This document shows positions 1 through 64,000 of a stretch of 64,000 nucleotides of DNA, piece after piece. Made by a program: the position numbers and the translations under genes. Origin of the DNA: Affinirhizobium straminoryzae. Lineage in GTDB: Bacteria; Pseudomonadota; Alphaproteobacteria; Rhizobiales; Rhizobiaceae. A model generated the notes under the pieces. It was not told where the DNA came from. It did no database searches and worked only from the letters and a program-made list of their open reading frames with translations. The stretch is taken from positions 1 through 64,000 of the forward strand of contig NZ_VJMG01000015.1 of the NCBI RefSeq assembly GCF_007004135.1, written 5' to 3'. How positions within the stretch are numbered: position 1 is the first letter of the stretch; the number at the start of each line of letters is the position of its first letter.

Positions 1-61
1 GGTCGTGCTCGAACAGGTCATCGCCCGTGACGCCGGGCCTGTGACCTGTTCGAGCACGACC
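1..61. repeat. Perfect 20-bp inverted repeat at the window edge
   Basis: Bases 1-20 are the exact reverse complement of 42-61, and an inner 5-bp pair (23-27 with 34-38) extends the fold. It lies inside the ATPase reading frame. It could be a true hairpin or a fold-back artefact at a contig end. Confidence 0.8.
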
Positions 62-861
62 TCAATCCCGTGAAGCTTCAATATGCTTCTGCCGGCTCTT
101 TGCTCGAGAATGCCTTCAAAGACGTTGATCCGGGGATCGCCGATGAATTCGGCCACAAACAGGTTGGCCGGTTCATGGTAGATTTCGTAGGGGCTGCCGA
201 TCTGCTGGATGACGCCGTCCTTCATCACCACGATGATATCGGACATGGTCAGCGCCTCGACCTGATCATGCGTCACGTAGACCGTGGTCGCGCCAAGATC
301 CCGCGACAGGCGCTTCAGTTCCGTTCGCATTTCCGTTCTCAATACCGCATCGAGATTGGACAGCGGCTCGTCCATCAGCAGGATGGAGTTGCGGGCGGCA
401 ATCAATCTGGCAACGGCAACACGCTGCTGCTGGCCGCCGGAAAGTTCCGACGGGAAGCGGTCTTCATAGTGTTCGAGTTGCACCTTCTTCAGCGCCTCGG
501 AAAGCCGTGCGGCAATCTCCTCTTTCGGCCGCTTTGCCTGCTGCAGCGCAAGCGTGATGTTCTTGTCGACCTTCATGTTCGGCCAGAGCGCATAGCTCTG
601 GAAGATGAAGCCGAGACCCCGCTTTTCCGGCGGCACGAAGCTGCCGTCGCGTCCGGAGTAAACCGTTTTTCCCGCAAGCGTCAGCTCGCCGCCGGAGGGC
701 TGTTCGAGCCCCGCAATGATGCGCAGCGTCGTGGTCTTGCCGCAGCCCGATGGCCCGAGCAGCGTCACGAACTTGCCCTTCGGGATTTCGAGATCGAGCG
801 GCGGTATGGCCAGGTGAGAGCCGTAGTATTTTGTGATGCCTTTCAGGGACACTTCGTTCAT
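1..861 (-). CDS. ABC transporter ATP-binding protein, Fe3+/sugar-phosphate (FbpC/AfuC) type, 3' end cut
   Basis: This is the cytoplasmic ATPase that energises the adjacent permease and binding protein. The start ATG (859-861) follows a GGAGG. Translation shows Walker A GPSGCGKT at about residues 36-43, a Q-loop (FIFQSYALWPN), the signature LSGGQQQR, Walker B ILLMDEP and the switch VYVTHDQVEAL. The C-terminal domain begins GDPRINVFEG and stays open to the left edge, so the protein is incomplete here. It is the last visible gene of a minus-strand operon. The final codons in view lie in a perfect 20-bp inverted repeat (1-61), so the last ~20 residues may not be authentic. Family assignment is firm; the substrate is inferred from neighbours. 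Confidence 0.9.
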   Translation of the reverse strand, partial: MNEVSLKGITKYYGSHLAIPPLDLEIPKGKFVTLLGPSGCGKTTTLRIIAGLEQPSGGELTLAGKTVYSGRDGSFVPPEKRGLGFIFQSYALWPNMKVDKNITLALQQAKRPKEEIAARLSEALKKVQLEHYEDRFPSELSGGQQQRVAVARLIAARNSILLMDEPLSNLDAVLRTEMRTELKRLSRDLGATTVYVTHDQVEALTMSDIIVVMKDGVIQQIGSPYEIYHEPANLFVAEFIGDPRINVFEGILEQRAGRSILKLHGIEVVLEQVTGPASRAMTCSSTT

Positions 862-920
862 CAGGTTTCCTCCCCAGGCTTTCCGGGTTGCATCACGGCA
901 ACCCGGCGCTCCGGTTTTCC

Positions 921-2147
921 TCAGTTGCTGGTTTCGACCACCCAGAAATCGTTGACTTGAGCGACATGGTCGCGCTGATATTCAGCCGATCCGAAAATCT
1001 TGCGAACTTTCGGCCAGTTCTCTCCACCCTTGGGCAGCGGCACATCCGTGCGCGGCGAGAACGTGCCCACCTTGAAATAGGCGGCCATGCCCTGCAGCTT
1101 CTTCAGGCTTTCGCCATCGCGATAGGGCTTTTCAAGTTTGGTGTCGGGGGTCAGGTCCCTTGATCCCATCTGGAAGGCGATGAACAGTTTAGCCGCATTC
1201 GGATGCGCCGACTGACCGGCAATCGCCACATAGGTCGAATAGGCAAAGACACCGGCCGGATCGATGTCATAGAGAACGGCATTGGCATAATCGTCGCTGC
1301 CGTTCTTGTTGATGTAATGCATGCTGGAGAAGGTGATCGGCGGCTTTGCCTGTCCCTTCAGCCCGGAGGCCGTCGCAAGCTTTGAGCCGGAATCGTAGAT
1401 GACAAGGTCATTCTTCAGGAGGCGGTGCAGGAATTCATAGCCGGCATTTTCGATGCCGTCGGACAGGACGAGCGGCTTTCCGGCATATTTTTCGTAGGAT
1501 TTGGCAAAATCGTCGGCGTGCTCGACGATCGAGGTCAAAAGCGCCAGCGATGTCAGAGAGCCAAGCGGGCTCTTCATCGCGAAACGCTTGTTCCAGGCCG
1601 GTTCCGTCAACTGCCACACATTGGTGACCGGCGGCGCATCCTTGTAGGTGTCGGCATTGTACATGAGCACCGTGGCTTCGATCACCTGCGTCAGCAGCGG
1701 CTCGCGCAGGTCGACCGGGATCTTGTCCTCCAGGTAACGCGGCACATAATTGACGATGCGATGGTTGGGCAGGAGGTCGTAGAACATCTGGGCGGTGCCG
1801 GCCGTGTTGACCACATCCACGGCAAAAATGCCCGCCTGCTGTTCGCGCACCACTTTCTCGATCGTCTTTTCCGAGCCGAGATCATAGGCGTTGACCTTGA
1901 TCTCCGGATAAAGCTTCATGAAGTCCTCGGCCAGCGCATTGACGGTCGAGGAGGAGGAATAGATGGTGACCTCGCCTTCCGCCTTGGCCTTCCTGACGAT
2001 CTCGTCCCAGTTCTCGTCCTTGGGCTGGTGGACGCCAAGCTCTGCCGTCTTCAGCCAGGTATCGAAGGCCGCATCTTGCGCGCAGGCCGCGGTACCAATA
2101 AGGCATGCGAATGTGGCGATCGCCACCCGTTTCCTAAGCATTTTCAT
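921..2147 (-). CDS. Periplasmic binding protein of Fe3+-type ABC transporter (FbpA/AfuA family)
   Basis: A 408-residue extracytoplasmic binding protein. The chosen ATG (2145-2147) has GGGAGGAAGAG just upstream and gives a clean signal peptide (MKMLRKRVAIATFACLIG...ACA-QDA). An upstream in-frame start would hide this. The mature part has the family pattern: EGEVTIYSSSSTVNALAEDFMKLYPEIKV near the N-terminus and AGIFAVDVVNTAG later. Members of this family bind ferric iron, phosphonates, polyamines or, for AfuA, hexose phosphates. The phosphatase gene in the same operon favours a phosphorylated ligand here; that is inference. It lies between the permease (34 bp upstream) and the ATPase. Confidence 0.88.
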   Translation of the reverse strand: MKMLRKRVAIATFACLIGTAACAQDAAFDTWLKTAELGVHQPKDENWDEIVRKAKAEGEVTIYSSSSTVNALAEDFMKLYPEIKVNAYDLGSEKTIEKVVREQQAGIFAVDVVNTAGTAQMFYDLLPNHRIVNYVPRYLEDKIPVDLREPLLTQVIEATVLMYNADTYKDAPPVTNVWQLTEPAWNKRFAMKSPLGSLTSLALLTSIVEHADDFAKSYEKYAGKPLVLSDGIENAGYEFLHRLLKNDLVIYDSGSKLATASGLKGQAKPPITFSSMHYINKNGSDDYANAVLYDIDPAGVFAYSTYVAIAGQSAHPNAAKLFIAFQMGSRDLTPDTKLEKPYRDGESLKKLQGMAAYFKVGTFSPRTDVPLPKGGENWPKVRKIFGSAEYQRDHVAQVNDFWVVETSN

Positions 2148-2181
2148 GTGAACTCTTCCTCCCTGTTGCACGGTCGCCTCC

Positions 2182-3999
2182 TCAAGCGAACCCCATCTTC
2201 GTATTGCGGAAAACCAGCCTGAACAGGATGTTGCAGCCCACGACCAGAGCAACGAGCAGCAGCGTTGCCGCTCCGATCAGCTGGGGGACATCATCGGTCT
2301 GGTAGGTATAGATCACGCTTGCCAGCACTGCCGTCGACGGCGTGACAAGCAGGATGATCAGCGACAGCTCGCGCATCGTGCCGATGAAACTCAACAGCAT
2401 GCCGGAGACCAGTCCCGAAGCGGCAAGAGGTGCCACGATGTGGCGAACACGGCTGATCCAGCCAATGCCCTGCACGCGTGCGGATTCTTCGAGAGACTTG
2501 TCGATCTGCAGCATCGCGGCGATGCCGGTGCGCGAGGTATAGGGCAGGTTTTTCACCGCCGCGATCAAAACCAGCAGCGCAAACGTCCCGTAAAGGGCCG
2601 GGATGGGTCCGACCGGTCGCGAGAACATGCCGATATAGATGGCGCCAAATGCCACCGCCGGAAAGATGTAAGGCAGGAAGGCTGCCATCTCCAGCGCCCG
2701 CGACGACAGGCTTCCACGTGTCTTCACCACCACGTAACCGATGAGGAAGCCGAGAATGCCGGTGGCAAGAGCCGTGAAGAATGCCAGGCTGAGGCTGTTC
2801 CAGGCCGCGTGCAGGATCTGCGGGTTCTGAAAGACGCCCGCATAGATCGCATTGACGCCGCCGCGTGCACCAATCCAGTAATGCAGGGTCAGATTGGACA
2901 GGTCATAATTGCCGGCGGTACGCGAAAGCGACTGGAGCACGAGCAATCCAAGCGGCAAGACCACGGTCAAGCACATGAGCCCCACGACAAAGGCGAAGAC
3001 CAGCCACCGTGCACGGCCGAGATCGATTTCGCGCCGGCGAAACCCCTTGCCGGACATGGTGACGAAGCTCTTGCGCACGCCGATCATGCGCTGGTTGATC
3101 CAGATGAACAGAATGGCCATCACCACCAGCACGAGCGCCAGAAGATAGCCGTCTCCGACATTGCGCGACCCGATCGCGGCGTAGATCTGCGTCGGCAGTA
3201 CGAAATACCGGATGGGCATGCCGAGAACCGCGGGCGTTCCGAAGGATCCGATAACCCGGATGAAGGTCATGACGACGGCCGAGCCGACGGCCGGAAGAAC
3301 GAGCGGTGCCGTGATGGAGACGAACTGCCGCAGCCGGGACATGCCGGCAATGGCACCCGCCTCTTCGAGCTGGCTGTCCACCGTGGCAAGCGAGCCGGAA
3401 ATGATCAGGAACCCGTAGACATAATAATGCAGGGACAGGCAGATGATGATGGGAATTCCGCCAAAGGCGATCCAGTCGGGGGGCTGCACGCCGAAGAGAT
3501 AGGCAAAGACGCCGGACGCTCCGCCCACCCGGTCATTCTTGAAAAAGGTGACCCAGGCGAGCGCCATCACCCAGGACGGCAGCATATAGGGCAGGACGAC
3601 CGCCGTGTTGACGAACTCGCGATAGGGCACGTTGGTGCGCACGACGATCCACGCAAGGAGGGCTCCCAGCGCCAGGCAGATGATCGTTGCCCCGAACGCC
3701 GTGACGAGCGAGTTCATGAACGGCTTGTAGAACAGGGCCCAGGAAAGCCGGCCGCCAAAGACGCGCTCATAATGAAAAAGCGTCAGTTCTCCCGGCTGTC
3801 GCCCGGGCAAATAGGCAGAATCATAAGGCTGTACGGTGATCGTCTCCCGCACCAGCTGGAACAGCGGTACGATAACAAGGAGCCCCAGCAGGATGGCAAG
3901 GCCGAGCGCGATCAACCGCTCCGGCGCAGAGACAAAATCCGCTGCACGCCGCATCCAGCGTCGGCTATCGCGACTGGCTGTTTCTGAAAATAGGGTCAC
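2182..3999 (-). CDS. Fused two-domain ABC permease (FbpB/AfuB type)
   Basis: A 605-residue inner-membrane permease containing two consecutive binding-protein-dependent permease domains, as usual for FbpB-type proteins. The first half carries an EAA-like loop (QLEEAGAIAGMSRLRQFVSITAPLVLPA) and the second carries SLEESARVQGIGWISRVRHIVAPLAASG. Many hydrophobic segments are visible. The start is GTG (3997-3999), set by GGGAGGAG about 7 bases upstream; no better ATG exists. It is translated 34 bp ahead of the binding-protein gene and 74 bp after the phosphatase gene on the same strand, so co-transcription is likely. Confidence 0.9.
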   Translation of the reverse strand: MTLFSETASRDSRRWMRRAADFVSAPERLIALGLAILLGLLVIVPLFQLVRETITVQPYDSAYLPGRQPGELTLFHYERVFGGRLSWALFYKPFMNSLVTAFGATIICLALGALLAWIVVRTNVPYREFVNTAVVLPYMLPSWVMALAWVTFFKNDRVGGASGVFAYLFGVQPPDWIAFGGIPIIICLSLHYYVYGFLIISGSLATVDSQLEEAGAIAGMSRLRQFVSITAPLVLPAVGSAVVMTFIRVIGSFGTPAVLGMPIRYFVLPTQIYAAIGSRNVGDGYLLALVLVVMAILFIWINQRMIGVRKSFVTMSGKGFRRREIDLGRARWLVFAFVVGLMCLTVVLPLGLLVLQSLSRTAGNYDLSNLTLHYWIGARGGVNAIYAGVFQNPQILHAAWNSLSLAFFTALATGILGFLIGYVVVKTRGSLSSRALEMAAFLPYIFPAVAFGAIYIGMFSRPVGPIPALYGTFALLVLIAAVKNLPYTSRTGIAAMLQIDKSLEESARVQGIGWISRVRHIVAPLAASGLVSGMLLSFIGTMRELSLIILLVTPSTAVLASVIYTYQTDDVPQLIGAATLLLVALVVGCNILFRLVFRNTKMGFA

Positions 4000-4073
4000 T
4001 CTGTCTCTCCTCCCAGACGGCGCTCCAAGCCGTTTATGTCGCAGATCGCGATTGTGGCGCGATCCCCTCCTCT

Positions 4074-4919
4074 TCAGGCAGCGTGGTGCCTCTCGCGCCT
4101 GCCCAGCGGCTCAGCCAGCACGATGCCGACCGCGTCGCTGACGCCATCGGCGATGGCGGGCGCGCTTGCAAGAACAGCGCCGCCAGTCTGCAAAGACCCG
4201 ATTTCGAAGAAGGGGCAGACGCGTCCGCCCGCTTCCGCCACCAGCAGCAGGCCCGGCACGCAATCCCACGAATTCATGTGCAGTTCGACATAGGCATCCG
4301 AGCGGCCATCCGCGACATAGGCCAGCGCCATGGCACCGGAGCCTGCCCGCCGGACATTCGCCCCCTTGTCCAGAAGCCGCGTCATTGCCTCAAGATACTG
4401 TGCGTTGGGGATACGGGTCGACCAGCCCAGCTCGACGGATGCCATGTCGAAGCGAGCCGTCCGGGCTGCCGAGATCGGCTGGCCGTTGCGGGTCGCTCCC
4501 TCGCCGGCCCGGCAAAAATACAGCTCGTCCAGCGCCGGATTGTAGATCGCCGCAAGCTTGGCGACATTTTCCTCCACATAGCCGATGGAAATGCAGAAAT
4601 GCGGAATGCCGCGGGCAAAATTGGCAGTACCGTCAATCGGATCGACCACCCAGACCCGCTCGCGGATATCCCCGCCGCCCTCCTCGCCAAAGAAGCTGTC
4701 ATCCGGAAAGGCTGAAGCAATGCGCTGCCGGATATGCGCTTCGGAGGCCGCGTCGGTTTCCGTGAGGTAATCCTGCGGTCCCTTCATCGAGAAGTCAGCC
4801 GCCCTGCCATTCTCAAAGCCCTCAAGGACCAGGGCTCCGGCAGAGAGAATGACATCACGGCACAACTGCGCGCGACCATCCAGATCGTTCGTATAGGACA
4901 TTGCTGAAGGCATGCGCAT
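4074..4919 (-). CDS. Inositol-monophosphatase-family phosphatase
   Basis: A Mg-dependent phosphomonoesterase of the IMPase/FIG superfamily. It shows the three metal-site motifs: GEEGGG, WVVDPIDGTANFARG and the C-terminal SWDCVPGLLLVAEAGG. About 280 residues, normal for the family. Two ATGs (4919 and 4913) lie behind AGGGAGAGG; the second has the better spacing, the first is given. Family members dephosphorylate inositol phosphate, histidinol phosphate, fructose bisphosphate or PAP, and sequence alone does not decide which. Being in the same operon as an AfuABC-like importer suggests it removes phosphate from the imported ligand. A 30-bp palindrome sits immediately upstream. Confidence 0.88.
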   Translation of the reverse strand: MRMPSAMSYTNDLDGRAQLCRDVILSAGALVLEGFENGRAADFSMKGPQDYLTETDAASEAHIRQRIASAFPDDSFFGEEGGGDIRERVWVVDPIDGTANFARGIPHFCISIGYVEENVAKLAAIYNPALDELYFCRAGEGATRNGQPISAARTARFDMASVELGWSTRIPNAQYLEAMTRLLDKGANVRRAGSGAMALAYVADGRSDAYVELHMNSWDCVPGLLLVAEAGGRVCPFFEIGSLQTGGAVLASAPAIADGVSDAVGIVLAEPLGRRERHHAA

Positions 4920-4930
4920 TCCTCTCCCTT

Positions 4931-4960
4931 GAACACGTGTGCAAATTTGCACACGTGTTC
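4931..4960. promoter_or_regulatory. Perfect 30-bp palindrome, probable operator
   Basis: Half-site GAACACGTGTGCAAA, mirrored exactly. Each arm contains the self-complementary octamer ACACGTGT (4933-4940 and 4951-4958), 18 bp centre to centre. It lies 11 bp before the phosphatase start and 61 bp after the LacI stop. There is no T-run, so an operator is likelier than a terminator. The adjacent LacI protein is the obvious candidate binder. Confidence 0.7.
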
Positions 4961-5021
4961 ATTCATTGCAAGCGCGTATCTCTTACGGGACGGAAAAAGT
5001 TCGGGCTGGACCGAAGGGGCG

Positions 5022-6011
5022 TCAGCGCCGGACGGTGCTGCGTTCGATAAGGGCCACGGGGACGTTGGTGATGACGGACTGACCAAGCTCATGATCGAGC
5101 GCCGCCAGAACGGCCTCCGTCAGGACTTCGAACGACTGCGAGATCGTCGTCAGTTCGTAGCTTCGCCAGGAGGCCTGCGGAATGTCGTCAAAGCCGATGA
5201 CGGACAGATCTTCGGGCACGCGGCGCCCCATGTCGTTTCGGGCGCCATCGAGAAAGCCGATGGCCATGATGTCCGTCACGCAAAACGCTCCATCAATCTG
5301 TCGGTCAGACAGGAGCTCCCGGGCGGCCTTCAGTCCCGTCTCATAGGTTGTCGGGCCATCATGCCAGACGACGATATCCGTGCCGGCGGCGGTCATGACG
5401 TCGGAAAATGCCTTGCACCGGCGCAACTGGGTCGGCGTTCCCGATCCACTTGTCACGACGGCGACCTTTCGGCATCCCGCCGCCTTCAGGCGTTCTGCCG
5501 CAAGCGTTGCGCCGGCAATGTCGTCGCTGAGGATGATATCGGTGTCGGACCGGGCGAGCTGTCTGTTGATGACGATGAGCTTAACGCCATTGGCAAGACA
5601 TTCATCCACGATTGACATCGGTGGCTCGCCCGAGAGGACGACAATCGCGCGCGCCCGAAACTCGAAAATCAGTTCGATGAGAGGTGCAATGTCACTGCGT
5701 GCATCCGCAGCATTCAGAAGCAGGCATTGCAGGCCGCGCCGCAGCAATCCGATGCTGAGCATATCCAGCTGCTTTGCCATGAAGGGCAAGGAAAGGTTCG
5801 CCCCAACCACGCCAACGAGATTGGACGAGGAATTATTGAGGCCTTGGGCAAGTCTGTTGACGCGATAACCCAGTTCCTGAGCGGCCTGAAGCACCTTGCG
5901 GCGCACCTCAGGCGAGACGCTGGCGCCCTCCGTGAATGTCCGGGAGACGGCAGAACGCGAAACGCCTGCTCTTTGAGCGACGTCGACGGACGTGACAAAG
6001 GCCTTGACCAT
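5022..6011 (-). CDS. LacI-family transcriptional regulator
   Basis: A 329-residue regulator. The N-terminal helix-turn-helix is visible (SVDVAQRAGVSRSAVSRTFTEGASVSPEVRRKVLQAAQELGYRVN, about residues 7-55), followed by a periplasmic-binding-protein-like sensor domain ending with VIGFDDIPQASWRSYELTTI, typical of the family. The start ATG is at 6009-6011 with only a weak ribosome site. It is encoded upstream of, and in the same direction as, the phosphatase/ABC genes, so it probably controls them through the palindrome at 4931-4960. Its ligand is unknown; a sugar or sugar phosphate would fit the operon. Confidence 0.9.
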   Translation of the reverse strand: MVKAFVTSVDVAQRAGVSRSAVSRTFTEGASVSPEVRRKVLQAAQELGYRVNRLAQGLNNSSSNLVGVVGANLSLPFMAKQLDMLSIGLLRRGLQCLLLNAADARSDIAPLIELIFEFRARAIVVLSGEPPMSIVDECLANGVKLIVINRQLARSDTDIILSDDIAGATLAAERLKAAGCRKVAVVTSGSGTPTQLRRCKAFSDVMTAAGTDIVVWHDGPTTYETGLKAARELLSDRQIDGAFCVTDIMAIGFLDGARNDMGRRVPEDLSVIGFDDIPQASWRSYELTTISQSFEVLTEAVLAALDHELGQSVITNVPVALIERSTVRR

Positions 6012-6196
6012 GGCAATCCAACGGGAAAAGAGGGTGTACGGCGTTCATCGCACTACGATACTTTTCCCATCCTTACAATCTGCGCATGCCAATGGCCTGC
6101 CGCCCGTCTCCGCTTTGAAGGGATATGAACTGCCGGCGCGCCTTCGTAATCCAAGTGTCTTCTGATTTATTTCCGATCTTTGGTGCAACGCAATTT

Positions 6197-6994
6197 TTAG
6201 AAAGCCGGGAAAAATCGGTCTGCAGCTGCTTTCAGATCAGGCTGCCACTCACCGACCTCAATCCTACCGGTTTCGGTGAGTTCGGTACAGACGAAGTGGG
6301 AAAGCTCATCACGCCGAATGACCGCAGCACTCAGTCTGCCGGTCCGATAGGCGCCGGTATCCAATGCAATGCGATTTTCATAGACTTCGGGTCTGAGCGA
6401 TTTGGTGATCGTGTGGCCGTGTAAAACGACATGGTCAAATAGGTCCATGTGGTCCAGAAAGCCGGCGCGGATCCATCGCAAATCGTGTTCGCTTTGACTG
6501 GCGAGCTGGACGCCGGGGCGGATTCCGGCATGAACGAAGCAGAAGCGTCCCATCTCCTTGAAGGTCAGTGCGTTTTCCAGCAAGTCCGCATGATGGGGGA
6601 AACCGCGGCGAATGTCAGCGGCGATGTTTTTGAAATCAGGAACCGGGTGATCAGAATAGGCGCATACGGTTGCGACACCGCCCCAGTCCATCCAGTTGAT
6701 GGCGTCCTCATCGGTGAGAGTGCCTCTCAGGAGTTCACGCAGGTAGAAGTCGTGGTTGCCGAGAATGAGCCGAGAACCGGGATAACGGTCGAGCGTCGAG
6801 TAAACCTGATCAAGGACCTTCGGACTGTGAGGGCCGCGATCGATCAGATCTCCCAGGAAAAGCACGACGGGAGGGGATTGATCATCTTTCGAGACCGCCG
6901 CGATGTAACCCAGCATGGCTTCGAGAAGGTCGGCAAGTCCATGAATATCGGCAATGGCATAGATATCGGACGGAAAGCTTTCTGTCGGGGTCAT
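6197..6994 (-). CDS. Calcineurin-like metallophosphatase (PPP-type serine/threonine phosphatase family)
   Basis: A 265-residue dinuclear-metal phosphoesterase. The motifs appear in order: IYAIADIHG, LFLGDLIDRGPHS, LILGNHDFYLREL and, near the C-terminus, VVLHGHTIT followed by NRIALDTGAYRTGRLSA. This is the PrpA/ApaH-like pattern, and the substrate could be a phosphoprotein or a nucleotide. The ATG at 6992-6994 is preceded by CAGGAATAGC; a TTG 30 bp upstream (7024) lacks a ribosome site and was rejected. It stands alone, 185 bp before the LacI gene and 161 bp after the glycerate kinase stop. A functional link to either neighbour is unproven. Confidence 0.85.
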   Translation of the reverse strand: MTPTESFPSDIYAIADIHGLADLLEAMLGYIAAVSKDDQSPPVVLFLGDLIDRGPHSPKVLDQVYSTLDRYPGSRLILGNHDFYLRELLRGTLTDEDAINWMDWGGVATVCAYSDHPVPDFKNIAADIRRGFPHHADLLENALTFKEMGRFCFVHAGIRPGVQLASQSEHDLRWIRAGFLDHMDLFDHVVLHGHTITKSLRPEVYENRIALDTGAYRTGRLSAAVIRRDELSHFVCTELTETGRIEVGEWQPDLKAAADRFFPAF

Positions 6995-7155
6995 GCTATT
7001 CCTGCAGGGCAAAATGGCGGGCAATATTATCCGGGCTGTTACGGCTTCATATCATTTCGAGCTGTGACATTTGACGGCCTCAATGGCTATCGCAATCGGA
7101 GCCAATTGCAACCGTCCGCCGTGCCCTGAGGCATCGGACACCGATCGGATACCGA

Positions 7156-8409
7156 TCAGCGACCAATGGATATCGCACGGAAATCGTTGACATTGGTCAG
7201 CGTCGGGCCTGTCACGACCTGACTGCCGATCGCGGCGAAGAAGCTGTGGGCATCGTTGGCGGCAAGGGCCGCCTGCGGATCGAAACCGGCAGCGCTGGCC
7301 AATCCAAGCGTTTGCGGTCCGATGACCGCACCCGCCACCTCCGCCGCGCCATCGACGCCGTCAGTATCGCAGGCAATTGCGTGAATGCCGTCCTCCCCGT
7401 TCAGCGCGAGCGCCAGGGCGAGGCAGAATTCGGCGTTCGGTCCGCCGACACCATTGCCGCGCCGGGTCACGGTCAGTTCGCCGCCGGACAGCAGGAGAAC
7501 GGGGCGATCCCCTGGGTGAAGCGAAGCGCGGATCTTGAGGGCAAGTTCCGCCTGCGCGCGTCCCACATCACGGGCTTCGCCTTCCAGCGCATCGCCGAGC
7601 AGGCGCACATCGTAGCCCGCGCTTTCAGCCAGTGCGGCAGCCGCCGTGAGCGACTGTTTCGGCGCGGCATAGATGACGTTTTCGACGCGGGAAACGCGCG
7701 GATCTTGCGGCGTCAGAACCCGTGGAGGCGCGGCAAGGGCGGCCCGGACGCTTGCCGGAACCTCAACCTTCCACTGTTTCAGGATCGCCAGCGCCTCGTC
7801 CGGCGCGGACACATCGCCAACGGTTGGGCCGGAGCCGATGAAGGCCGGATCGTCGCCCGGCACGTCGGAAATCAGAAGCGAGAGCATGCGCGCCGGATAG
7901 GCAGCGGCGGCCAGCTGTCCACCCTTCACGCGGCTCAGGTGCTTGCGCACGGTGTTCATCTTGTCGATTGGCGCGCCGGAGGCGAGCAGGGCTGCATTGA
8001 CCGCCTGCTTCTCGGCGAGGCTGACCCCTTCGGCGGGGGCGACCAGCAGCGCAGAAGCACCACCGGAAATGAGCGCGAGGACGAAATCACCCTCCCCTGC
8101 CGTCTTCACAAGATCGAGCATGCGGGCCGTCGCCTTGAGCCCGCTCTCGTCCGGCACGGGATGCGCCGCCTCCACAATCTCGATGCCGCGGCAGGGCCGG
8201 CCATAGCCATAACGGGTGATGACCAGCCCCTCGCAAGGCCCCCACGCCGCCTCGACTGCCTCGGCCATGCGGGCGCTCGCCTTGCCGGCGCCGACGACGA
8301 TCAACCGGCCTTGCGGCCGCCTGGGTAGGAAGCGGGCGAGCGAGCGCATGGGATCGGCCACCTCCACCGCCTTGTCGAAGAGTTGCCGGAGAAAAGCTTC
8401 CGTTGTCAT
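7156..8409 (-). CDS. Glycerate 2-kinase (MOFRL family)
   Basis: Phosphorylates D-glycerate to 2-phosphoglycerate with ATP, feeding lower glycolysis. A 417-residue protein with the glycerate kinase pattern: RLIVVGAGKASARMAEAVE near the N-terminus, LISGGASALLVAPAEGVSL, NTVRKHLSRVKGGQLA, LLISDVPGDDPAFIGSGPTVGD, and a C-terminal MOFRL domain (SGGELTVTRRGNGVGGPNAEFCLALAL; CDTDGVDGAAEVAGA). Homologues are often mislabelled hydroxypyruvate reductase. The ATG overlaps the stop of the upstream LacI gene by 4 bp, so translation is coupled. As the last gene of a long catabolic operon, it suggests that a C3 fragment leaves the pathway as glycerate. Confidence 0.93.
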   Translation of the reverse strand: MTTEAFLRQLFDKAVEVADPMRSLARFLPRRPQGRLIVVGAGKASARMAEAVEAAWGPCEGLVITRYGYGRPCRGIEIVEAAHPVPDESGLKATARMLDLVKTAGEGDFVLALISGGASALLVAPAEGVSLAEKQAVNAALLASGAPIDKMNTVRKHLSRVKGGQLAAAAYPARMLSLLISDVPGDDPAFIGSGPTVGDVSAPDEALAILKQWKVEVPASVRAALAAPPRVLTPQDPRVSRVENVIYAAPKQSLTAAAALAESAGYDVRLLGDALEGEARDVGRAQAELALKIRASLHPGDRPVLLLSGGELTVTRRGNGVGGPNAEFCLALALALNGEDGIHAIACDTDGVDGAAEVAGAVIGPQTLGLASAAGFDPQAALAANDAHSFFAAIGSQVVTGPTLTNVNDFRAISIGR

Positions 8410-9422
8410 GCGTTGACCCTACCGCCGCTGGAATCCCGCACGATCAGTTCCACGGGCGTACGATGGTCATTGATCGGAGCCTGGTTGTCTTCGAGCCAGT
8501 TGAGCACAGTCGAGGCGACGGCCTCGCCAAATCCGGCAATATCGCACCGCACCGTGGTGAGCGGCGGATAGACCTGTGCGCATTCCTCGATATCGTCGAA
8601 GCCGACGATGCGGAAATCCTCGCCCACCTTGCGGCCGATGCGCGCGCAGCCCGAGAGCAGGCCGAGCGCCACGAGGTCGGAGAAACAGATGGCCGCATCG
8701 ATATCCGGATGATCCCGGGTCAGGATCGCCGCCGCCTCGTGGCCGAAGGCGCGGCTGGCGCGACCCGGCAGCACGAAGGGCTCGATGCCGGCCTCCGCCA
8801 TCACCTCGAAATAGCCGGACATGCGCTCCTGCGCGACTGCCCGCCCCTCGAGCCCACCGACGAAAGCGACGCGTCGCGCGCCGCCCTTCACCAGATGCTC
8901 CGCGGCGAGACGGCTGCCGGAGAGATAGTCGGGCGCAGAGAAGGGGAAAAGCTCGATGCGCGGATCGATCTTGCGCAGCACCTGCATGGTCGGAATATTG
9001 GCCCGCGCGATCGCGTCAAAGGTCGCGGCCTCCTCGCCATAGGCCGGCGAGATGATCAGTGCCGAAACGCCATGCTCGATGATGGCGGAAACGACCTGTG
9101 CCTGGATGGCGGGGTCTTCATCCGTATTGGCAAGCACGGTCGCATAGCCACGCGCCGACAGCGCCATCTGCAGCGAGGTGGCAAATTCCGTGAAGAAGGG
9201 ATTTCTGAGATCGTTGATGACGACCCCGATCAGACCGACATTGGCCGAGCGCAGATTGGCGGCCGAGCGATTGTAGACATAGCCGAGCCTGTCCATCGCC
9301 TCGCGGACCAGAACGCGCTTCTCCTCCCGCACCAGCGGGCTTTGCTGCAACACGAGGCTGACGGTCGATTTCGACACCCCCGCCTCGCGCGCCACATCGA
9401 CGATGGTCGGTCTGCGCTCCAT
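8406..9422 (-). CDS. LacI-family transcriptional regulator
   Basis: A 338-residue LacI/GalR-type repressor. Its helix-turn-helix is clear (TIVDVAREAGVSKSTVSLVLQQSPLVREEKRVLVREAMDRLGYVYN), with a C-terminal sensor domain ending FRIVGFDDIEECAQVYPPLTTVRCD. It is encoded inside the operon that starts at 24014, 9 bp after the DUF993 gene and overlapping the glycerate kinase gene. No separate promoter is visible. The pair of LacI-like operators at 24043-24079, ahead of the first gene, is its most likely target, making the operon autoregulated. The inducer is unknown. Confidence 0.9.
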   Translation of the reverse strand: MERRPTIVDVAREAGVSKSTVSLVLQQSPLVREEKRVLVREAMDRLGYVYNRSAANLRSANVGLIGVVINDLRNPFFTEFATSLQMALSARGYATVLANTDEDPAIQAQVVSAIIEHGVSALIISPAYGEEAATFDAIARANIPTMQVLRKIDPRIELFPFSAPDYLSGSRLAAEHLVKGGARRVAFVGGLEGRAVAQERMSGYFEVMAEAGIEPFVLPGRASRAFGHEAAAILTRDHPDIDAAICFSDLVALGLLSGCARIGRKVGEDFRIVGFDDIEECAQVYPPLTTVRCDIAGFGEAVASTVLNWLEDNQAPINDHRTPVELIVRDSSGGRVNA

Positions 9423-9431
9423 CAGCCGACC

Positions 9432-10595
9432 CTATTCGATTCCGTGGAGCGCAAGCAAGGTTAGCATCCTGTGGACGGCGAGATCGGGCTTTATGAGAAG
9501 CCCCGCCTGATCCGCCAGCCGGAAAACCTGCGCATAATGCGTGATGTCGCGGCTCGACTGGAATCCGGCCGGCATGATGAAATGCGTCTGGTATCCGTTG
9601 AGCCAGGCGAGAAACGCAATGCCCGCCTTGTAGAACCGTGTTGGCGCACGGAAGATCTCGCGGCTGAGCGGCACGGTCGGCGCGAAGAGCCTGTGATAGG
9701 TCTCGCTGTCGCCCTCAGCCAGCGCCTCAAGTGCCTGACTTGCCGCCGGCGCGATGGCAGCAAAAATGCCAAGAAGGGCATGGGAATAGTGCTGCTCGTC
9801 GCCTTCGATCAACGCCGCATAGTTGAAGTCATCGCCAGTATAGAGCCGCACACCAGCGGGCAGCCGCGCCCGGAAGGCTTCTTCATACGCCTGGTCCAGC
9901 AGCGAGATCTTGATGCCATCGACCTTGGCCGGATTTTCGCCGATCAGATCCAGTACAAAATCACTGGCGTCCGCGACATCATTCGTACCCCAATAGCCGG
10001 AAAGCGCCGGATCGAACATGTCGCCCAGCCAGTGCAGGATGACGGGCTCGGCCGCGCCATCGATCAGCCGGCGATAGACTTTGCGGTAGATGTCGCGACC
10101 TGCCCCGATGGCCGTGAAAGCACGCGAGGCCATGAGGATGAGCTGACCGCCCGCCGTTTCGATGGCAGAGGCCTGTGTTTCGTAAGCGGCGAGGATCGCG
10201 TCGGTGTCCCGGAGATCGGCGAGTGCCACATGATCCGTGCCCGCGCCGCAGGCGACGCGCGGCTGCAGCGCATGCGCCTTGGCGGCGGCCATGGTTCGCT
10301 CGATCAGTTCCTTCGCGGTGAGCCAGTCCACGCCCATACCACGCTGGGCGGTATCCATAGCTTCGGCAAGGCCAAGACCCTGGTCCCAGAGCCCCTGCCG
10401 GAAGGCGAGCGTCGCGTCCCAGTCGACGGCCGGCCGCGTGTCCCACGGGCTGCGCTCACGCAAGGGATCGGAGACGACATGGGCGGCGGCAAAGGCGGTG
10501 CGGGTGAAGGGCACGCGCGGCGCCCGTGGCGTCAGCGGCGTTCCGGTGAGCGCATAGGCTTCGAGCGTGTGATCGGCCTTCGGCAGTTTCAGCAT
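9432..10595 (-). CDS. DUF993 / dihydrodipicolinate-synthase-like protein
   Basis: A 387-residue protein recognised as the DUF993 group, which is annotated as DHDPS-like (TIM-barrel aldolase or lyase). Supporting stretches are AAYETQASAIETAGGQLILMASRAF, VILHWLGDMFDPALSGYWG and VDGIKISLLDQAYEEAFRARLPAGVRLYTGDDFNYAALIEGD. The Lys in GIKIS is the candidate Schiff-base residue by analogy with DHDPS. The start at 10593-10595 follows AGGAG at 8 bases; the long upstream extension of the frame is not coding. It sits between the Dabb and LacI genes. Function is not established; a carbon-carbon cleavage or lyase step on an oxidised sugar is plausible. Confidence 0.75.
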   Translation of the reverse strand: MLKLPKADHTLEAYALTGTPLTPRAPRVPFTRTAFAAAHVVSDPLRERSPWDTRPAVDWDATLAFRQGLWDQGLGLAEAMDTAQRGMGVDWLTAKELIERTMAAAKAHALQPRVACGAGTDHVALADLRDTDAILAAYETQASAIETAGGQLILMASRAFTAIGAGRDIYRKVYRRLIDGAAEPVILHWLGDMFDPALSGYWGTNDVADASDFVLDLIGENPAKVDGIKISLLDQAYEEAFRARLPAGVRLYTGDDFNYAALIEGDEQHYSHALLGIFAAIAPAASQALEALAEGDSETYHRLFAPTVPLSREIFRAPTRFYKAGIAFLAWLNGYQTHFIMPAGFQSSRDITHYAQVFRLADQAGLLIKPDLAVHRMLTLLALHGIE

Positions 10596-10605
10596 GGGGG
10601 CGCTC

Positions 10606-10923
10606 CTATTCGTTGACCGGAAGATCGAAGACGAGAATGCCGTCGAGCCCGCCTTGCGCATGAGCGACCAGCTTCGCGCCGAGCGCCTTGTGGTCGGGAT
10701 GGGTCTGATAGGCTTCGAGCGCCGCCCAGCTATCGAAATCGACGACGAAGCCGTGCAAGTAGCCGCGCTCGATCTTTTCCGGGCTCTCGCTGCGACCGGA
10801 GGTGATGGCGAGCACGCCGGAAATCTTGGTGCGGATCTCCTCAAGCTCGGCGAAAAGGGCGGCGATCTGGGGTTCGGTCACGTCCGTTCGAAAGCGAATG
10901 AGAACGATATGGCGGATCATCAT
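10606..10923 (-). CDS. Dabb (stress-responsive A/B barrel) domain protein
   Basis: A 105-residue single-domain ferredoxin-like A/B barrel. The family opening MIRHIVLIRFRTDVTEPQIAALFAELEEI is followed by YLHGFVVDFDSWAALEAYQTHPDHKALG, whose HPDH is characteristic. Two adjacent ATGs exist (10923 and 10920); the first is best spaced from AGAGGAA. Dabb proteins are usually dimeric and sometimes act as small lyases or cyclases, but most have no known role. It lies 10 bp upstream of the DUF993 gene, so the two may act together. Confidence 0.8.
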   Translation of the reverse strand: MMIRHIVLIRFRTDVTEPQIAALFAELEEIRTKISGVLAITSGRSESPEKIERGYLHGFVVDFDSWAALEAYQTHPDHKALGAKLVAHAQGGLDGILVFDLPVNE

Positions 10924-10936
10924 TTCGGCGTTCCTC

Positions 10937-12523
10937 TCAGAGGCCATGGGCGGCGCGGATCATGTCGGCAGCCTTTTCCGCAATCATGATCGTCGGCGCA
11001 TTCGTGTTGGAGGAGACCAGCGTCGGCATGATCGAGGCATCGACCACACGCAGGCGCTCGATGCCGTTGAAGCGCAGTTGCGGATCGACGACGGCGGCCG
11101 GATCGGGGCCCATGCGGCAGGTGCCGGCGGGATGATGGTCGGTCTTGGCGTGGCGGCAGGCGTAGTTGAAGTAATCTTCGTCCGTCCTTACCTCCGGCCC
11201 CGGAAGGCGCTCGGCCTTCACATAGGGCTTCAGCGCATCCTGCCGCATGATCTCCTGAGCGAGCTTGAGACCCCGAATGGACATCTCTCGGTCGTAAGGG
11301 TCGGCCCAGTAATTCGGGTCGATCAGCGGGGCGGCGAACGGATCGGAGGAAGCAAGGCGCACTGTGCCGCGCGAGCGGGGGCGCAGATAGGCGGAATTCA
11401 GCGTCACGCCGCCATTCTCCATCGCCGCAACGCCGGCCTCGATGCCCGAGCCGAGGCCGAGATGGAACTGGATGTCCGGCGAGCGGGCTTCCCGGTCGGC
11501 ATACCAGAAGCCGCCCGTCTCGAAGAGGCTGGAGGCGACCGGCCCCTTTTTCTGCAGCAGATATTGCAGGCCGGCGAGCACCGACAGATGCGGCTTGGCA
11601 TAGCGGTCATAGGTATGCGGACCTGTGCATTCGGCAATGACGAAGAGATCGACATGGTCCTGCAGGTTGGAGCCGACGCCCGGCTGGTCGTAGACGACGG
11701 GCAAGCCCAGCGAGCGCAGGTGATCCGCCGGGCCGATGCCGGATAGCATCAGCAGACGCGGGCTGCCGATCGCACCCGAGGACATGAGGACCTCGACATC
11801 GGCGCGCACAATCCCCTCGCCAGCCACCTCGACGCCCACGGCCTTGCCGTTCTCGACGAGCACGCGCAGGATCTGCGCGCCGGTCCTGATCGTCAGGTTC
11901 GGCCGGTTGCGGGCCGGATTGAGATAGGCAACCGAGGCGGAGGAGCGGCGGACGTTGCGCTGGGTCAGCTGGTAATAGCCGACGCCATCCTGCTTCTCGC
12001 CGGTCATGTCTTCGTTTGTCGGAATGCCGAGCTGGCCTGCGGCCCTGAAATAGGCCTCGCAGATCGGCAGCGGTGCCGCCGGCTTGCTGACGCCGAGCGG
12101 GCCGCCCTTGCCGTGATAGCGGTTGTCATAGGTGTCGTTGTCTTCCGCCTTGCGGAAATAAGGCAGTACGTCTTCGTAGGACCAGCCCTCGCAGCCTATC
12201 TGCCGCCAGTCGTCATAGTCAAGCGCATTGCCGCGCGTGTAGATCTGCGCATTGATGGTCGAGCCGCCGCCCAGCACCTTGGCCTGGGTGTAGCGGATGA
12301 CCATGTTGTTCATGTGCTTCTGCGGCACGCTGTGCCAGCCCCAGCTGCCGATGCCCTTGGTCATTTTCGCAAAACCCGCCGGCATGTGGTAGAACGGGTG
12401 CCAGTCGCGCCCGCCAGCCTCCAGCAGCAGCACGCGCGCCTTGGGATTTTCGGAAAGCCGCGCCGCCAGAACCGACCCGGCCGACCCGCCGCCGCAGATG
12501 ATGAAATCGTAAGAGGTCTGCAT
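10937..12523 (-). CDS. GMC-family FAD oxidoreductase (choline/alcohol dehydrogenase type)
   Basis: A 528-residue glucose-methanol-choline flavoenzyme that oxidises an alcohol to aldehyde or ketone with FAD. The N-terminus has the dinucleotide motif FIICGGGSAGSVLAARLSENPKARVLLLEAG; GMC signatures follow (LGGGSTINAQIYTRGN and GAIGSPRLLMLSGIGPADHL). The C-terminus has HPAGTCRMG and NTNAPTIMIAEKAADMI, giving the catalytic His and Asn. Length is standard. It follows the SDR gene after a 73-bp gap occupied by a mosaic palindrome and precedes the Dabb gene by 13 bp. The choline label is only the nearest well-known family; the operon suggests a polyol or glycoside. Confidence 0.88.
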   Translation of the reverse strand: MQTSYDFIICGGGSAGSVLAARLSENPKARVLLLEAGGRDWHPFYHMPAGFAKMTKGIGSWGWHSVPQKHMNNMVIRYTQAKVLGGGSTINAQIYTRGNALDYDDWRQIGCEGWSYEDVLPYFRKAEDNDTYDNRYHGKGGPLGVSKPAAPLPICEAYFRAAGQLGIPTNEDMTGEKQDGVGYYQLTQRNVRRSSASVAYLNPARNRPNLTIRTGAQILRVLVENGKAVGVEVAGEGIVRADVEVLMSSGAIGSPRLLMLSGIGPADHLRSLGLPVVYDQPGVGSNLQDHVDLFVIAECTGPHTYDRYAKPHLSVLAGLQYLLQKKGPVASSLFETGGFWYADREARSPDIQFHLGLGSGIEAGVAAMENGGVTLNSAYLRPRSRGTVRLASSDPFAAPLIDPNYWADPYDREMSIRGLKLAQEIMRQDALKPYVKAERLPGPEVRTDEDYFNYACRHAKTDHHPAGTCRMGPDPAAVVDPQLRFNGIERLRVVDASIMPTLVSSNTNAPTIMIAEKAADMIRAAHGL

Positions 12524-12544
12524 TTTTGTCTTTAACTCCTACAA

Positions 12545-12588
12545 GCAATTCCAGCGAAAGCGGGAACCGGTTTCACGTTTGGAATTGC
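12545..12588. repeat. RIME-like intergenic palindromic repeat
   Basis: Imperfect palindrome opening GCAATTCC and closing GGAATTGC, with a GCGAAAGCGG/CCGGTTTC core. It is the pattern of Rhizobium intergenic mosaic elements, in a gap inside the operon. A related copy is at 36229-36272. Confidence 0.7.
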
Positions 12589-12596
12589 GCAAAAAT

Positions 12597-13355
12597 CTAG
12601 AGTCTCGGCAGCGAGAGGCCGCCGTCGACCGGGATCACGGCACCGGTTGCGAAACTGAATTGCCCGGTGGCGAGCGGCACGACCGCCGCGCCGATATCGC
12701 CCGGCTGTCCCCAGCGCGCCGCCGGCACCAGCCCGCCCTCGATCCGTGCGGTATATTTGTCCTTCACGCCCGCCGTCATGCCGGTCTCGATGATGCCGGG
12801 GCGAAGATCGAAGACGCCGATCTGATGCGGGGCCATCCGCACAGCGAAAAGCTGCGCCATCATCGAGGCCGCCGATTTCGACATGCAATATTCGGCGCGC
12901 TCGATGGAGATCATGTCGGCGCTAACAGAGGTGACGAAGAGCATGGAGCGATAGTGTTCGCTGACCGTTGTCAGCATGTGCCGCGCCGCCGCTTGCGCTA
13001 GGAAGAAAGCGCCGCGGAGGTTGATGTCGAAGACGAAATCGAAATTTTCGGGCAGCATCTCCAGCATGTCGCCGCGCACTTTCGCCGGCACGCCGGCATT
13101 GGACACGAACGTATCGATCGGCCCCATGGCGCGGATGACATCAGCGATGCAGGCTTCAGCATGCGCGACGTCGCGCAGATCATGCTGGAAATAGCGTGCC
13201 TCGGAACCCAATGCCGCCAATGCCTTGCCGACGACTTCTTCCTCCAGGGAGACTTCCGCCACCAGCGCGACGCGGAAGCCGGCCGCGACCAGCGCCTCAG
13301 CGATGCCGAAACCGATGCCCTGCTGGCCACCGGTGATGAGAGCAAGCGGGCTCAT
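12597..13355 (-). CDS. SDR-family NAD(P)-dependent oxidoreductase
   Basis: A 252-residue classical short-chain dehydrogenase. The nucleotide motif TGGQQGIG is at residues 8-15, NAG (VSNAGVPAKVRGD) in the middle, catalytic Ser in FVTSVSAD and YxxxK as YCMSK, ending with a normal VIPVDGGLSLPRL tail. It interconverts an alcohol and a ketone using NAD(P). Its start overlaps the stop of the upstream GMC gene by 4 bp (ATGA), so the two are translationally coupled and may act in sequence. The Gln-Gln in the glycine-rich loop is unusual but tolerated in the family. Confidence 0.9.
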   Translation of the reverse strand: MSPLALITGGQQGIGFGIAEALVAAGFRVALVAEVSLEEEVVGKALAALGSEARYFQHDLRDVAHAEACIADVIRAMGPIDTFVSNAGVPAKVRGDMLEMLPENFDFVFDINLRGAFFLAQAAARHMLTTVSEHYRSMLFVTSVSADMISIERAEYCMSKSAASMMAQLFAVRMAPHQIGVFDLRPGIIETGMTAGVKDKYTARIEGGLVPAARWGQPGDIGAAVVPLATGQFSFATGAVIPVDGGLSLPRL

Positions 13356-14851
13356 GCCGTGGCCTCCGTCTCCAGAATGTGCTTCGCCATGCGCAGCGAG
13401 AGTGCGGCAATCGTCAGTGCCGGGTTCACGGCCGCCGAGGTGGGCAGGACAGAGGCATCCGCGATGAAGAGATTGCGGTGGTCATGACTGCGGCCGAAGG
13501 AATTGACGACGCTTTTCGCGGGGTCGCTGCCCATCCGCGCCGTGCCGCATTGATGTGACGGGGTGCGGCGGTCGAAGGGACGCGACATCACGACCGGATA
13601 GCCAGCCTTGCGCAAGAGCACCTTCAGCGTCTCGACCAGCTGCAGATGCGCCTCCCAATTGGAGCGCTTCCAGTCGAGCATGATCTGGCCGTTGCGCAGC
13701 GTCACGCGGCTTTGCGGGTTCGGCAGGTCTTCCGACATGGCGTAGAGATCGACCGCGCGCGCCGCGATCCAGTCGGCGAGCGGTCCGGGCAGCGGCGAAT
13801 TGGCTTTCAGGATCGTGCCGGTGATCTTGCCGAGAAGCTGGATATTGCCCAGCGGCTCGCCGTTCGGCCCGCCGGTCAGGTAGAAGTCGTTGACCATCAG
13901 GGTCTTCTGGTAGACCGAATTGTTCTTCCGGAACGGATGCAGCGCCAGCACGGCCGAGCAATTGTGGTTCATGAAATTGCGGCCGACCTGATCGGAGCTG
14001 TTGGCAAGCCCGGTCGGATAGCGCTCGCTGGCCGAGGCGAGCAGGATCGAGGCCGAGCGGACGGCGCCCGCCGCCAGCACGATGACCGGGGCTTTGAGCA
14101 CCTGTCGCTGGCCTGCTTCCAGAACTTCCACGCCTGTGATTCGCCCATCGGCCCCGGCAATCAGCCGCGTGACCTCGCAGCCGGTCCAAAGGGCCACGTT
14201 CGGATGTTTCAGCGCCTCTTCCAACCCCACCGTTTCGGCATCCATCTTGCCGCCGCAGGTGTTGGGATAGGCGTCCCAGGTCGTCTGGCCAGCCTTCAGC
14301 CAGCGCTCGATATCGACGCCGAGCGGCAGCGAGGCCGGGTGCAGGCCGACGCGTTTGAGGCGCTGGCGCAGATCGGCAATCGGGGCCTCGTCACGGACTG
14401 GTGCATAGGGATAGGCGCCGGAATGGCGCGGCTCGGTCGGGTCATCGCCGAGCTCACCGCGCACTCGATAGAGCGTTTCGGCCTGCTGATAGAAGGGCTC
14501 GATCTCGTCATAGGAGAGCGGCCAGCCGGGCGTCGTGCCGCCCATGTGGCGGAGCGGACTGAAATCCTCCTTCCGGTAGCGGATGAGCACCGCGCCGTAG
14601 AACTTCGAATTGCCACCGACATTGTAATAGTTGCCGGGGTTGAACGGCTTTCCCTCGCCGTCCAGCCATTCTTCCTTGGGGCGGAAGTGGCCGCGGGCGA
14701 AAATCGCGGCCGCATCCCGGTCGGCGGGAGAGGGTTGCAGCCGCTCGCCCTTTTCAAGGATCAGGATGCGGCGCCGGGAGGTGGCAAGGGCTGCGGCGAG
14801 CGTCGCGCCCCCCATTCCGGAACCGATGATGATGATATCGGGCGCGCTCAC
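13352..14851 (-). CDS. GMC-type FAD oxidoreductase (pyranose-oxidase/glucoside-3-dehydrogenase-like)
   Basis: A 499-residue flavoprotein of a second GMC subgroup. It has DIIIIGSGMGGATLAAALATSRRRILILEKGE at the N-terminus, NYYNVGGNSKFYGAVLIRYRKEDF, and a C-terminal TPSHQCGTARMGSDPAKSV...NLFIADASVLPTSAAVNPALTIAALSLRMA carrying the conserved His (SHQCGT) and Asn (VNPAL). Such proteins include pyranose oxidases, glucoside 3-dehydrogenases and the bacterial enzymes that oxidise C- and O-glycosides at C3. The subgroup is a judgement by eye. It overlaps the ATPase gene (ATGA) and the SDR gene (ATGA). Confidence 0.82.
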   Translation of the reverse strand: MSAPDIIIIGSGMGGATLAAALATSRRRILILEKGERLQPSPADRDAAAIFARGHFRPKEEWLDGEGKPFNPGNYYNVGGNSKFYGAVLIRYRKEDFSPLRHMGGTTPGWPLSYDEIEPFYQQAETLYRVRGELGDDPTEPRHSGAYPYAPVRDEAPIADLRQRLKRVGLHPASLPLGVDIERWLKAGQTTWDAYPNTCGGKMDAETVGLEEALKHPNVALWTGCEVTRLIAGADGRITGVEVLEAGQRQVLKAPVIVLAAGAVRSASILLASASERYPTGLANSSDQVGRNFMNHNCSAVLALHPFRKNNSVYQKTLMVNDFYLTGGPNGEPLGNIQLLGKITGTILKANSPLPGPLADWIAARAVDLYAMSEDLPNPQSRVTLRNGQIMLDWKRSNWEAHLQLVETLKVLLRKAGYPVVMSRPFDRRTPSHQCGTARMGSDPAKSVVNSFGRSHDHRNLFIADASVLPTSAAVNPALTIAALSLRMAKHILETEATA

Positions 14852-15960
14852 GGCTTGATCCGCTCCTCGGTTGAGGGATCGAAGGCAACCGCCTTGTCCA
14901 TGTTGACGGCGAAGTCGAAACGCTGGCCGGCGCGGACATCGGTGTCGGCCCGCATGCGCGCGATGACATCCTTGCCGGACAGCGACATGGTGACGAACGT
15001 GTCAGAGCCCGCCGGCTCAGTCACGATGACATCGTTGATGAGCGGCACGATATTGTTGGACTTGCGGTCCGCCCCTTCCGGGTCGGTGATCGCCTCGGGG
15101 CGGATGCCGAGCAGGATTTCGCGGCCATCCCAGGCGGTGAGGTTCTGCTGGCTGAAGCGCAGGTGCTGCGCCGCGCCCTTGGCATCCTTCACCTCGGCAT
15201 AGGGCATGCCGTCCGTCACGACGACCTTGGCCGGGATCACGTTCATCGCCGGGCTGCCCATGAAGGTGGCGACGAAGACATTGGCGGGCGTGTCGTAGAT
15301 TTCCTTCGGCGTGCCGAGCTGCTGGATATAACCCTTGTACATGACGGCGATGCGGGTCGAGAGCGTCATCGCCTCGATCTGGTCATGCGTCACATAGACG
15401 ATCGTCGTCTTCAGCTTCTCGTGCAGCTTCTTGATCTCGGTGCGCATGTCGACGCGCAGCTTCGCATCGAGGTTCGACAGCGGCTCGTCGAAGAGGAAGA
15501 CGTCCGGATCGCGCACAAGCGCCCTGCCCATGGCGACGCGCTGGCGCTGGCCGCCGGAGAGCTGGCCGGGCTTGCGGTCGAGCAGATGGTCGATCTGCAG
15601 GAGTTTGGCAACATCGCCGAGCGCCTTGTCGCGCTCGGGCTTCGGCACGCCGTGCATTTCAAGGCCGAAGGTGATGTTCTGCGCCACCGTCATGTTGGGA
15701 TAGAGCGCGTAGCTCTGGAACACCATGGCGATGTTGCGTTTGGACGGATGCACGCCGTTGATGACGCGGCCCTTGATCGAGATATTGCCGGACGAGATCC
15801 CCTCAAGCCCCGCGATCATGCCGAGCAGAGTAGACTTGCCGCAGCCGGACGGACCGACGAGAACCAGAAACTCGCCCTCCTCGATGGAGATATCGACGCG
15901 ATGCAGCACTTCCAGCTTGCCATAGGACTTGGTGACGTTTGCGATGTCGAGAAAGCCCAT
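14848..15960 (-). CDS. CUT1 sugar ABC transporter ATP-binding protein (UgpC/MalK type)
   Basis: A 370-residue ATPase of the MalK/UgpC group. Walker A GPSGCGKST at about 37-45, MVFQSYALYPNMTVAQNI, signature LSGGQRQRVAMGRALVRDPDVFLFDEPLSNLDAKLR and switch YVTHDQIEAMTL. A C-terminal regulatory OB-fold region (about 235-370) includes ILLGIRPEAI. It powers the two permeases encoded just upstream (gap 5 bp). In this family one ATPase can serve several sugar transporters. Start ATG at 15958-15960. Confidence 0.95.
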   Translation of the reverse strand: MGFLDIANVTKSYGKLEVLHRVDISIEEGEFLVLVGPSGCGKSTLLGMIAGLEGISSGNISIKGRVINGVHPSKRNIAMVFQSYALYPNMTVAQNITFGLEMHGVPKPERDKALGDVAKLLQIDHLLDRKPGQLSGGQRQRVAMGRALVRDPDVFLFDEPLSNLDAKLRVDMRTEIKKLHEKLKTTIVYVTHDQIEAMTLSTRIAVMYKGYIQQLGTPKEIYDTPANVFVATFMGSPAMNVIPAKVVVTDGMPYAEVKDAKGAAQHLRFSQQNLTAWDGREILLGIRPEAITDPEGADRKSNNIVPLINDVIVTEPAGSDTFVTMSLSGKDVIARMRADTDVRAGQRFDFAVNMDKAVAFDPSTEERIKP

Positions 15961-15965
15961 GGTTC

Positions 15966-16844
15966 TTATCCTTTGACAGAGCCCGCCATCAGGCCGCGCA
16001 CGAAATAGCGGCCGGCGACGATGTAGACGAAGAGAGTGGGAAGGGCGGCGATGATCGCGCCCGCGAAATGAACGTTATATTCCTTCACGCCCGTGGAGGA
16101 CTGGACGAGGTTGTTGAGCGCTGCCGTCATCGGCTGGCTGGTGCCGCCGAAGGAGACACCGAAGAGGAAGTCGTTCCAGATATTGGTGAACTGCCAGATG
16201 ACGGAGACGACGGTAATCGGCCCGGAGATCGGCAGCAGAATGCGCCAGAAGATGCGGAAGAAGCCGGCCCCATCGATCTGCGCTGCCCGCACCAGCTCGG
16301 TCGGGAACGTGGCGTAATAGTTGCGATAATAGAGCGTCGTGAAGCCGATGCCGTAGACGACATGGACAAGCACCAGACCCGGCACGGTGCCGGCAAGCCC
16401 CAGCTTGCCGAGAACCATGGCCATGGGGATCAGCACGATCTGGAACGGGATGAAGCAGGAAAACAGCATCAGCCCGAAGACGATCGTGTCATAGCGGAAG
16501 CGCCACTTGGTCAGCACATAGCCGTTCAGCGCGCCGATCACGGTCGAGATCGCCACGGCCGGTACGACCATCAGGATCGAGTTGAGGAAATACGGCTCAA
16601 GACCCGTCGGCGAGACGCCAATCTGGGCGGTGGACCAGGCGGATTTCCATGCCTCCAGCGTCCATGTCTGCGGCAACGCCATCATGTTGCCGCCAGTGAC
16701 TTCGGACAGCGGCTTCAGCGAGTTCACCACCATCACGTAAAGCGGCAGCAGGTAGAACAGCGCGAAAAGCAGGAGCAGGAGATAGATGAAGGTGCGGGCG
16801 ATCCGGCCTGTATTGACGGCGGTATCCTGGCTGACGGCGGACAT
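15966..16844 (-). CDS. CUT1 sugar ABC transporter permease (MalG type)
   Basis: A 292-residue inner-membrane permease with about six hydrophobic segments. The EAA loop is clear (TELVRAAQIDGAGFFRIFWRILLPISGPITVVSVIWQF) near residue 200, and the C-terminus GRYFVRGLMAGSVKG is the usual MalG-type ending. Its start shares one base with the stop of the MalF-type gene (TAATG), indicating coupled translation and a 1:1 heterodimer with that protein. Confidence 0.95.
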   Translation of the reverse strand: MSAVSQDTAVNTGRIARTFIYLLLLLFALFYLLPLYVMVVNSLKPLSEVTGGNMMALPQTWTLEAWKSAWSTAQIGVSPTGLEPYFLNSILMVVPAVAISTVIGALNGYVLTKWRFRYDTIVFGLMLFSCFIPFQIVLIPMAMVLGKLGLAGTVPGLVLVHVVYGIGFTTLYYRNYYATFPTELVRAAQIDGAGFFRIFWRILLPISGPITVVSVIWQFTNIWNDFLFGVSFGGTSQPMTAALNNLVQSSTGVKEYNVHFAGAIIAALPTLFVYIVAGRYFVRGLMAGSVKG

Positions 16845-17737
16845 TATGACTTCTCCTTCAGCTCGGCATAGAGATAGGGAACCATGATGGCGGCGATCGT
16901 CATCAGCATGATAACGGCGGACGCCGCGCCGATGCCCATCTGGTTGCGGGTGAACGTGTAGGAATACATGAAGGTCGCCGGCATTTCGGTCGCGCGTCCC
17001 GGCCCGCCGCCCGTCAGCGCGATCACGAGGTCATAGGACTTGATGGCGAGGTGGCTGAGGATGACGAAGGACGAGAGGAAGGCCGGACGCAGCATGGGGA
17101 TGACGATGCGGCGATACAGCTGGAAGCTCGAGGCGCCATCGATCTGCGCCGCCTTCAGGATCTCGTTGTCGATGCCGCGAAGACCCGCGAGAAACATGGC
17201 CATCACAAAGCCGCTGGTCTGCCAGACGGCGGCGATCACGATCGTATAGATCGCCATGTTGTTGTCCTTGATCCAGGTGAAGGAAAAGCTCTCCCAGCCC
17301 CAGAGTTGCATGACATGTTCGAGCCCGATGCCCGGATCGAGGAACCATTTCCACGCCGTCCCGGTCACGATGAAGGAGAGCGCCATCGGGTAGAGATAGA
17401 TGGGCCTCAGCACGCCCTCGCCGCGGATCTTCTGGTCGAGAAAGATCGCCAGCATCAGTCCGAGCGCGGTGCAGATGACGATGTAGAGGCTCGCAAAAAT
17501 GCCGATATTGACGATGGCGATGTGCCAGTTTTCGAGCGCCCAGAGCTTGCGGTAATTCTCCCAGCCGACGATCGTGTAGTTCGGCAGCATCTTGGAGCCG
17601 GTGAACGACAGGAAGACGGTGAAGAGAATGAAGCCGTAGACGAAGAGCAGCGTCACGGCGAAGGACGGCGCCAGCACGATCTTGGGCAGCCAGTCCTGTA
17701 TGCGCGTGCGAAGATCGGCCTCTGCTGAGCTGGCCAT
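16844..17737 (-). CDS. CUT1 sugar ABC transporter permease (MalF type)
   Basis: A 297-residue membrane permease with six or so hydrophobic segments and the EAA loop (NEILKAAQIDGASSFQLYRRIVIPMLRPAFLSSF). It has the MalF-type opening LPKIVLAPSFAVTLLFVYGFILFTVFLSFTGSKMLP. It partners the MalG-type permease encoded immediately downstream. A 106-bp gap with a stable hairpin separates it from the binding-protein gene, the usual place where ABC operons reduce permease expression. Confidence 0.95.
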   Translation of the reverse strand: MASSAEADLRTRIQDWLPKIVLAPSFAVTLLFVYGFILFTVFLSFTGSKMLPNYTIVGWENYRKLWALENWHIAIVNIGIFASLYIVICTALGLMLAIFLDQKIRGEGVLRPIYLYPMALSFIVTGTAWKWFLDPGIGLEHVMQLWGWESFSFTWIKDNNMAIYTIVIAAVWQTSGFVMAMFLAGLRGIDNEILKAAQIDGASSFQLYRRIVIPMLRPAFLSSFVILSHLAIKSYDLVIALTGGGPGRATEMPATFMYSYTFTRNQMGIGAASAVIMLMTIAAIMVPYLYAELKEKS

Positions 17738-17804
17738 GTCGGGTCTCCCATGGAATGTCGTTTGACCGGCGAGGCCGGAGTTCTCCGCGCAAAGGGCGGA
17801 GATG

Positions 17805-17827
17805 GAGGGCGGCAGTGTGCCGCCCTC
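17805..17827 (-). terminator. Stem-loop between binding-protein and permease genes
   Basis: A perfect 10-bp stem (17805-17814 with 17818-17827) with a 3-base loop lies 17 bp past the binding-protein stop on the minus strand. There is no T-tract, so it is more likely an mRNA-stabilising or partial attenuation element than a full terminator. A second small stem (CTCCGC/GCGGAG) lies next to it. Confidence 0.65.
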
Positions 17828-17843
17828 TCCTTGCGTTCAAGGC

Positions 17844-19097
17844 CTACTTGGCCGCAGCCACCGCGTCGGCGAGTGCCTTGGCGGCATCCTTGCCGGTCTT
17901 GAAGCCACCGTTGAAAGCCTTGGTCACGACATCATAGACAGCGCTCTTCACCGCAGCCGGCGCCGCATGGCCATGGGCCATGGAGCCGAACAGCGTGCCC
18001 TTCGAATTGGCTTCGGCGAGATCCTTGATGCCCTTCTTGCCGCAATCGTCAAAGGCGGTATCCGGCACATCGGTGCGGGCCGGAACGGAACCCTTGACCA
18101 CGTTGAAGGCCGACTGGAACTTCGGGCTCTCGATGGAGGAGGCCATTTCCACCTGTGCCTTGATCTTGTCGTCGCCCTTCACGTTGAACATCGCGAACTG
18201 GTCGGAATTGAAGGTGACGGCGCCCTGCGTGCCGGGGAAGCGGATGCAGACGAAGTCCGTGCCCGGCTTCTGGCCGGCCTTCAGGAACTCGCCCTTTGCC
18301 CAGTCACCCATGATCTGCATGCCCGCCTTGCCGTTGATGACCATGGCAGAGGCAAGGTTCCAGTCACGGCCGGAGAAGTTGTCGTCCACATAGGTGCGCA
18401 GCTTCAGGAGCCGGGTGAAGGCCTCCGCCATCTTGTCGCCGCCGAGCGTCGCCGGGTCGAGATCGACAAAAGCTTTCTTGTAGAAATCCGTGCCTTCGGA
18501 GAGCACGACGCCGTCGAAGATCGTGGCTTCCTGCCAGGGCTGGCCGCCATGGGCAAGCGGCGTGATGCCATTGGCCTTCATCTTGTCGAGAACGGCGATC
18601 AGCTGATCCCAGTTTTCCGGCGCCTTCAGGCCGGTCTTGTCGAGCGCTGCCTTGCTGATCCAGATCCAGTTGGTCGAATGCACGTTGACCGGCGCTGCAA
18701 TCCAGTGGCCGTCATACTTGGAGAACTTCTGCAGTGCTGCCGGCACGACCTTGTCCCAGCCCTCCTTGGAGGCCACGGCGTCAAGATTGCCGAGCGCGCC
18801 CTGCTGCGCCCAGTCGAGAATGTCGAAACCGAGCATCTGCACGGCCGTCGGCGGATTGCCGGCCGTCACACGGGCGCGCAGCGCCGTCATGGCAGCCTCC
18901 CCGCCGCCGCCGGCGACCGGCATATCGACCCAGCCGATCCCCTTGGCCTTGAGGTCGTCCTTCAGCACGTTAAGCGCTGCCGCCTCGCCCCCCGAGGTCC
19001 ACCAGTGCAGAACCTCGACATCGGTCGCATAAGACAGTGTGGTGGTTGCTGCGAGCACGGCCGCACTGGCCAGTGCCGTCTTGATAAAGCTACGCAT
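17844..19097 (-). CDS. CUT1 sugar ABC transporter substrate-binding protein
   Basis: A 417-residue extracytoplasmic solute-binding protein. The ATG at 19095-19097 is set by AGGAGGAGGAG 3 bases upstream, and it yields a signal peptide [24 protein letters not shown]. The mature N-terminus [44 protein letters not shown] is typical of family-1 sugar-binding proteins related to glucose/mannose binders. Trp-rich stretches ([18 protein letters not shown]) are expected for a saccharide site. It is encoded 54 bp after the aldehyde dehydrogenase gene. The sugar or glycoside bound is unknown. Confidence 0.93.
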
Positions 19098-19151
19098 GTA
19101 CTCCTCCTCCTTGGTGATGCGTTGCGTGACTTGATGCGTTCCTTCGGCCAA

Positions 19152-20681
19152 TCAGGCCCTCACCCAGTTCGGCCTCGTCCGGCCGATCCGCATGACGACG
19201 GTTTTGACTTCCAGGAATTCGTCGAGGCCGTAGGGGCCGATTTCGCGGCCCTGGCCGCTTTGCTTGAACCCGCCGAAGGTGAGTTCGGGGAAGCCGTCCA
19301 TCCAGGTATTGGTCCAGACGGTTCCGGCCTGCACGCGGCGTGAAAATTCAAGGCAGGTATGGACATTCTCGCTCCAGACGCCGGCCGAGAGACCATAGGG
19401 TGCGTCGTTGACCAGATCGATCGCCTCGTCGAGCGTGCGGAAGGTCAGCACCGAGAGAACCGGGCCGAAGACCTCCTCGCGCGCGATCGGCATGTCGGAC
19501 GTCACGCCGGTGACGACGGTCGGCTGGTAGAAACGGCCCGGCAGTTCGGCGATCGGCAGCGTCGCGCCGCCGAGCTGAACCTTCGCGCCCGCCGCGACGG
19601 CAGCGCGGACATAGCCGTCGATCTTTTCCTGATGCGCGGACGAGATGATCGCGCCAACCTGCGTATCCGGATTGAGCGGATCGCCAAAGGCGACCTTCTT
19701 CGACAGCGCCACGACGCGGGAAACGAAAGCCTCGGCGATATCCTCATGCACGATGATACGGCTGCCGGAATTGCAGCATTCGCCGGCATTGAAATAGACG
19801 CCGAAGGTGACGGCATCGGCGGCGGAGTCGAGATCGGCATCGGGGAAGATCACTTGCGGGTTCTTGCCGCCCAGTTCCAGCGCCACCTTCTTCAGCGTTC
19901 CCGATGCGGCCGCCATGATCGCCTTGCCGACCGCCGTCGAGCCGGTGAAGGTCACCATGTCGACCTGCGCGTGCTCCGCCATCACCTGCCCCACCGGCTG
20001 GCCGAAGCCGAGCACGATGTTGACGGTGCCGGCGGGAAGGCCGGCCTCCACGAGGAGATCTGCCAGCATGACCGTCGTGGACGGCGTCATTTCGGACGGC
20101 TTGATGACGCAGGTGCAACCGGCGGCGAGCGCGAAGGGGAGCTTCTGGCTGAGGATCCAGAAGGGGAAGTTCCACGGCGTGATGATCGAGACGACGCCGA
20201 TCGGCTCCTTCAGCACGACGCCAAGCATCTGCTCACCCAGCGAATTATGGCTGTCGCCATGAAGCGTGCGGGCAAGCGACGCGGCATAGCGCCAGAGATC
20301 GGCGGCACCCGAAACTTCGCCGCGGGCCTGGGTGATCGGCTTGCCGCTTTCCAGCGTTTCGAGGATCGCCATGCGCTCGACATTGGCCTCGATCAGATCG
20401 GCGACCTTGAGCAGCACGGTCGCCCGCTCCTTGCCGGAAATGCGGCTCCAGATGCCGACATCGAAGGCCTTTCGGGCGGCGGCGATGGCGCGTTCCGCAT
20501 CCTCGCGTCCGCCCTTGGCCGAACGGCTGACGACGACGCCATGCGAGGGCGAGATGCGCTCAAACGTTTCGCCATTGGCGCTGTCGCACCATGTGCCATC
20601 GATGAAATGGCGGCCTTCGAACGGGCTTGCCGGAAGCGCGATGCTGGCGGTGGTGATGATGGTCAGGTCATTCATGATCAT
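19152..20681 (-). CDS. NAD(P)-dependent aldehyde dehydrogenase (betaine-aldehyde-dehydrogenase-like)
   Basis: A 509-residue ALDH superfamily enzyme. The cofactor region is PWNFPFWILSQKLPFALAAGCTCVIKPSE; VTFTGSTAVGK and the catalytic Glu in LELGGKNPQVIF follow. The catalytic Cys lies in FNAGECCNSGSR, and the C-terminal EEVFGPVLSV block is intact. It oxidises an aldehyde to the acid. Its ATG overlaps the hydratase stop by 4 bp. Together with a CoA-transferase and a hydratase/lyase-like protein, this resembles the side-chain-shortening logic in which a hydratase-aldolase releases an aldehyde that is then oxidised. The actual substrate is open. Confidence 0.92.
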   Translation of the reverse strand: MIMNDLTIITTASIALPASPFEGRHFIDGTWCDSANGETFERISPSHGVVVSRSAKGGREDAERAIAAARKAFDVGIWSRISGKERATVLLKVADLIEANVERMAILETLESGKPITQARGEVSGAADLWRYAASLARTLHGDSHNSLGEQMLGVVLKEPIGVVSIITPWNFPFWILSQKLPFALAAGCTCVIKPSEMTPSTTVMLADLLVEAGLPAGTVNIVLGFGQPVGQVMAEHAQVDMVTFTGSTAVGKAIMAAASGTLKKVALELGGKNPQVIFPDADLDSAADAVTFGVYFNAGECCNSGSRIIVHEDIAEAFVSRVVALSKKVAFGDPLNPDTQVGAIISSAHQEKIDGYVRAAVAAGAKVQLGGATLPIAELPGRFYQPTVVTGVTSDMPIAREEVFGPVLSVLTFRTLDEAIDLVNDAPYGLSAGVWSENVHTCLEFSRRVQAGTVWTNTWMDGFPELTFGGFKQSGQGREIGPYGLDEFLEVKTVVMRIGRTRPNWVRA

Positions 20682-21445
20682 TGTCCGGAAAATGTGGGTT
20701 TGCGCTTTTCCCTGAAGGCGGCAACGCCTTCATTGCGGTCGTCACTGGCGGAAATGGCGGCGCTGCCCAGCGCCTCGATCATCGCGCCGGCATCTTCATC
20801 CCGAGCGGCATGGATCATGGATTTGGCAATCTCAACGGCGCGCGGCGAAAGTTCCGTCACGCGCGCGGCAATCGTTTCGGCCAGCGCACGGACATCCTCG
20901 CCAACCTCGGCCGCGAAGCCGAATTGCAGCGCACGCTCCGCGCTGATGCGGCGGCCGAAGAGCGCCATTTCCTTCAGCACCGGCTCGGGCAGAAGCCGCG
21001 CGAGGCGCTGCGTGCCCGACCAGCCGGGCACGATGCCGACAGCCGCCTCGGGCAGCGCAATCGTCGCCCGTGGTGTCATCACGCGGATGTCGCAGGCGGC
21101 GGCCAGTTCCAGGCCGCCGCCGAAGGCGTGGCCGTTCAGCACGGCAATCGTCGGCTTGGAGAGCCGCGCCAGCCGGTCGAAGATGCGGTGGCCGCCGCGC
21201 ACCCAGTGGCGGGCAAATTCGGCCGGCGTCAGATCGCCCCAGCCGTTGATATCGGCGCCCGAGCAGAAGGCCTTCTCGCCCTCGGCGGTGACGAGGACGC
21301 AGGCGATCTGCGCGTCTCGTTCGATCGTGTCGAGATGGGCGGCGAGCCGCGCCAGCATGTCGACCGTGAAGGCATTGAGCTTCAACGGATTATCGAGCCG
21401 GATTTCCGCGATGCGGCCGCGAATGTCGAGATGAACGTCGCTCAT
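20678..21445 (-). CDS. Enoyl-CoA hydratase/isomerase family protein
   Basis: A 255-residue crotonase-fold protein. It has the oxyanion-hole segments KAFCSGADINGWGD and ISKPTIAVLNGHAFGGGLELAAACDIRV, and the catalytic region LPEAAVGIVPGWSGTQRLARLLPEPV, with Glu followed by Gly/Trp rather than the usual second Glu. It probably hydrates or cleaves a CoA thioester. The start at 21443-21445 overlaps the CoA-transferase stop (ATGA). The replacement at the second acidic position makes plain hydratase activity less certain; it could be an isomerase or hydrolase. Confidence 0.85.
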   Translation of the reverse strand: MSDVHLDIRGRIAEIRLDNPLKLNAFTVDMLARLAAHLDTIERDAQIACVLVTAEGEKAFCSGADINGWGDLTPAEFARHWVRGGHRIFDRLARLSKPTIAVLNGHAFGGGLELAAACDIRVMTPRATIALPEAAVGIVPGWSGTQRLARLLPEPVLKEMALFGRRISAERALQFGFAAEVGEDVRALAETIAARVTELSPRAVEIAKSMIHAARDEDAGAMIEALGSAAISASDDRNEGVAAFREKRKPTFSGQ

Positions 21446-23013
21446 GGCGTCCACCCCATCGGCTGGGTGGCAAAGAGGCTCGCCGGCATGGTCGTGGCGT
21501 TTTCGGCGACGCGCACCCGGCCCTGCGATGCGCCGACGATATCGGCCTCAGCATCGATGCCCGGCATGATTTCGGTCGCGACCAGCCCGCCATCGCCAAG
21601 CCGCATGACGCATCGCTCGGTGATATAGAGCACGTCCTGCCCCTGCGCCCGGGCGCGGTTGCCGGAGAAGGTGACGTGTTCGACCCGCTCGACCATCTTG
21701 GTGAACTTGCCGGGTTTTGCGACGCGGATGCCGCTGTCGCTCAGTACGATCTCCGCGCCCGCCTCGAACCAGCCGGAGAAGACGATCTTCTTCGCATGCG
21801 CCGTGATATCGACAAACCCGCCGCAGCCGGCCGTCAGATAGGGCTTCTTGCCGAGCTTGGAGACATTCACATTGCCTTCGAGATCGACCTCCAGGAAGGA
21901 GAGGAAGGAGACATCGAAGCCCGCGCCTTGAAAGTAGATGAACTGCTGCGGCGAGGGCACATAGGCATCCGCATTGGAGGCGCAGCCGAAGGCGAAATCG
22001 GTGAGCGGCATGCCGCCCACGGCCCCCTGTTCAATCGCCCAGGTCACGGCGTCCGGATGGCCTTCCTCAAGCAGGATGCGCGGCACCTGCGCGCTGATGC
22101 CGAAGCCGAGATTGGCCGTCATGCCGCCCTTGAGTTCCATCGCCGCGCGCCGCGCAATGACCTTTTCGACGCCGTGGTCGGCGAGCTTGAAGCTCGACCA
22201 GGGTCGCATGATCTGCCCGGAAATCGCTGGATCATAGGGCGTTTCGCAGGTCTGTTTCTGGTGCGGATCGATGACGACAAAGTCAACCAGATGGCCGGGC
22301 ACGCGCACGTCATGCGGGCGGAGACTCCCCGCCGCCGTCGTGCGACTGACCTGCGCAATCACGAGGCCGCCATGGTTGCGCACGGTGATCGCCTGTTCCA
22401 GACCGCCGAGATAGGCCCCCTCATGCTCATAGGTGAGGTTGCCGCGCTCATCCGCCGTGGTCGCGCGAAGAATGCAGACATTCGGAATGATGTTCGGGAA
22501 ATGCAGCCAGGTCTCGCCGCCGAATTCGACGCGCGAGACGATGGGCGCGGCCGCGCCCTTCGCATTCATCGCGCAGCCTTCGCGGATCGGATCGACGAAG
22601 GTTTCGAGACCGACGCGGGTCAGCACGCCCGGACGGCGGGCGGCGGCTTCGCGATGCATGTCGAACATGACGCCCGACGGCACGTTATAGGCCGCGACGC
22701 GATCCTCGACGATCATCTTCCAGATGTCCGGCATCGGCAGGTTCGACGGGCCGGAGGGATAGGAGCCGGCAAGTACGCGGGAAAGAAGTCCGTCCTTGGC
22801 GATATGGTCCATGCCCTTGACGCCATACATGTCGCCGGCGGCAATCGGATGCAGCGTGGTGAGATTGCGCGGGTGGCCTTCCGCGTCGAAGCGCTCGCCC
22901 AGCGCCTTCAGCACCAGATCGGGACAGCCGAGAGCCGAGGAGGACGAGACGGTGACCACCGCGCCATCGGGAATACGCGCAACGGCTTCCGCCGCGCTGA
23001 CGACCTTGCTCAC
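21442..23013 (-). CDS. Acyl-CoA:acetate/3-ketoacid CoA-transferase (YdiF/Pct type)
   Basis: A 523-residue fused alpha-beta CoA-transferase. The N-terminal half shows the family I pattern (KVVSAAEAVARIPDGAVVTVSSSSALGCPDLVLKALGERF; SRVLAGSYPSGPS). The C-terminal half contains NLGFGISAQVPRILLEEGH followed by VTWAIEQGAVGGMPL, where the Glu in IEQGAVGG is the expected thioester-forming residue. The start is GTG at 23011-23013, preceded by GGAGG at 6 bases and overlapping the dehydrogenase stop as GTGA. It transfers CoA from a donor such as acetyl-CoA to a carboxylate. Confidence 0.9.
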   Translation of the reverse strand: MSKVVSAAEAVARIPDGAVVTVSSSSALGCPDLVLKALGERFDAEGHPRNLTTLHPIAAGDMYGVKGMDHIAKDGLLSRVLAGSYPSGPSNLPMPDIWKMIVEDRVAAYNVPSGVMFDMHREAAARRPGVLTRVGLETFVDPIREGCAMNAKGAAAPIVSRVEFGGETWLHFPNIIPNVCILRATTADERGNLTYEHEGAYLGGLEQAITVRNHGGLVIAQVSRTTAAGSLRPHDVRVPGHLVDFVVIDPHQKQTCETPYDPAISGQIMRPWSSFKLADHGVEKVIARRAAMELKGGMTANLGFGISAQVPRILLEEGHPDAVTWAIEQGAVGGMPLTDFAFGCASNADAYVPSPQQFIYFQGAGFDVSFLSFLEVDLEGNVNVSKLGKKPYLTAGCGGFVDITAHAKKIVFSGWFEAGAEIVLSDSGIRVAKPGKFTKMVERVEHVTFSGNRARAQGQDVLYITERCVMRLGDGGLVATEIMPGIDAEADIVGASQGRVRVAENATTMPASLFATQPMGWTP

Positions 23014-24014
23014 TTCATGCCTCCATAATTGATTGTCACGCGGGCGCCCGTTTCGGCGGCCTCGCGCACCGCTGCGGCAACGGCCAGCGACTTGACGCCA
23101 TCGATGCCAGTTGCAGCAGGCTGGCCCTCGCCCCGCACGGCGGCCTCGAATTCGGCGACGCCGGTGACGTAGAGATCGTGCGCATCGAAGGGGATCGCAT
23201 GGCGGCCTGCCGCATCGACCAGTTCGATCTCGCCGACCGGCTTCTGGGTCATCACGCTGCGCGCGAAGATCGAGCCCTGCGTGCCGTGGACTTCGAGACC
23301 GCTCCCGGCAAATGGATGGGTGAAGCTCTCGTGGCTCATCACCATCGCGCCGGAGGGCATCGCCCAGACGGACATGGCGGAATCCTCGACCCCTTGCCCC
23401 ATGCCGGAACTCGTCGCCTGCGCCACGACGGAGACCGGGTCCTCGTCCAGCAGGAAGCGGACGACATCGGCATCGTGGACGGTGATATCCGGAATGACCC
23501 CGCCTCCTTCCGCCGCCGAGTTGATGCGCCACCCTTGCAGGTTCTCCGGCAGATGCACCGCATGGAAGACGCGGACCGACAGAACCTTGCCGACGCGGCC
23601 CTCGCGGATCAGAGCGCGGACAGCTCGGTGGCTGCCGGAGCAGCGCAGGTGATGGTTGGTGGCGAAGGTCACGCCCGCCTCGTCCGCTGCACGCACCATG
23701 GCAGCAGCGTCCGGAACCGTCATGGCCAGCGGCTTTTCGCAGAGCACATGCTTGCCCGCAGCAATGGCGGCCAGAGACTGGGGCAAATGCTTCTCGTTTG
23801 TCGTTGAAATGTAGACGGCATCGATGGCCGTATCGGCCAGAGCCTCCTTGAGATCGGTGCCATAGCCCGGGATGCCATGCGCGCGGGCATAAGCCTCGGC
23901 GCGGTCACGGGAGCCGCTGACGACACGTGCAACCTCGCCGCCCGCTTGAGCGCGGATCGCCCGGATCATGTGTTGCGACGCGATCGTGCTCGCGCCCACC
24001 AAGGCCCAGCGCAT
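23010..24014 (-). CDS. Gfo/Idh/MocA-family NAD(P)-dependent dehydrogenase
   Basis: A 334-residue oxidoreductase and the first gene of the long minus-strand operon. The N-terminal Rossmann motif is slightly atypical (WALVGASTIAS), followed by the family hallmark CEKPLAMT (HVLCEKPLAMTVPDAAAMV) with its conserved Lys, and a C-terminal substrate domain with GGGVIPDITVHDADVVRFLL (His and Asp as expected). Members oxidise sugars, inositols or glycosides at a secondary hydroxyl, or reduce keto sugars. The ATG at 24012-24014 follows GGGGAGGAG. Two LacI-like operators lie 29-65 bp upstream. Confidence 0.9.
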   Translation of the reverse strand: MRWALVGASTIASQHMIRAIRAQAGGEVARVVSGSRDRAEAYARAHGIPGYGTDLKEALADTAIDAVYISTTNEKHLPQSLAAIAAGKHVLCEKPLAMTVPDAAAMVRAADEAGVTFATNHHLRCSGSHRAVRALIREGRVGKVLSVRVFHAVHLPENLQGWRINSAAEGGGVIPDITVHDADVVRFLLDEDPVSVVAQATSSGMGQGVEDSAMSVWAMPSGAMVMSHESFTHPFAGSGLEVHGTQGSIFARSVMTQKPVGEIELVDAAGRHAIPFDAHDLYVTGVAEFEAAVRGEGQPAATGIDGVKSLAVAAAVREAAETGARVTINYGGMK

Positions 24015-24042
24015 AGTCTCCTCCCCGAAAGCATGCAGTTTT

Positions 24043-24058
24043 TTTGGATCGATCCAAA
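24043..24058. promoter_or_regulatory. LacI-type operator O1
   Basis: Perfect 16-bp palindrome TTTGGATCGATCCAAA with the central CG typical of LacI-family sites, 29 bp before the first gene of the operon. Confidence 0.75.
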
Positions 24059-24063
24059 CAGCA

Positions 24064-24079
24064 TATGGAACGATCCAAA
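24064..24079. promoter_or_regulatory. LacI-type operator O2
   Basis: TATGGAACGATCCAAA matches O1 at 14 of 16 positions and is offset by exactly 21 bp, two helical turns, so two dimers would lie on the same DNA face. Confidence 0.68.
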
Positions 24080-24238
24080 TACGTCAAGTGAAAAAAGATG
24101 TTGGGCACGTCAGTGGTTGATAATTAAAGGGAGCACGAACCGTCTCCCCTCCAGATTACACGCGTGGTGGTACCCGGCTGCCCCTCTCGACTTTCGTGCT
24201 GTCAGACCGGGAAAGTCGCAATTCGGGTGATCAAATGC
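24080..24238. other. Non-coding region between operon promoter and IS remnants
   Basis: No gene is visible. The first ~40 bases are AT-rich and probably hold the promoter of the operon reading left. The remainder may include the terminal region of the older ISL3 remnant (the stretch near 24209-24235, GGGAAAGTCGCAATTCGGG, resembles ISL3-type ends). Confidence 0.45.
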
Positions 24239-24330
24239 CTATCCGGCGTCGATGAAGCGGCCCATAACGCCGGCGATGTTTCCTCGCCCGTCCATCTGGT
24301 GTTTTACAAGCTTCGGCTTGCTGATCTGGC
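24239..24330 (-). pseudogene. 3' remnant of a second ISL3-family transposase
   Basis: The minus strand reads QISKPKLVKHQMDGRGNIAG... to a TAG at 24239-24241. It aligns with the conserved ISL3 transposase tail (QITRLKLxKRQMYGR) but is degenerate. It directly abuts the terminal repeat of the better-preserved copy, so that element probably landed in or beside an older one. No start or catalytic region is present. Confidence 0.65.
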
Positions 24331-25871
24331 TCTGACGCACATTTGCTGACGTGCCCCTCCTACGTTGCGACGGTTAAGCGCGCTTGCAGCAGAGCGAGCT
24401 TTGCTCTTCCGTACATCTGGCGTTTAAAGAGCTTTAGACGTGTGATCTGTCCTTCCGTTTGCCCGTTTGCCCGTTCGACCACGGCGAGATGATCGTGTTT
24501 CTTACAGCGTCGAGGTCCTTTTCGACGCCGCCGGCGAAGGATCCGACAAGGCTGTTCCTAGCAGCTTCCAGCCATTCGTCGCGTTTGCCGCTGTCTTCGA
24601 GCGGATCATGGACTGGAAGTCGCCGATGGCCGTGCGGGCGGCGACAAGCTCCGGGACGTTCACTTCGATCGCCGCTACGAGTATCGCTTCGGACTTTGCA
24701 AAGTCAGCGTGCGCTGCGGTCATGAGCGGTGCGATGCCCCGTGCGGACGGCGTTCCGGCGAGCCCGCTCTGATTGGCCGTTTCCGCAGGACGTCGGCGTT
24801 GTGCCCATTGCGAGACGACGCCACTCTGCATCGCAAAACCCTTCGTCTTCATCTCACGCCAAAGTGCCAAAACGTTCCGTGCCCCTTCCTCCCAGCGGCT
24901 GTTGAGACAAGGCAGCCAGCTATCTTCAACAGCGCCCGGACCGCCTCGTTCGTTTTCTGACGGCGTGGATATCCCTCAGACTGCAGTTTCTCAGCGGATG
25001 TCAGAAGCCTGGGATCAACGACATTGCTGCCGACAGGGTGTCTGATCTGCCACATCGACTTGCCGACGGCATCGAGGAAAGCCCGGCTGGAATTCTCCAT
25101 CAGGTGCCATCGATCGGCGACCTGCGCAGAATCGGGCAAAACCTTCGCCATGGCCTCACCACAGCCACCGCCCCGATCATGGGCGACAATCGATACCGAC
25201 GGATGTTCGGCAAGCCATGTTCGAGACGCATCCAACGCACGATCCGGCAAAAGGGTGACGGGTCTGCGCCGTTCAAGGTCACATACAATCGTTCCATAGG
25301 TTTGCCCTCGCCTGAAGACAAAGTCGTGAATGCCTGTAACGTTGAGGTCTTCGTTCCGATCGCCAATACGGGGCGAACCACCCGCAGTAACATGTCGTTG
25401 CTGACCGGCAGCATCAGGCGTTCGGCAAATGTTGCGGCAGGTCTACCGCCAAGCGCCAGGCCAAGATGGCGACTAATCCTCTCCGGCCTTTGGGTGCGTC
25501 GACCATAGCGAGCCAGCACGTTGTCACCGAATTGTTCGCAGAAGATAAGCCGGCTGCACAATACGGCATCGCACCAGAACCGGCGCGTCACGACGGTGAG
25601 CTCTACCCGCCGGCCACTGAGAGCTAAGTCAGCAGGTCGCCGCTCATATCGGCTTTGAATTCACCGTCTTACTCGCCCGCAGGCTGGACAAGCCGCTGAT
25701 AGATTGCGCGATCGAAGCCGACCTTGAACACATTCCCCAACGATCGTCACTGTCTCCACAACAAAGCCAAACGGCGCGAGACTGGCATGCGGTAATCGAT
25801 GGCCCGCTGCTGATCCTCCGGTGAATCAGCGGAAACCTCCTTCACGACAGCAGCCAATGTGAGTCAGAGCC
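24328..25871. mobile_element. Decayed ISL3-family insertion sequence
   Basis: About 1.54 kb, bounded by inverted repeats 24328-24348 and 25851-25871 that match at 19 of 21 positions (GGCTCTGAC-CACATT-GCTG). It contains one broken transposase gene. Eight-base flanks (24320-24327 and 25872-25879) do not match, so no target duplication remains. It separates the sugar-type operon from the malonate module. Confidence 0.82.
24360..25820 (-). pseudogene. ISL3-family transposase, broken by stop and frameshifts
   Basis: Reassembling three reading frames gives a recognisable ISL3 transposase. The N-terminal zinc-ribbon pair CPACG is at about 25685-25700. Then come SRYERRPADLALSGRRVELTVVTRRFWCDAVLCSRLIFCEQF, a central catalytic stretch VAHDRGGGCGEAMAKVLPDSAQVADRWHLMENSSRAFLDAV, and a C-terminal ERANGQTEGQITRLKLFKRQMYGRAK ending at TAG (24360-24362). 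An in-frame TGA lies at 25661-25663. Frame changes occur near 25100-25250 and 24850-24870, and a further shift separates the tail. It cannot make a full transposase. Confidence 0.85.
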
Positions 25872-26081
25872 AATTCTCGGTGGCAATCAACAGCGGCCTC
25901 ACACGACCAGCCGGGGCAAGATCGGGCAACGCCTCCAGCCGGATGCATTCCCCCGGATACCGCACAGCGGACTGGCCTGCCGAGGTGTGGCCCGCTCTTC
26001 GAGCATGAGAGGACTCGAAACACGCGGCCACCGACTGGCTCGATCGGCAAGATCGACGTCGTATCGGCAGATGTCCACCTT
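25872..26081. other. Intergenic region, no gene supported
   Basis: Lies between the IS end and the malonyl-CoA synthetase stop. Short open frames (up to 73 codons, minus strand) show no family resemblance. Confidence 0.5.
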
Positions 26082-27593
26082 TCATTGTGTGTATCGGTTC
26101 TGGCAGGCCTCGCGCAGAGCTGCCTTCTGGACCTTGCCCATGGTATTGCGCGGCAGTTCCTCGATCACGATGAGCTCGCGGGGCTGCTTGAAGCGCGCGA
26201 GATTGTCTGCGGCCGTGCGTGTGATGGCGCTCAGATCCAGCGTCGCACCGGGCCGGGGCACGAGGAAGGCAAGGACGGCCTCGCCGAAATCCGGATGGGG
26301 GACGCCCACGACAGCGCTTTCCAGGACGCCCGGCTGCTCGTCGAGAAGCATCTCGATTTCGCGCGGATAAATGTTCAGACCACCTGAAATAATGAGATCC
26401 TTGGCGCGACCGACGATCTGCACGTAGCCGCCGGGATCGATGCGTCCGATATCACCGGTGATGAAGAACCCGTTGTCGCGCAGTTCCGCCTTGGTCTTTT
26501 CCGGCATTCCCCAGTATCCCTTGAAGACATTGGGGCCGCGGACTTCGATCATGCCGGTTTCGCCGACGGGAAGAACCGTCCCGGTCTCGGGATCGGTGAT
26601 CAGCAGGTCCACGTCCGGCAGAGGAAAACCGACCGTTCCGGCACGACGCTCGCCCTCGTAGGGGTTCGAGACGGACATGTTGGTTTCCGTCATCCCGTAG
26701 CGCTCGAGAATACGATGGCCCGTGCGCGCTTCGAACTCGACATGCGTCTCGGCCAGAAGCGGTGCAGAGCCGGAGACAAAGAGGCGCATATGCGCGACAA
26801 GATCCCGGTTGAAGCGATCGTCACCGAGGAGACGGGTGTAGAAGGTCGGAACCCCCATCAGCACGCTTGCGTCCGGCAGAAGCCGCAGCATCGCCGGCAG
26901 GTCGAACTTCGGCAGAAAGATCATCGAGGCCTGCGCCATCAGGGTGACGTTGCAGGCCACGAACAGGCCATGCGTATGGAAGATCGGCAAGGCGTGCAGC
27001 AGGACATCACGGCTGCCAAACCGCCAGAGCTCGGCCAGAGTGCGCGCATTGGAGAGAAGGTTGAGATGCGTGAGCATCGCCCCCTTGGAGCGGCCCGTCG
27101 TTCCCGAAGTGTAGAGAAGCGCCGCAAGGTCACTTTCCTCGCGTTCGGCCACGGCAAAGATGCCGGATTGACCGTCTGCTGCATCCGACAGGGAGCCGCG
27201 TCCATCGCCATCCAGCGTCAGCACCATGACGTCGGCGCCGCACCGTTGCTTCAGGTCCACCTCGATGCCCGGGCTGCAGATGACTCCACGTGCGCCACTA
27301 TCCCCGATGAAGTAGTCGAGTTCCGTCAGCGTATAAGCCGTATTCAGGGGCAAAAGCACGATGCCCGCCATGACGCAGGCGGCATAAAGCGCCAGCGCCT
27401 GCGGCGTCTTTTCCACCTGCACGGCAAGCCGGTCGCCCGCTCGAAGGCCGGCCGCGACGAGCACATTGGCCTGTCGGGCGGCAAGCGCGTGAAAGTCGCG
27501 ATAGCGCAGCACCTCTCCCTTTGCGTCGATCAGAAAGGCACCGTCACTGTCACGGCCGGGGGCAAACAGGGTGTCGTAAAGTGGATTGGGCAT
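26082..27593 (-). CDS. matB: Malonyl-CoA synthetase
   Basis: Converts malonate, ATP and CoA to malonyl-CoA, AMP and PPi. A 503-residue acyl-adenylate-forming enzyme, matching the ~504 residues of rhizobial MatB. The P-loop-like LLYTSGTTGRSKGAMLTH, the adenylate motif ILERYGMTETNMSVSNPYEGERRAGTVGFPLPDV and the hinge/catalytic Lys (GRAKDLIISGGLNIYPREIE; LPRNTMGKVQKAAL) are all present. The YGMTETNM and NPYEGERR context is close to MatB rather than other acyl-CoA synthetases. The ATG at 27591-27593 has a weak GAGG upstream; the frame continues upstream without coding character. No malonyl-CoA decarboxylase gene (matA) accompanies it here. Confidence 0.88.
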   Translation of the reverse strand: MPNPLYDTLFAPGRDSDGAFLIDAKGEVLRYRDFHALAARQANVLVAAGLRAGDRLAVQVEKTPQALALYAACVMAGIVLLPLNTAYTLTELDYFIGDSGARGVICSPGIEVDLKQRCGADVMVLTLDGDGRGSLSDAADGQSGIFAVAEREESDLAALLYTSGTTGRSKGAMLTHLNLLSNARTLAELWRFGSRDVLLHALPIFHTHGLFVACNVTLMAQASMIFLPKFDLPAMLRLLPDASVLMGVPTFYTRLLGDDRFNRDLVAHMRLFVSGSAPLLAETHVEFEARTGHRILERYGMTETNMSVSNPYEGERRAGTVGFPLPDVDLLITDPETGTVLPVGETGMIEVRGPNVFKGYWGMPEKTKAELRDNGFFITGDIGRIDPGGYVQIVGRAKDLIISGGLNIYPREIEMLLDEQPGVLESAVVGVPHPDFGEAVLAFLVPRPGATLDLSAITRTAADNLARFKQPRELIVIEELPRNTMGKVQKAALREACQNRYTQ

Positions 27594-27879
27594 GCGTAAA
27601 AACCTCGACTGACTGACGGGACGGTGCCGGGCGATGAACTGGATGGATGGGCGCAACCGCCAATCCGCTGCGGGTCTGGTTCGGGCTCCTGCTGCCCTTT
27701 CCTGGCGTGCGGATTTTGGAAAGAGGCAGACGCGTCGCAATCCGCAGCCATATGACAGACGGGAGCGGCAGGGCGGATAAGGAAAGACCTGAGCCGATCC
27801 GGATCGGCGGGGTGGCACCACGCGCTGGAACCGTGCCTGCTTCGTCTGCCGTTCCGATCCGCCGCACGACCGCACGGAT
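27594..27879. other. Intergenic region between GDSL hydrolase and matB
   Basis: A 286-bp gap without a supported gene. It contains the perfect 16-bp palindrome GCCGATCCGGATCGGC at 27793-27808, lacking a T-run. matB may be read through from the upstream operon or have its own promoter here. Confidence 0.5.
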
Positions 27880-28506
27880 TCAGGCGAGAAGTTCCGGAAT
27901 GCGTTTCAGCACCTCGGCCCAGAGCGCGTATCCGCCCGCATTCAGGTGAATGAAATCGGGCTGATAATAGCGGCCCATCGGCCGGCCGTTTTCGCCGATC
28001 AGACCGCGGGATGCGTCAATGAAATGCGCCTGACCGCTCTCCCCGCACCAGGCTTCGGTCAGCGCGTTGTAGCGATCAACCTCATCGGCATAGATCCAGC
28101 GGGTCGGGCTTTGCTTGGTGCCGAGCACGAAGATCCTTGCAGCCGGAAGCTCTGCACGGATATCGGCCAGCAGCGCCTTCATGTGTTCGAAGGTCGTCTG
28201 ACCTGTCAGGCCATCATTGGCGATGTCGTTTTCACCGAAGTAGAGCACGATGCGTTCCGGCTTCAGCGGGATGAGCAGCTTTTGCAGGTAATGACGACCG
28301 GAAAGGTTCGTGCCGCCGCCGAAGCCAAGATTGACGATGTCCAGCGATTGAAGATCCTGCTGCATTGTTCCCCAGAGGCGGAACGAGGAGGAGCCGTAGA
28401 AGGCAATCGGCCTTTGCGGCAGAGGACCTCGCTGCAACCTGGCCAGGATCGCGACGACATCGTCCTCGAAGCGATTGGTGGCAAGGGGTGTCGGAAATTC
28501 AAACAT
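27880..28506 (-). CDS. SGNH/GDSL-type hydrolase
   Basis: A 208-residue esterase-like enzyme of the SGNH fold. Block I is IAFYGSSSFRLWG (nucleophile Ser), block II NLGFGGGTN (Gly), block III YFGENDIANDG (Asn) and block V PDFIHLNAGGYALWAEVL (Asp and His). No signal peptide is seen, so it acts in the cytoplasm. Its start overlaps the end of the upstream ATPase gene by 8 bp, so it is coupled to the transporter. A role in de-esterifying the imported compound before activation by MatB is attractive but inferred. Confidence 0.85.
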   Translation of the reverse strand: MFEFPTPLATNRFEDDVVAILARLQRGPLPQRPIAFYGSSSFRLWGTMQQDLQSLDIVNLGFGGGTNLSGRHYLQKLLIPLKPERIVLYFGENDIANDGLTGQTTFEHMKALLADIRAELPAARIFVLGTKQSPTRWIYADEVDRYNALTEAWCGESGQAHFIDASRGLIGENGRPMGRYYQPDFIHLNAGGYALWAEVLKRIPELLA

Positions 28507-29485
28507 TGAGCAATTCCTTTTTCGTCATGTCGTCGGCGCGATGGCAGGCGCTGAAGCGGCCCGGTGCGGTTGGCCGCAAGGGCGGAACAACATTTGCGCA
28601 GACATCGACAGCCATCGGGCAGCGGGTGCGGAAGGCGCAGCCGGAGGGCAGGTTGATAGGGCTTGGCGGGTCGCCTTCCAGGGGCGCGCGCTGCCTGCGA
28701 TCTGCCGGGCGCGGACGCGGCACCGATTCAAGCAGGCCCACGGTGTAAGGATGCTGCGGTGCATTGAGCACGGCTGCGGTTTCCCCCGCCTCAACGATAC
28801 GACCGAGATACATGACAGCAATGCGGTTGCTGATATGCGAGACGACGCCGATGTCATGCGAAATGAACAACAACGACAGTTTCATCTCGTCGCGCAGGTC
28901 ACAGAGAAGGTTGATCACCTGCGCCCGGATCGACACATCCAGCGCCGACACGGGTTCATCGGCGACGACGAGGCGCGGACGGGTGGCAAGCGCGCGGGCA
29001 ATGCCCAGACGCTGCCTCTGTCCCCCCGAGAGTTCATGCGGATAGCGCTTTGCCTGATCCGGCCGAAGTCCGACCTTCGACAGCAATTGCAGCACATGGT
29101 CACGTCTTTCCGCAGATGTGCCGATCCGGAAATTGTCCAGCGGTTCGCGCACGATGGCTTCCGCCGTCCAGCGCGGATCGAGCGAGGCGGAGGGATCCTG
29201 GAAGATCATCTGGACGGAGCGGCGCGCCGTGTGCAGATCCCGATTGCCCATGCGGGCAAGATCGCGTCCAAGGAGGTGGACCGCGCCGCTGTCGGGCCGG
29301 TCAAGCCCCATGATCATGCGGCCAAGGGTCGACTTGCCGCAGCCGCTTTCGCCGACCAGCGCCAGCGTTTCACCCGGCGCGATCGACAGGGACACGTCAT
29401 TGACCGCATGCACGGTCTGTCCCTTGCCGGTCTTGAAATGACGCACGAGCTTGTCGGCAACCAGGACATCGGTGTTGTCACTCAT
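28499..29485 (-). CDS. Peptide/nickel-type ABC transporter ATP-binding protein (DppF/OppF type)
   Basis: A 328-residue ATPase. Walker A LVGESGCGKSTLGRMI, Q-loop MIFQDPSASLDPRWT, signature HELSGGQRQRLGIARALATRPRLVVADEPVSALD and the C-terminal OppF extension with CAFRTRCPMAVDVC. The ATG at 29483-29485 overlaps the DppD stop by 4 bp. It pairs with the next ATPase to drive the DppB/DppC permeases. Confidence 0.93.
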   Translation of the reverse strand: MSDNTDVLVADKLVRHFKTGKGQTVHAVNDVSLSIAPGETLALVGESGCGKSTLGRMIMGLDRPDSGAVHLLGRDLARMGNRDLHTARRSVQMIFQDPSASLDPRWTAEAIVREPLDNFRIGTSAERRDHVLQLLSKVGLRPDQAKRYPHELSGGQRQRLGIARALATRPRLVVADEPVSALDVSIRAQVINLLCDLRDEMKLSLLFISHDIGVVSHISNRIAVMYLGRIVEAGETAAVLNAPQHPYTVGLLESVPRPRPADRRQRAPLEGDPPSPINLPSGCAFRTRCPMAVDVCANVVPPLRPTAPGRFSACHRADDMTKKELLNV

Positions 29486-30501
29486 GCGGAGACCTCCACG
29501 GTGAGGTTTGCGGTCGGCCCGTAGGCAACCGGCTGGTCGCAACGGGAGGCATGGCCGAAGGTTACGTCACGCCAGTCCGGCGTGCGGCGGTGGCAGCTGT
29601 CCACGGCAAACCGGCAGCGTTCAACGAAACTGCACCCCTGCGGCAGCATGGAAAAGCTCGGCACATTGCCCGGGATTTCTTCCAGCCGCCCACGGCTCGG
29701 TTCCCCCGGCACGAACTCGGCCGTGGCCCGCAACAGGCCTGCGGTATAGCCATGCGCAGGATTTTCAAAGATGGCATGAACGGGACCGCGCTCCACCAGC
29801 GAACCGGCATACATGACCGCAACATCATCAGCGATTTCGGCGACTACGCCGAGATCGTGGGTGATGAAGATGATCGCGGTGCCGAATTCCCGTTGCAGTT
29901 CGGAGAGCAGCCACAGGATCTGTGCCTGAACCGTCACGTCAAGGGCGGTGGTCGGCTCGTCGGCAATCAGCAGCCGTGGCCGGCAGATGAGCGCCATCGC
30001 AATCATGATACGCTGGCGCATGCCGCCGGAGAGCTGGTGCGGATAGGCACTCATGCGGCGGGCAGCATCGGGAATGCGAACACGCTGCAAAACCTCCATG
30101 ACACGGGCATTGGCGGCGCGCGTGCTCATCTTCTCGTGCAGAAGCAGCGCCTCGCGCAGCTGAAAGCCGATGGTGAGCGCTGGATTGAGCGACGACATCG
30201 GATCCTGGAAGATCATCGCCATCAGCGAGCCACGCAGACGCGACATTTCACGTTCGTCGCACTCCAGCAGGTTGATGCCATCCAGACGCATGGTCGCCGC
30301 CTCGACATGGGCGCTGCCCGGCTTGTGCAGCCCCATGATGGAAGTGGCGGTAACGCTCTTACCCGAGCCGGATTCGCCCACGAGACAGAGCGTCTTGCCG
30401 GCCTCGAGATCGAATGAGACATCGCGCACGGCCCGGATCGCACCACCCGCCCCGAAACCGACGGTGAGATTGCGAATACTGAGGAAAGGTTCGCCTGTCA
30501 T
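29482..30501 (-). CDS. Peptide/nickel-type ABC transporter ATP-binding protein (DppD/OppD type)
   Basis: A 339-residue ATPase. Walker [40 protein letters not shown], signature [42 protein letters not shown] and the C-terminal [21 protein letters not shown] cysteine pattern. It overlaps the DppC gene by 4 bp and the DppF gene by 4 bp. The ligand class cannot be told from the ATPase. Confidence 0.93.
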
Positions 30502-31355
30502 GACGCCCTCCTTGCGGCGAGCCGCGGATCGAAACGGTCACGCAGTCTGTCGCCGAGAATGTTGATGGACAGCACCATGATGGACAGCAGCAGGCCCGGA
30601 AAGGCGATGATCCATGGTGCCAGACGGAAATACTCCTTGCCGCTGGCAATCACGTTGCCCCAACTCGGAACGTCCGGCGGCGTGCCGACGCCGAGGAAGC
30701 TCAAGGCTGCCTCGGAAAGGATTGCAGCCGCGCAAACATAGGTGGCCTGGACGCTCAGCATGCCGATCGCGTTCGGGACGATATGGCGCAGCAGGATCTT
30801 CGGCGTGGATGAGCCAACGGAAATCGCGGCGGTGATGAAGGGCAGTTCGCGGATGCTGAGCACCACGCTACGCATCAGGCGGGCAGTGCGCGGGATCTCC
30901 GGCACCGAGATGGCGATGATGACGGTCACCAGACCGCCCCCCAGGACGGATACGAGGGCAATGGCCAGCAGGATGCCGGGAATGGCCATCAATCCATCGG
31001 CAAGGCGCATGACGATGCGGTCAACCCAGTTGAAATAGCCGGCCACGACACCGAGCGTGCCGCCGATCGCCAGCACGACGATGGCCGTGCACAGGCCTAC
31101 CGTGACGGAGTTGCGCGCTCCCGATACCGTGCGCACGAAGACATCACGACCGAGATTGTCGGTCCCGAACCAGGCAATGGCGCTTGGCGGTTTCAGACGC
31201 ATCATCGGATTGAGATCATTGCCGAGACCGAAAACAAGCGGACCGAAGATGGCCATCAGGATCACGACCGCCAGAGCCAGCAGGCTCAGCGACACCGCAA
31301 CGCCCGGACGCGCCGGTTTCGGCTTCGAGAGGGCGGGAGAAGAGACCGTCGTCAT
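30498..31355 (-). CDS. Peptide-type ABC transporter permease (DppC type)
   Basis: A 285-residue inner-membrane permease with the OppC N-terminal segment (VAVSLSLLALAVVILMAIFGP), the WFGTDNLGRDVFVRTVSGARNSVTVG motif and the inner loop SIRELPFITAAISVGSSTPKILLRHIVPNAIGML. About six membrane spans. Overlaps both neighbours by 4 bp. Confidence 0.93.
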   Translation of the reverse strand: MTTVSSPALSKPKPARPGVAVSLSLLALAVVILMAIFGPLVFGLGNDLNPMMRLKPPSAIAWFGTDNLGRDVFVRTVSGARNSVTVGLCTAIVVLAIGGTLGVVAGYFNWVDRIVMRLADGLMAIPGILLAIALVSVLGGGLVTVIIAISVPEIPRTARLMRSVVLSIRELPFITAAISVGSSTPKILLRHIVPNAIGMLSVQATYVCAAAILSEAALSFLGVGTPPDVPSWGNVIASGKEYFRLAPWIIAFPGLLLSIMVLSINILGDRLRDRFDPRLAARRAS

Positions 31356-32293
31356 TGGCGCACCCGCGGATCAAAAAGAGCATAGGACAGGTCGACCAGC
31401 AGGTTGACCGCGATCAGGACAAAAGAAAACACGATGAGAACACCCTGAACGACCGGATAGTCACGCGTCAGGATCGCGTCGACGGTCAGTCGCCCCATGC
31501 CGGGAATGTTGAAGACCGACTCCGTGATCACCACTCCTCCGAGCAGTGCGGCAAAGCTGGTGCCGATAACGGTCACGACGGGAACGCCGATATTCTTGAG
31601 CGCATGCACGATCAGGATGCGCCGGTTGTTGGCGCCCTTGGCGCGGGCAGTGCGGATGTAATCCTCCGCCAGCACCTCCAGCATGGTTGCGCGGGTAATG
31701 CGCGCAACCAGCGCGGAAAACAGGAAGGACAGCGTGATCGACGGCAGTGTGATGCTGCGCAGACAGTTCCAGAAACCTGAGGACAGGGGCTTGTAGCCCT
31801 GAACCGGCAGCCAGCCGGCGCGCAGTGCAAAGAGATCCACCAGCACGTAACCGATCACGAAGACAGGCACCGAGAAACCGACGACGGACGCGACGATGAG
31901 GAAGGTGTCGATGGCTGAACCCGCGCGCCATGCGCCCCATACCCCCATCGGCACGGCGATGAGAACGGAGAGTATCAGCGTGGAAACTGCAAGTACGGCC
32001 GTCGGCTCGACACGCTGAAGAATGAGCTTCAGCACGGGGAAGCCGGAATAGACCGACTGACCAAGGTCGAGATGCGCGACATTCGACAGATAGAGGAACA
32101 GTTGCTCGAGGAGCGGCCTGTCGAGGAACAGACGTTCGCGAATAGCTTCGATCTGGTCGCGCGTGGCATTCTCGCCGGCAATCAGTGCGGCGGGATCGCC
32201 AGGACCGATATGCAGCAGAAGAAAAACCGTAATCAGGACGATGAACGCGATGGGGATGACCGACAGAAGCCGCCGGACGACGAAATTGGACAT
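31352..32293 (-). CDS. Peptide-type ABC transporter permease (DppB type)
   Basis: A 313-residue permease beginning MSNFVVRRLLSVIPIAFIVLITVFLLLHIGPGDPAALIAGENATRDQIEAIRERLFLDRPL, the classic OppB/DppB opening. It has the EAA-like loop (LAEDYIRTARAKGANNRRILIVHALKN) and the ending LVDLSYALFDPRVRQ. It lies 56 bp after the binding-protein gene. Confidence 0.94.
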   Translation of the reverse strand: MSNFVVRRLLSVIPIAFIVLITVFLLLHIGPGDPAALIAGENATRDQIEAIRERLFLDRPLLEQLFLYLSNVAHLDLGQSVYSGFPVLKLILQRVEPTAVLAVSTLILSVLIAVPMGVWGAWRAGSAIDTFLIVASVVGFSVPVFVIGYVLVDLFALRAGWLPVQGYKPLSSGFWNCLRSITLPSITLSFLFSALVARITRATMLEVLAEDYIRTARAKGANNRRILIVHALKNIGVPVVTVIGTSFAALLGGVVITESVFNIPGMGRLTVDAILTRDYPVVQGVLIVFSFVLIAVNLLVDLSYALFDPRVRQ

Positions 32294-32349
32294 GCATGCC
32301 TCCCGAGGACGGCAGGCGCCACCCGTCGGGGTGACGCCGCCGCTTCATG

Positions 32350-33924
32350 TCACTGCTTTTTCTCGATGTTCCAGTAGAGCTGCAGCGGACTGTCGATGAT
32401 GCCGGAGACGGACTTGCTCCATCCCGCCACGCCATAATGCTGGCCCATGGGGATAAAGGTGACGATCTCGTTCGACCGCTCCTGCAGTTTGATTGCTGCC
32501 GCCTTGCGCGCGGCCTGATCGCCGGCCAGAAGGAAGGCCTTCCAGCGGGCCTGCAGTTCCTCATCGCAGGGCCAGCCGACGAACGCCTTGTCGCAGGCGC
32601 CGGTGACGTATGGATTGGTCAGCGGATCCATCATGGCGTCGCCGCCAAAGGCGGTGAGGAACATGTTCCAGCCACCTTCTGCGGGCGTGCCCTTGTTGTT
32701 GCGCCGGGAGAACATCGTGGCGAGGTCGATCTGGCGGTCATCCACCGTAAAGCCCGCCTTGCGCAGGGCCTGCACGAGCACTGTCCCCATGTCACGCTGG
32801 AACTGCTGATCGGTGGGATGCAGGAAGGTGATCGGCGTCCCGTTGTAGCCTGCCTCCTTGAGAAGCGCCTTGGCCTTCTCGGGATCCGGCTTCATGTAGC
32901 GGTCGCTGTTGACATCGGTCTCGTAGGGCGCATCGCACATGAAGATCGCGGCGCAGACCTTGTAGAGATCCTTGCGATCGCCGAGCAGCGTCGTCATGAA
33001 GTCCTGCTGGTTCAGGGCCAGCTGAACTGCCTGACGCACCTTGATGTCGTTGAAGGGCGGCTGCGTATGGTTAAGAACCACCTGCAGGCTTCGACCAAGA
33101 AGCGGCTTGGGTGCGACGGCAAAATTCTTGTCGGCCTCGACGATCGGAAGCTGATCATAGGGAATTTCGGTGACGAAATCGATCTCGCCGGCGAGAAGCG
33201 CATTCACTGCACTCGTATCATCGGGGATGGTGATGCGCTCGATCCGGTCCACCTTGGCGATCTTGCCACCTGCCAGATTGCTCGGAGGCTCGCTGCGGGG
33301 CACATAGCCCTTGAACTTCTCGACAACGAACTTCACGCCCGGCTGCCACTCGACCAGCTTGAACGGGCCCGAACCGATCAGCGCAGGAAGCTTCTCACCG
33401 ATCGGCGTCTTGGCAATGCGCTCCGGCATGATGAAAAGCGGATAGGCCGTCATGCGACCAAGCCCGTTGAGGAGCTGCGCAAAGGGTTCCTTCAGCGTGA
33501 TCCGGAAAGAGGTCGCGCCCGTCGCCTCGATCTTGTCCAGACGCTTGGCAATTTCCTGACCCAGGCTGTCCTTGCCCATCCAGCGGTTGACGGACGCAAT
33601 GACGTCTGCGGACGTGACAGGCGCTCCATCGTGGAAGATGAGACCGCTGCGCAGCGTGAAATCATAGACCTTGCCGTCCGCGCTGACAGAATAGGTATCC
33701 ACCATCTGAGGCTTGACGTCGAAATTGGCGTCCATGGCAAACAGGGTGTCCCAAAGCAGGTAGGACATGTCGCGCATCGGGTAGTTGGTGCTGAGCAGCG
33801 GATCCATCTGCTGGATGTCGCCAACAGCGCGAATCCGCAGCACGCTCTCGGCATGCGCTGCCACTCCCACACCGAACGACAGGACGGTAGCGGCAGCTAG
33901 AGTCTTGATTAGTTTCGATAACAT
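32350..33924 (-). CDS. Peptide-type ABC transporter substrate-binding protein
   Basis: A 524-residue periplasmic protein of solute-binding family 5. The signal peptide MLSKLIKTLAAATVLSFGVGVAAHA is followed by ESVLRIRAVGDIQQMDPLLSTNYPMRDMSYLLWDTLFAMD, the family N-terminal signature. The interior contains YDFTLRSGLIFHDGAPVTSADVIASVNRWM. It is the first gene of the transporter operon and is divergent from the MatR-like gene. Family 5 proteins bind peptides but also many other ligands (opines, glycosides, nickel, esters), so the name does not fix the ligand. The regulator and matB nearby point to a malonyl-containing or malonate-yielding compound. Confidence 0.92.
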   Translation of the reverse strand: MLSKLIKTLAAATVLSFGVGVAAHAESVLRIRAVGDIQQMDPLLSTNYPMRDMSYLLWDTLFAMDANFDVKPQMVDTYSVSADGKVYDFTLRSGLIFHDGAPVTSADVIASVNRWMGKDSLGQEIAKRLDKIEATGATSFRITLKEPFAQLLNGLGRMTAYPLFIMPERIAKTPIGEKLPALIGSGPFKLVEWQPGVKFVVEKFKGYVPRSEPPSNLAGGKIAKVDRIERITIPDDTSAVNALLAGEIDFVTEIPYDQLPIVEADKNFAVAPKPLLGRSLQVVLNHTQPPFNDIKVRQAVQLALNQQDFMTTLLGDRKDLYKVCAAIFMCDAPYETDVNSDRYMKPDPEKAKALLKEAGYNGTPITFLHPTDQQFQRDMGTVLVQALRKAGFTVDDRQIDLATMFSRRNNKGTPAEGGWNMFLTAFGGDAMMDPLTNPYVTGACDKAFVGWPCDEELQARWKAFLLAGDQAARKAAAIKLQERSNEIVTFIPMGQHYGVAGWSKSVSGIIDSPLQLYWNIEKKQ

Positions 33925-34033
33925 TCTTGGCTCCTCCCACGAACCCGGAAACGAACGAGGTCTGCTGTGATTGCATACCGTCGCTGAACAATGCTAAAAC
34001 AGTTCATGACGCACGAGCATGCGGATGTCAATC

Positions 34034-34047
34034 TCGTGTATACAAAA
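34034..34047. promoter_or_regulatory. MatR-like operator between binding-protein and GntR genes
   Basis: The minus strand reads TTTTGTATACACGA around the palindrome TGTATACA (34037-34044). From memory, the reported MatR site of Rhizobium leguminosarum bv. trifolii is TCTTGTA-TACACGA, a 13/14 match. A -35-like TTGACA for the leftward operon (minus strand, 34026-34031) adjoins it. Confidence 0.72.
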
Positions 34048-34060
34048 ATTAAAACTGGGT

Positions 34061-34726
34061 ATGCTCAGCATGAATGTGAAATCCAAAAGTGCACCGTCCC
34101 TGCGCGATCGTATCGAGGACGCCATTGTCTCAGGCACGTTCAGGCCGGGTGATCGACTGGAAGAACAAAGCCTTGCCGAACAGTATGGCGTGTCCCGCAC
34201 GCCTGTACGCGAGGCGTTGCGGCAGCTTCAGGAGGCGGGACTTGTGGAGATAAAGCCGCGGCGCGGCGCGACGGTGAGCAAGGTCTCGCCAGCCGACCTC
34301 ATCCACATGTTCGAGGTGATGGGCGGGCTCGAAGGCATGGCCGGGCGACTGGCGGCAAGGCGGCTGGACGAGACCTCGCGGCAGGAGATCCTCGCCTGCC
34401 ACGAAGCGTGCCGCACAGCCGTCAACCAGGGCTCGGACGCCTACTACTACGAGAACGAGCGCTTTCACATGGCCATCTATCGCGCCAGCGCCAATCCGTT
34501 TCTCGAAGAGCAGGCGCGTGCGCTGCATCGACGCCTCAAGCCGTATCGTCGCATCCAGTTGCGCTCGCTGAACCGCATCGAGCAATCGTTTGCGGAACAT
34601 GACAGGGTCGTCAAGGCGATCCTGGCCGGCAACGGGGCCGATGCAGAACAGGCACTGTGGGATCACATCACGATCCAGGCCGATCGTTTCCATGACTTCC
34701 TGGCAGGTCTGGCACGCGACACCTGA
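34061..34726 (+). CDS. matR: GntR/FCD-family regulator, MatR-like
   Basis: A 221-residue FadR-subfamily regulator. The winged helix is APSLRDRIEDAIVSGTFRPGDRLEEQSLAEQYGVSRTPVREALRQLQEAGLVEIKPRRGATVSKV, followed by an all-helical FCD ligand domain with metal/acid-binding His residues (YENERFHMAIYRASANP; FAEHDRVVKAIL). A second ATG at 34070 is equally possible, as neither has a strong ribosome site. The symbol is proposed because the gene faces an operator matching the known MatR site and matB lies in the linked operon. The ligand would be malonate or malonyl-CoA. Identity with MatR is inferred, not shown. Confidence 0.75.
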   Translation: MLSMNVKSKSAPSLRDRIEDAIVSGTFRPGDRLEEQSLAEQYGVSRTPVREALRQLQEAGLVEIKPRRGATVSKVSPADLIHMFEVMGGLEGMAGRLAARRLDETSRQEILACHEACRTAVNQGSDAYYYENERFHMAIYRASANPFLEEQARALHRRLKPYRRIQLRSLNRIEQSFAEHDRVVKAILAGNGADAEQALWDHITIQADRFHDFLAGLARDT

Positions 34727-34836
34727 CACTCACGCCTCGATGCCTGCTTCCCGTGCGCGGACACGCGAACCGACGCGCTCGGGAAGGTCCGTTGTCTCGT
34801 TGCGATCGAACAGACGACATATTCGCCTTCCCTGTC

Positions 34837-34855
34837 CGTTGCCGAACCGGCAACG
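34837..34855. promoter_or_regulatory. LysR-type box ahead of ferredoxin/DHDPS genes
   Basis: CGTTGCCG-AAC-CGGCAACG, perfect 8-bp arms containing T-N11-A, 99 bp before the ferredoxin start. It matches the site at 43562-43580 at 17 of 19 bases. Confidence 0.72.
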
Positions 34856-34954
34856 ACGGCTGCGAAACTCTCAACTTCCCAGCAATGGGCTGCTCTGAAA
34901 ACATGCCTCGACACGCCCGCCTGCCCGGCCGGCCGACAACGAGGTTCCGGACAC

Positions 34955-35296
34955 ATGGCCTATGTGATCACCACGCCCTGCATCGACGTCAAGGATGGCG
35001 CCTGCACCGCCGCGTGCCCGGTGGACTGCATCTATGAGGGCGGCCGGATGTTCTACATCCACCCGGACGAATGCATCAACTGCGGATTGTGCCTGTCGAT
35101 CTGTCCCGTGGATGCAATTGCCTGGGATGAGGAGATCAGCCCGGATCGGCAGGCTTTCATCGGCATCAACCGCGACTTCTTCACGCCAGCGGTGAGCGGG
35201 CTCGGATCGCCCGGCGGCTGGGACAGAACGGCCACCACCGCGGATCACCCCCTGGTCGCAGCCTTCGACAGGCCCCTGCACGCGACGGCATCCTGA
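34955..35296 (+). CDS. Seven-iron-type ferredoxin (FdxA-like)
   Basis: A 113-residue electron carrier. The N-terminal cluster pattern is PCIDVKDGACTAACPVDC (C-x7-C-x3-CPVDC) and the second is CINCGLCLSICPVDAI, consistent with one 3Fe-4S and one 4Fe-4S centre. The C-terminal part (about 60-113) is the usual variable tail. It lies 13 bp upstream of the DHDPS-family gene. Its placement in a probable LysR regulon with an FAD oxidoreductase suggests it supplies or accepts electrons for that enzyme. Confidence 0.9.
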   Translation: MAYVITTPCIDVKDGACTAACPVDCIYEGGRMFYIHPDECINCGLCLSICPVDAIAWDEEISPDRQAFIGINRDFFTPAVSGLGSPGGWDRTATTADHPLVAAFDRPLHATAS

Positions 35297-35309
35297 GGAG
35301 GAGAACATC

Positions 35310-36197
35310 ATGCAGCCATCAAACATCACGGGCGTCATTCCGGCAGTGCCGACCCCGTTCTCATTGGACGGAAAACTGGACGCCGCCGCCTTCCTCGAAC
35401 ACGGGCAGTGGTGCCTCGATCACGGCGCATCTGCGCTCAACATCCTCGGCACGACCGGCGAAGCGAATTCCCTGTCCGTATCGCTCCGCCGGGAGATCAT
35501 GACGGTTGCGGCGGAGAATCTCGATCGCTCCCGGCTGATGGTCGGGACTGCCACGCCTGATCTTGCAACCACGATCGACCTGACACAACGGGCCGAGAGC
35601 CTCGGTTATGCGGCAGCGCTTGTCCTGCCGCCCTTCTACTACAAGCCGGTATCCGAGGACGGGCTGTTTGCCTGGTTCGACCGGTTGATCGCGGCAACCG
35701 GCACCATCGACCTTTATCTCTACAATTTCCCGCAGTTGACGGGCATTGTGTTCGGCCCGGACTTCGCCACGCGGCTGAAGGCCGCCCATCCTGAGCGTAT
35801 TCGCGGCGCAAAGGACAGTTCCGGCGACCTCGACTACGCACGCAACCTTGCAGCCATCCGGGATTTCGACGTCTTTCCCAGCAGCGAAACGGCTCTGGCC
35901 GAAGCCGCGACCTCAGGTTTCGCCGGCTGCATCTCCGCCTCCGTCAACGTGAATCCGGCACTTGCGGACAGGCTCTGGCGGGACCAGGGAAATGACGCAC
36001 TCGCACGACAGGTCCGCGCGCTGCGCGCCGGCGTTGCCGCCTTTCCGCTGATCGGCGCCGTCAAACACCTCGTCAGGCGCCGGACGGGGAATGCCATCTG
36101 GACGCATGTCATGCCCCCCAACCTTCCCATCACCGACGAGACTGCCCGAGAGACGCTTGCATCCGTCGTCCTGCAGTCGGAACGGATGACGGCCTGA
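35310..36197 (+). CDS. DHDPS/NAL-family (class I aldolase-type) lyase
   Basis: A 295-residue TIM-barrel protein. It opens GVIPAVPTPFSLDGKLDAAAFLEHGQWCLDHGASALNILGTTGEANSLS, has the catalytic Tyr region YLYNFPQLTG and the Schiff-base Lys in RIRGAKDSSGDLDYARNLAAI (about residue 170). Members cleave or dehydrate 2-keto acids. It is not a housekeeping DapA judging by its context with CoA-transferase, ferredoxin and transporter genes. Start ATG at 35310-35312 after GAGGAGGAGAAC. The exact keto acid is unknown. Confidence 0.88.
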   Translation: MQPSNITGVIPAVPTPFSLDGKLDAAAFLEHGQWCLDHGASALNILGTTGEANSLSVSLRREIMTVAAENLDRSRLMVGTATPDLATTIDLTQRAESLGYAAALVLPPFYYKPVSEDGLFAWFDRLIAATGTIDLYLYNFPQLTGIVFGPDFATRLKAAHPERIRGAKDSSGDLDYARNLAAIRDFDVFPSSETALAEAATSGFAGCISASVNVNPALADRLWRDQGNDALARQVRALRAGVAAFPLIGAVKHLVRRRTGNAIWTHVMPPNLPITDETARETLASVVLQSERMTA

Positions 36198-36228
36198 CGA
36201 CCCGGAATGCGCAAACGCGCGGAATGAT

Positions 36229-36272
36229 GCAACTCCAGCGAAACGCGGCAACGGTTTCGCCGCCGGAATTGC
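36229..36272. repeat. RIME-like intergenic palindromic repeat
   Basis: GCAACTCC ... GGAATTGC with a GCGAAACGCGG/GGTTTCGCC core, related to the copy at 12545-12588. It lies between the convergent DHDPS and LysR genes and could also slow transcription there. Confidence 0.65.
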
Positions 36273-36322
36273 GTAGGAATAAATGGAGCGCTTCGGGCGA
36301 TCCCGGTGTCGCCGGAAACGTT

Positions 36323-37246
36323 CTAGCGCACGACGATCTCTTCGATCGTCCGGGCAAAGATTGCCAGACGATCCGCCAGAAAGCCCGCCATGACCTCCGA
36401 GGCATAAGGCAGCTTGCGGGTGCGCGGAACCATCACCCCCAGCCGCGCCATCTCGTTGCGAAGCCCTGAAATCGGCAGGGCCACCACCTCGCCGGTCTTC
36501 AACTCCTCGTAGAAGCCCATGGGCGTGTAGAAGGCAACGCCGTTACCCGAAAGGATCAGCGGTTTCAGCATCATCTGGTTGTTGCTGGAGACAAGGGCGC
36601 GCGCATGACGCTCCAACGCGCCGAGTTCGAGCGAAAACATCCAGCTGGTGACGTCATTGTCCAGTTGCAGCAGCAGCTTGAACTGGGCGCATTGTTCGAC
36701 GGAGGCCGTCTTCATCCGGGCGAGCGGATGGTTGCGTGCAACGATCGCCATGATCGGCATCGGGACCGAGGACAGAAGCCGGACGTCGCCCGGCCGCGCG
36801 ATGTCGAAGGTAATGCCGATATCCACGTCATCATCCGTCAGCAGGCCGAAGATCCGTGCATAGTTTTCCGTCCGGATCCGGAAATCCACGGCCGGATGGT
36901 TGCGGTTAAAGTCCATCAGGCACTGGGGCATGAAGGTAATCGCCAGGCTGTCGAGGCAGGCGATGGGAATGCGGCCGGTGATCTTGCCGGCGAGATCGCC
37001 GAGCTCGCCGCGCATCACCTCGTAGTCCTGCAGCGTTTCCCGCGCATGGCGAAGCACGATGCGGCCTGCCCCTGTCAGGCGAAGGCCATCGGGCAACCGC
37101 TCGAACAGCGGCATGCCCAACTCGTCTTCCAGCTTCTTGATCTGCCGGCTGAGCGCCGAGGTCGCGACATGCAGCTCTTCCGATGCCTTGCGGATGGAGC
37201 CCGAGCGGGCCACGGCCGCAAAATATTTCAGAATGCTGGCATGCAT
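36323..37246 (-). CDS. LysR-family transcriptional regulator
   Basis: A 307-residue LTTR. Its N-terminal HTH is MHASILKYFAAVARSGSIRKASEELHVATSALSRQIKKLEDELGMPLFERLPDGLRLTGAG, followed by a co-inducer domain. The ATG at 37244-37246 has TGGAGG at 4 bases; an upstream ATG in frame lacks one. It is convergent with the DHDPS gene and follows the hydratase gene. LysR boxes before both flanking operons (34837 and 43562), plus a related palindrome before its own start, make it the best candidate regulator of the whole region. Confidence 0.9.
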   Translation of the reverse strand: MHASILKYFAAVARSGSIRKASEELHVATSALSRQIKKLEDELGMPLFERLPDGLRLTGAGRIVLRHARETLQDYEVMRGELGDLAGKITGRIPIACLDSLAITFMPQCLMDFNRNHPAVDFRIRTENYARIFGLLTDDDVDIGITFDIARPGDVRLLSSVPMPIMAIVARNHPLARMKTASVEQCAQFKLLLQLDNDVTSWMFSLELGALERHARALVSSNNQMMLKPLILSGNGVAFYTPMGFYEELKTGEVVALPISGLRNEMARLGVMVPRTRKLPYASEVMAGFLADRLAIFARTIEEIVVR

Positions 37247-37268
37247 GGCGCCTCCATCGGGCCTTTGC

Positions 37269-37284
37269 GTTTGTCCGGGCAAAC
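37269..37284. promoter_or_regulatory. Palindrome before the LysR gene, possible autoregulatory site
   Basis: GTTTG-TCCGGG-CAAAC, 5-bp arms, 22 bp upstream of the LysR start, with a T-N11-A reading possible. It is a weaker relative of the two strong boxes. Confidence 0.45.
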
Positions 37285-37410
37285 TGGAATCCGGTTTCCC
37301 TCAGCGACGCGCGAAAACCAGGAGATCCGCAATGCGTCGGGATCAACGGGAACCCGGCGCATTCCGTGTACAACGCCATATCCTGATAGGGTTTTGGCGT
37401 CGGCGCAAGC

Positions 37411-38184
37411 TCAACGGCCCTTCCAGACGGGCGCTCGCTTTTCGAGAAATGCCGTTACCCCTTCCTGTGCGTCCTCGCTCCGCAAGGCCCTGACCAGCGG
37501 CACGGTTCGCAGCGCCTGCGCCTCTGCCGGAGACAGATGTCCCGTTCGGTTCACGGTGTGCTTGATTGCCTTCAGGGAGAGCGGCGCACAGGCCACGATC
37601 TCTGTGACCCACCGCTCGACGGCATCATCCAGCGCGTCCGGTTCCACCACTTCGTTGACAAGCCCGAACGCGTGCATCTCTTCTGCGCTGAACTGTCTGC
37701 CGGTCATCAGAACGGCCATGGCACGGTTGAACGGAATCTTTCGCTGCAGAAGAACCATGCCGCCATCGAGCGGCATCCGACCCACCCGCGCTTCCGGCAG
37801 ACCGAAGCGTGCCGTGGACGCAGCAATCACGATGTCGCACCCCAGCACCATCTCGAAACCGCCGCCCAGCGCAAAGCCGTTGACGCGGGCGATGACCGGG
37901 ACATCCAGGCTGCGGCGAAAGGAAAGACCGCCAAAACCATGCGGACGATCCTCAGCCCAGTAATCGAGACCGGACGTGGTGACGCCCTTCATATCGGCGC
38001 CGGCACAGAAAGCCCTGGCACCGGCACCGGTCACCACCACGCAACTGACGTCGTCGCGTCGCTCGATGTCCTGCCAGACGGCTTCGAGCGCCTGTTCGCA
38101 GGCCGCATCCACCGCATTCATCCGCTCCGGACGGTCGATGGTGACGCGCGCCACGCGGTCGCTGACGGAAAAACGGATACTCAT
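37411..38184 (-). CDS. Enoyl-CoA hydratase/isomerase family protein
   Basis: A 257-residue crotonase-superfamily protein. Oxyanion segments AFCAGADMKGVTT and DVPVIARVNGFALGGGFEMVLGCDIVIAAS; active-site region LPEARVGRMPLDGGMVLLQRKIP, with the first Glu present and the second position replaced. The ending EDAQEGVTAFLEKRAPVWKGR is typical. The start overlaps the CoA-transferase stop (ATGA). It would act on the CoA thioester made by the upstream enzyme. Confidence 0.88.
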   Translation of the reverse strand: MSIRFSVSDRVARVTIDRPERMNAVDAACEQALEAVWQDIERRDDVSCVVVTGAGARAFCAGADMKGVTTSGLDYWAEDRPHGFGGLSFRRSLDVPVIARVNGFALGGGFEMVLGCDIVIAASTARFGLPEARVGRMPLDGGMVLLQRKIPFNRAMAVLMTGRQFSAEEMHAFGLVNEVVEPDALDDAVERWVTEIVACAPLSLKAIKHTVNRTGHLSPAEAQALRTVPLVRALRSEDAQEGVTAFLEKRAPVWKGR

Positions 38185-39341
38185 GCGGCATCCTCACGGC
38201 TCTTCTCCCCGAGCAAAGCGAGGATTTCCGCATTGTGCTCGCCAAGGCGCGGCGGCGGAATGCGCACCGTCACCTCGGCCGCCGACATGTCGATCGGCGA
38301 CCCGATCAGACGGATCGGGCCTGCCGGTGTTTCGCCTGCATCGAGGATCATGCGGTTGATCAGGGTCTGCTCGTCCTGCAGGGCATCGGCAATGGTGCGC
38401 ACCGGCGCGCAGAGAATGTCGACACCCTCCAGCCGGGCGATCCAGTGCGCGGTGCTGTTTTTGCGGAACTCCTCTCGGAACACCGTCTGCAGCTCCGGAC
38501 GATGCTGCATCTGCAGGTCGAAATTGGCATAGCGGGGATTGGCCGAGAGGTCTTCGATCTCAAGCGCCGCGCAGATGTCCTGCAGCGGGTTCTGCTTGAA
38601 GGCCCCGACCATGACGATCGCCCCATCCGTCGTCTCGAATACGCCGGTCAGCGGGAAGGCACCCCAGTTCAGCTCCCTGTTGCGCATCATGTGCACCGTG
38701 CCTTCCTGCATCTGCATGGCCAGCATGGAGGAATAGAGGCTGACGGCCACCTGCTGGCCCTCTCCGGTCTTTTCCCGGTGCAGCAATGCCAGCAGAATGC
38801 CCTGGACGAGATGCATGCCGGCGGAAAAATCGGCAAGCGGAGTGGCATAGATGGACAGCGGGTGGCTCTGGTCCGACTTGCGACGCATGACGCCGGAAAC
38901 GGCCTGCGCCAGCACGTCCTGGCCTCCCTTGTGCTCATAGGGGCCCGTCAGTCCATAACCCGTGCCGACTGCAAAGATAAGGCGCGGATTGCGCGCCCTC
39001 AGCGCCTCGTAGCCAAAGCCCATGCGCTCCATCACGCCGGGCCGGAAGTTGTTGACCACAACATCCGCCTGGTCGATCAGCGCCAGCACGGCGGCGCGGG
39101 CGTCGTCCCGCTTCAGATCCAGCGCCAGGCTGCGCTTGTTGCGATTGAGCGAGCAGAAGACCGGATTGTTCAGTCCGTCCGGATCGGAGCCCAACGACCA
39201 GCGCGAGAGATCGCCGATCTTCTCCTTCTCGATCTTGATCACGTCAGCTCCGTAATCCGCCAGCATCTGCGTGCAGCAGGGGCCAAGCATGACCTGGGTA
39301 AAATCCACGACACGGATGCCGGACAAGGGAAGGGTGGTCAT
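38181..39341 (-). CDS. CaiB/BaiF (family III) CoA-transferase
   Basis: A 386-residue formyl-CoA-transferase-type enzyme that moves CoA between carboxylates. Opening LSGIRVVDFTQVMLGPCCTQMLADYGADVIKIEK, then NRNKRSLALDLKRDDARAAVLALIDQADVVVNNFRPGVMERMGFGY. The catalytic Asp is expected in SIYATPLADFSAGMHLVQGI. The ATG at 39339-39341 overlaps the FAD oxidoreductase stop by 4 bp; a longer upstream frame is spurious. With the hydratase it forms an activation and hydration pair. Confidence 0.92.
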   Translation of the reverse strand: MTTLPLSGIRVVDFTQVMLGPCCTQMLADYGADVIKIEKEKIGDLSRWSLGSDPDGLNNPVFCSLNRNKRSLALDLKRDDARAAVLALIDQADVVVNNFRPGVMERMGFGYEALRARNPRLIFAVGTGYGLTGPYEHKGGQDVLAQAVSGVMRRKSDQSHPLSIYATPLADFSAGMHLVQGILLALLHREKTGEGQQVAVSLYSSMLAMQMQEGTVHMMRNRELNWGAFPLTGVFETTDGAIVMVGAFKQNPLQDICAALEIEDLSANPRYANFDLQMQHRPELQTVFREEFRKNSTAHWIARLEGVDILCAPVRTIADALQDEQTLINRMILDAGETPAGPIRLIGSPIDMSAAEVTVRIPPPRLGEHNAEILALLGEKSREDAA

Positions 39342-40696
39342 TCTGCTGCCTCCAGGTAGCTTGCATTGGCGGACGGCCGGTCGCCGGGATCGGCACCCTG
39401 CGCCCGCATCTGTCTTTGGATTGCGGTGATGTCCGCTTGGCGAACGGTGGTCCCGGCATTGAGCGCCACCGTGGCGGCAACGCCGGCGGCCTCGCCCATG
39501 GCCATGCAGGGGGGAATTTCGCGGCTCGACTTCTGGGCCTGAGGCGTTGCGGAATAGTGGCGGCCGGCGACCAGAAGCTGGTCGATCTCCTTCGGCAGAA
39601 GCGCCCGATACGGGGTGTAATAGTCCCTGCCCCGGCAGACGCTGTCGGCAAAGTGACGCCGGCTCATCACATCCTCCTTGGTCACCACATATTCGCCCTG
39701 CAGCATGCGCGTCTGGCGGACGCCGGTCTGGGGCGCGAAATCCACCACATAAGCCCTTTCGAAGCCCGGCAGCGTCTGGCGTGCAAATTCGAGCAGCCGC
39801 CCCATGCGCGCCCTGCCCTCCACCTCGGCGGCAGCGAGATCCTCGACCTTGAGACCGGACAGTTTCGGCATGTGCGGGCAGTTGAGCCAGATGACGCCCG
39901 GCAGCGGCGTCTTCAGCCACCAGTAGGACCAGCATCCGCCGATCAACCGCTTGGCTTCGTGGTCGAGACGCTTGAACCGCTCCGGTTCCTCGAACTCGAA
40001 ACGCTCGGCGGCCTCCGTATCCACGCCGCCCCAGCGCGAGACCGTGGTGAGGATGAAGCTGTCCTCGACATGGGAGGCGCCGGCATTGGCCGCGACGTCC
40101 AGGTCGCCGGTCGCATCGATCACCACGCCCGCCATGATGGCTTCGAGACCGGACTTGGTCTGGCAGATGACACCCTTGATCGTCGCATCCTCGACGATGG
40201 CAGAGGCAAACCAGCTGTGCGTGCGAAGCTTGATACCGCATTCGGCAAAGATGTCATAGGAAACCTGCTTGAATGCATCCGGATCGAAGGCGGCCGCATA
40301 ACAGATCGGGTGCGGGGCGGTCGGCGTGTGAAAATCGAAGAGCCCCCAGCGTGCCCAGCGACGCCAGCTTTCCGGCAGGTCACGCCGGTCGATCTGGCGG
40401 TCATTCTCGTCGGGCACAACGCAGAGGTTTTTCGCGCGCATGCGTTCGATCATCTCGGTGCAGATCCCCTGCACGGTGATATCCAGTCCGTTGACCATAT
40501 CATCGAGAACGAGAACCATGCCGCCGGCGGCAAGACCGCCGAGATAGGGATAGCGCTCGATGAGCGTTACCGACGCGCCGTTGCGGGCGGCCGAGATGGC
40601 GGCCGAAATGCCGGCGGGGCCGCCTCCGACCACGACCACATCCGAGCGGTCGACGATCTTGGCCTGTTTCTGAGGGACAGCGATCATGGCTTGCAT
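39338..40696 (-). CDS. FAD-dependent oxidoreductase (FAD_oxidored family)
   Basis: A 452-residue flavoprotein. The N-terminal motif is DVVVVGGGPAGISAAISAARNGASVTLIERYPYLGGLAAGGMVL, with a second FAD-contact motif VVIDATGDLDVAANAGA and a C-terminal QLLVAGRHYSATPQAQKSSREIPPCMAMGEAAGVAATVAL. This is the pfam12831-type arrangement seen in enzymes of tricarballylate, xylitol or heterodisulfide-like metabolism; substrate unknown. The ATG at 40694-40696 follows GGGAGGAAAA. Two cysteines (ENLCVVP-like region and ICQTK) are not in a CxxC. Overlaps the CoA-transferase gene. Confidence 0.85.
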   Translation of the reverse strand: MQAMIAVPQKQAKIVDRSDVVVVGGGPAGISAAISAARNGASVTLIERYPYLGGLAAGGMVLVLDDMVNGLDITVQGICTEMIERMRAKNLCVVPDENDRQIDRRDLPESWRRWARWGLFDFHTPTAPHPICYAAAFDPDAFKQVSYDIFAECGIKLRTHSWFASAIVEDATIKGVICQTKSGLEAIMAGVVIDATGDLDVAANAGASHVEDSFILTTVSRWGGVDTEAAERFEFEEPERFKRLDHEAKRLIGGCWSYWWLKTPLPGVIWLNCPHMPKLSGLKVEDLAAAEVEGRARMGRLLEFARQTLPGFERAYVVDFAPQTGVRQTRMLQGEYVVTKEDVMSRRHFADSVCRGRDYYTPYRALLPKEIDQLLVAGRHYSATPQAQKSSREIPPCMAMGEAAGVAATVALNAGTTVRQADITAIQRQMRAQGADPGDRPSANASYLEAAE

Positions 40697-40784
40697 GGAT
40701 TTTCCTCCCGGACATGCCGGCATGACAAAGGGCACGGTCGATGCTTCGAACGCGGGCCAGGTTTTCAAAGGGATTTGGAACGGT

Positions 40785-41630
40785 TCAGCCGTGGTTGCCG
40801 GGTTTCCAGCGCACCACTTTCTTCTCGACGATCGCCACCACAAAGAACAGGATGACGGCGAGTGCGGCCGCAATCACCACCGTCGCGTAAAGTAGCGGCG
40901 AACGGAAATTGTAGGTCGCCTCGATGATCAGGGCACCGAGACCGTAGCTGGAGCCGATCCATTCGGCGACGATCGCCCCCATCACGCTGCTGGTGGCCGC
41001 AATCTTCAGGGCGGCGAACAGGAAAGGCAAGGAGGCCGGCAGCCGCACCTTCCAGAAGATCTCCGCATTGCTGGCCGACAGGACACGCATCAGGTCCAGC
41101 ATGGCCGGGCTCGCGGATTTCAGCCCCTGCACCATATTCACCAGCGTCGGGAAGAATGAAATCAGCCCGGCGATGATGATCTTTGGTGCGATGCCATTCC
41201 CGACCAGCAGGACCAGGATCGGCGCCAGCGCAATGATCGGGATAGACTTGATGATCACGGCAATCGGATAGAAGGCCCGTTCCGCCAGCGGGCTGTAGAC
41301 GAACCAGACCGCGAGCAGGATGGCGACGAGATTGCCGGACACGAAGCCCATCGCCGCTTCGAGCAGCGTCGGCAGAAGGTTGTTCCAGAGAATTACGCCG
41401 TTTTCCCGGAAAGCGGAGAGAACGGCAATCGGGCTTGGCGCCATGAAGGTGGGCACCGAAAAGGCCCAGACCACCAGCTGCCAGAGCATCACGCAGCCTG
41501 CAATGGCGAGGATTGCCGGCATATGATCGGCGACAGGTGCGAGCAGGCGGTTTGCTCGAAGCGCCCGACGAACGGCCGGCTCCATGCCGGCCCGCGCGGT
41601 GGGGGCCACGGAATGCAGCGTATCGGTCAT
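40785..41630 (-). CDS. NMT1/taurine-type ABC transporter permease
   Basis: A 281-residue inner-membrane permease of the SsuC/TauC group. Membrane segments start AILAIAGCVMLWQLVVWAF; the EAA loop is LMRVLSASNAEIFWKVRLPASLPFLFAALKIAATSSVMGAIVAEWIG. Of two ATGs, the one at 41628-41630 is favoured because GGAGGA lies about 7 bases before it, whereas the ATG at 41636 touches the ribosome site. It overlaps the ATPase stop by one base (TGATG). Confidence 0.9.
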   Translation of the reverse strand: MTDTLHSVAPTARAGMEPAVRRALRANRLLAPVADHMPAILAIAGCVMLWQLVVWAFSVPTFMAPSPIAVLSAFRENGVILWNNLLPTLLEAAMGFVSGNLVAILLAVWFVYSPLAERAFYPIAVIIKSIPIIALAPILVLLVGNGIAPKIIIAGLISFFPTLVNMVQGLKSASPAMLDLMRVLSASNAEIFWKVRLPASLPFLFAALKIAATSSVMGAIVAEWIGSSYGLGALIIEATYNFRSPLLYATVVIAAALAVILFFVVAIVEKKVVRWKPGNHG

Positions 41631-42448
41631 CAGCATTCCTCCAGAAGCCGGCGCAGATGCGCGGTGATGCGGATGAATTCCACGGTATCGCGGATGGCAA
41701 GCGTTCGCTCGGTCGGCAGATCCACCTTGATGTAGGCCTTGACCCGACCGGGATGGGCGGCAAGCATCAGTACATGTTCGCCGAGAAAGACGGCTTCGGG
41801 GATCGAGTGGGTGACGAAGACGATGGTGGTGCCCGTCTCCTTCCAGATCCGCAGCAGTTCCTCGTTGAGCTTGTCGCGGGTAATCTCGTCAAGCGCGCCG
41901 AAGGGCTCGTCCATCAGGAGTATCCGCGGCCGGCTGATCAGCGCACGCGCAATCGCCACCCGCTGGCGCTGTCCTCCGGACAGCTCGTGCGGCAGCGCCT
42001 TCTCCCGCCCCTGCAACCCCACGAGTGCCAGCAGCCGCTCGGGGTCCGCATAGGCCGCGGTATCGGCGCGCCTGCCCACTTCGAGCGGCAGGCGCACATT
42101 ATCGAGAACACTGCGCCAGGGCAGCAGCGTCGCCTCCTGAAAGACGAAGGCAAAATCACGCCCCTCGCGCGCCTTCCGCGGCGTCTGGCCCAGCACGGAG
42201 ATCGTGCCATCGCTGACGGGCACGAGGTCCGCGATGCAGCGCAACAGCGTGGATTTTCCGCATCCCGAAGGACCGATCATGGTCACCAGCGCCCCTTTGG
42301 GGATGGTGACGGACACGTCCTTCAGGGCGGTAAATTCCGACTGACCACCACCGAAACGCACGTGCAGATGCTCGACGGACACCGCAGGAGGCGCAAGCTC
42401 GGGGGCCTGCAGATCGATCTTGTGCTGAGCCATTGCCATGCGCGTCAT
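41630..42448 (-). CDS. NMT1/taurine-type ABC transporter ATP-binding protein
   Basis: A 272-residue ATPase with Walker A MIGPSGCGKSTLLRCIAD, FVFQEATLLPWRSVLDNVRLPLEVG, signature HELSGGQRQRVAIARALISRPRILLMDEPFGALDEITRDKLNEELL and switch FVTHSIPEAVFLGEHVLML, the pattern of nitrate/sulfonate/thiamine-precursor importers. The start overlaps the binding-protein stop (ATGA). Confidence 0.93.
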   Translation of the reverse strand: MTRMAMAQHKIDLQAPELAPPAVSVEHLHVRFGGGQSEFTALKDVSVTIPKGALVTMIGPSGCGKSTLLRCIADLVPVSDGTISVLGQTPRKAREGRDFAFVFQEATLLPWRSVLDNVRLPLEVGRRADTAAYADPERLLALVGLQGREKALPHELSGGQRQRVAIARALISRPRILLMDEPFGALDEITRDKLNEELLRIWKETGTTIVFVTHSIPEAVFLGEHVLMLAAHPGRVKAYIKVDLPTERTLAIRDTVEFIRITAHLRRLLEEC

Positions 42449-43479
42449 CCCACCTGTTTGCGGATATCGGTCGTGGCATCCAGAACCGAAAGCGTCATGA
42501 CATCGTCCACCGTCGGCACCTTGTCCTTGAACTGGCCGAGATCGGCATAGGACTTGATCTGGGCGGCCCAGTTGTCCTTGGTCATCGCCCCCCAGCCGGC
42601 GCTCTTCGTGGTCTCGTTGAAGGCGAACTTCATCAGCGGGCCGATCGCTTCCATTTCGCTGGCCTTGTCGAGATTGGGGAAAGTGTCCACGAGAATGCCG
42701 ACGGCTTCAGCCTGGTGGTCCCGGGCATAGCCCCAGCCCTTGGCGGTTGCCGCCATCCAGCCGGAGAGTTCCTTCGGGTGCTTCGCCAGTTCGGCATCGG
42801 TCGTATAGTAGACGTTGGCATAGAGCTGGATGCCGGCATCCCACAGCATCAGGTCGACGCGGTCATCCCCCAGCACCTTCAGCGCGTTGGTATTGGTGAT
42901 CCAGCCCACGACGGCATCGGCCTGTCCGGTGACGAGCTGGTTCATGTCCGCCCCCATGTTGACGATCTTGACCTTGTCTTCGGGGACATTGTTCTTGGCA
43001 AGCAGCGCGCGCAGCAGGATGGCGCCGGTCGGCTGGATCGCGACCGTCTTGCCGATCATGTCCTGTGCAGACCGGATCGGTTTTCCCTTGCGGGAGAAAT
43101 AGGCATAAGGGTGCTTCTGGTAACCGGCAGCAATTGCCTTGATCGGCACGCCGGCGCCCCGCGCAAGCATGATGGAGGGGCTGGAGGAAATCTGGCCGAG
43201 GGTCGACTGGCCGGAGGCAACACCCGCGACGCCATCGACATTGGGTCCGCCCGGAACGATTTCGAGTTCAAGGCCCTGCTCGGCGTAGAACCCCTTCTTC
43301 ATGGCCACGACCTCGCCCAGCAGGCCGTTGGAAGCGAGCCAGCCGAGTTGCATGCGCACCTTCGCCGGCGAGGCCGCGCCTGCTGGCTGAATGGAAACAA
43401 GTGTCTGGCCTGCGGCAACGGCACTGATCGCCGCCGCCGTCCTCATGAAGTCTCGCCTGCTGACTGTGAACTGCGACAT
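42445..43479 (-). CDS. NMT1/THI5-like ABC substrate-binding protein with Tat signal
   Basis: A 344-residue binding protein. The N-terminus MSQFTVSRRDFMRTAAAISAVAAGQTLVSIQPAGA is a twin-arginine signal (SRRDFM), so it is likely exported folded. The mature domain (KVRMQLGWLASNGLLGEVVAMKKGFYAEQGLELEIVPGGPNVDGVAGVASGQSTLGQISSSPSIMLARGAGVPIKAIA) is the NMT1/SsuA-type fold used for thiamine precursors, sulfonates, nitriles and aromatic acids. The ATG at 43477-43479 follows AGAGGGG. First gene of the operon ending in the hydratase. Ligand unknown. Confidence 0.9.
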   Translation of the reverse strand: MSQFTVSRRDFMRTAAAISAVAAGQTLVSIQPAGAASPAKVRMQLGWLASNGLLGEVVAMKKGFYAEQGLELEIVPGGPNVDGVAGVASGQSTLGQISSSPSIMLARGAGVPIKAIAAGYQKHPYAYFSRKGKPIRSAQDMIGKTVAIQPTGAILLRALLAKNNVPEDKVKIVNMGADMNQLVTGQADAVVGWITNTNALKVLGDDRVDLMLWDAGIQLYANVYYTTDAELAKHPKELSGWMAATAKGWGYARDHQAEAVGILVDTFPNLDKASEMEAIGPLMKFAFNETTKSAGWGAMTKDNWAAQIKSYADLGQFKDKVPTVDDVMTLSVLDATTDIRKQVG

Positions 43480-43561
43480 TTCGGACCCCTCTCTTTTTGA
43501 GATTATGAGGGGATCATTGCCGAACCAGGCGTTCGCATAAAGAACAATTTTGAGTGCGTTT

Positions 43562-43580
43562 CGTTGCCGATCCGGCAATG
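43562..43580. promoter_or_regulatory. LysR-type box ahead of NMT1-transporter operon
   Basis: CGTTGCCG-ATC-CGGCAATG, T-N11-A inside, 82 bp before the binding-protein start. 17 of 19 bases match the site at 34837-34855. Confidence 0.72.
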
Positions 43581-43591
43581 CAACACTCAGT

Positions 43592-43618
43592 ATGCCGCCC
43601 GACACTGGCGGGCGGCAT
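43592..43618. terminator. Strong stem-loop in the intergenic region
   Basis: Perfect 10-bp stem ATGCCGCCCG/CGGGCGGCAT (43592-43601, 43609-43618) with a 7-base loop. No T-tract. It insulates the transporter operon from the hydrolase gene or acts as a second-stage terminator. Confidence 0.5.
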
Positions 43619-43641
43619 CGTCCGGAACGGATCGGGATCTC

Positions 43642-43673
43642 CCGCCGCCTGCATGGGCCCATTCAGGCGGCGG
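43642..43673 (-). terminator. Stem-loop after the alpha/beta hydrolase gene
   Basis: Perfect 10-bp stem CCGCCGCCTG/CAGGCGGCGG (43642-43651, 43664-43673), 12-base loop, just past the hydrolase stop. GC-rich without T-run. Confidence 0.55.
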
Positions 43674-43682
43674 CGAGAAGGG

Positions 43683-44663
43683 TCAGCCCTTCACGAAGGC
43701 GAGCAGATCGGGGTTGATCACGTCCGCATGGGTCGTCAGCATGCCGTGCGGGTAGCCCTTGTAGACCTTCAGCGTTCCGTTCTTCAGAAGCTTGACCGAG
43801 AGTTCGGCGGAATCGGCGATCGGCACCACCTGGTCGTCGTCGCCGTGCAGCACGAGCGTCGGCACGGTGATGGTCTTCAGGTCTTCGGTCTGGTCGGTTT
43901 CGGAGAAGGCCTTGACGCCATCGTAATGCGCCTTGGCGCTGCCCATCATGCCCTGACGCCACCAATTCTGGATGACGCCGGGATAGACTGCCGCCCCCGG
44001 ACGATTGAAGCCGTAGAAGGGGCCGGTCGGCACGTCGAGGAAGAACTGGGCGCGGTTGTCGGCGACCCCCTTGCGGAAACCGTCGAAGACCTCCATTGGC
44101 AGGCCGCCCGGATTGGATGGCGTCTTCAGCATCAGCGGCGGAACGGCTGCAACCAGCACAGCCTTGGCAACACGACCATGCGGCTGGCCGAACTTCGCGA
44201 CATAACGCGCCACCTCGCCGCCACCGGTGGAATGACCGATATGGACGGCATTCTTCAGATCGAGATGTTCGACGACGGCGAAGGCATCGGCGGCGTAATG
44301 ATCCATGTCATGCCCCTCGCTCACCTGCTCGGAACGGCCGTGGCCGCGCCGGTCATGCGCCACCACGCGGTAGCCGTGCTGGACGAAGAACAGCATCTGG
44401 GCATCCCAGTCGTCGGACGACAGCGGCCAGCCATGATGGAACACGATCGGCTGGGCGTTCTTCGGACCCCAGTCCTTGACGTAGATCTGGACGTTATCCT
44501 TGGTCTTCACAAACAGTTCGGTCATGGGAGGCATTCCTTCCTTCGAGGGTGACGCGGTTTTGGAGAGGGCGAGCGAGGGCATGGCCATCGCGGTGGACAG
44601 GACGGCGCTGCCCAGCAGCACATGCCGTCTGGAGACCGCCAGTTCGGTCGGGGTGTCGATCAT
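43683..44663 (-). CDS. Alpha/beta hydrolase, cofactor-free haloperoxidase/arylesterase type, exported
   Basis: A 326-residue serine hydrolase. The N-terminus [32 protein letters not shown] looks like a twin-arginine signal. The triad is visible: nucleophile in [13 protein letters not shown], Asp in [13 protein letters not shown] and His near the end in [33 protein letters not shown] gives the oxyanion region. Close relatives are annotated as non-haem chloroperoxidases and often act as esterases or perhydrolases. It lies 57 bp downstream of the Dps gene on the same strand, so an oxidative-stress link is possible. Confidence 0.87.
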
Positions 44664-44720
44664 TGCAGTGTTCTCCTGCCTAGAGGGGGAATGCACGACG
44701 GGCCGAAGGGATGCGTCCGG

Positions 44721-45239
44721 TCAGAGCGCACGGCGGGTTGTTTCGAACAGGAACCAGGTGCGGCGTTCCGTCTCGTCGATCCAGTTTTCGATCAGGCTGG
44801 TCGTTGCATGGTCGTTATGGTCCGAGGTCAGCGCGTGCGCCTGGCGCAACAGAACCGTGAGCTGCTTGTTGTCCTCGCGCAGCTCGGCCAGCATGTCGTC
44901 GGGTGTCACGAAATCCGCGTCATTGTCGAGAAGGCGCTGGAGGCGGGCGATGTGGCCGATCGAACGCAGCGTGGTGCCGCCGATCTTGCGGATACGCTCG
45001 GCGATATCGTCGGTCATGGCGAAGATCTGGCCCCCCTGCTCATCGAGAAGGGTGTGGTAGTCGCGGAAATGCGGCCCCGACACGTGCCAGTGAAAATTCT
45101 TGGTCTTGATGTAGAGGGCGAAGACATCCGCCAGCAATGCCGTCAGCGCCGCCGAAATGTCGCGGGTGGCATCGGCGCCAAGGTCGGTCGGCGTGGCAAG
45201 CGGGAGCTTGCGGTGTTGGGCTGCAGTGATCGTGTTCAT
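44721..45239 (-). CDS. dps: Dps-family DNA-protection/ferritin-like protein
   Basis: A 172-residue member of the Dps group, forming a 12-subunit iron-storing shell that protects DNA from peroxide. The ferroxidase motif is complete: LYIKTKNFHWHVSGPHFRDYHTLLDEQGGQIFAMTDDIAERI, where the first His and the following Asp/Glu coordinate iron. The C-terminal TSLIENWIDETERRTWFLFETTRRAL is typical. It is preceded by GAGAACG, on the opposite strand to a probable small RNA whose terminator lies 266-304 bp from its start. Confidence 0.93.
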   Translation of the reverse strand: MNTITAAQHRKLPLATPTDLGADATRDISAALTALLADVFALYIKTKNFHWHVSGPHFRDYHTLLDEQGGQIFAMTDDIAERIRKIGGTTLRSIGHIARLQRLLDNDADFVTPDDMLAELREDNKQLTVLLRQAHALTSDHNDHATTSLIENWIDETERRTWFLFETTRRAL

Positions 45240-45399
45240 GATCGTTCTCCTTCGTGCGGTTGACCGCGAAAGCCGCCTGGCGATCCCGTCGCGGCTGTCT
45301 GATCGGCACCGAGGATAGGAAGAACGTGGAGGGTGGCGAAATCGGCTACAGGTACACTCGATCCCATACCTAAGTTCAGTTTCGCGGGCGCAGACCGCA

Positions 45400-45543
45400 G
45401 GCTAGCCTTTGTTCATCGCCCCTCCCGATGGCGACTGGCGGAAAGCCAGATGCTCCGGTGTCCTCCCCTCCTCCGGAGCCGCGGATCCCCTTGCGAGATC
45501 CGCCAAGGCCGTCTCCTGCCGCCCGGAGACGGCCTTCTTTTTT
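45400..45543 (+). ncRNA. Probable trans-acting small RNA with C-rich anti-Shine-Dalgarno loops
   Basis: Four consecutive perfect hairpins precede a strong terminator, and no coding frame fits. H1: CATCG stem, loop CCCCTCC (45414-45430). H2: CTGGC stem, loop GGAAA (45435-45449). H3: GCTCCGG stem with a 14-base loop containing CCTCCCCTCC (45452-45479). H4: GCGGATC stem (45481-45503). Loops H1 and H3 are complementary to Shine-Dalgarno sequences, as in the alphaproteobacterial alpha-r14 and CcsR-type RNAs. The 5' end is uncertain and no clear promoter was found. It could instead be a leader of the kinase operon. Confidence 0.65.
45505..45543 (+). terminator. Rho-independent terminator
   Basis: 12-bp perfect stem AAGGCCGTCTCC/GGAGACGGCCTT (45505-45516, 45525-45536), 8-base loop, then C and six T. 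The T-tract is on the plus strand only, so it terminates rightward transcription from within 45240-45500. Confidence 0.88.
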
Positions 45544-45733
45544 GGGGGGCTGCGGGCACCACGCGGCATCTTTCACGACACAGGCGATTTCGTCCAAGGA
45601 ACCCGCGTATCGTTCAAGATCGCCGCACCCGTTCCCGCTAGAAGTCATGACACCAGGCGGCAGATCGCACCCACCTTCGGGTCAGACTGCACGAAAACGC
45701 CGGATTGTCGCGAACATCGCACCGGGGGGAACA

Positions 45734-47314
45734 ATGTCGATTGCATCGGCGATATTTCGCTCTCGCGAACCGGAAGGCGGCGCTTACCATATCGCCTTCG
45801 GCGCCACGGCTCTGGCCTTGGCGGCCACGGTCTTCTATGTCGATACCTATACCGACATCGAGGGTGCGATCGCCGTTCTCTACGCCATCACCGTGCTGCT
45901 TGCAGCGCAGGCCATCACGCGCGTCGGGCTGATCACACTGTCCTGCCTCTGCGGTTTTCTGAGCCTCGTCTCCTACGCGCTGACCCATGCGGGCGAGACC
46001 GATCTGCAAGCGATGCTGCGGCTCGTCGTGGCGCTTGCGGCCCTCGTCATCACTACCATGCTGCTGGTCAAGACGGAAACCGCACGGCTGGCGCTGCTGT
46101 CCATCAACGCCGCACTCAGGGAAAGCGAGGGGCGCTACCGTTCGATCTTCGACCGCACGCGCGTTGCCCTGTGGGAACGTGACTATTCGAAACTGCATGC
46201 CGTGCTGATGGGGCTGAAGCAGCAGGGCATTGTCGACGTGCGGGCCCATGCGCGCGCCCATCCCGGCTTCACCGAGCGCTGCATCGACCTGATCACCGTG
46301 GTTGCCTCCAACGAGGCCGGCAAGGAACTGCTCGGCTGCGATGCCTCCGCAACGGGGACACTCAAGCAGTCGATCACGACCGCCTCCGACAAGTTCCTCG
46401 ATATGCTACAGGCCATCATGGACAACCGCCGTGTCTTCGAGGACAAGGTGCTGATCCGCACGCACGGCGGTGATGACAAGCTGGTGCTGCTCTCCATCAG
46501 CTTTCCGGAAGAACCGCTCGCCTTCCACCGGGTGATCGTCAGCATGGTGGACATCACCCAGCGGGAGCTCGCGCTGAAGGCACTCGGCGAAGCGCAGGCG
46601 GAACTGACGAAGGCCTCGAAGGCGGCCGCGGTGGGTGTCATGTCCGCGTCGCTTGCCCATGAGCTGAACCAGCCGCTCGGCGCGATCGTCGTCAACGCAC
46701 AGACATTGCTGCGCTGGCTGGATCGCGACCCGCCCGATCTCGCGGCTGCGCGCCGCTGCGCCGAGCGGATGGTCCGCGACAGCCAGCGCGCCAGCGACAT
46801 TATCCATAACACCCGCAGCCTGCTTGCCCGGCGTGACGGCAGCACCGAGACTTTCGATCTAGACGCGTTCATCGAGGACACGCTGGCGCTTCTGGAACAC
46901 GAGCTGGACCGCAGCGGGACAAAGGTCCGTATCGAACGCGAACACACACCGCCGGTGAGGGCCGTCAAGATCGAACTGCAGCAGGTGCTGATCAACCTGC
47001 TGACCAATGCGATCCAGGCAATGGATGAGGCCGGCATCGAGAACCGCGCCATCATCGTGCGGACGGAAAGCCAGGACGCCGGCACCATCCGCCTCACCAT
47101 CCGCGACACGGGCCCCGGCATTGCCGAAGCGATCAGGGACAAGCTGTTCTCGCCCTTCTTCACGACCAAGGCCACCGGCATGGGCATCGGGCTGTCCATC
47201 TGCCGGGCAACGCTGGAGGCGCGCGGCGGCAGTCTGACCGGCGACAACCATCCGCAGGGCGGCGCCGTCTTCTCGATCTTGATGCCCGTCCATCCGGAGG
47301 TCGAGCGTGCCTGA
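45734..47314 (+). CDS. Membrane sensor histidine kinase (FixL/TodS-like catalytic part)
   Basis: A 526-residue kinase. The first ~110 residues hold about four membrane spans (YHIAFGATALALAATVFYV; GAIAVLYAITVLLAAQAI; LITLSCLCGFLSLVSYAL; LRLVVALAALVITTMLL). A linker/PAS-like region follows (about 130-280), then the phospho-acceptor motif SASLAHELNQPLGAIVVNAQTLLRWL and an ATPase domain with LINLLTNAIQAM (N box), IRDTGPGIAEAIRDKLFSPFFTTKATGMGIGLSICRATLEARGG (G and F boxes). The start at 45734 follows GGGGGGAAC; upstream in-frame codons cross the terminator and were rejected. Overlaps the regulator gene by 8 bp. Confidence 0.92.
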   Translation: MSIASAIFRSREPEGGAYHIAFGATALALAATVFYVDTYTDIEGAIAVLYAITVLLAAQAITRVGLITLSCLCGFLSLVSYALTHAGETDLQAMLRLVVALAALVITTMLLVKTETARLALLSINAALRESEGRYRSIFDRTRVALWERDYSKLHAVLMGLKQQGIVDVRAHARAHPGFTERCIDLITVVASNEAGKELLGCDASATGTLKQSITTASDKFLDMLQAIMDNRRVFEDKVLIRTHGGDDKLVLLSISFPEEPLAFHRVIVSMVDITQRELALKALGEAQAELTKASKAAAVGVMSASLAHELNQPLGAIVVNAQTLLRWLDRDPPDLAAARRCAERMVRDSQRASDIIHNTRSLLARRDGSTETFDLDAFIEDTLALLEHELDRSGTKVRIEREHTPPVRAVKIELQQVLINLLTNAIQAMDEAGIENRAIIVRTESQDAGTIRLTIRDTGPGIAEAIRDKLFSPFFTTKATGMGIGLSICRATLEARGGSLTGDNHPQGGAVFSILMPVHPEVERA

Positions 47315-47966
47315 TCCCCGCAGACAGGCGAAGGAAGAGCCGACGAGGCCCGTGGTGTTCATCGTTGATGACGACATGGCCATGCGCGAAGCCCTGACCG
47401 ACCTCTTTCGCTCGATGAAGTTTGACGCAGAAGCATTTGAAAGCACGGTCGACTTTCTTGAGAGAGCCGATCTCGGACGGCATGGCTGCCTGCTTCTGGA
47501 CGTGCGGCTTCCCGGCATCAGCGGGCTGGATTTCCAGGCGCAACTGGAGCGCCTGGGCAACAGGATGCCGATCATTTTCATGACCGGGTTCGGCGACATA
47601 CCGATGACCGTCAGGGCGATGAAGGCCGGGGCCGTGGACTTCCTGACCAAGCCGTTCAAGGAGCAGGATATTCTGGATGCCGTCGCCGCGGCCATGGAAC
47701 GCGACAGGTCCCGGCGACGCGAAAGTGCGCAGAATGCCGCCATCACCTCCCTTGCCGAGCAACTGACGCCCCGCGAACGGGAAGTGATGATGGCCGTCGT
47801 GCGCGGGCTGATGAACAAGCAGATCGCCTACGAACTCGGCATCAGCGAGGTCACCGTCAAGCTGCATCGCGGCAATGTCATGCGCAAGATGGAGGCGCAC
47901 TCGGTCGCCGATCTCGTCAGAAAGGTCGAACTGCTCGGCGACCGACATCGGCCACCTGTCTCTTAG
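47307..47966 (+). CDS. FixJ-type response regulator
   Basis: A 219-residue two-domain regulator. Receiver domain VVFIVDDDMAMREALTDLF (acidic pocket), phospho-Asp in GCLLLDVRLPGISGLDFQ, Thr/Lys in IIFMTGFGD and DFLTKPFKEQDI. LuxR-type HTH at the C-terminus: LTPREREVMMAVVRGLMNKQIAYELGISEVTVKLHRGNVMRKMEAHSVADLVRKVELLG. It is the cognate partner of the overlapping kinase gene and should bind DNA once phosphorylated. Targets are unknown; the genes downstream (second regulator, pyruvate oxidase) are obvious candidates. Confidence 0.94.
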   Translation: MPDPRRQAKEEPTRPVVFIVDDDMAMREALTDLFRSMKFDAEAFESTVDFLERADLGRHGCLLLDVRLPGISGLDFQAQLERLGNRMPIIFMTGFGDIPMTVRAMKAGAVDFLTKPFKEQDILDAVAAAMERDRSRRRESAQNAAITSLAEQLTPREREVMMAVVRGLMNKQIAYELGISEVTVKLHRGNVMRKMEAHSVADLVRKVELLGDRHRPPVS

Positions 47967-48032
47967 TATGGTATCTTTCAAGGGATCATCGGCGCATAGA
48001 GGAGGAAAGACACCGACAAAAAGGCCTCTTCC

Positions 48033-48407
48033 TTGCCCGCCGTCCCCACCATTGCCGTCATCGATGATGACCAGGCCATCCGTGAAGCCATGGACGACCT
48101 GATCATGTCCTTCGGCTACCAGTGCCGCCTGTTTGCTTCGGCCGAGGCGTTTCTCACCTCGGGCCGGGAAACGCCGGTCGACTGCATCCTCGTGGATGTG
48201 AAAATGCCGGGTCTCTCCGGCATCGAACTTCAGAATGAACTCAACCGTCGGGGACCGCATCCGCCGATGATCTTTGTTACCTCCTATGAAGACGAGCGGA
48301 CACGCCAGGCTGCCCTCAGCGGAGGCGCGCTCGCCTTTCTTCGCAAGCCCGTCACCATCGACAGGCTGATGACATCCCTGGAGACAGCCCTCGGCCAGCA
48401 GCCGTGA
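48033..48407 (+). CDS. Single-domain response regulator (receiver only)
   Basis: A 124-residue receiver domain: [36 protein letters not shown], phospho-Asp in [17 protein letters not shown], Thr/Lys in IFVTSYEDE and [12 protein letters not shown]. No output domain, so it may act as a phosphate sink or a competitor of the FixJ-type regulator. No ATG or GTG start exists: the frame is closed by TAG at about 47994, and TTG at 48033 is the only reasonable start, although the strong AGGAGG lies some 25 bases upstream. Start and expression level are therefore uncertain. Confidence 0.8.
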
Positions 48408-48502
48408 CCGATCGGGAATGCGACCGGTCACCCCTGGCGACAGAAGCGGGGAAACGGCAGCGAAATTTGCAAGGCTGCTTCTCGCTGGCTCGCACTTGAA
48501 CC

Positions 48503-48524
48503 CAAGCTGTCGCGCGACAGCTTG
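48503..48524. repeat. Perfect 22-bp palindrome before poxB
   Basis: Half-site CAAGCTGTCGC mirrored exactly, 35 bp before the pyruvate oxidase start. It could be an operator for a symmetrical regulator or a small dispersed palindromic repeat. Confidence 0.65.
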
Positions 48525-48558
48525 CCTTCGTCCGCCCTCGCAAGAAGGAGAAACGCTC

Positions 48559-50283
48559 ATGAGCATGACCATCGCCGATCTGACCGCGCAGACACTCGCC
48601 AATGCCGGCGTCAAACGGATCTGGGGCGTCACCGGCGACAGCCTGAACGGGCTGAATGACAGCCTGCGGCGGCTGGATCGCATCACATGGATGCATGTGC
48701 GGCATGAGGAAACCGCAGCCTTTGCGGCCGGTGCGGAGGCCGCCGTGACGGGTGAACTTGCGGTCTGCGCGGGCAGCTGTGGCCCCGGCAACCTTCACCT
48801 GATCAACGGCCTGTTCGACTGCCATCGCAATCACGTGCCGGTGTTGGCCATTGCGGCGCATATTCCCTCGTCGGAAATCGGTCTCGGCTATTTCCAGGAA
48901 ACCCACCCGCAGGACCTGTTTCGTGAATGCAGCCACTTCGTGGAGCTGGTGACGAACCCGGCGCAGATGCCGCAGGTGCTGCACCGGGCCATGCGCGCAG
49001 CCATCGGCCAGCGCGGCGTGGCGGTGATCGTACTGCCGGGCGATGTCGCCCTGCAGACGGCCCCCGAAGGGGCTGACACCAACTGGGCTCCTCTTGCACC
49101 CCCGCGCCTGCTGCCTTCCGAAGCAGAGCTGGGACGACTCGCCGAACTGCTCAACGGATCGGAAGCGGTCACGATCCTGGCCGGCAGCGGCTGCGCCGGC
49201 GCCCATGATGCGGTGGTAGAACTCGCCCGCCAGCTGGGGGCCCCCGTCGTGCACGCCCTGCGTGGCAAGGAACATGTCGAATGGGACAATCCCTTCGATG
49301 TGGGCATGACCGGGCTCATCGGTTTTTCCTCCGGCTATCATGCGATGCTCAACTGCGACACGCTTCTGATGCTGGGCACCGACTTTCCCTACCGCAACTT
49401 CTATCCGGACAAGGCCAGGATCGTGCAGGTGGACCGCGATCCCTCCGCCCTCGGCAAGCGGGCGCATCTGTCGCTCGGGATCGTCGGCGACGTCACGGAA
49501 ACGATCGAGGCGTTGCTGCCGCGCATCCGGCCGGATCGGGATACCGGTTTCCTCGAGGCCGCCCGCGCCCATTATGCCAAGGCGCGCAAGGGACTGGACG
49601 ATCTTGCGCAACCCTCCCGGGACGGGCAGCCGATCCATCCGCAGTACCTCACCCGCCTCGTCAGCGAACTTGCCACGGAGGATGCCATCTTCACCGCCGA
49701 CGTGGGCACCCCGACCGTCTGGGCGGCGCGCTACCTGAAAATGAACGGCAAGCGCCGCCTGATCGGCTCCTTCAACCATGGCTCCATGGCCAATGCCATG
49801 CTTCAGGCGATTGGCGCGCAGGCGGCCGCCCCCGACCGTCAGGTCATCTCGCTGTCGGGTGATGGCGGCTTCACGATGATGATGGGGGATTTCCTGTCGC
49901 TGTCCCAGCTTGATCTGCCGGTCAAGATCGTGGTTTCCAACAATGGCTCGCTCGGCTTTGTCGCCATGGAGATGAAGGCGGGCGGCTATCTCGACACCGG
50001 CACAGACCTCAAGAACCCGAATTTCGCGGCAATGGCCGAGGCGATCGGCGTGAGGGGTTTTCGCGTTGAAAAGGCCGGCGAGCTGGAAGGCGCGCTGCGC
50101 GAGGCCTTCGCCCATCCGGGACCGGCGCTGGTCGATGTGGTCACCGCGCAGCAGGAACTGGTGATGCCGCCCAGGATCAAGCTCGAGCAGGCCAAGGGCT
50201 TCAGCCTCTACATGCTGAAGGCGATCATGAACGGCCGGGGCGACGAGATCATCGAGCTGGCCCGCACCAATCTGCGGCTCTGA
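48559..50283 (+). CDS. poxB: Thiamine-diphosphate-dependent pyruvate oxidase/dehydrogenase (PoxB-like)
   Basis: A 574-residue ThDP/FAD enzyme that decarboxylates pyruvate to acetate and CO2, passing electrons to quinones. Length equals E. coli PoxB (572). The N-terminal Glu that activates ThDP is in [32 protein letters not shown]. The ThDP-binding stretch is [38 protein letters not shown], and the C-terminus is basic/amphipathic ([27 protein letters not shown]), consistent with membrane association. ATG at 48559 follows AAGAAGGAG. Other ThDP oxidases such as sulfoacetaldehyde acetyltransferase are less likely. Confidence 0.85.
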
Positions 50284-50297
50284 CGGGGAGGCTTCCG

Positions 50298-50789
50298 ATG
50301 ACGCCCCGCGACATCGCCTTCGTGCTGCGCTGCTCCGGCGCGGCAACCCTCGCCTATGCGCTGGCTGCAGCGCTCGGTCTTCAACATCCGGTATGGGCCT
50401 CCATCACCGGCGTGATCGTCTCGCAGGACAACCTCGACCAGACGAGGAGCGCGGTCATCTGGCGGTTCGCAGGCACCGTTGTCGGCATCGCGGTTGCCGT
50501 GATCGCCGGCAGCCTGATCGCCGTGGCCGGCTGGGGCACGGCGGCCCAGACCGGAATCAGCGTCGCGCTTTGCGCGGCGCTTGTCCGGCGCTGGCCGGAC
50601 CTGAAGGTGGCTATGTGGACCGCGCCGATCCTGTTCTTCGCACGGGATCCGAACGTCACGCTCCTCTCGGCCGGCTACTGGCGCGGCAGCGAGGTGGTGC
50701 TTGGCGGCCTGACGGGCGTTGCCCTTCACCTGATGGCCGAACAGGCCATGACCTGGCTTGAACAGAAACTTGCGGCGCGAGATCGATAG
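50298..50789 (+). CDS. FUSC-family membrane protein
   Basis: A 163-residue integral membrane protein with about four spans (GAATLAYALAAALGLQ; VVGIAVAVIAGSLIAVAGW; AAQTGISVALCAALV; EVVLGGLTGVALHLM). The N-terminal CSGAATLAYALAAALGLQHPVWASITGVIVSQDNLDQTRSAVIWRFAGTVVG is the FUSC/aromatic-acid-exporter signature. It is half the usual size and contains only the membrane part, so it probably works as an oligomer or with another subunit. It starts 14 bp after poxB and is probably co-transcribed. Confidence 0.8.
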   Translation: MTPRDIAFVLRCSGAATLAYALAAALGLQHPVWASITGVIVSQDNLDQTRSAVIWRFAGTVVGIAVAVIAGSLIAVAGWGTAAQTGISVALCAALVRRWPDLKVAMWTAPILFFARDPNVTLLSAGYWRGSEVVLGGLTGVALHLMAEQAMTWLEQKLAARDR

Positions 50790-51111
50790 GCAGGAAGGCC
50801 AGCACCGAAACGGCCTCGACGACACCTCATCCCATTCATCCCACACGCCACCCCGTGACGGCGTCCCCTTGCCTGCTCTGGCGACTGCGTGCCCACGATC
50901 AGGGCGCTGCCGGGGCACAATGATGCGCATGGTGCGCGCGACCAGGGGCAGCCTGTCCTGTTCGATGCCCGCCTAAACCTTTCGCAGAGCCGAACTACAC
51001 TTCTGTATAGATGCCCGGATTGGCTGCTCTTCGTAATCTGTGTTCCAGACGAGCGGCTCCTTTAAGGCAGCGATCCGCCGACGACACCTCCCTCTTTTCA
51101 AGGAGCACGGC
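50790..51111. other. 322-bp intergenic region
   Basis: No gene is supported: open frames are short and lack ribosome sites. It must contain the promoter of the small exported-protein gene at 51112. Confidence 0.5.
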
Positions 51112-51558
51112 ATGACCTCCCTCCGCATGATGATAGAGAGACGCAAGCCGCGCCGGCTTGCCGTCACGGTGGCGCTTGCATGTGTTGCCATCGCCCTTCT
51201 CTCCGGCAATGCCGTTCTGCTGCGGACAGCCGAACCGGGGCTGGCACGAGCCGAGGAGGTCGCCTCGGCCGGTGCCTTCCGCATTCTCGCGCCGCAGCGC
51301 ATGGCATGGCTCGCGGGCCTGTCCACCCAGGCCACGGCAACCTCTTTTCCCGAAACCGGAAAGCCGGATGACCTTTCCTGCCTTGCCGCCCGCGCCGCCA
51401 CGAAGACCGGCCGCCATGTGGCGCTCGACCCCGCCTCCTTCTGCCGCCTGCAATACCGGCTTCTGAATGCCGAGCTGATCGGCCGCAGGCGTTCGCTGGA
51501 GCTGGCGTTCCGGACCCGGCCCGCCGCATCCCGGACTGCCGCCAACCACGGTTTCTGA
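51112..51558 (+). CDS. Hypothetical membrane-anchored or exported protein
   Basis: A 148-residue protein that I do not recognise. After a basic N-terminus (MTSLRMMIERRKPRRLAVTV) comes one hydrophobic stretch (ALACVAIALLSGNAVLL), giving a signal anchor or signal peptide, and the rest would be periplasmic. Two cysteines (DDLSCLAARAATKTG and PASFCRLQYRL) could form a disulfide. The start is placed at 51112 because AAGGAGCACGGC precedes it; an earlier ATG at 51040 has none. It lies 79 bp before the cNMP/flavoprotein gene. No function can be assigned. Confidence 0.6.
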   Translation: MTSLRMMIERRKPRRLAVTVALACVAIALLSGNAVLLRTAEPGLARAEEVASAGAFRILAPQRMAWLAGLSTQATATSFPETGKPDDLSCLAARAATKTGRHVALDPASFCRLQYRLLNAELIGRRRSLELAFRTRPAASRTAANHGF

Positions 51559-51637
51559 GGCGCTCTCCCGGAGAGATGCCAAGCGCTTGCAGGTCCCGCA
51601 AGGGAATATCCGATTTGAACAACCGCAGGGGAAATCG

Positions 51638-53311
51638 ATGGAAGATCTCAGCACGCGACGGCACCAGATATTTCCAGTGCTTTCCCCGGACCAGATCGAG
51701 ATGGCGAGACGCTTTGCGAGCGGCGAGCCAGTCCGGTTTTCACCCGGCGAGGCCATCTATTCGGTCGGAGATCGTCAGGCGCCCGCCTGGCTGGTGATCG
51801 AGGGCAGCATGGAGGTCTATCGTCACGAGGGGCTTTCCGGCGAAGCGCCGATCACCTGCCATGGTGTCGGCCAGCTGTCCGGCGAGGTCAACCAGCTCTC
51901 CGGCCGGCCGACGCTTGCCGGTGCACGCGCCGGGCAGACGGGCTGCACGGCCATGCCCTTCGACGCCGCCCATCTGCGCGCACTGGTCATCGGCTCCGCA
52001 GAGGTCGGCGAAGTCATCATGCGCGCGCTCATCCTGCGTCGCGTCAACCTCATCGATACCGGGGCGGGCTCGGTGCTGATCGGCATCGCCGGCAATGCGG
52101 CCCTCGCCCGCCTGCAGGGCTTTCTGACACGCGGCGCCTTTCCCTACACCGTCCTGGATGCCGCGATCGAGGGAGAAGGCAAGGCGCTGATCGATCGCCT
52201 CGGTATCCAGGCCGCCGAACTGCCGCTGATGGTCTGTCCGAACGGAACGATCCTTCGCAACCCGAGCGATGCCGAAGCAGCGACCTGTCTTGGCATGACC
52301 CCGGACCTGCCCCTGGGCAAGATCTATGATGTAGCGATCGTCGGCGCCGGTCCCGCAGGGCTTGCAACCGCCGTCTATGCCGCATCCGAAGGGCTTTCCG
52401 TGATCGTCCTCGACGAACGCGCCGTGGGCGGTCAGGCTGGCGCCTCCTCACGCATCGAAAACTATCTCGGTTTCCCCACCGGCATTTCAGGACAGGCGCT
52501 CGCCGGCCGGGCCTACAACCAGGCGCTCAAGTTCGGCGCGGAAGTGGTGCTGCCCGTCGCTGTCGAGGACCTGGTTCCGGCGCAACGCACCGGCAGCTTC
52601 CTGTCGCTTGCCCTTGCAGGCGGCAGACGGGTGGAGGCCCGCACGATCGTCGTCGCCTCCGGCGCGCGCTACCGGCGCCCGGAGATCGACGGCATCGCGG
52701 CTTTCGAGGGCAACGGCATTTCCTACTGGGCCTCGCCCATCGAGGCAAAGCTCTGCGCCGGACAGGATGTGGTTCTCGTCGGCGGCGGCAACTCGGCCGG
52801 TCAGGCCATCGCGTTCCTTGCGCCGCAGGTCAGCAAGCTCCATCTCGTGGTGCGCCGCGCGCTGGAAGAAACCATGTCCCGGTATCTGATCGATCGCATC
52901 AAAGCGCTGCCAAACGTTGTCTTCCACCTGAATTGCGAGGTGGATGCCATCGAAGGCAATGCGGCGCAGAGGTTATGCTCCGCAACCGTGCGCAACCGTC
53001 GCGACGGCAGCATGGCGCAATTGCCGCTGCATCATCTGTTCCTGTTCATCGGTGCCGATCCCAATTCCGGCTGGGTCCGTGACCATATCCGCACCGACCC
53101 CAAGGGGTTCATCATCACCGGCCAGGGCTTCGATGCGGCGGGCGAACAGACGCGGAGGCCGCTGCCGCTGGAAACGAGCCTGCCGAACGTGTTTGCGATC
53201 GGCGATGTCCGCGCCGGCTCGACCAAACGGGTCGCCGCAGCGGTGGGCGAAGGCGCGGCCGTCGTCGCACAGATCCACTTGGCCCTCCACCATATCGGCG
53301 CCCGCCGCTGA
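51638..53311 (+). CDS. cNMP-binding domain fused to thioredoxin-reductase-like flavoprotein
   Basis: A 557-residue three-part protein. Residues ~10-130 form a cyclic-nucleotide-binding-like domain (FSPGEAIYSVGDRQAPAWLVIEGSMEVYRHEG ... GQLSGEVNQLSGRPTL). Residues ~135-225 resemble a thioredoxin-fold insert (LARLQGFLTRGAFPYTVLDAAIEGEGKALIDRLGI). From ~230 there is a TrxB-like FAD/NAD module (YDVAIVGAGPAGLATAVYAASEGLSVIVLDERAVGGQAGASSRIENYLGFP; DVVLVGGGNSAGQAIAFLA; NVFAIGDVRAGSTKRVAAAVGEGAAVV). Where TrxB has the redox CATC, this protein reads ISYWASPIEAK, so the disulfide is absent. ATG at 51638 after AGGGGAAATCG. Confidence 0.85.
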   Translation: MEDLSTRRHQIFPVLSPDQIEMARRFASGEPVRFSPGEAIYSVGDRQAPAWLVIEGSMEVYRHEGLSGEAPITCHGVGQLSGEVNQLSGRPTLAGARAGQTGCTAMPFDAAHLRALVIGSAEVGEVIMRALILRRVNLIDTGAGSVLIGIAGNAALARLQGFLTRGAFPYTVLDAAIEGEGKALIDRLGIQAAELPLMVCPNGTILRNPSDAEAATCLGMTPDLPLGKIYDVAIVGAGPAGLATAVYAASEGLSVIVLDERAVGGQAGASSRIENYLGFPTGISGQALAGRAYNQALKFGAEVVLPVAVEDLVPAQRTGSFLSLALAGGRRVEARTIVVASGARYRRPEIDGIAAFEGNGISYWASPIEAKLCAGQDVVLVGGGNSAGQAIAFLAPQVSKLHLVVRRALEETMSRYLIDRIKALPNVVFHLNCEVDAIEGNAAQRLCSATVRNRRDGSMAQLPLHHLFLFIGADPNSGWVRDHIRTDPKGFIITGQGFDAAGEQTRRPLPLETSLPNVFAIGDVRAGSTKRVAAAVGEGAAVVAQIHLALHHIGARR

Positions 53312-53468
53312 GGCAATTCCGTAAAGGCAGAAACCGGATGGCGTGCGCCATTGCGCGAACCGAATGAGACGCCGAATGAGACAGGGCGTTTCGGGCGGGT
53401 TCCGTTCCACGGACGCGATCGAAGGGCTGACGCCGCCCTTTCCAAGCGAGGTCAGCCGGCGCATGCTC

Positions 53469-54584
53469 CTACAGCGCGGAGGCTCCCAGCTGTCGACCAT
53501 AGGCGACGATATCCCGGCCGACACCGATGCGGTCTGCCTCATAGCGACGCAAGGCGGCCGGGAGCTCCTCTGTCGCGGCAAGGCAATGGCTGAGCGCCAT
53601 CACGTCGCCGGCCGCCTTGGACACCCCCATGGCCGTATGTGGACGTGCCACGAAGGCGGCATCCCCGATAAGGGCGATCGAGCGGCCGATCATGCGCGGC
53701 GCTTCGTAATCGAAGATGCCCTGGATGGAGGGCAGCGGCTCTGCCGCCACCGCAAGCGCGAACTGCGGCGGCAGCACGCGCGTGGCATCCGCACGCAAGG
53801 CCACAAGACGATCCTCGGACAGCCCGCCGCGCGGCAGCGAAAAGACGTGGCTTTGCCGGTCCTTGTCTGTAAAGGTTGCAGCCAGATCCTGCTGCGGCAC
53901 CGGCCGAAACCAGACCCAGTTGTAACGACGGCGGCCAACGTCCGTTTCGCCCTTCGGCCCCGGAACGAGATAGCCAAGCACGTGCACGCCCGGCGCGATG
54001 TAGAAGGCGAAGCGATCGAGAAGCATGGCGGCCGCTCGTGGCAGGGCTGCTTCCGGAACAAGGCCGCGCCAAGCGACATAACCGGCATAGCGATTTCCGC
54101 TGTCATCCGGGTTGACCGCGGCGCGCACCATCGAGCCAAGGCCATCGGCTCCGATGACGAGATCGGCCCTCTCCGTCTCGCCGCCGCCAAAGACGATCTC
54201 CGCGCCGTCATCCCCGTCGCGCACAGCGATGGCGGCGCGACCAAGCGCATAGGTCTCGGGTGCGATGCGGGACGCGACCGTTTCGAACAGGACGTCCCAG
54301 GAGATCTGGGTCTGCGGCATGTCAAGCCTGTGCGCCACGCTGCCATTACGCGCCAGATAGACGCGTTCGCGGGCGACGACACCGACATGCGCCACATGTT
54401 CGCATCCGATCAATCGCAAGATGTGCAGCAGATCGCGCTGGCCGACCAGGCCGGCACCTCGCCCCGCAAGACCATGTCCAGAGCGTTCGAAGATACGCAC
54501 ATCATGGCCGGCCTGCTGCAGCAGGATGCCGGCAAAGAGACCCGCAAGGGAACCGCCCACAATCCTGACAGTCAGTTTTCGCAT
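53469..54584 (-). CDS. FAD-dependent aromatic-type monooxygenase
   Basis: A 371-residue class A flavin monooxygenase. N-terminal FAD motif KLTVRIVGGSLAGLFAGILLQQAGHDVRIFERS, the DG-type motif RADLVIGADGLGSMVRAAV and the C-terminal GDAAFVARPHTAMGVSKAAGDVMALSHCL. By eye it is closest to 2,6-dihydroxypyridine 3-monooxygenase-like proteins, hydroxylating an aromatic ring with NADPH and O2. ATG at 54582-54584 after GAGGAGGCGACG; an upstream in-frame extension is rejected. Neighbours are unrelated flavoproteins, so the substrate is open. Confidence 0.85.
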   Translation of the reverse strand: MRKLTVRIVGGSLAGLFAGILLQQAGHDVRIFERSGHGLAGRGAGLVGQRDLLHILRLIGCEHVAHVGVVARERVYLARNGSVAHRLDMPQTQISWDVLFETVASRIAPETYALGRAAIAVRDGDDGAEIVFGGGETERADLVIGADGLGSMVRAAVNPDDSGNRYAGYVAWRGLVPEAALPRAAAMLLDRFAFYIAPGVHVLGYLVPGPKGETDVGRRRYNWVWFRPVPQQDLAATFTDKDRQSHVFSLPRGGLSEDRLVALRADATRVLPPQFALAVAAEPLPSIQGIFDYEAPRMIGRSIALIGDAAFVARPHTAMGVSKAAGDVMALSHCLAATEELPAALRRYEADRIGVGRDIVAYGRQLGASAL

Positions 54585-54919
54585 CGTCGCCTCCTCAGCG
54601 TCAGGCCCTTGCTGCCGATGGCAATACGGGCCAGACATGACCACCATCTAAGGCCGGCCGTATGTCCGGAGCACGTGGATGACACCCGGAATGACCGGGA
54701 CATTCATGGGCTTCGGGCCGAAGGCGACCGACCGGCTTGTGCCCGTCAGAATATGATCGGTGCGCCGGTCTCTGGAATCATCGGGTGGTATGGCGCGACC
54801 TGCACGGAGGTATGGGTTGCGCAACGCAGGAAAGCGCCCCTCACGGAAACGGTTTGCGCAGGCGCGATGCATGCGTCGCGGCCGGTTGCGCCGCCGTGAT
54901 GCCGATCATGGTGACCGTG
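54585..54919. other. 335-bp intergenic region
   Basis: Between the monooxygenase start and the GntR stop, both on the minus strand. Short open frames are not credible genes. It should hold the monooxygenase promoter; no clear operator or terminator was found. Confidence 0.5.
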
Positions 54920-55696
54920 TCAGGCGCGAAAACCCACAATGCCGCCATTGCGCGCGATCACTCGGCGCACATCGCTTTCGGCGCCGTCGAGGAGGGTGAG
55001 CGTCGCGGCGCGGGCGCGAGGTTCGTCGCGGGTGGAAATTGCGTCCAGCAATGCGCGGTGCAAGGGAATGGCGTGGCGCTGGTCGCCGGTGATTTCGTCC
55101 GACAGCCGGAAACTGATCAGCAGCGCCACCTCGATCATGCCCGACAGGCTGCCGATCAGATCGTTGCCGGTGAAGCGCAGGATCGCCAGATGGAATTGCA
55201 GATCCGGCAGGGCGAACGCGGCATTGTCGCTGGCCGCCTCCTCCATGCGCTGCATGATCTCCCGCAGCGTTGCAATCTGCTCGGCGGTGGCGCGGCGGGC
55301 GCAAAGCGCTGCGGCCTCCGGTTCGATGGCACGGCGCAGTTCGAACAGCGCCACGACATCATCGATCTTTGGAGAGGCAAAGCGCCACAGCAGAAGATCG
55401 GGGTCCAGATGGTTCCAGTCGGCACGCGGGCGCACGCGGGTGCCCGTCTTCTGCCGTGCCTCGATCATGCCCTTGCCGGACAGAACCTTCAGACCCTCGC
55501 GCAGAACGCTGCGGGTCACGTCAAAACGCTGACACAACTCATCGGCGGGCGGCAACACCTCGCCTGCGCCAAAGACGCCCGAGACGATCATGTGACCCAG
55601 CCGCCGCACCAGGATCTCGTGCAGATTGCCACCGCGACCGCCATCGCCGCCAAGGGCCACCGAGAAATGCACAGGGTCTAAGCTCGTCTTGATCAT
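54920..55696 (-). CDS. GntR/FCD-family transcriptional regulator
   Basis: A 258-residue FadR-type regulator. Winged helix LHEILVRRLGHMIVSGVFGAGEVLPPADELCQRFDVTRSVLREGLKVLSGKGMIEARQKTGTRVRPRADWN, then an FCD domain (DDVVALFELRRAIEPEAAALCARRA; DLQFHLAILRFTGNDLIG; HRALLDAI) with the usual Asp/His metal ligands. ATG at 55694-55696 after GAAGG. It is divergent from the SDR gene and should regulate it. Sugar-acid ligands are common in this subgroup (galactonate or gluconate type). Confidence 0.9.
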   Translation of the reverse strand: MIKTSLDPVHFSVALGGDGGRGGNLHEILVRRLGHMIVSGVFGAGEVLPPADELCQRFDVTRSVLREGLKVLSGKGMIEARQKTGTRVRPRADWNHLDPDLLLWRFASPKIDDVVALFELRRAIEPEAAALCARRATAEQIATLREIMQRMEEAASDNAAFALPDLQFHLAILRFTGNDLIGSLSGMIEVALLISFRLSDEITGDQRHAIPLHRALLDAISTRDEPRARAATLTLLDGAESDVRRVIARNGGIVGFRA

Positions 55697-55762
55697 CTGA
55701 AACCTTCGGGATGAAGCCTCGAAGCGCCGGTGACGCCGCGCGCATAGAAACGCTCGCGCTTC

Positions 55763-55777
55763 GATGCATACTGCATC
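55763..55777. promoter_or_regulatory. Inverted repeat in the GntR/SDR divergent promoter
   Basis: GATGCA-TAC-TGCATC, perfect 6-bp arms, between the divergent start codons. It is a reasonable operator for the adjacent GntR protein. Confidence 0.5.
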
Positions 55778-55873
55778 CCCGGTCAAAGATGGTATGGAAA
55801 AATTCCGAATAATCGAAATATACAACATTATCCCTCAGGCATCCCGCCACCCCTCTTCCGGAGTCGGACCACG

Positions 55874-56650
55874 ATGACGTTCCAGCACCCTTTCGCCACC
55901 TATCCCAGCCTGCAGGACCGAAGCATCTTCATCACCGGCGGCGGCAGCGGCATCGGCGCAAGTCTGGTGCGGCACTTTTCAGCACAGGGCAGCCGCGTCA
56001 CCTTCGTCGACATCGCAGAACAACCCTCGAAGGTTCTGGTGGAGGAGATCGCGGGAAAGGGTCACACAGCACCGCTCTTCCTGCCCTGCGACCTGCGGGA
56101 CACCGATGCGCTGCGCCAGGCCATTCACGTGGCGGCAAAGACGCATGGTCCGGTGACGGCTCTCCTCAACAACGCCGGCAATGACGACAGGCATCGTACC
56201 GAAGACGTGACGCCCGCCTACTGGGACGACCGGATGAGCGTCAACCTGAAGCACCAGTTCTTTGCTGCCCAGGCCGTGCGGCCGATGATGCGTGACGCCG
56301 GCGGCGGCTCCATCATCAATTTCAGCTCCATCACCTGGATGGTCGGGGATGCCGATTGCCCCGCCTATGTCACTGCCAAGGCGGCCGTCTGGGGCATGAC
56401 CCGCGCACTCGCCCGCGAATTCGGCCCGGAACGCATCCGGGTGAATGCCCTCGTGCCGGGCTGGGTGATGACGGAACGTCAGATGAAGCTGTGGCTGGAC
56501 GCAGCCGGCGAGCGCCAGATCCGCGACCGTCAGTGCCTGGAGGACAAGGTGCAGCCGGACGACATCGCCCGCATGGCACTGTTCCTGGCGGCAGACGACA
56601 GCCGCATGTGCACCAGCCAGCAATTCGTCGTGGACGGCGGCTGGATCTGA
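55874..56650 (+). CDS. SDR-family dehydrogenase (sugar dehydrogenase-like)
   Basis: A 258-residue classical SDR. Cofactor motif FITGGGSGIGASLVRHFSAQGSRVTFVDIAEQ (acidic Asp suggests NAD), NNAGND, catalytic Ser in IINFSSITW, YxxxK as YVTAK, and C-terminal QFVVDGGWI. The PGWVMTERQMKLWLDAAGE loop resembles L-arabinose/galactose/rhamnose 1-dehydrogenase-type SDRs. It is divergent from a GntR regulator, so a sugar- or sugar-acid-inducible dehydrogenase is likely. Confidence 0.9.
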   Translation: MTFQHPFATYPSLQDRSIFITGGGSGIGASLVRHFSAQGSRVTFVDIAEQPSKVLVEEIAGKGHTAPLFLPCDLRDTDALRQAIHVAAKTHGPVTALLNNAGNDDRHRTEDVTPAYWDDRMSVNLKHQFFAAQAVRPMMRDAGGGSIINFSSITWMVGDADCPAYVTAKAAVWGMTRALAREFGPERIRVNALVPGWVMTERQMKLWLDAAGERQIRDRQCLEDKVQPDDIARMALFLAADDSRMCTSQQFVVDGGWI

Positions 56651-57063
56651 TTGCCGCGTGCGGTGCCATGCGACCGACGCAGCGATCGCATGGCCGACGT
56701 CTCCCCATCGACAGATCCTTGCATGGAATGCGCCGGCGGCATCACGACATCTGGCGGGATGTCAGCGCTCACGTTCCCGCACGCCAGGAACGCAGCTGCG
56801 CAAAGGGCACACGCGCCTCCGGTTTATTTTTATGAATATTCATAATTTTCATTTCGCTGTCATGAGAGAGGATTAGTCCGGGGTACCGAAGGACAAGGAC
56901 ACCGGCGCAACGGTTCGGGTGCCATCGAAGGCGATGGTTCCGTGAGCCGTCTGACGACCATGCGCATGGTGCCCCGGCCCCTTCACGGATGGTGTGTGTC
57001 CGCGCCCGGGCACGGATCCATCGCGCCCTGTTTTTGATCCCGTCAGCAGAAGGTCCTCCAGTC
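56651..57063. other. 413-bp intergenic region with AT-rich core
   Basis: No gene is supported. An unusually AT-rich patch (about 56822-56860) contains a 16-bp palindrome and probably marks the promoter region of the autotransporter-type gene. Confidence 0.5.
56830..56845. promoter_or_regulatory. AT-rich 16-bp palindrome
   Basis: TTATGAATATTCATAA, perfect, in otherwise GC-rich DNA 220 bp before the autotransporter-type gene. Possible operator. Confidence 0.5.
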
Positions 57064-59004
57064 ATGTTGTCTCCTGTTTCCGGCTTCCGCCGACGCGCAG
57101 CGTCCGGCCGCGGCCTTGCCTCCTTGCGCGCACTTTGTCTGCGCAGCTGTGCGATTTTCCCGGCGGCGGCGGCCGCTGCAATGCTGATGTCCGCCCCCCG
57201 TCCGGCAAGCGCGCAGGAGCCGTGGGTCATGGTCGAACGCACTTTCTTTGCAGGCAGCGATGCCGATGCAGCCCGCGGCCAGGGCGTGACCACCGACGGA
57301 ACGAACTGGTTCTTTTCCGGCACGCATTCGCTGGAAATTGCCAATCCCGGCTACACCACCGTGCGCATAGACCGCGATGCGATCGCCGCGAACCTGAAGG
57401 TGCCCTCGCAATATTCCGACATCGGCCTCAACCATATCGGCGATATCGATTACGCGAACGGGCTCCTCTACATCTCGCTGGATTCCAGCAACCGCGATCC
57501 CGTCACGGGCAACAAGTATTCAAACCCGGTGATTGCCGTCTACAATGCATCCGACCTCAGCTACACCGGCAATGCCTATGTTCTCGATCCGCCGCATGGC
57601 ATTCATGACATCGCAAGCTGGGTTGCCGTCGATGCCAAGGCCGGACTCGCCTATGGCATGGCCTATGACAATGCCAGCGAGATGGCCGTCTACCGGCTCT
57701 CCGATTTCAGCTTCGTGAAGTATATCACGCTGTCTGAAACCGTCGACCAGGCCCAGGGCGGCAAGCTTCTGGATGGCTGGATGTATTTTGCCACCGATGG
57801 CGACGCCAAGACACTCTACCGGGCCAATCTGGAGACCGGAAAGGTCGAGGTCATCGGCAACCTCAACATCAATGCCGAGCAGGAGGTCGAGGGCCTGTCC
57901 ATGCGCTGGACCGATGCGGGCTGGTCGATGAACGTACTGAACCGCGAGGAGAGTTTTCCCGGCAGCGGTGCAGAAGGCGTCGGCTTCTACAAGTATCTCC
58001 GCCCCTGGGGTAACGCGCTCTCCGGCGAAATCCATGCCGACATCACTGCAGGCCTGATGGATGACACCCGCTTCCTGCGGGACGCCGCCAACAACCGCCT
58101 GCTGGCGGCACTGGCGAAGGACAATGGCACGGCACCGGCCGCAACAGGCCCGGCTGCCGCACCCGCCTCGGCAGATCCCGACGCCGCAACCTTCTGGACG
58201 GACGGCATCCGCGGCAGAAGCGATGTGACCGGCAGCGGCTACCTGGCCGATGCCGAGCGCACGTCCAGCGGCCTGATTGCGGGCGTCGACATTCCCGTCA
58301 GCTCCTGGCGTCTCGGCCTCATCGGCAGCTACAGTCGCACCAATTTCGATGTTGCAAACCGCTTCTCCACGGCCAGTTCGGACAATTACCAGTTCGGCGT
58401 GTTTGCGGGCACGCAGTGGGATGCGATTGGCCTGCGCTTCGGTGCCTCCTATGGCCGCCACGACATTTCCACCCGGCGGGACGTGATCTTCCCGGCCTTT
58501 GGCGAAAGGCTGACGGCGGACTATGACGCAGCCACCAGCCAGGCCTATGGCGAGATCGACTACCGCTTCACCGCGGACCAGTTCGAGTTCCGGCCCTTTG
58601 CCGGATTACGCTATGTGCAGGTCAAGACGGACGGGTTTTCCGAAAGCGGCGGCACCATTGCGGCACTCGGCAGCAATGGCGGCACCGACAGCAACCTGTT
58701 CTCCACGGTCGGCCTGCGCGTGAACACGAAGATCGAAGGCGCCGACAATCCGACCTTCGTCCACGGCATGATCGGCTGGCAGCATGCCATGCGCGATGTG
58801 ACGCCGGAAACGACGTTCACCATGACCAGCGGCGCCTCGTTCGAAAGCCCAGGCGTGCCGGTTGCGAAGGACGCGCTGGCGCTGGATTTCGGGGTCGATG
58901 TCGCGCTCACCGAGCAGTCCGCCCTGCGGGCCAGCTATTCCGGCCAGTTCGCCGACAACAGCCGCAACCATGCGGTCAAGCTCGGCCTGGACGTCCGGTT
59001 CTGA
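57064..59004 (+). CDS. Autotransporter-barrel protein with beta-propeller-like passenger
   Basis: A 646-residue outer-membrane protein. A long signal region (to about residue 50, ending PRPASAQ) precedes a ~310-residue passenger with repeating strand patterns (GVTTDGTNWFFSGTHSLEIAN; NHIGDIDYANGLLYISLDS; GIHDIASWVAVDAKAGLAYG; MAVYRLSDFSFVKYITL; KLLDGWMYFATDGDAKTLYRANLETGKVEVIG), suggesting a propeller. An Ala/Pro-rich linker (APAATGPAAAPASADPDAA) follows. The last ~260 residues form an autotransporter beta-domain (TSSGLIAGVDIPVSSWRLGLIGSYSRTNF ... YGEIDYRF ... VKLGLDVRF) ending in Phe. ATG at 57064 is chosen for its signal peptide; an upstream ATG (56989) lacks a ribosome site. Confidence 0.82.
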   Translation: MLSPVSGFRRRAASGRGLASLRALCLRSCAIFPAAAAAAMLMSAPRPASAQEPWVMVERTFFAGSDADAARGQGVTTDGTNWFFSGTHSLEIANPGYTTVRIDRDAIAANLKVPSQYSDIGLNHIGDIDYANGLLYISLDSSNRDPVTGNKYSNPVIAVYNASDLSYTGNAYVLDPPHGIHDIASWVAVDAKAGLAYGMAYDNASEMAVYRLSDFSFVKYITLSETVDQAQGGKLLDGWMYFATDGDAKTLYRANLETGKVEVIGNLNINAEQEVEGLSMRWTDAGWSMNVLNREESFPGSGAEGVGFYKYLRPWGNALSGEIHADITAGLMDDTRFLRDAANNRLLAALAKDNGTAPAATGPAAAPASADPDAATFWTDGIRGRSDVTGSGYLADAERTSSGLIAGVDIPVSSWRLGLIGSYSRTNFDVANRFSTASSDNYQFGVFAGTQWDAIGLRFGASYGRHDISTRRDVIFPAFGERLTADYDAATSQAYGEIDYRFTADQFEFRPFAGLRYVQVKTDGFSESGGTIAALGSNGGTDSNLFSTVGLRVNTKIEGADNPTFVHGMIGWQHAMRDVTPETTFTMTSGASFESPGVPVAKDALALDFGVDVALTEQSALRASYSGQFADNSRNHAVKLGLDVRF

Positions 59005-59011
59005 TCAAGAG

Positions 59012-59043
59012 GGTGCACCGGCACGCATGAAAGCCGGTGCACC
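59012..59043 (+). terminator. Stem-loop after the autotransporter-type gene
   Basis: Perfect 11-bp stem GGTGCACCGGC/GCCGGTGCACC (59012-59022, 59033-59043), 10-base loop, 8 bp past the stop. Weak T content after it. Confidence 0.7.
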
Positions 59044-59112
59044 ATGGTTTGAGGGCGCGTCCGCCGCATCGCTAGCAGACTGCCGTCAAAAGACAACCAG
59101 CCCATTCGACGC

Positions 59113-59135
59113 GGGCGCCGGCGGAACCGGCGCCC
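59113..59135 (-). terminator. Stem-loop after the flavin monooxygenase gene
   Basis: Perfect 9-bp stem GGGCGCCGG/CCGGCGCCC (59113-59121, 59127-59135), 5-base loop, 10 bp past the leftward gene. No T-run. Confidence 0.6.
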
Positions 59136-59144
59136 GGACAGGGA

Positions 59145-60947
59145 TCAGGACAGATGATGCGGCTTCGTCATCCCGTAGACGGGTGTCTCGAGGCCGACCT
59201 GACGGGCTTTCAGCTGCAGCGACAGATATTGCGAGTAATGGCGCGACTGGTGCAGGTTGCCACCGTGGAACCACAGCGCCTGCTGCTGCGTCGGCTTCCA
59301 CATGTTGCGCTGTTCGCCTTCCCAGGGACCGGGATCCTTGGTCGTGCCGGAGCCGAGGCCCCAGCATTTGCCCACCTTGTCTGCCACCTCGCGCGAGATG
59401 AGATCGGCGGCCCAGCCGTTCATCGAGCCGTAGCCGGTGGCATAGACGATAAGATCGGCCGGCAGCTCCGTGCCGTCCTTCAGCACCACGGCGTTTTCGG
59501 TCAGATGCGACACGTCGGAGCCGGATTTCAGCCTGATCGAACCGTCGATGACAAGGTCGCAGGCGCCCACATCGATGTAGTAGCCGGAGCCGCGCCGCAG
59601 GTATTTCATGAAGAGGCCGGACCCGTCATCGCCGAAATCCAGCATGAAACCGGCCTGTTCGAGCGCCTTGTAGAAGTCCGCATCCTGCTCGCGGATCCTG
59701 TCGTAGATCGGGATCTGGAACTCGTGCATAATGCGGTAGGGCAGCGAGGCGAAAATGAGATCGGCCTTGCGCGTCGTCATGCCGCCAGCAACTGCCCGCT
59801 CGGAATAGAGATCGCCAAGACCGATCTCCATCAGCGAATCCGACTTGACGATATGAGTGGACGAGCGCTGCACCATCGTCACATCCGCTCCCGCTTCCCA
59901 GAGCGCCGCGCAGATATCATGCGCCGAATTGTTCGAGCCGATCACGACGACCTTTCTGCCGGCATAGGCATCCGGGCCCGGATGCTGCGAGGAATGCTGC
60001 TGCTCGCCCCGGAAAATGTCCTGGCCCGGGAATTTCGGCACATTGGCCTTGCCGGACATGCCGGTGGCCAGCACCAGCTGTTTCGGCTTCAGCACCACCT
60101 CCTGGCCGGCACGTTCGACGATCACGGTCCATTCGCCGGTTCCCTCGTCATACTGCGCCGATTTGGCCGTGGTGGAACCCCAATAGTTGAGTTCCATGAC
60201 CTTCGTGTACATTTCCAGCCAGTCACCCACCTTGTCCTTGGGCGTGAAGACCGGCCAGTTTTCCGGGAAGGGAATATAGGGCAGATGATCGTACCAGACG
60301 GGGTCGTGAAGGCAGAGTGACTTGTAGCGCTTGCGCCAGCTGTCGCCGGGCCGTTCGTTCTTCTCGATGATGATGGCGGGCACGCCGAGCTGGCGAAGCC
60401 GGGCACCGAGCGCAATGCCGCCCTGCCCACCGCCGATGATCACCACATAGGGCTGGACGGAATAGCCGAGCTCGGCAGCCTCCGCCTCGCGCTTTTCCTT
60501 CCAGGTCCGGCGGTTGCGGTCATGCCCATGCTCGGCGCCCATCGGACGGCGAACGCCCTTCGGCTCTTCATGGCCCTTCAGTTCCGTCATGGTGGTCAGC
60601 AGGGTCCAGATCAGGCCGTCCTTCAGACGGATATGGCCATAGCCGCGGGCAACGTTCGTCTCGAACTCGAACCAGCCTTCGGTCACGCCACCGGCCTCGG
60701 ATGCCGCCTCCTTCGTATCCTGCACGAAACGGGAAGGTTTCGTTGCGGCAAGCTGGTTCTGCAGCATGTCGCGCACCTGTTCATGGCCCTCCATGGTCTT
60801 CAGGTTCCAGGTGAAGGTTACCAGATCGCGCCAGTAGCATTCGGCCTGAAACAGGTTGACAGCGGCATCGATATCGCCGCCTTCCAGCGCCTTGCCAAGC
60901 TTGGCAAGAACAGTGTCGATCCGGGTTGCGGGGCTTGTGTCAAGCAT
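59145..60947 (-). CDS. SnoaL-domain/flavin-containing monooxygenase fusion
   Basis: A 600-residue class B flavoprotein. Residues ~1-135 are an NTF2/SnoaL-like domain (LGKALEGGDIDAAVNLFQAECYWRDLVTFTWNLKTMEGHEQV). FAD motif VVIIGGGQGGIALGARLRQLGVPAIIIEKNERPGDSWRKRYKSLCLHDP is at about 170. The fingerprint FRGEQQHSSQHPG lies just before the NADPH motif VVVIGSNNSAHDICAAL. It fits the FMO/YUCCA-type FxGxxxHSS rather than the Baeyer-Villiger form ending in Trp. ATG at 60945-60947 lies 6 bases after GGAGGAG; two upstream ATGs overlap that site. It follows the alcohol dehydrogenase gene (122-bp gap) in a sigma-54 operon. Confidence 0.87.
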   Translation of the reverse strand: MLDTSPATRIDTVLAKLGKALEGGDIDAAVNLFQAECYWRDLVTFTWNLKTMEGHEQVRDMLQNQLAATKPSRFVQDTKEAASEAGGVTEGWFEFETNVARGYGHIRLKDGLIWTLLTTMTELKGHEEPKGVRRPMGAEHGHDRNRRTWKEKREAEAAELGYSVQPYVVIIGGGQGGIALGARLRQLGVPAIIIEKNERPGDSWRKRYKSLCLHDPVWYDHLPYIPFPENWPVFTPKDKVGDWLEMYTKVMELNYWGSTTAKSAQYDEGTGEWTVIVERAGQEVVLKPKQLVLATGMSGKANVPKFPGQDIFRGEQQHSSQHPGPDAYAGRKVVVIGSNNSAHDICAALWEAGADVTMVQRSSTHIVKSDSLMEIGLGDLYSERAVAGGMTTRKADLIFASLPYRIMHEFQIPIYDRIREQDADFYKALEQAGFMLDFGDDGSGLFMKYLRRGSGYYIDVGACDLVIDGSIRLKSGSDVSHLTENAVVLKDGTELPADLIVYATGYGSMNGWAADLISREVADKVGKCWGLGSGTTKDPGPWEGEQRNMWKPTQQQALWFHGGNLHQSRHYSQYLSLQLKARQVGLETPVYGMTKPHHLS

Positions 60948-61068
60948 AGTCATCTCCTCCATGCGTGCTTGAGAATTGAGGCGGGAGCGCCGCGCAGACA
61001 GACGCCCCCAAAAGCATCACGGCGCCCGCCTGCCGGGCTCCTCTCCCGGACAGGCGGTGGCCGAGTGG

Positions 61069-62142
61069 CTATTTCGAAAGATCGATCAGGATCTTCAGCT
61101 GGGTGCCGGCCGGATCGAGCAGGACGTCGAAACCCTCCTTGACGGCGGTCTCAAGCGTGATGCGCTTGGTGACGATCTTCGTAGCCGGCAAAAGACCCGA
61201 GGCGATCAGGCGAATGACGCGGGGCCAGTAATGCGTGGGATAGGCCCAGGATCCTTTCACCTCGAGATCACGGAACGTCACCTGGAACCAGTCGATCGGG
61301 TTCTCGTGCGGATGCAGGCCCGTCTGCACGACCACGCCCTGCTTGCGCACGGCATCGACACAGGCCTTCAGCGCATGCTCGTTGCCGACGCATTCAATGG
61401 CGACATCGCAGCCGACGCCACCTTCGGTCCGCGCGCGCACGACATCGCCCACCGCATCCCGTTTCGGGTTGATGGTGATCACATCGGGAATGACACTCCT
61501 GGCAAGCTCCAGCCGTGCATCGTTGAGATCGGAGACGAAGAGCTGTGCGGCACCCGCCGCCCGCGCAGCCAGCAGCGTCAGCATGCCGATCGGACCGGCG
61601 CCCGTGACCAGTACGCTGTTGCCGGCGGTCACGCCGCCACGGTCGCAGGCATAGACGGCGACCGCCGTCGGCTCGACGAGGGCCGCCTCTTCATCCGTCA
61701 TTTCGTCGGGAATCTTCTGGACGTTGTATTCGTTGACGAGAGCCGCCTCGGCCATGCCCCCGCCCCTCCAGCTGAGGCCAACCAGCGCCAGTTGCGGGCT
61801 GAGGTGAAACAGGCCGCGATCGGCGAAATAGTCACCGGAGCGCGGCATCACCAGCGGCTGGATCGAGACGCGGTCGCCGACAGCAACGGAGGTCACCCCT
61901 TCGCCGATCGCCTCGACCACACCGCCGAATTCATGGCCGAGCACCTGCGGGCCATGCGCGCCGGTAAATGGGTGCGGTTCGGTCGGAATGAAGATCGGGC
62001 CGTAGCTGTATTCGTGAAGATCGGTGCCGCAGATACCGACGAAACGGTTGCGCACCACAACCTGCCCCGGGCCCGGCTTTTCCGGTTCAGCAATGGTGTC
62101 GAGCCGCAAGTCCCTGGCTGCATGAAATCTGAGCGCGCGCAT
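61069..62142 (-). CDS. Zinc-dependent alcohol/2,3-butanediol-type dehydrogenase
   Basis: A 357-residue medium-chain dehydrogenase. Catalytic zinc region FVGICGTDLHEY and VLGHEFGGVVEAIGEGV; the usual four-Cys structural zinc loop is absent or shortened, as in butanediol dehydrogenases. Rossmann motif SVLVTGAGPIGMLTLLAARAAGAAQLFVSDLNDARLELA (Asp suggests NAD). ATG at 62140-62142 after GGGAGGATAT. The first gene behind the sigma-54 promoter, next to an AcoR-like activator, so acetoin, butanediol or a similar secondary alcohol is the natural guess. Confidence 0.9.
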   Translation of the reverse strand: MRALRFHAARDLRLDTIAEPEKPGPGQVVVRNRFVGICGTDLHEYSYGPIFIPTEPHPFTGAHGPQVLGHEFGGVVEAIGEGVTSVAVGDRVSIQPLVMPRSGDYFADRGLFHLSPQLALVGLSWRGGGMAEAALVNEYNVQKIPDEMTDEEAALVEPTAVAVYACDRGGVTAGNSVLVTGAGPIGMLTLLAARAAGAAQLFVSDLNDARLELARSVIPDVITINPKRDAVGDVVRARTEGGVGCDVAIECVGNEHALKACVDAVRKQGVVVQTGLHPHENPIDWFQVTFRDLEVKGSWAYPTHYWPRVIRLIASGLLPATKIVTKRITLETAVKEGFDVLLDPAGTQLKILIDLSK

Positions 62143-62178
62143 ATATCCTCCCTTGGCTGCTTTTGATGCCAGAGAAGG

Positions 62179-62194
62179 TGCAACGTCCGTGCCA
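62179..62194 (-). promoter_or_regulatory. Sigma-54 promoter (-24/-12)
   Basis: The minus strand reads TGGCACGGACGTTGCA, an exact TGGCAC-N5-TTGCA match. It lies 37 bp before the alcohol dehydrogenase start, leaving room for a short leader. Confidence 0.88.
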
Positions 62195-62258
62195 ACGGAC
62201 GGCCTCGACAAGAACCCCTGAATTCATTGGGCTTTTTCTGTCACTGACCGGGAGAAGA

Positions 62259-62288
62259 GCCACAGGTGTGGCGCAACAGCTGTGGCGC
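62259..62288. promoter_or_regulatory. Putative enhancer for the sigma-54 activator
   Basis: Palindrome GCCACAGGTGTGGC (62259-62272) plus TGTGGCGC repeated at 62267-62274 and 62281-62288, 65-95 bp upstream of the -24 element, the usual place for activator binding. Confidence 0.6.
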
Positions 62289-62306
62289 CTGCCACGTTTG
62301 TCGAGC

Positions 62307-64000
62307 TCAATGCGGCCGGTCGATGCCGAGACGACGCATGCGGCGATGCAGGGTGGTCCGATCGATGCCAAGTCGCCGCGCCGCTTCGGACACATTGCCC
62401 TTGCAGGCGGCCAAGACGCCCCGGACCTCGGCGTCCGGCGCATCCTCGCCGGGCTTGGACGGAGAAAGAGAAATGTGGTCCGGAAGGTCGCTGACCTCGA
62501 TCCAGCCGTCCTCGCACAGGGCCGCGGCAAAGGCGATGGCATTGTCGAGCTCGCGGATATTGCCCGGCCAGCGATGGTTGAGGATCAGCGCGCGTGCCGC
62601 GGCAGACAGCCGCAGCGGCCTGCCACCCCCGTGCTTTTCGAGTAGCCGGTCGAGAAGCCAGGAAAAATCGTCACGTTCGGCAAGTGGCGGAAGCGTCAGC
62701 ACCGCAGCGTTCAGGCGATAGTAAAGGTCAGCGCGGAAGGTTCCCGCCGCGACCATGTCGGCAAGAGCACGATGCGAGGCGGAGACGACGCGGAAATCCA
62801 CCTTGCGCGGCGCCGAACCGCCGACAGGCAGGACTTCGCCCTCGGCCAGGACCCGCAGCAGCCGGCTCTGGGTGGCAAAGGGCATGTCGCCGATTTCATC
62901 CAGAAACAGGGTGCCCCCCTCGGCTTCCTCGACAAGGCCCTTGCGCCCCCTGGCCAGCGCACCGGTAAAGGCGCCGGGCACGTGCCCGAACAGCTCGCTT
63001 TCGATGAGCTGTTCCGGGATCGCCGCGCAATTGACCGCCACGAAACGGCCGGGGAGGCCGCTCACCTCATGGACGATGCGCGCCAGATGCTCCTTGCCGG
63101 TTCCGGTCTCGCCTTGCAGGAGGATTGGCAGGCGACCGGGCGCGAGCTTTGCGATCTTGCGCCGCAGGCCATCGATGGCGGGGACGCTGCCGCCGAGGCG
63201 ATCAATCGCCGGCGACGTACGAACCACCCGCGCCGGCGCTCCCCCCGCCAGACGCTGCTGCGGTTCAATGGCATGCGCATAGAGAAAGCTGCCGTCACGC
63301 ACAGCGATCCGGCGGTCCTGCGGCAGGCTGGCGCGCGTCAGCGATGCGAGTTCGTCGAGACCGGCTTCGAAGAAATCGGCAACCGGCTGACCGATCAGCA
63401 ATTCAGGCCGTCGCCAGTCCAGACCACGCGACGTCGCCAGAAGACGCGCGCCGCCATGCGTCATGCCGGTGATGCGTCCGACGCCATCAACCGCAATCGC
63501 CGCTTCCGGATCGACGTCGAGGAACTCCGGTGCGCCGGCAAAGCGCAGCACCAGATCATGGCGGCTGTTGGCCATCAGATTGGCAAGCTCGATCCGCCGC
63601 ACGGTCGAGGAGACCAGATGGCGCGCCATGTTCTGGCTGGCCTTGAGAATCGGCGAACTGAGGAGCGAGATATCGAGAACCGCGGTCAGGGCGCCGTGCG
63701 TGTCGTAGATCGGTGCGGCCGTGCAGGAGAGCGGCGTGTGCGTGATGTCGAAATGATCGGTCTGGTGGATCGTCAGCGCCTCGCCGGTGGTGATGCAGGC
63801 GCCGACGGCACAGGTGCCGGCGCGTGGCTCCGACCATTCGGACCCGAGATAGAGCCCCGCCTTGCGCAGATTGTTGTTGAAGGAGGGATCGCCGAGGAAT
63901 TCGACGGTTACCCCTTCTCGGTCGGAAAGAAGAAGGACGTAGTTCTGCTCGGCCACCTGACGGTAGAGGCGTTCAAGCCCGGAGCGCGCGATATGCACGA
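62307..64000 (-). CDS. Sigma-54-dependent activator, AcoR-like, 5' end cut
   Basis: At least 563 residues; the N-terminus lies beyond the right edge. It has a GAF-type sensor region (EQNYVLLLSDREGVTVEFLGDP...GTCAVGACITTGEALTIHQTDHFDITHTPLSCTAAPIYD) and a PAS-like part. The AAA+ domain shows GETGTGKEHLARIVHE (Walker A), ESELFGHVPGAFTGALARGRKG (GAFTGA for sigma-54 contact) and GGTLFLDEIGDMPF (Walker B). A Fis-type HTH ends the protein (VLAACKGNVSEAARRLGIDRTTLHRRMRRLGI). The architecture matches AcoR. It is encoded just upstream of the sigma-54-driven genes in the same direction. Confidence 0.92.
   Translation of the reverse strand, partial: VHIARSGLERLYRQVAEQNYVLLLSDREGVTVEFLGDPSFNNNLRKAGLYLGSEWSEPRAGTCAVGACITTGEALTIHQTDHFDITHTPLSCTAAPIYDTHGALTAVLDISLLSSPILKASQNMARHLVSSTVRRIELANLMANSRHDLVLRFAGAPEFLDVDPEAAIAVDGVGRITGMTHGGARLLATSRGLDWRRPELLIGQPVADFFEAGLDELASLTRASLPQDRRIAVRDGSFLYAHAIEPQQRLAGGAPARVVRTSPAIDRLGGSVPAIDGLRRKIAKLAPGRLPILLQGETGTGKEHLARIVHEVSGLPGRFVAVNCAAIPEQLIESELFGHVPGAFTGALARGRKGLVEEAEGGTLFLDEIGDMPFATQSRLLRVLAEGEVLPVGGSAPRKVDFRVVSASHRALADMVAAGTFRADLYYRLNAAVLTLPPLAERDDFSWLLDRLLEKHGGGRPLRLSAAARALILNHRWPGNIRELDNAIAFAAALCEDGWIEVSDLPDHISLSPSKPGEDAPDAEVRGVLAACKGNVSEAARRLGIDRTTLHRRMRRLGIDRPH

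Follow-up and report, generated by a model that had tools for sequence, protein, structure and literature searches.

Why should a gene for malonyl-CoA synthase (matB) share an operon with a peptide-type ABC importer and a GDSL hydrolase? Many plant flavonoids, and other plant products, are stored in malonyl-conjugated form. Published accounts of mat loci describe matBC or matRABC with the carrier MatC (PMC12303837, PMC5237526, PMC5793154); they also relate that hesperetin induces matBC in R. leguminosarum 3841 (PMC5793154), and that free malonate competes at succinate dehydrogenase (PMC5237526). The operon analysed here lies in a 64,000-nt stretch of Affinirhizobium straminoryzae DNA, referred to as the window, and is a variant of the known mat locus that was not previously described in the literature searched. 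That literature, mostly without subscription journals, contained no report recognised as dealing with an ABC-GDSL-mat operon and no account of bacterial use of the malonyl part in soil.

Organization of the locus

The initial annotation had described a matB gene near a MatR-like gene, with a five-gene peptide-type ABC importer and an overlapping GDSL hydrolase nearby, and had noted that matA and matC are missing. Family and domain searches bore out this description, and neither matA nor matC was found in the window. The operon starts at 33924 and ends at 26082 on the minus strand, with the regulator divergent from it. From the importer to matB, the genes overlap or are separated by gaps of at most 60 nt, save for 283 nt between the GDSL gene and matB; the GDSL gene and the second ATPase gene have 8 nt in common. 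The importer has the complete Opp/Dpp domain set of a binding protein, two permeases and two oligo_HPY ATPases. Scans for promoters and terminators gave no excess over shuffled sequences.

Table 1. Features of the operon and its regulator, in window coordinates
Feature	Position	Strand	Basis
matB, malonyl-CoA synthase, 504 aa	26082..27596	-	NCBIfam NF005702, 768 bits (cut-off 558); PDB 4fuq, 627 bits
283-nt spacer, site of matA in six other loci	27597..27879	-	only ~20 nt beside matB resemble relatives
Cytoplasmic GDSL/SGNH hydrolase, 208 aa	27880..28506	-	Pfam PF13472; S-G-N-H blocks invariant, n=20 sequences
Importer ATPase 2, OppF-like	28499..29542	-	ABC_tran + oligo_HPY
Importer ATPase 1, OppD-like	29482..30501	-	ABC_tran + oligo_HPY
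Importer permease C	30498..31355	-	BPD_transp_1
Importer permease B	31352..32293	-	BPD_transp_1 + its N-terminal domain
Solute-binding protein, family 5	32350..33924	-	SBP_bac_5, 259 bits; signal-peptide-like start (by eye)
MatR-type operator (predicted)	34034..34047	.	2 nt before TTGACA, minus strand
MatR-type GntR/FCD regulator	34070..34726	+	GntR + FCD domains; 56-57% identity to rhizobial mat-locus regulators

MatB exceeds the curated family score and carries the conserved motifs, and its nearest solved relative is the malonyl-CoA synthetase 4fuq, which we take to be the R. palustris enzyme. Its likely start is 27596, since the DNA upstream of 27616 is unmatched in four relatives; a start at 27875 was rejected on this ground. 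A regulator starting at 34070 has 218 aa, the same length as the annotated R. rosettiformans regulator. The alternative start at 34019 was rejected, as it would place a conserved operator within the gene and conflict with the annotated relative; with the start at 34070, the operator falls in the divergent intergenic region.

The operon is inherited as a unit

Used as a query against the genome collection, the GDSL protein returned 33 loci. Four of these (L025, Rhizobium sp. RU36D; L026; L027, Allorhizobium sonneratiae; L029, Martelella lutilitoris) encode the regulator, the five importer proteins, the GDSL protein and MatB at 76–93% identity. Other searches added two further carriers, R. rhizoryzae (G204, NZ_CP049249.1) and R. 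rosettiformans plasmid p1. The gene set, which the initial annotation had suggested seeking elsewhere, was thus found in six other loci, each with matA. For the six loci, the comparison of flanking genes covered 2.7–11 kb on one side and 3.6–7 kb on the opposite side; for the window, it covered ~15 kb on each side. The best shared identity was 46%, mostly between unrelated ABC ATPases, and no conserved flanking gene was present across the seven loci. These comparisons support the view that the regulator, importer, hydrolase and malonate genes form one inherited unit, below called the module.

Phylogenetic analysis placed module MatB in one clade (7 of 23 tree rows, support 100/100) and module MatA in another (6 of 22 rows, 99/99), the MatA tree carrying a program warning of long branches. 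Both clades lie nearest to copies from Pseudooceanicola and Pseudosulfitobacter, with a weakly supported sister position for Pseudooceanicola (85/79 for MatB and 82/77 for MatA), and are separate from a rhizobial clade that contains the copies from contig C60 of the window's own genome. Given these positions, the window matB did not arise by recent copying of the C60 gene. The module regulators also form one clade (96/90), which the regulator of a Pseudooceanicola importer locus joins (100/98).

Of 394 genomes sampled from the family, 6 had GDSL matches at E up to 1e-60, namely the window genome, G204, the L026- and L029-type genomes, and two with a 54–55% homologue. At E up to 1e-40, the window's own was the only one among 385 genomes sampled from the class with a GDSL match. 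Among 57 genomes of the same genus, two had a binding-protein match at E up to 1e-180.

Probable loss of matA in the window

The initial annotation had the importer and hydrolase standing in for matA. This does not hold, since all six other loci carry matA within the operon, between the GDSL gene and matB, and the window appears to have lost its own. The interval in L025, L026, L027 and L029 holds a 419-aa gene, identified in L025 as malonyl-CoA decarboxylase (MCD) by Pfam with 314 bits, and the R. rosettiformans plasmid operon is annotated with both malonyl-CoA decarboxylase and malonyl-CoA synthase. Alignment of the window DNA to these four loci stops within the GDSL gene, ~35 nt before it ends, and restarts ~20 nt before matB (L025, L026, L027) or just inside it (L029). 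The ~20 nt of the spacer that resemble relatives are like the 3' end of matA. A search of the window's genome with the spacer returned only the spacer itself and one weak match of ~50 nt. The simplest reading is that the operon's own matA was deleted in this line, although in a single assembly this may be an assembly fault.

When matA was sought in the rest of the genome, as the initial annotation had proposed, a single MCD gene was found. It lies on contig C60, with a second matB behind it that is 60% identical to the window matB. In the window strain, MatA would have to be supplied in trans from this matAB pair. In all five other carrier genomes searched whole (G204, G873–G876), the operon matA is the sole MCD gene, matched in each as two pieces of one gene; for R. 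rosettiformans, the search covered the plasmid only.

A domain search for MatC_N found none throughout the window's genome. The domain adjoins matAB in the three searched same-genus genomes that have the other mat locus. Among five other carriers it was absent from three and borderline in two (22.8 and 22.6 bits in G204, 21.4 in G875), where the cut-off of 23 was reached by one borderline match, only when neighbours in frame were included.

The end of contig C60 is a near-palindrome with no other copy in the genome. An FCD regulator on contig C117 was considered as C60's missing matR and dropped, since the matA-adjacent regulators of three same-genus genomes have 55–57% identity to the window regulator and 32–35% to that of C117. 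A fragment on C125, judged by its orientation, probably does not adjoin C60.

Regulator and operator

Outside the module and Pseudooceanicola, the closest regulators found are the divergent regulators of mat loci. Identity to the window regulator is 56.3% for the R. ruizarguesonis TA1 counterpart, whose locus consists of regulator, matA, matB and SLC13, 56.8% for Rhizobium sp. BT04, 57.3% for S. meliloti, and within the range given above for the three same-genus genomes. In the window's own genome, the regulator ranked next by E-value (1.6e-18) has 32% identity; short matches confined to the DNA-binding part go up to 47%.

The predicted operator, TTTTGTATACACGA, lies in the divergent intergenic region where the initial annotation had placed it, and agrees in 13 of 14 bases with TCTTGTATACACGA. 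The matR-matA gap of R. ruizarguesonis contains exactly the latter sequence, which we take to be the MatR site; the MatR operator and its malonate response were reportedly described by Lee et al. in 2000. The operator lies 2 nt before TTGAC in all eight importer loci (seven module loci and Pseudooceanicola), and 3 nt before it in all seven rhizobial mat loci (C60, L079–L081, L108–L110). Four of seven further mat loci have the operator with TTGAC at 3 nt, scoring 14 of 14 in Microvirga, 13 and 11 in Pseudosulfitobacter and 12 in Pseudooceanicola; those of Marinovum, Mameliella and Paracoccus score 11 and have no TTGAC. The combined operator and TTGAC pattern occurs once in the window and in none of 2000 shuffles per importer locus, a flattering result as the consensus was drawn up after the sites were seen. 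At 3 mismatches, the 14-base pattern has 3 sites in the window against a shuffle mean of 1.15, and 9 of 100 shuffles equalled it. Chance is therefore plausible at that level, and the case for the operator depends on the single-mismatch site and its position. Other FCD regulators, the one on C117 among them, also have similar palindromes in front of them. Together, the comparisons support mat-type assignments for both regulator and operator, and the regulator probably responds to malonate or malonyl-CoA.

Hydrolase, binding protein and partial relatives

No signal peptide is visible by eye in the GDSL protein, so hydrolysis likely follows import. The Ser, Gly, Asn and His blocks presumably contain the catalytic residues, and Lys131, Arg136 and Trp137 are likewise invariant in the 20 sequences; at a guess, these three might hold a free carboxylate. 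The predicted structure has a mean pLDDT of 91.8. A hydrolase of the GDSL type favours an ester as the putative substrate.

The binding protein has 20–24% identity to DppA, OppA and GsiB. Its Asp429 aligns with the peptide-amine Asp of DppA and OppA, which we take to hold the peptide N-terminus. An equivalent Asp occurs in the binding proteins of the module, of Pseudooceanicola and of Bosea, but not in that of Terrarubrum. The ligand could thus be a true peptide or another compound that bears an amine.

The Pseudooceanicola importer locus has regulator, operator, importer and GDSL gene, followed by TRAP carrier genes, with no matAB in the 17 kb covered; matAB lies on another contig, adjoining a second regulator of the same kind and TRAP genes. 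Bosea has the binding protein, permeases and GDSL gene, then an Asp/Glu-racemase-family gene, and matAB does not adjoin. In Terrarubrum, a 56% identical binding protein and permeases are followed by an alpha/beta hydrolase at the GDSL position. That one hydrolase takes the place of another next to the same importer suggests that using the imported ligand involves hydrolysis.

More distant GDSL relatives (53–58% identity) occur in 21 loci (L031–L051), where an ABC ATPase lies at a similar distance on the other strand. In the two loci of this type that were opened (L034 and pAtC58), the GDSL gene lies beside a 2-keto-3-deoxygalactonokinase, an MR/MLE enzyme, a DHDPS-family gene and a sugar importer; the GDSL proteins of the Agrobacterium sugar-acid clusters have 55–58% identity to that of the window. 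These relatives argue against a strictly malonyl-specific GDSL family and, together with Asp429, leave room for other ligands.

Proposed function

On balance we favour a model, built from sequence comparison, in which a MatR-type regulator controls an operon for the uptake of a malonyl conjugate, whose malonate then enters central metabolism. The importer, of Opp type, would take in a small malonyl ester, most probably a plant or algal product, the GDSL hydrolase would release malonate in the cytoplasm, MatB would convert it to malonyl-CoA, and MatA, in the window strain from the second locus on C60, would decarboxylate this to acetyl-CoA. The comparisons establish the gene content, the inheritance as a unit, the presence of matA in six loci and its absence here, and the mat-type nature of regulator and operator; a malonyl ester, cleaved by the GDSL hydrolase, is the ligand that we propose. 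The module of the initial annotation is supported as one inherited unit with mat-type control, to which malonyl-CoA decarboxylase belongs in the other six loci; its malonyl ester or amide ligand is a candidate.

In favour of the model we count the conserved matA, its being the sole MCD gene in the five carriers, the unshared flanks, the similarity of the regulator to that of matRABC, the placing of the operator and the lack of MatC_N in the genome. We also count that in Pseudooceanicola the regulator, operator, importer and GDSL gene stay together even though matAB is elsewhere, and that Terrarubrum has its alpha/beta hydrolase at the GDSL position. Against it we count the Asp429 alignment, the GDSL relatives in sugar-acid clusters, the Bosea set without adjoining matAB, the similar palindromes at other FCD regulators, the post hoc consensus and the reliance on one assembly for the deletion.

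The GDSL relatives in sugar-acid clusters and the Bosea locus, with its binding protein, permeases and GDSL gene, would also fit co-regulation without a common molecule. The compound handled by importer and hydrolase would then be a different acylated plant product, for instance a sugar ester, and their tie to matAB would exist only because malonate signals the same habitat. We consider this unlikely, as matAB accompany importer and GDSL gene in six loci with unlike flanks. The importer might instead take in free malonate or a malonate precursor, with the hydrolase in a side role, which would agree with the absence of MatC_N from the window genome and its absence or borderline scores in other carriers. 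We know of no Opp-type family-5 binding protein for small dicarboxylates, and this, with the retention of the GDSL gene in seven loci and of a hydrolase in Terrarubrum, makes such a role improbable. MatB enzymes accept methylmalonate, and the acid released could be a substituted malonate of this kind; with malonyl-CoA decarboxylase part of the operon in six loci, this is quite doubtful. An ordinary peptide importer of the Opp/Dpp-type family, with Asp429 kept, standing beside matB by chance is highly improbable given the gene order conserved in seven loci with unlike flanks and the mat-type operator ahead of the importer genes.

If the favoured model of malonyl-conjugate uptake is true, it would explain mat-type genes in bacteria where no MatC carrier is found, and the complete set in relatives suggests that they feed on malonyl-tagged compounds like those made by plants. 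With its binding protein, hydrolase and regulator, the operon makes bacterial use of the malonyl part testable, and it offers a candidate malonyl esterase and a candidate malonate sensor.

Relation to other mat loci and importers

Like matRABC of Rhizobium leguminosarum and R. ruizarguesonis, the window has matB, a divergent MatR-type regulator (56%) and the same type of operator before the first gene, and the six other module loci also share matA with it. Where matRABC has the SLC13 carrier MatC, however, the window has the five-gene Opp-type importer and the GDSL hydrolase, with matA apparently lost. The GntR-TRAP-matAB locus of Sinorhizobium meliloti likewise has carrier genes between regulator and matAB, with a similar regulator (57%) and operator, but its carrier is of the TRAP type and it has no hydrolase. 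The Opp, Dpp and Gsi importers have the same five-gene domain set, whereas the window adds mat-type control and a coupled hydrolase to a binding protein of low identity to theirs. In Pseudosulfitobacter, matR-matAB also lies beside an Opp-type ABC importer, with matAB of the same clade, although the binding protein is only 24% identical to that of the window and gamma-glutamyltransferase and M20 peptidase genes replace the GDSL gene.

A broader proposal, to which we give somewhat less than an even chance, is that matA-matB may be a portable alphaproteobacterial cassette joined to varied uptake systems and hydrolases for malonyl conjugates. With the window operon, an importer-coupled system for malonyl esters, for instance plant malonylglucosides, would then be described for the first time.

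Twelve plasmid mat regions, hand-chosen from match lists and so no basis for rates, were opened. The SLC13 carrier is present in four (L108, L109, L117, L118), a TRAP carrier in one (L110), and an Opp-type importer in three, all from one genus (L111, L113, L114), two of which also have gamma-glutamyltransferase and M20 peptidase. Amidases occur in two regions (L112, L115), MadLM with a carboxylesterase, a TonB receptor and a beta-glucosidase in L119, and a broken-looking matA in L116. Several pairings with matA-matB are invoked for the cassette. The window has a GDSL hydrolase and Opp importer, Marinovum and Mameliella have amidases, Pseudosulfitobacter combines gamma-glutamyltransferase and M20 peptidase with an Opp importer, and Novosphingobium has a carboxylesterase and beta-glucosidase.

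Specificity of the operator core

Palindromes resembling the MatR-type operator occur on other contigs of the genome (table). Those of C117 and C100 lie close to other FCD regulators, and the TGTATACA-type core is therefore not specific for MatR. C60, the contig carrying the second matA-matB pair, closes with a near-palindrome. It lies 159 nt upstream of matA, approximately where matR stands in sister species; no regulator was seen upstream of matA at this contig end.

GDSL and plasmid mat neighbourhoods

In Bosea, the GDSL gene is followed by a gene of the Asp/Glu/hydantoin-racemase family, to which arylmalonate decarboxylase belongs. The GDSL homologue of Agrobacterium fabrum pAtC58, surrounded by 2-keto-3-deoxygalactonokinase, MR/MLE, DHDPS-family, SMP-30 and sugar ABC genes, is perhaps an esterase or lactonase in a sugar-acid pathway.

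On Pseudosulfitobacter plasmids, an Opp-type importer, a gamma-glutamyltransferase and an M20 peptidase adjoin matR-matAB. Amidase-family genes follow matAB on Marinovum and Mameliella plasmids, possibly acting on malonamate-like amides. A Novosphingobium capsulatum plasmid (NZ_CP140001.1) groups beta-glucosidase, alpha/beta hydrolase, BktB, matA, TonB receptor, carboxylesterase, matB, GntR and MadLM genes, which looks like a malonyl-glucoside utilisation cluster. In Leisingera thetidis, matA looks broken, with overlapping pieces annotated as matA and an IS5 transposase nearby.

Positions of the palindromes and compared regions
Feature	Contig or region	Position
Operator-like palindrome	C117	23373-23386
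Operator-like palindrome	C10	34287-34300
Operator-like palindrome	C100	29452-29465
C60 near-palindrome	L002	10746-10845
Bosea racemase-family gene	L052	10926-11669
pAtC58 GDSL region	L075	1-10648
Pseudosulfitobacter plasmid	L113	1-13514
Pseudosulfitobacter plasmid	L114	1-11692
Marinovum plasmid	L112	6182-14332
Mameliella plasmid	L115	8192-13383
Novosphingobium plasmid	L119	1138-17140
Leisingera plasmid matA pieces	L116	8811-9831
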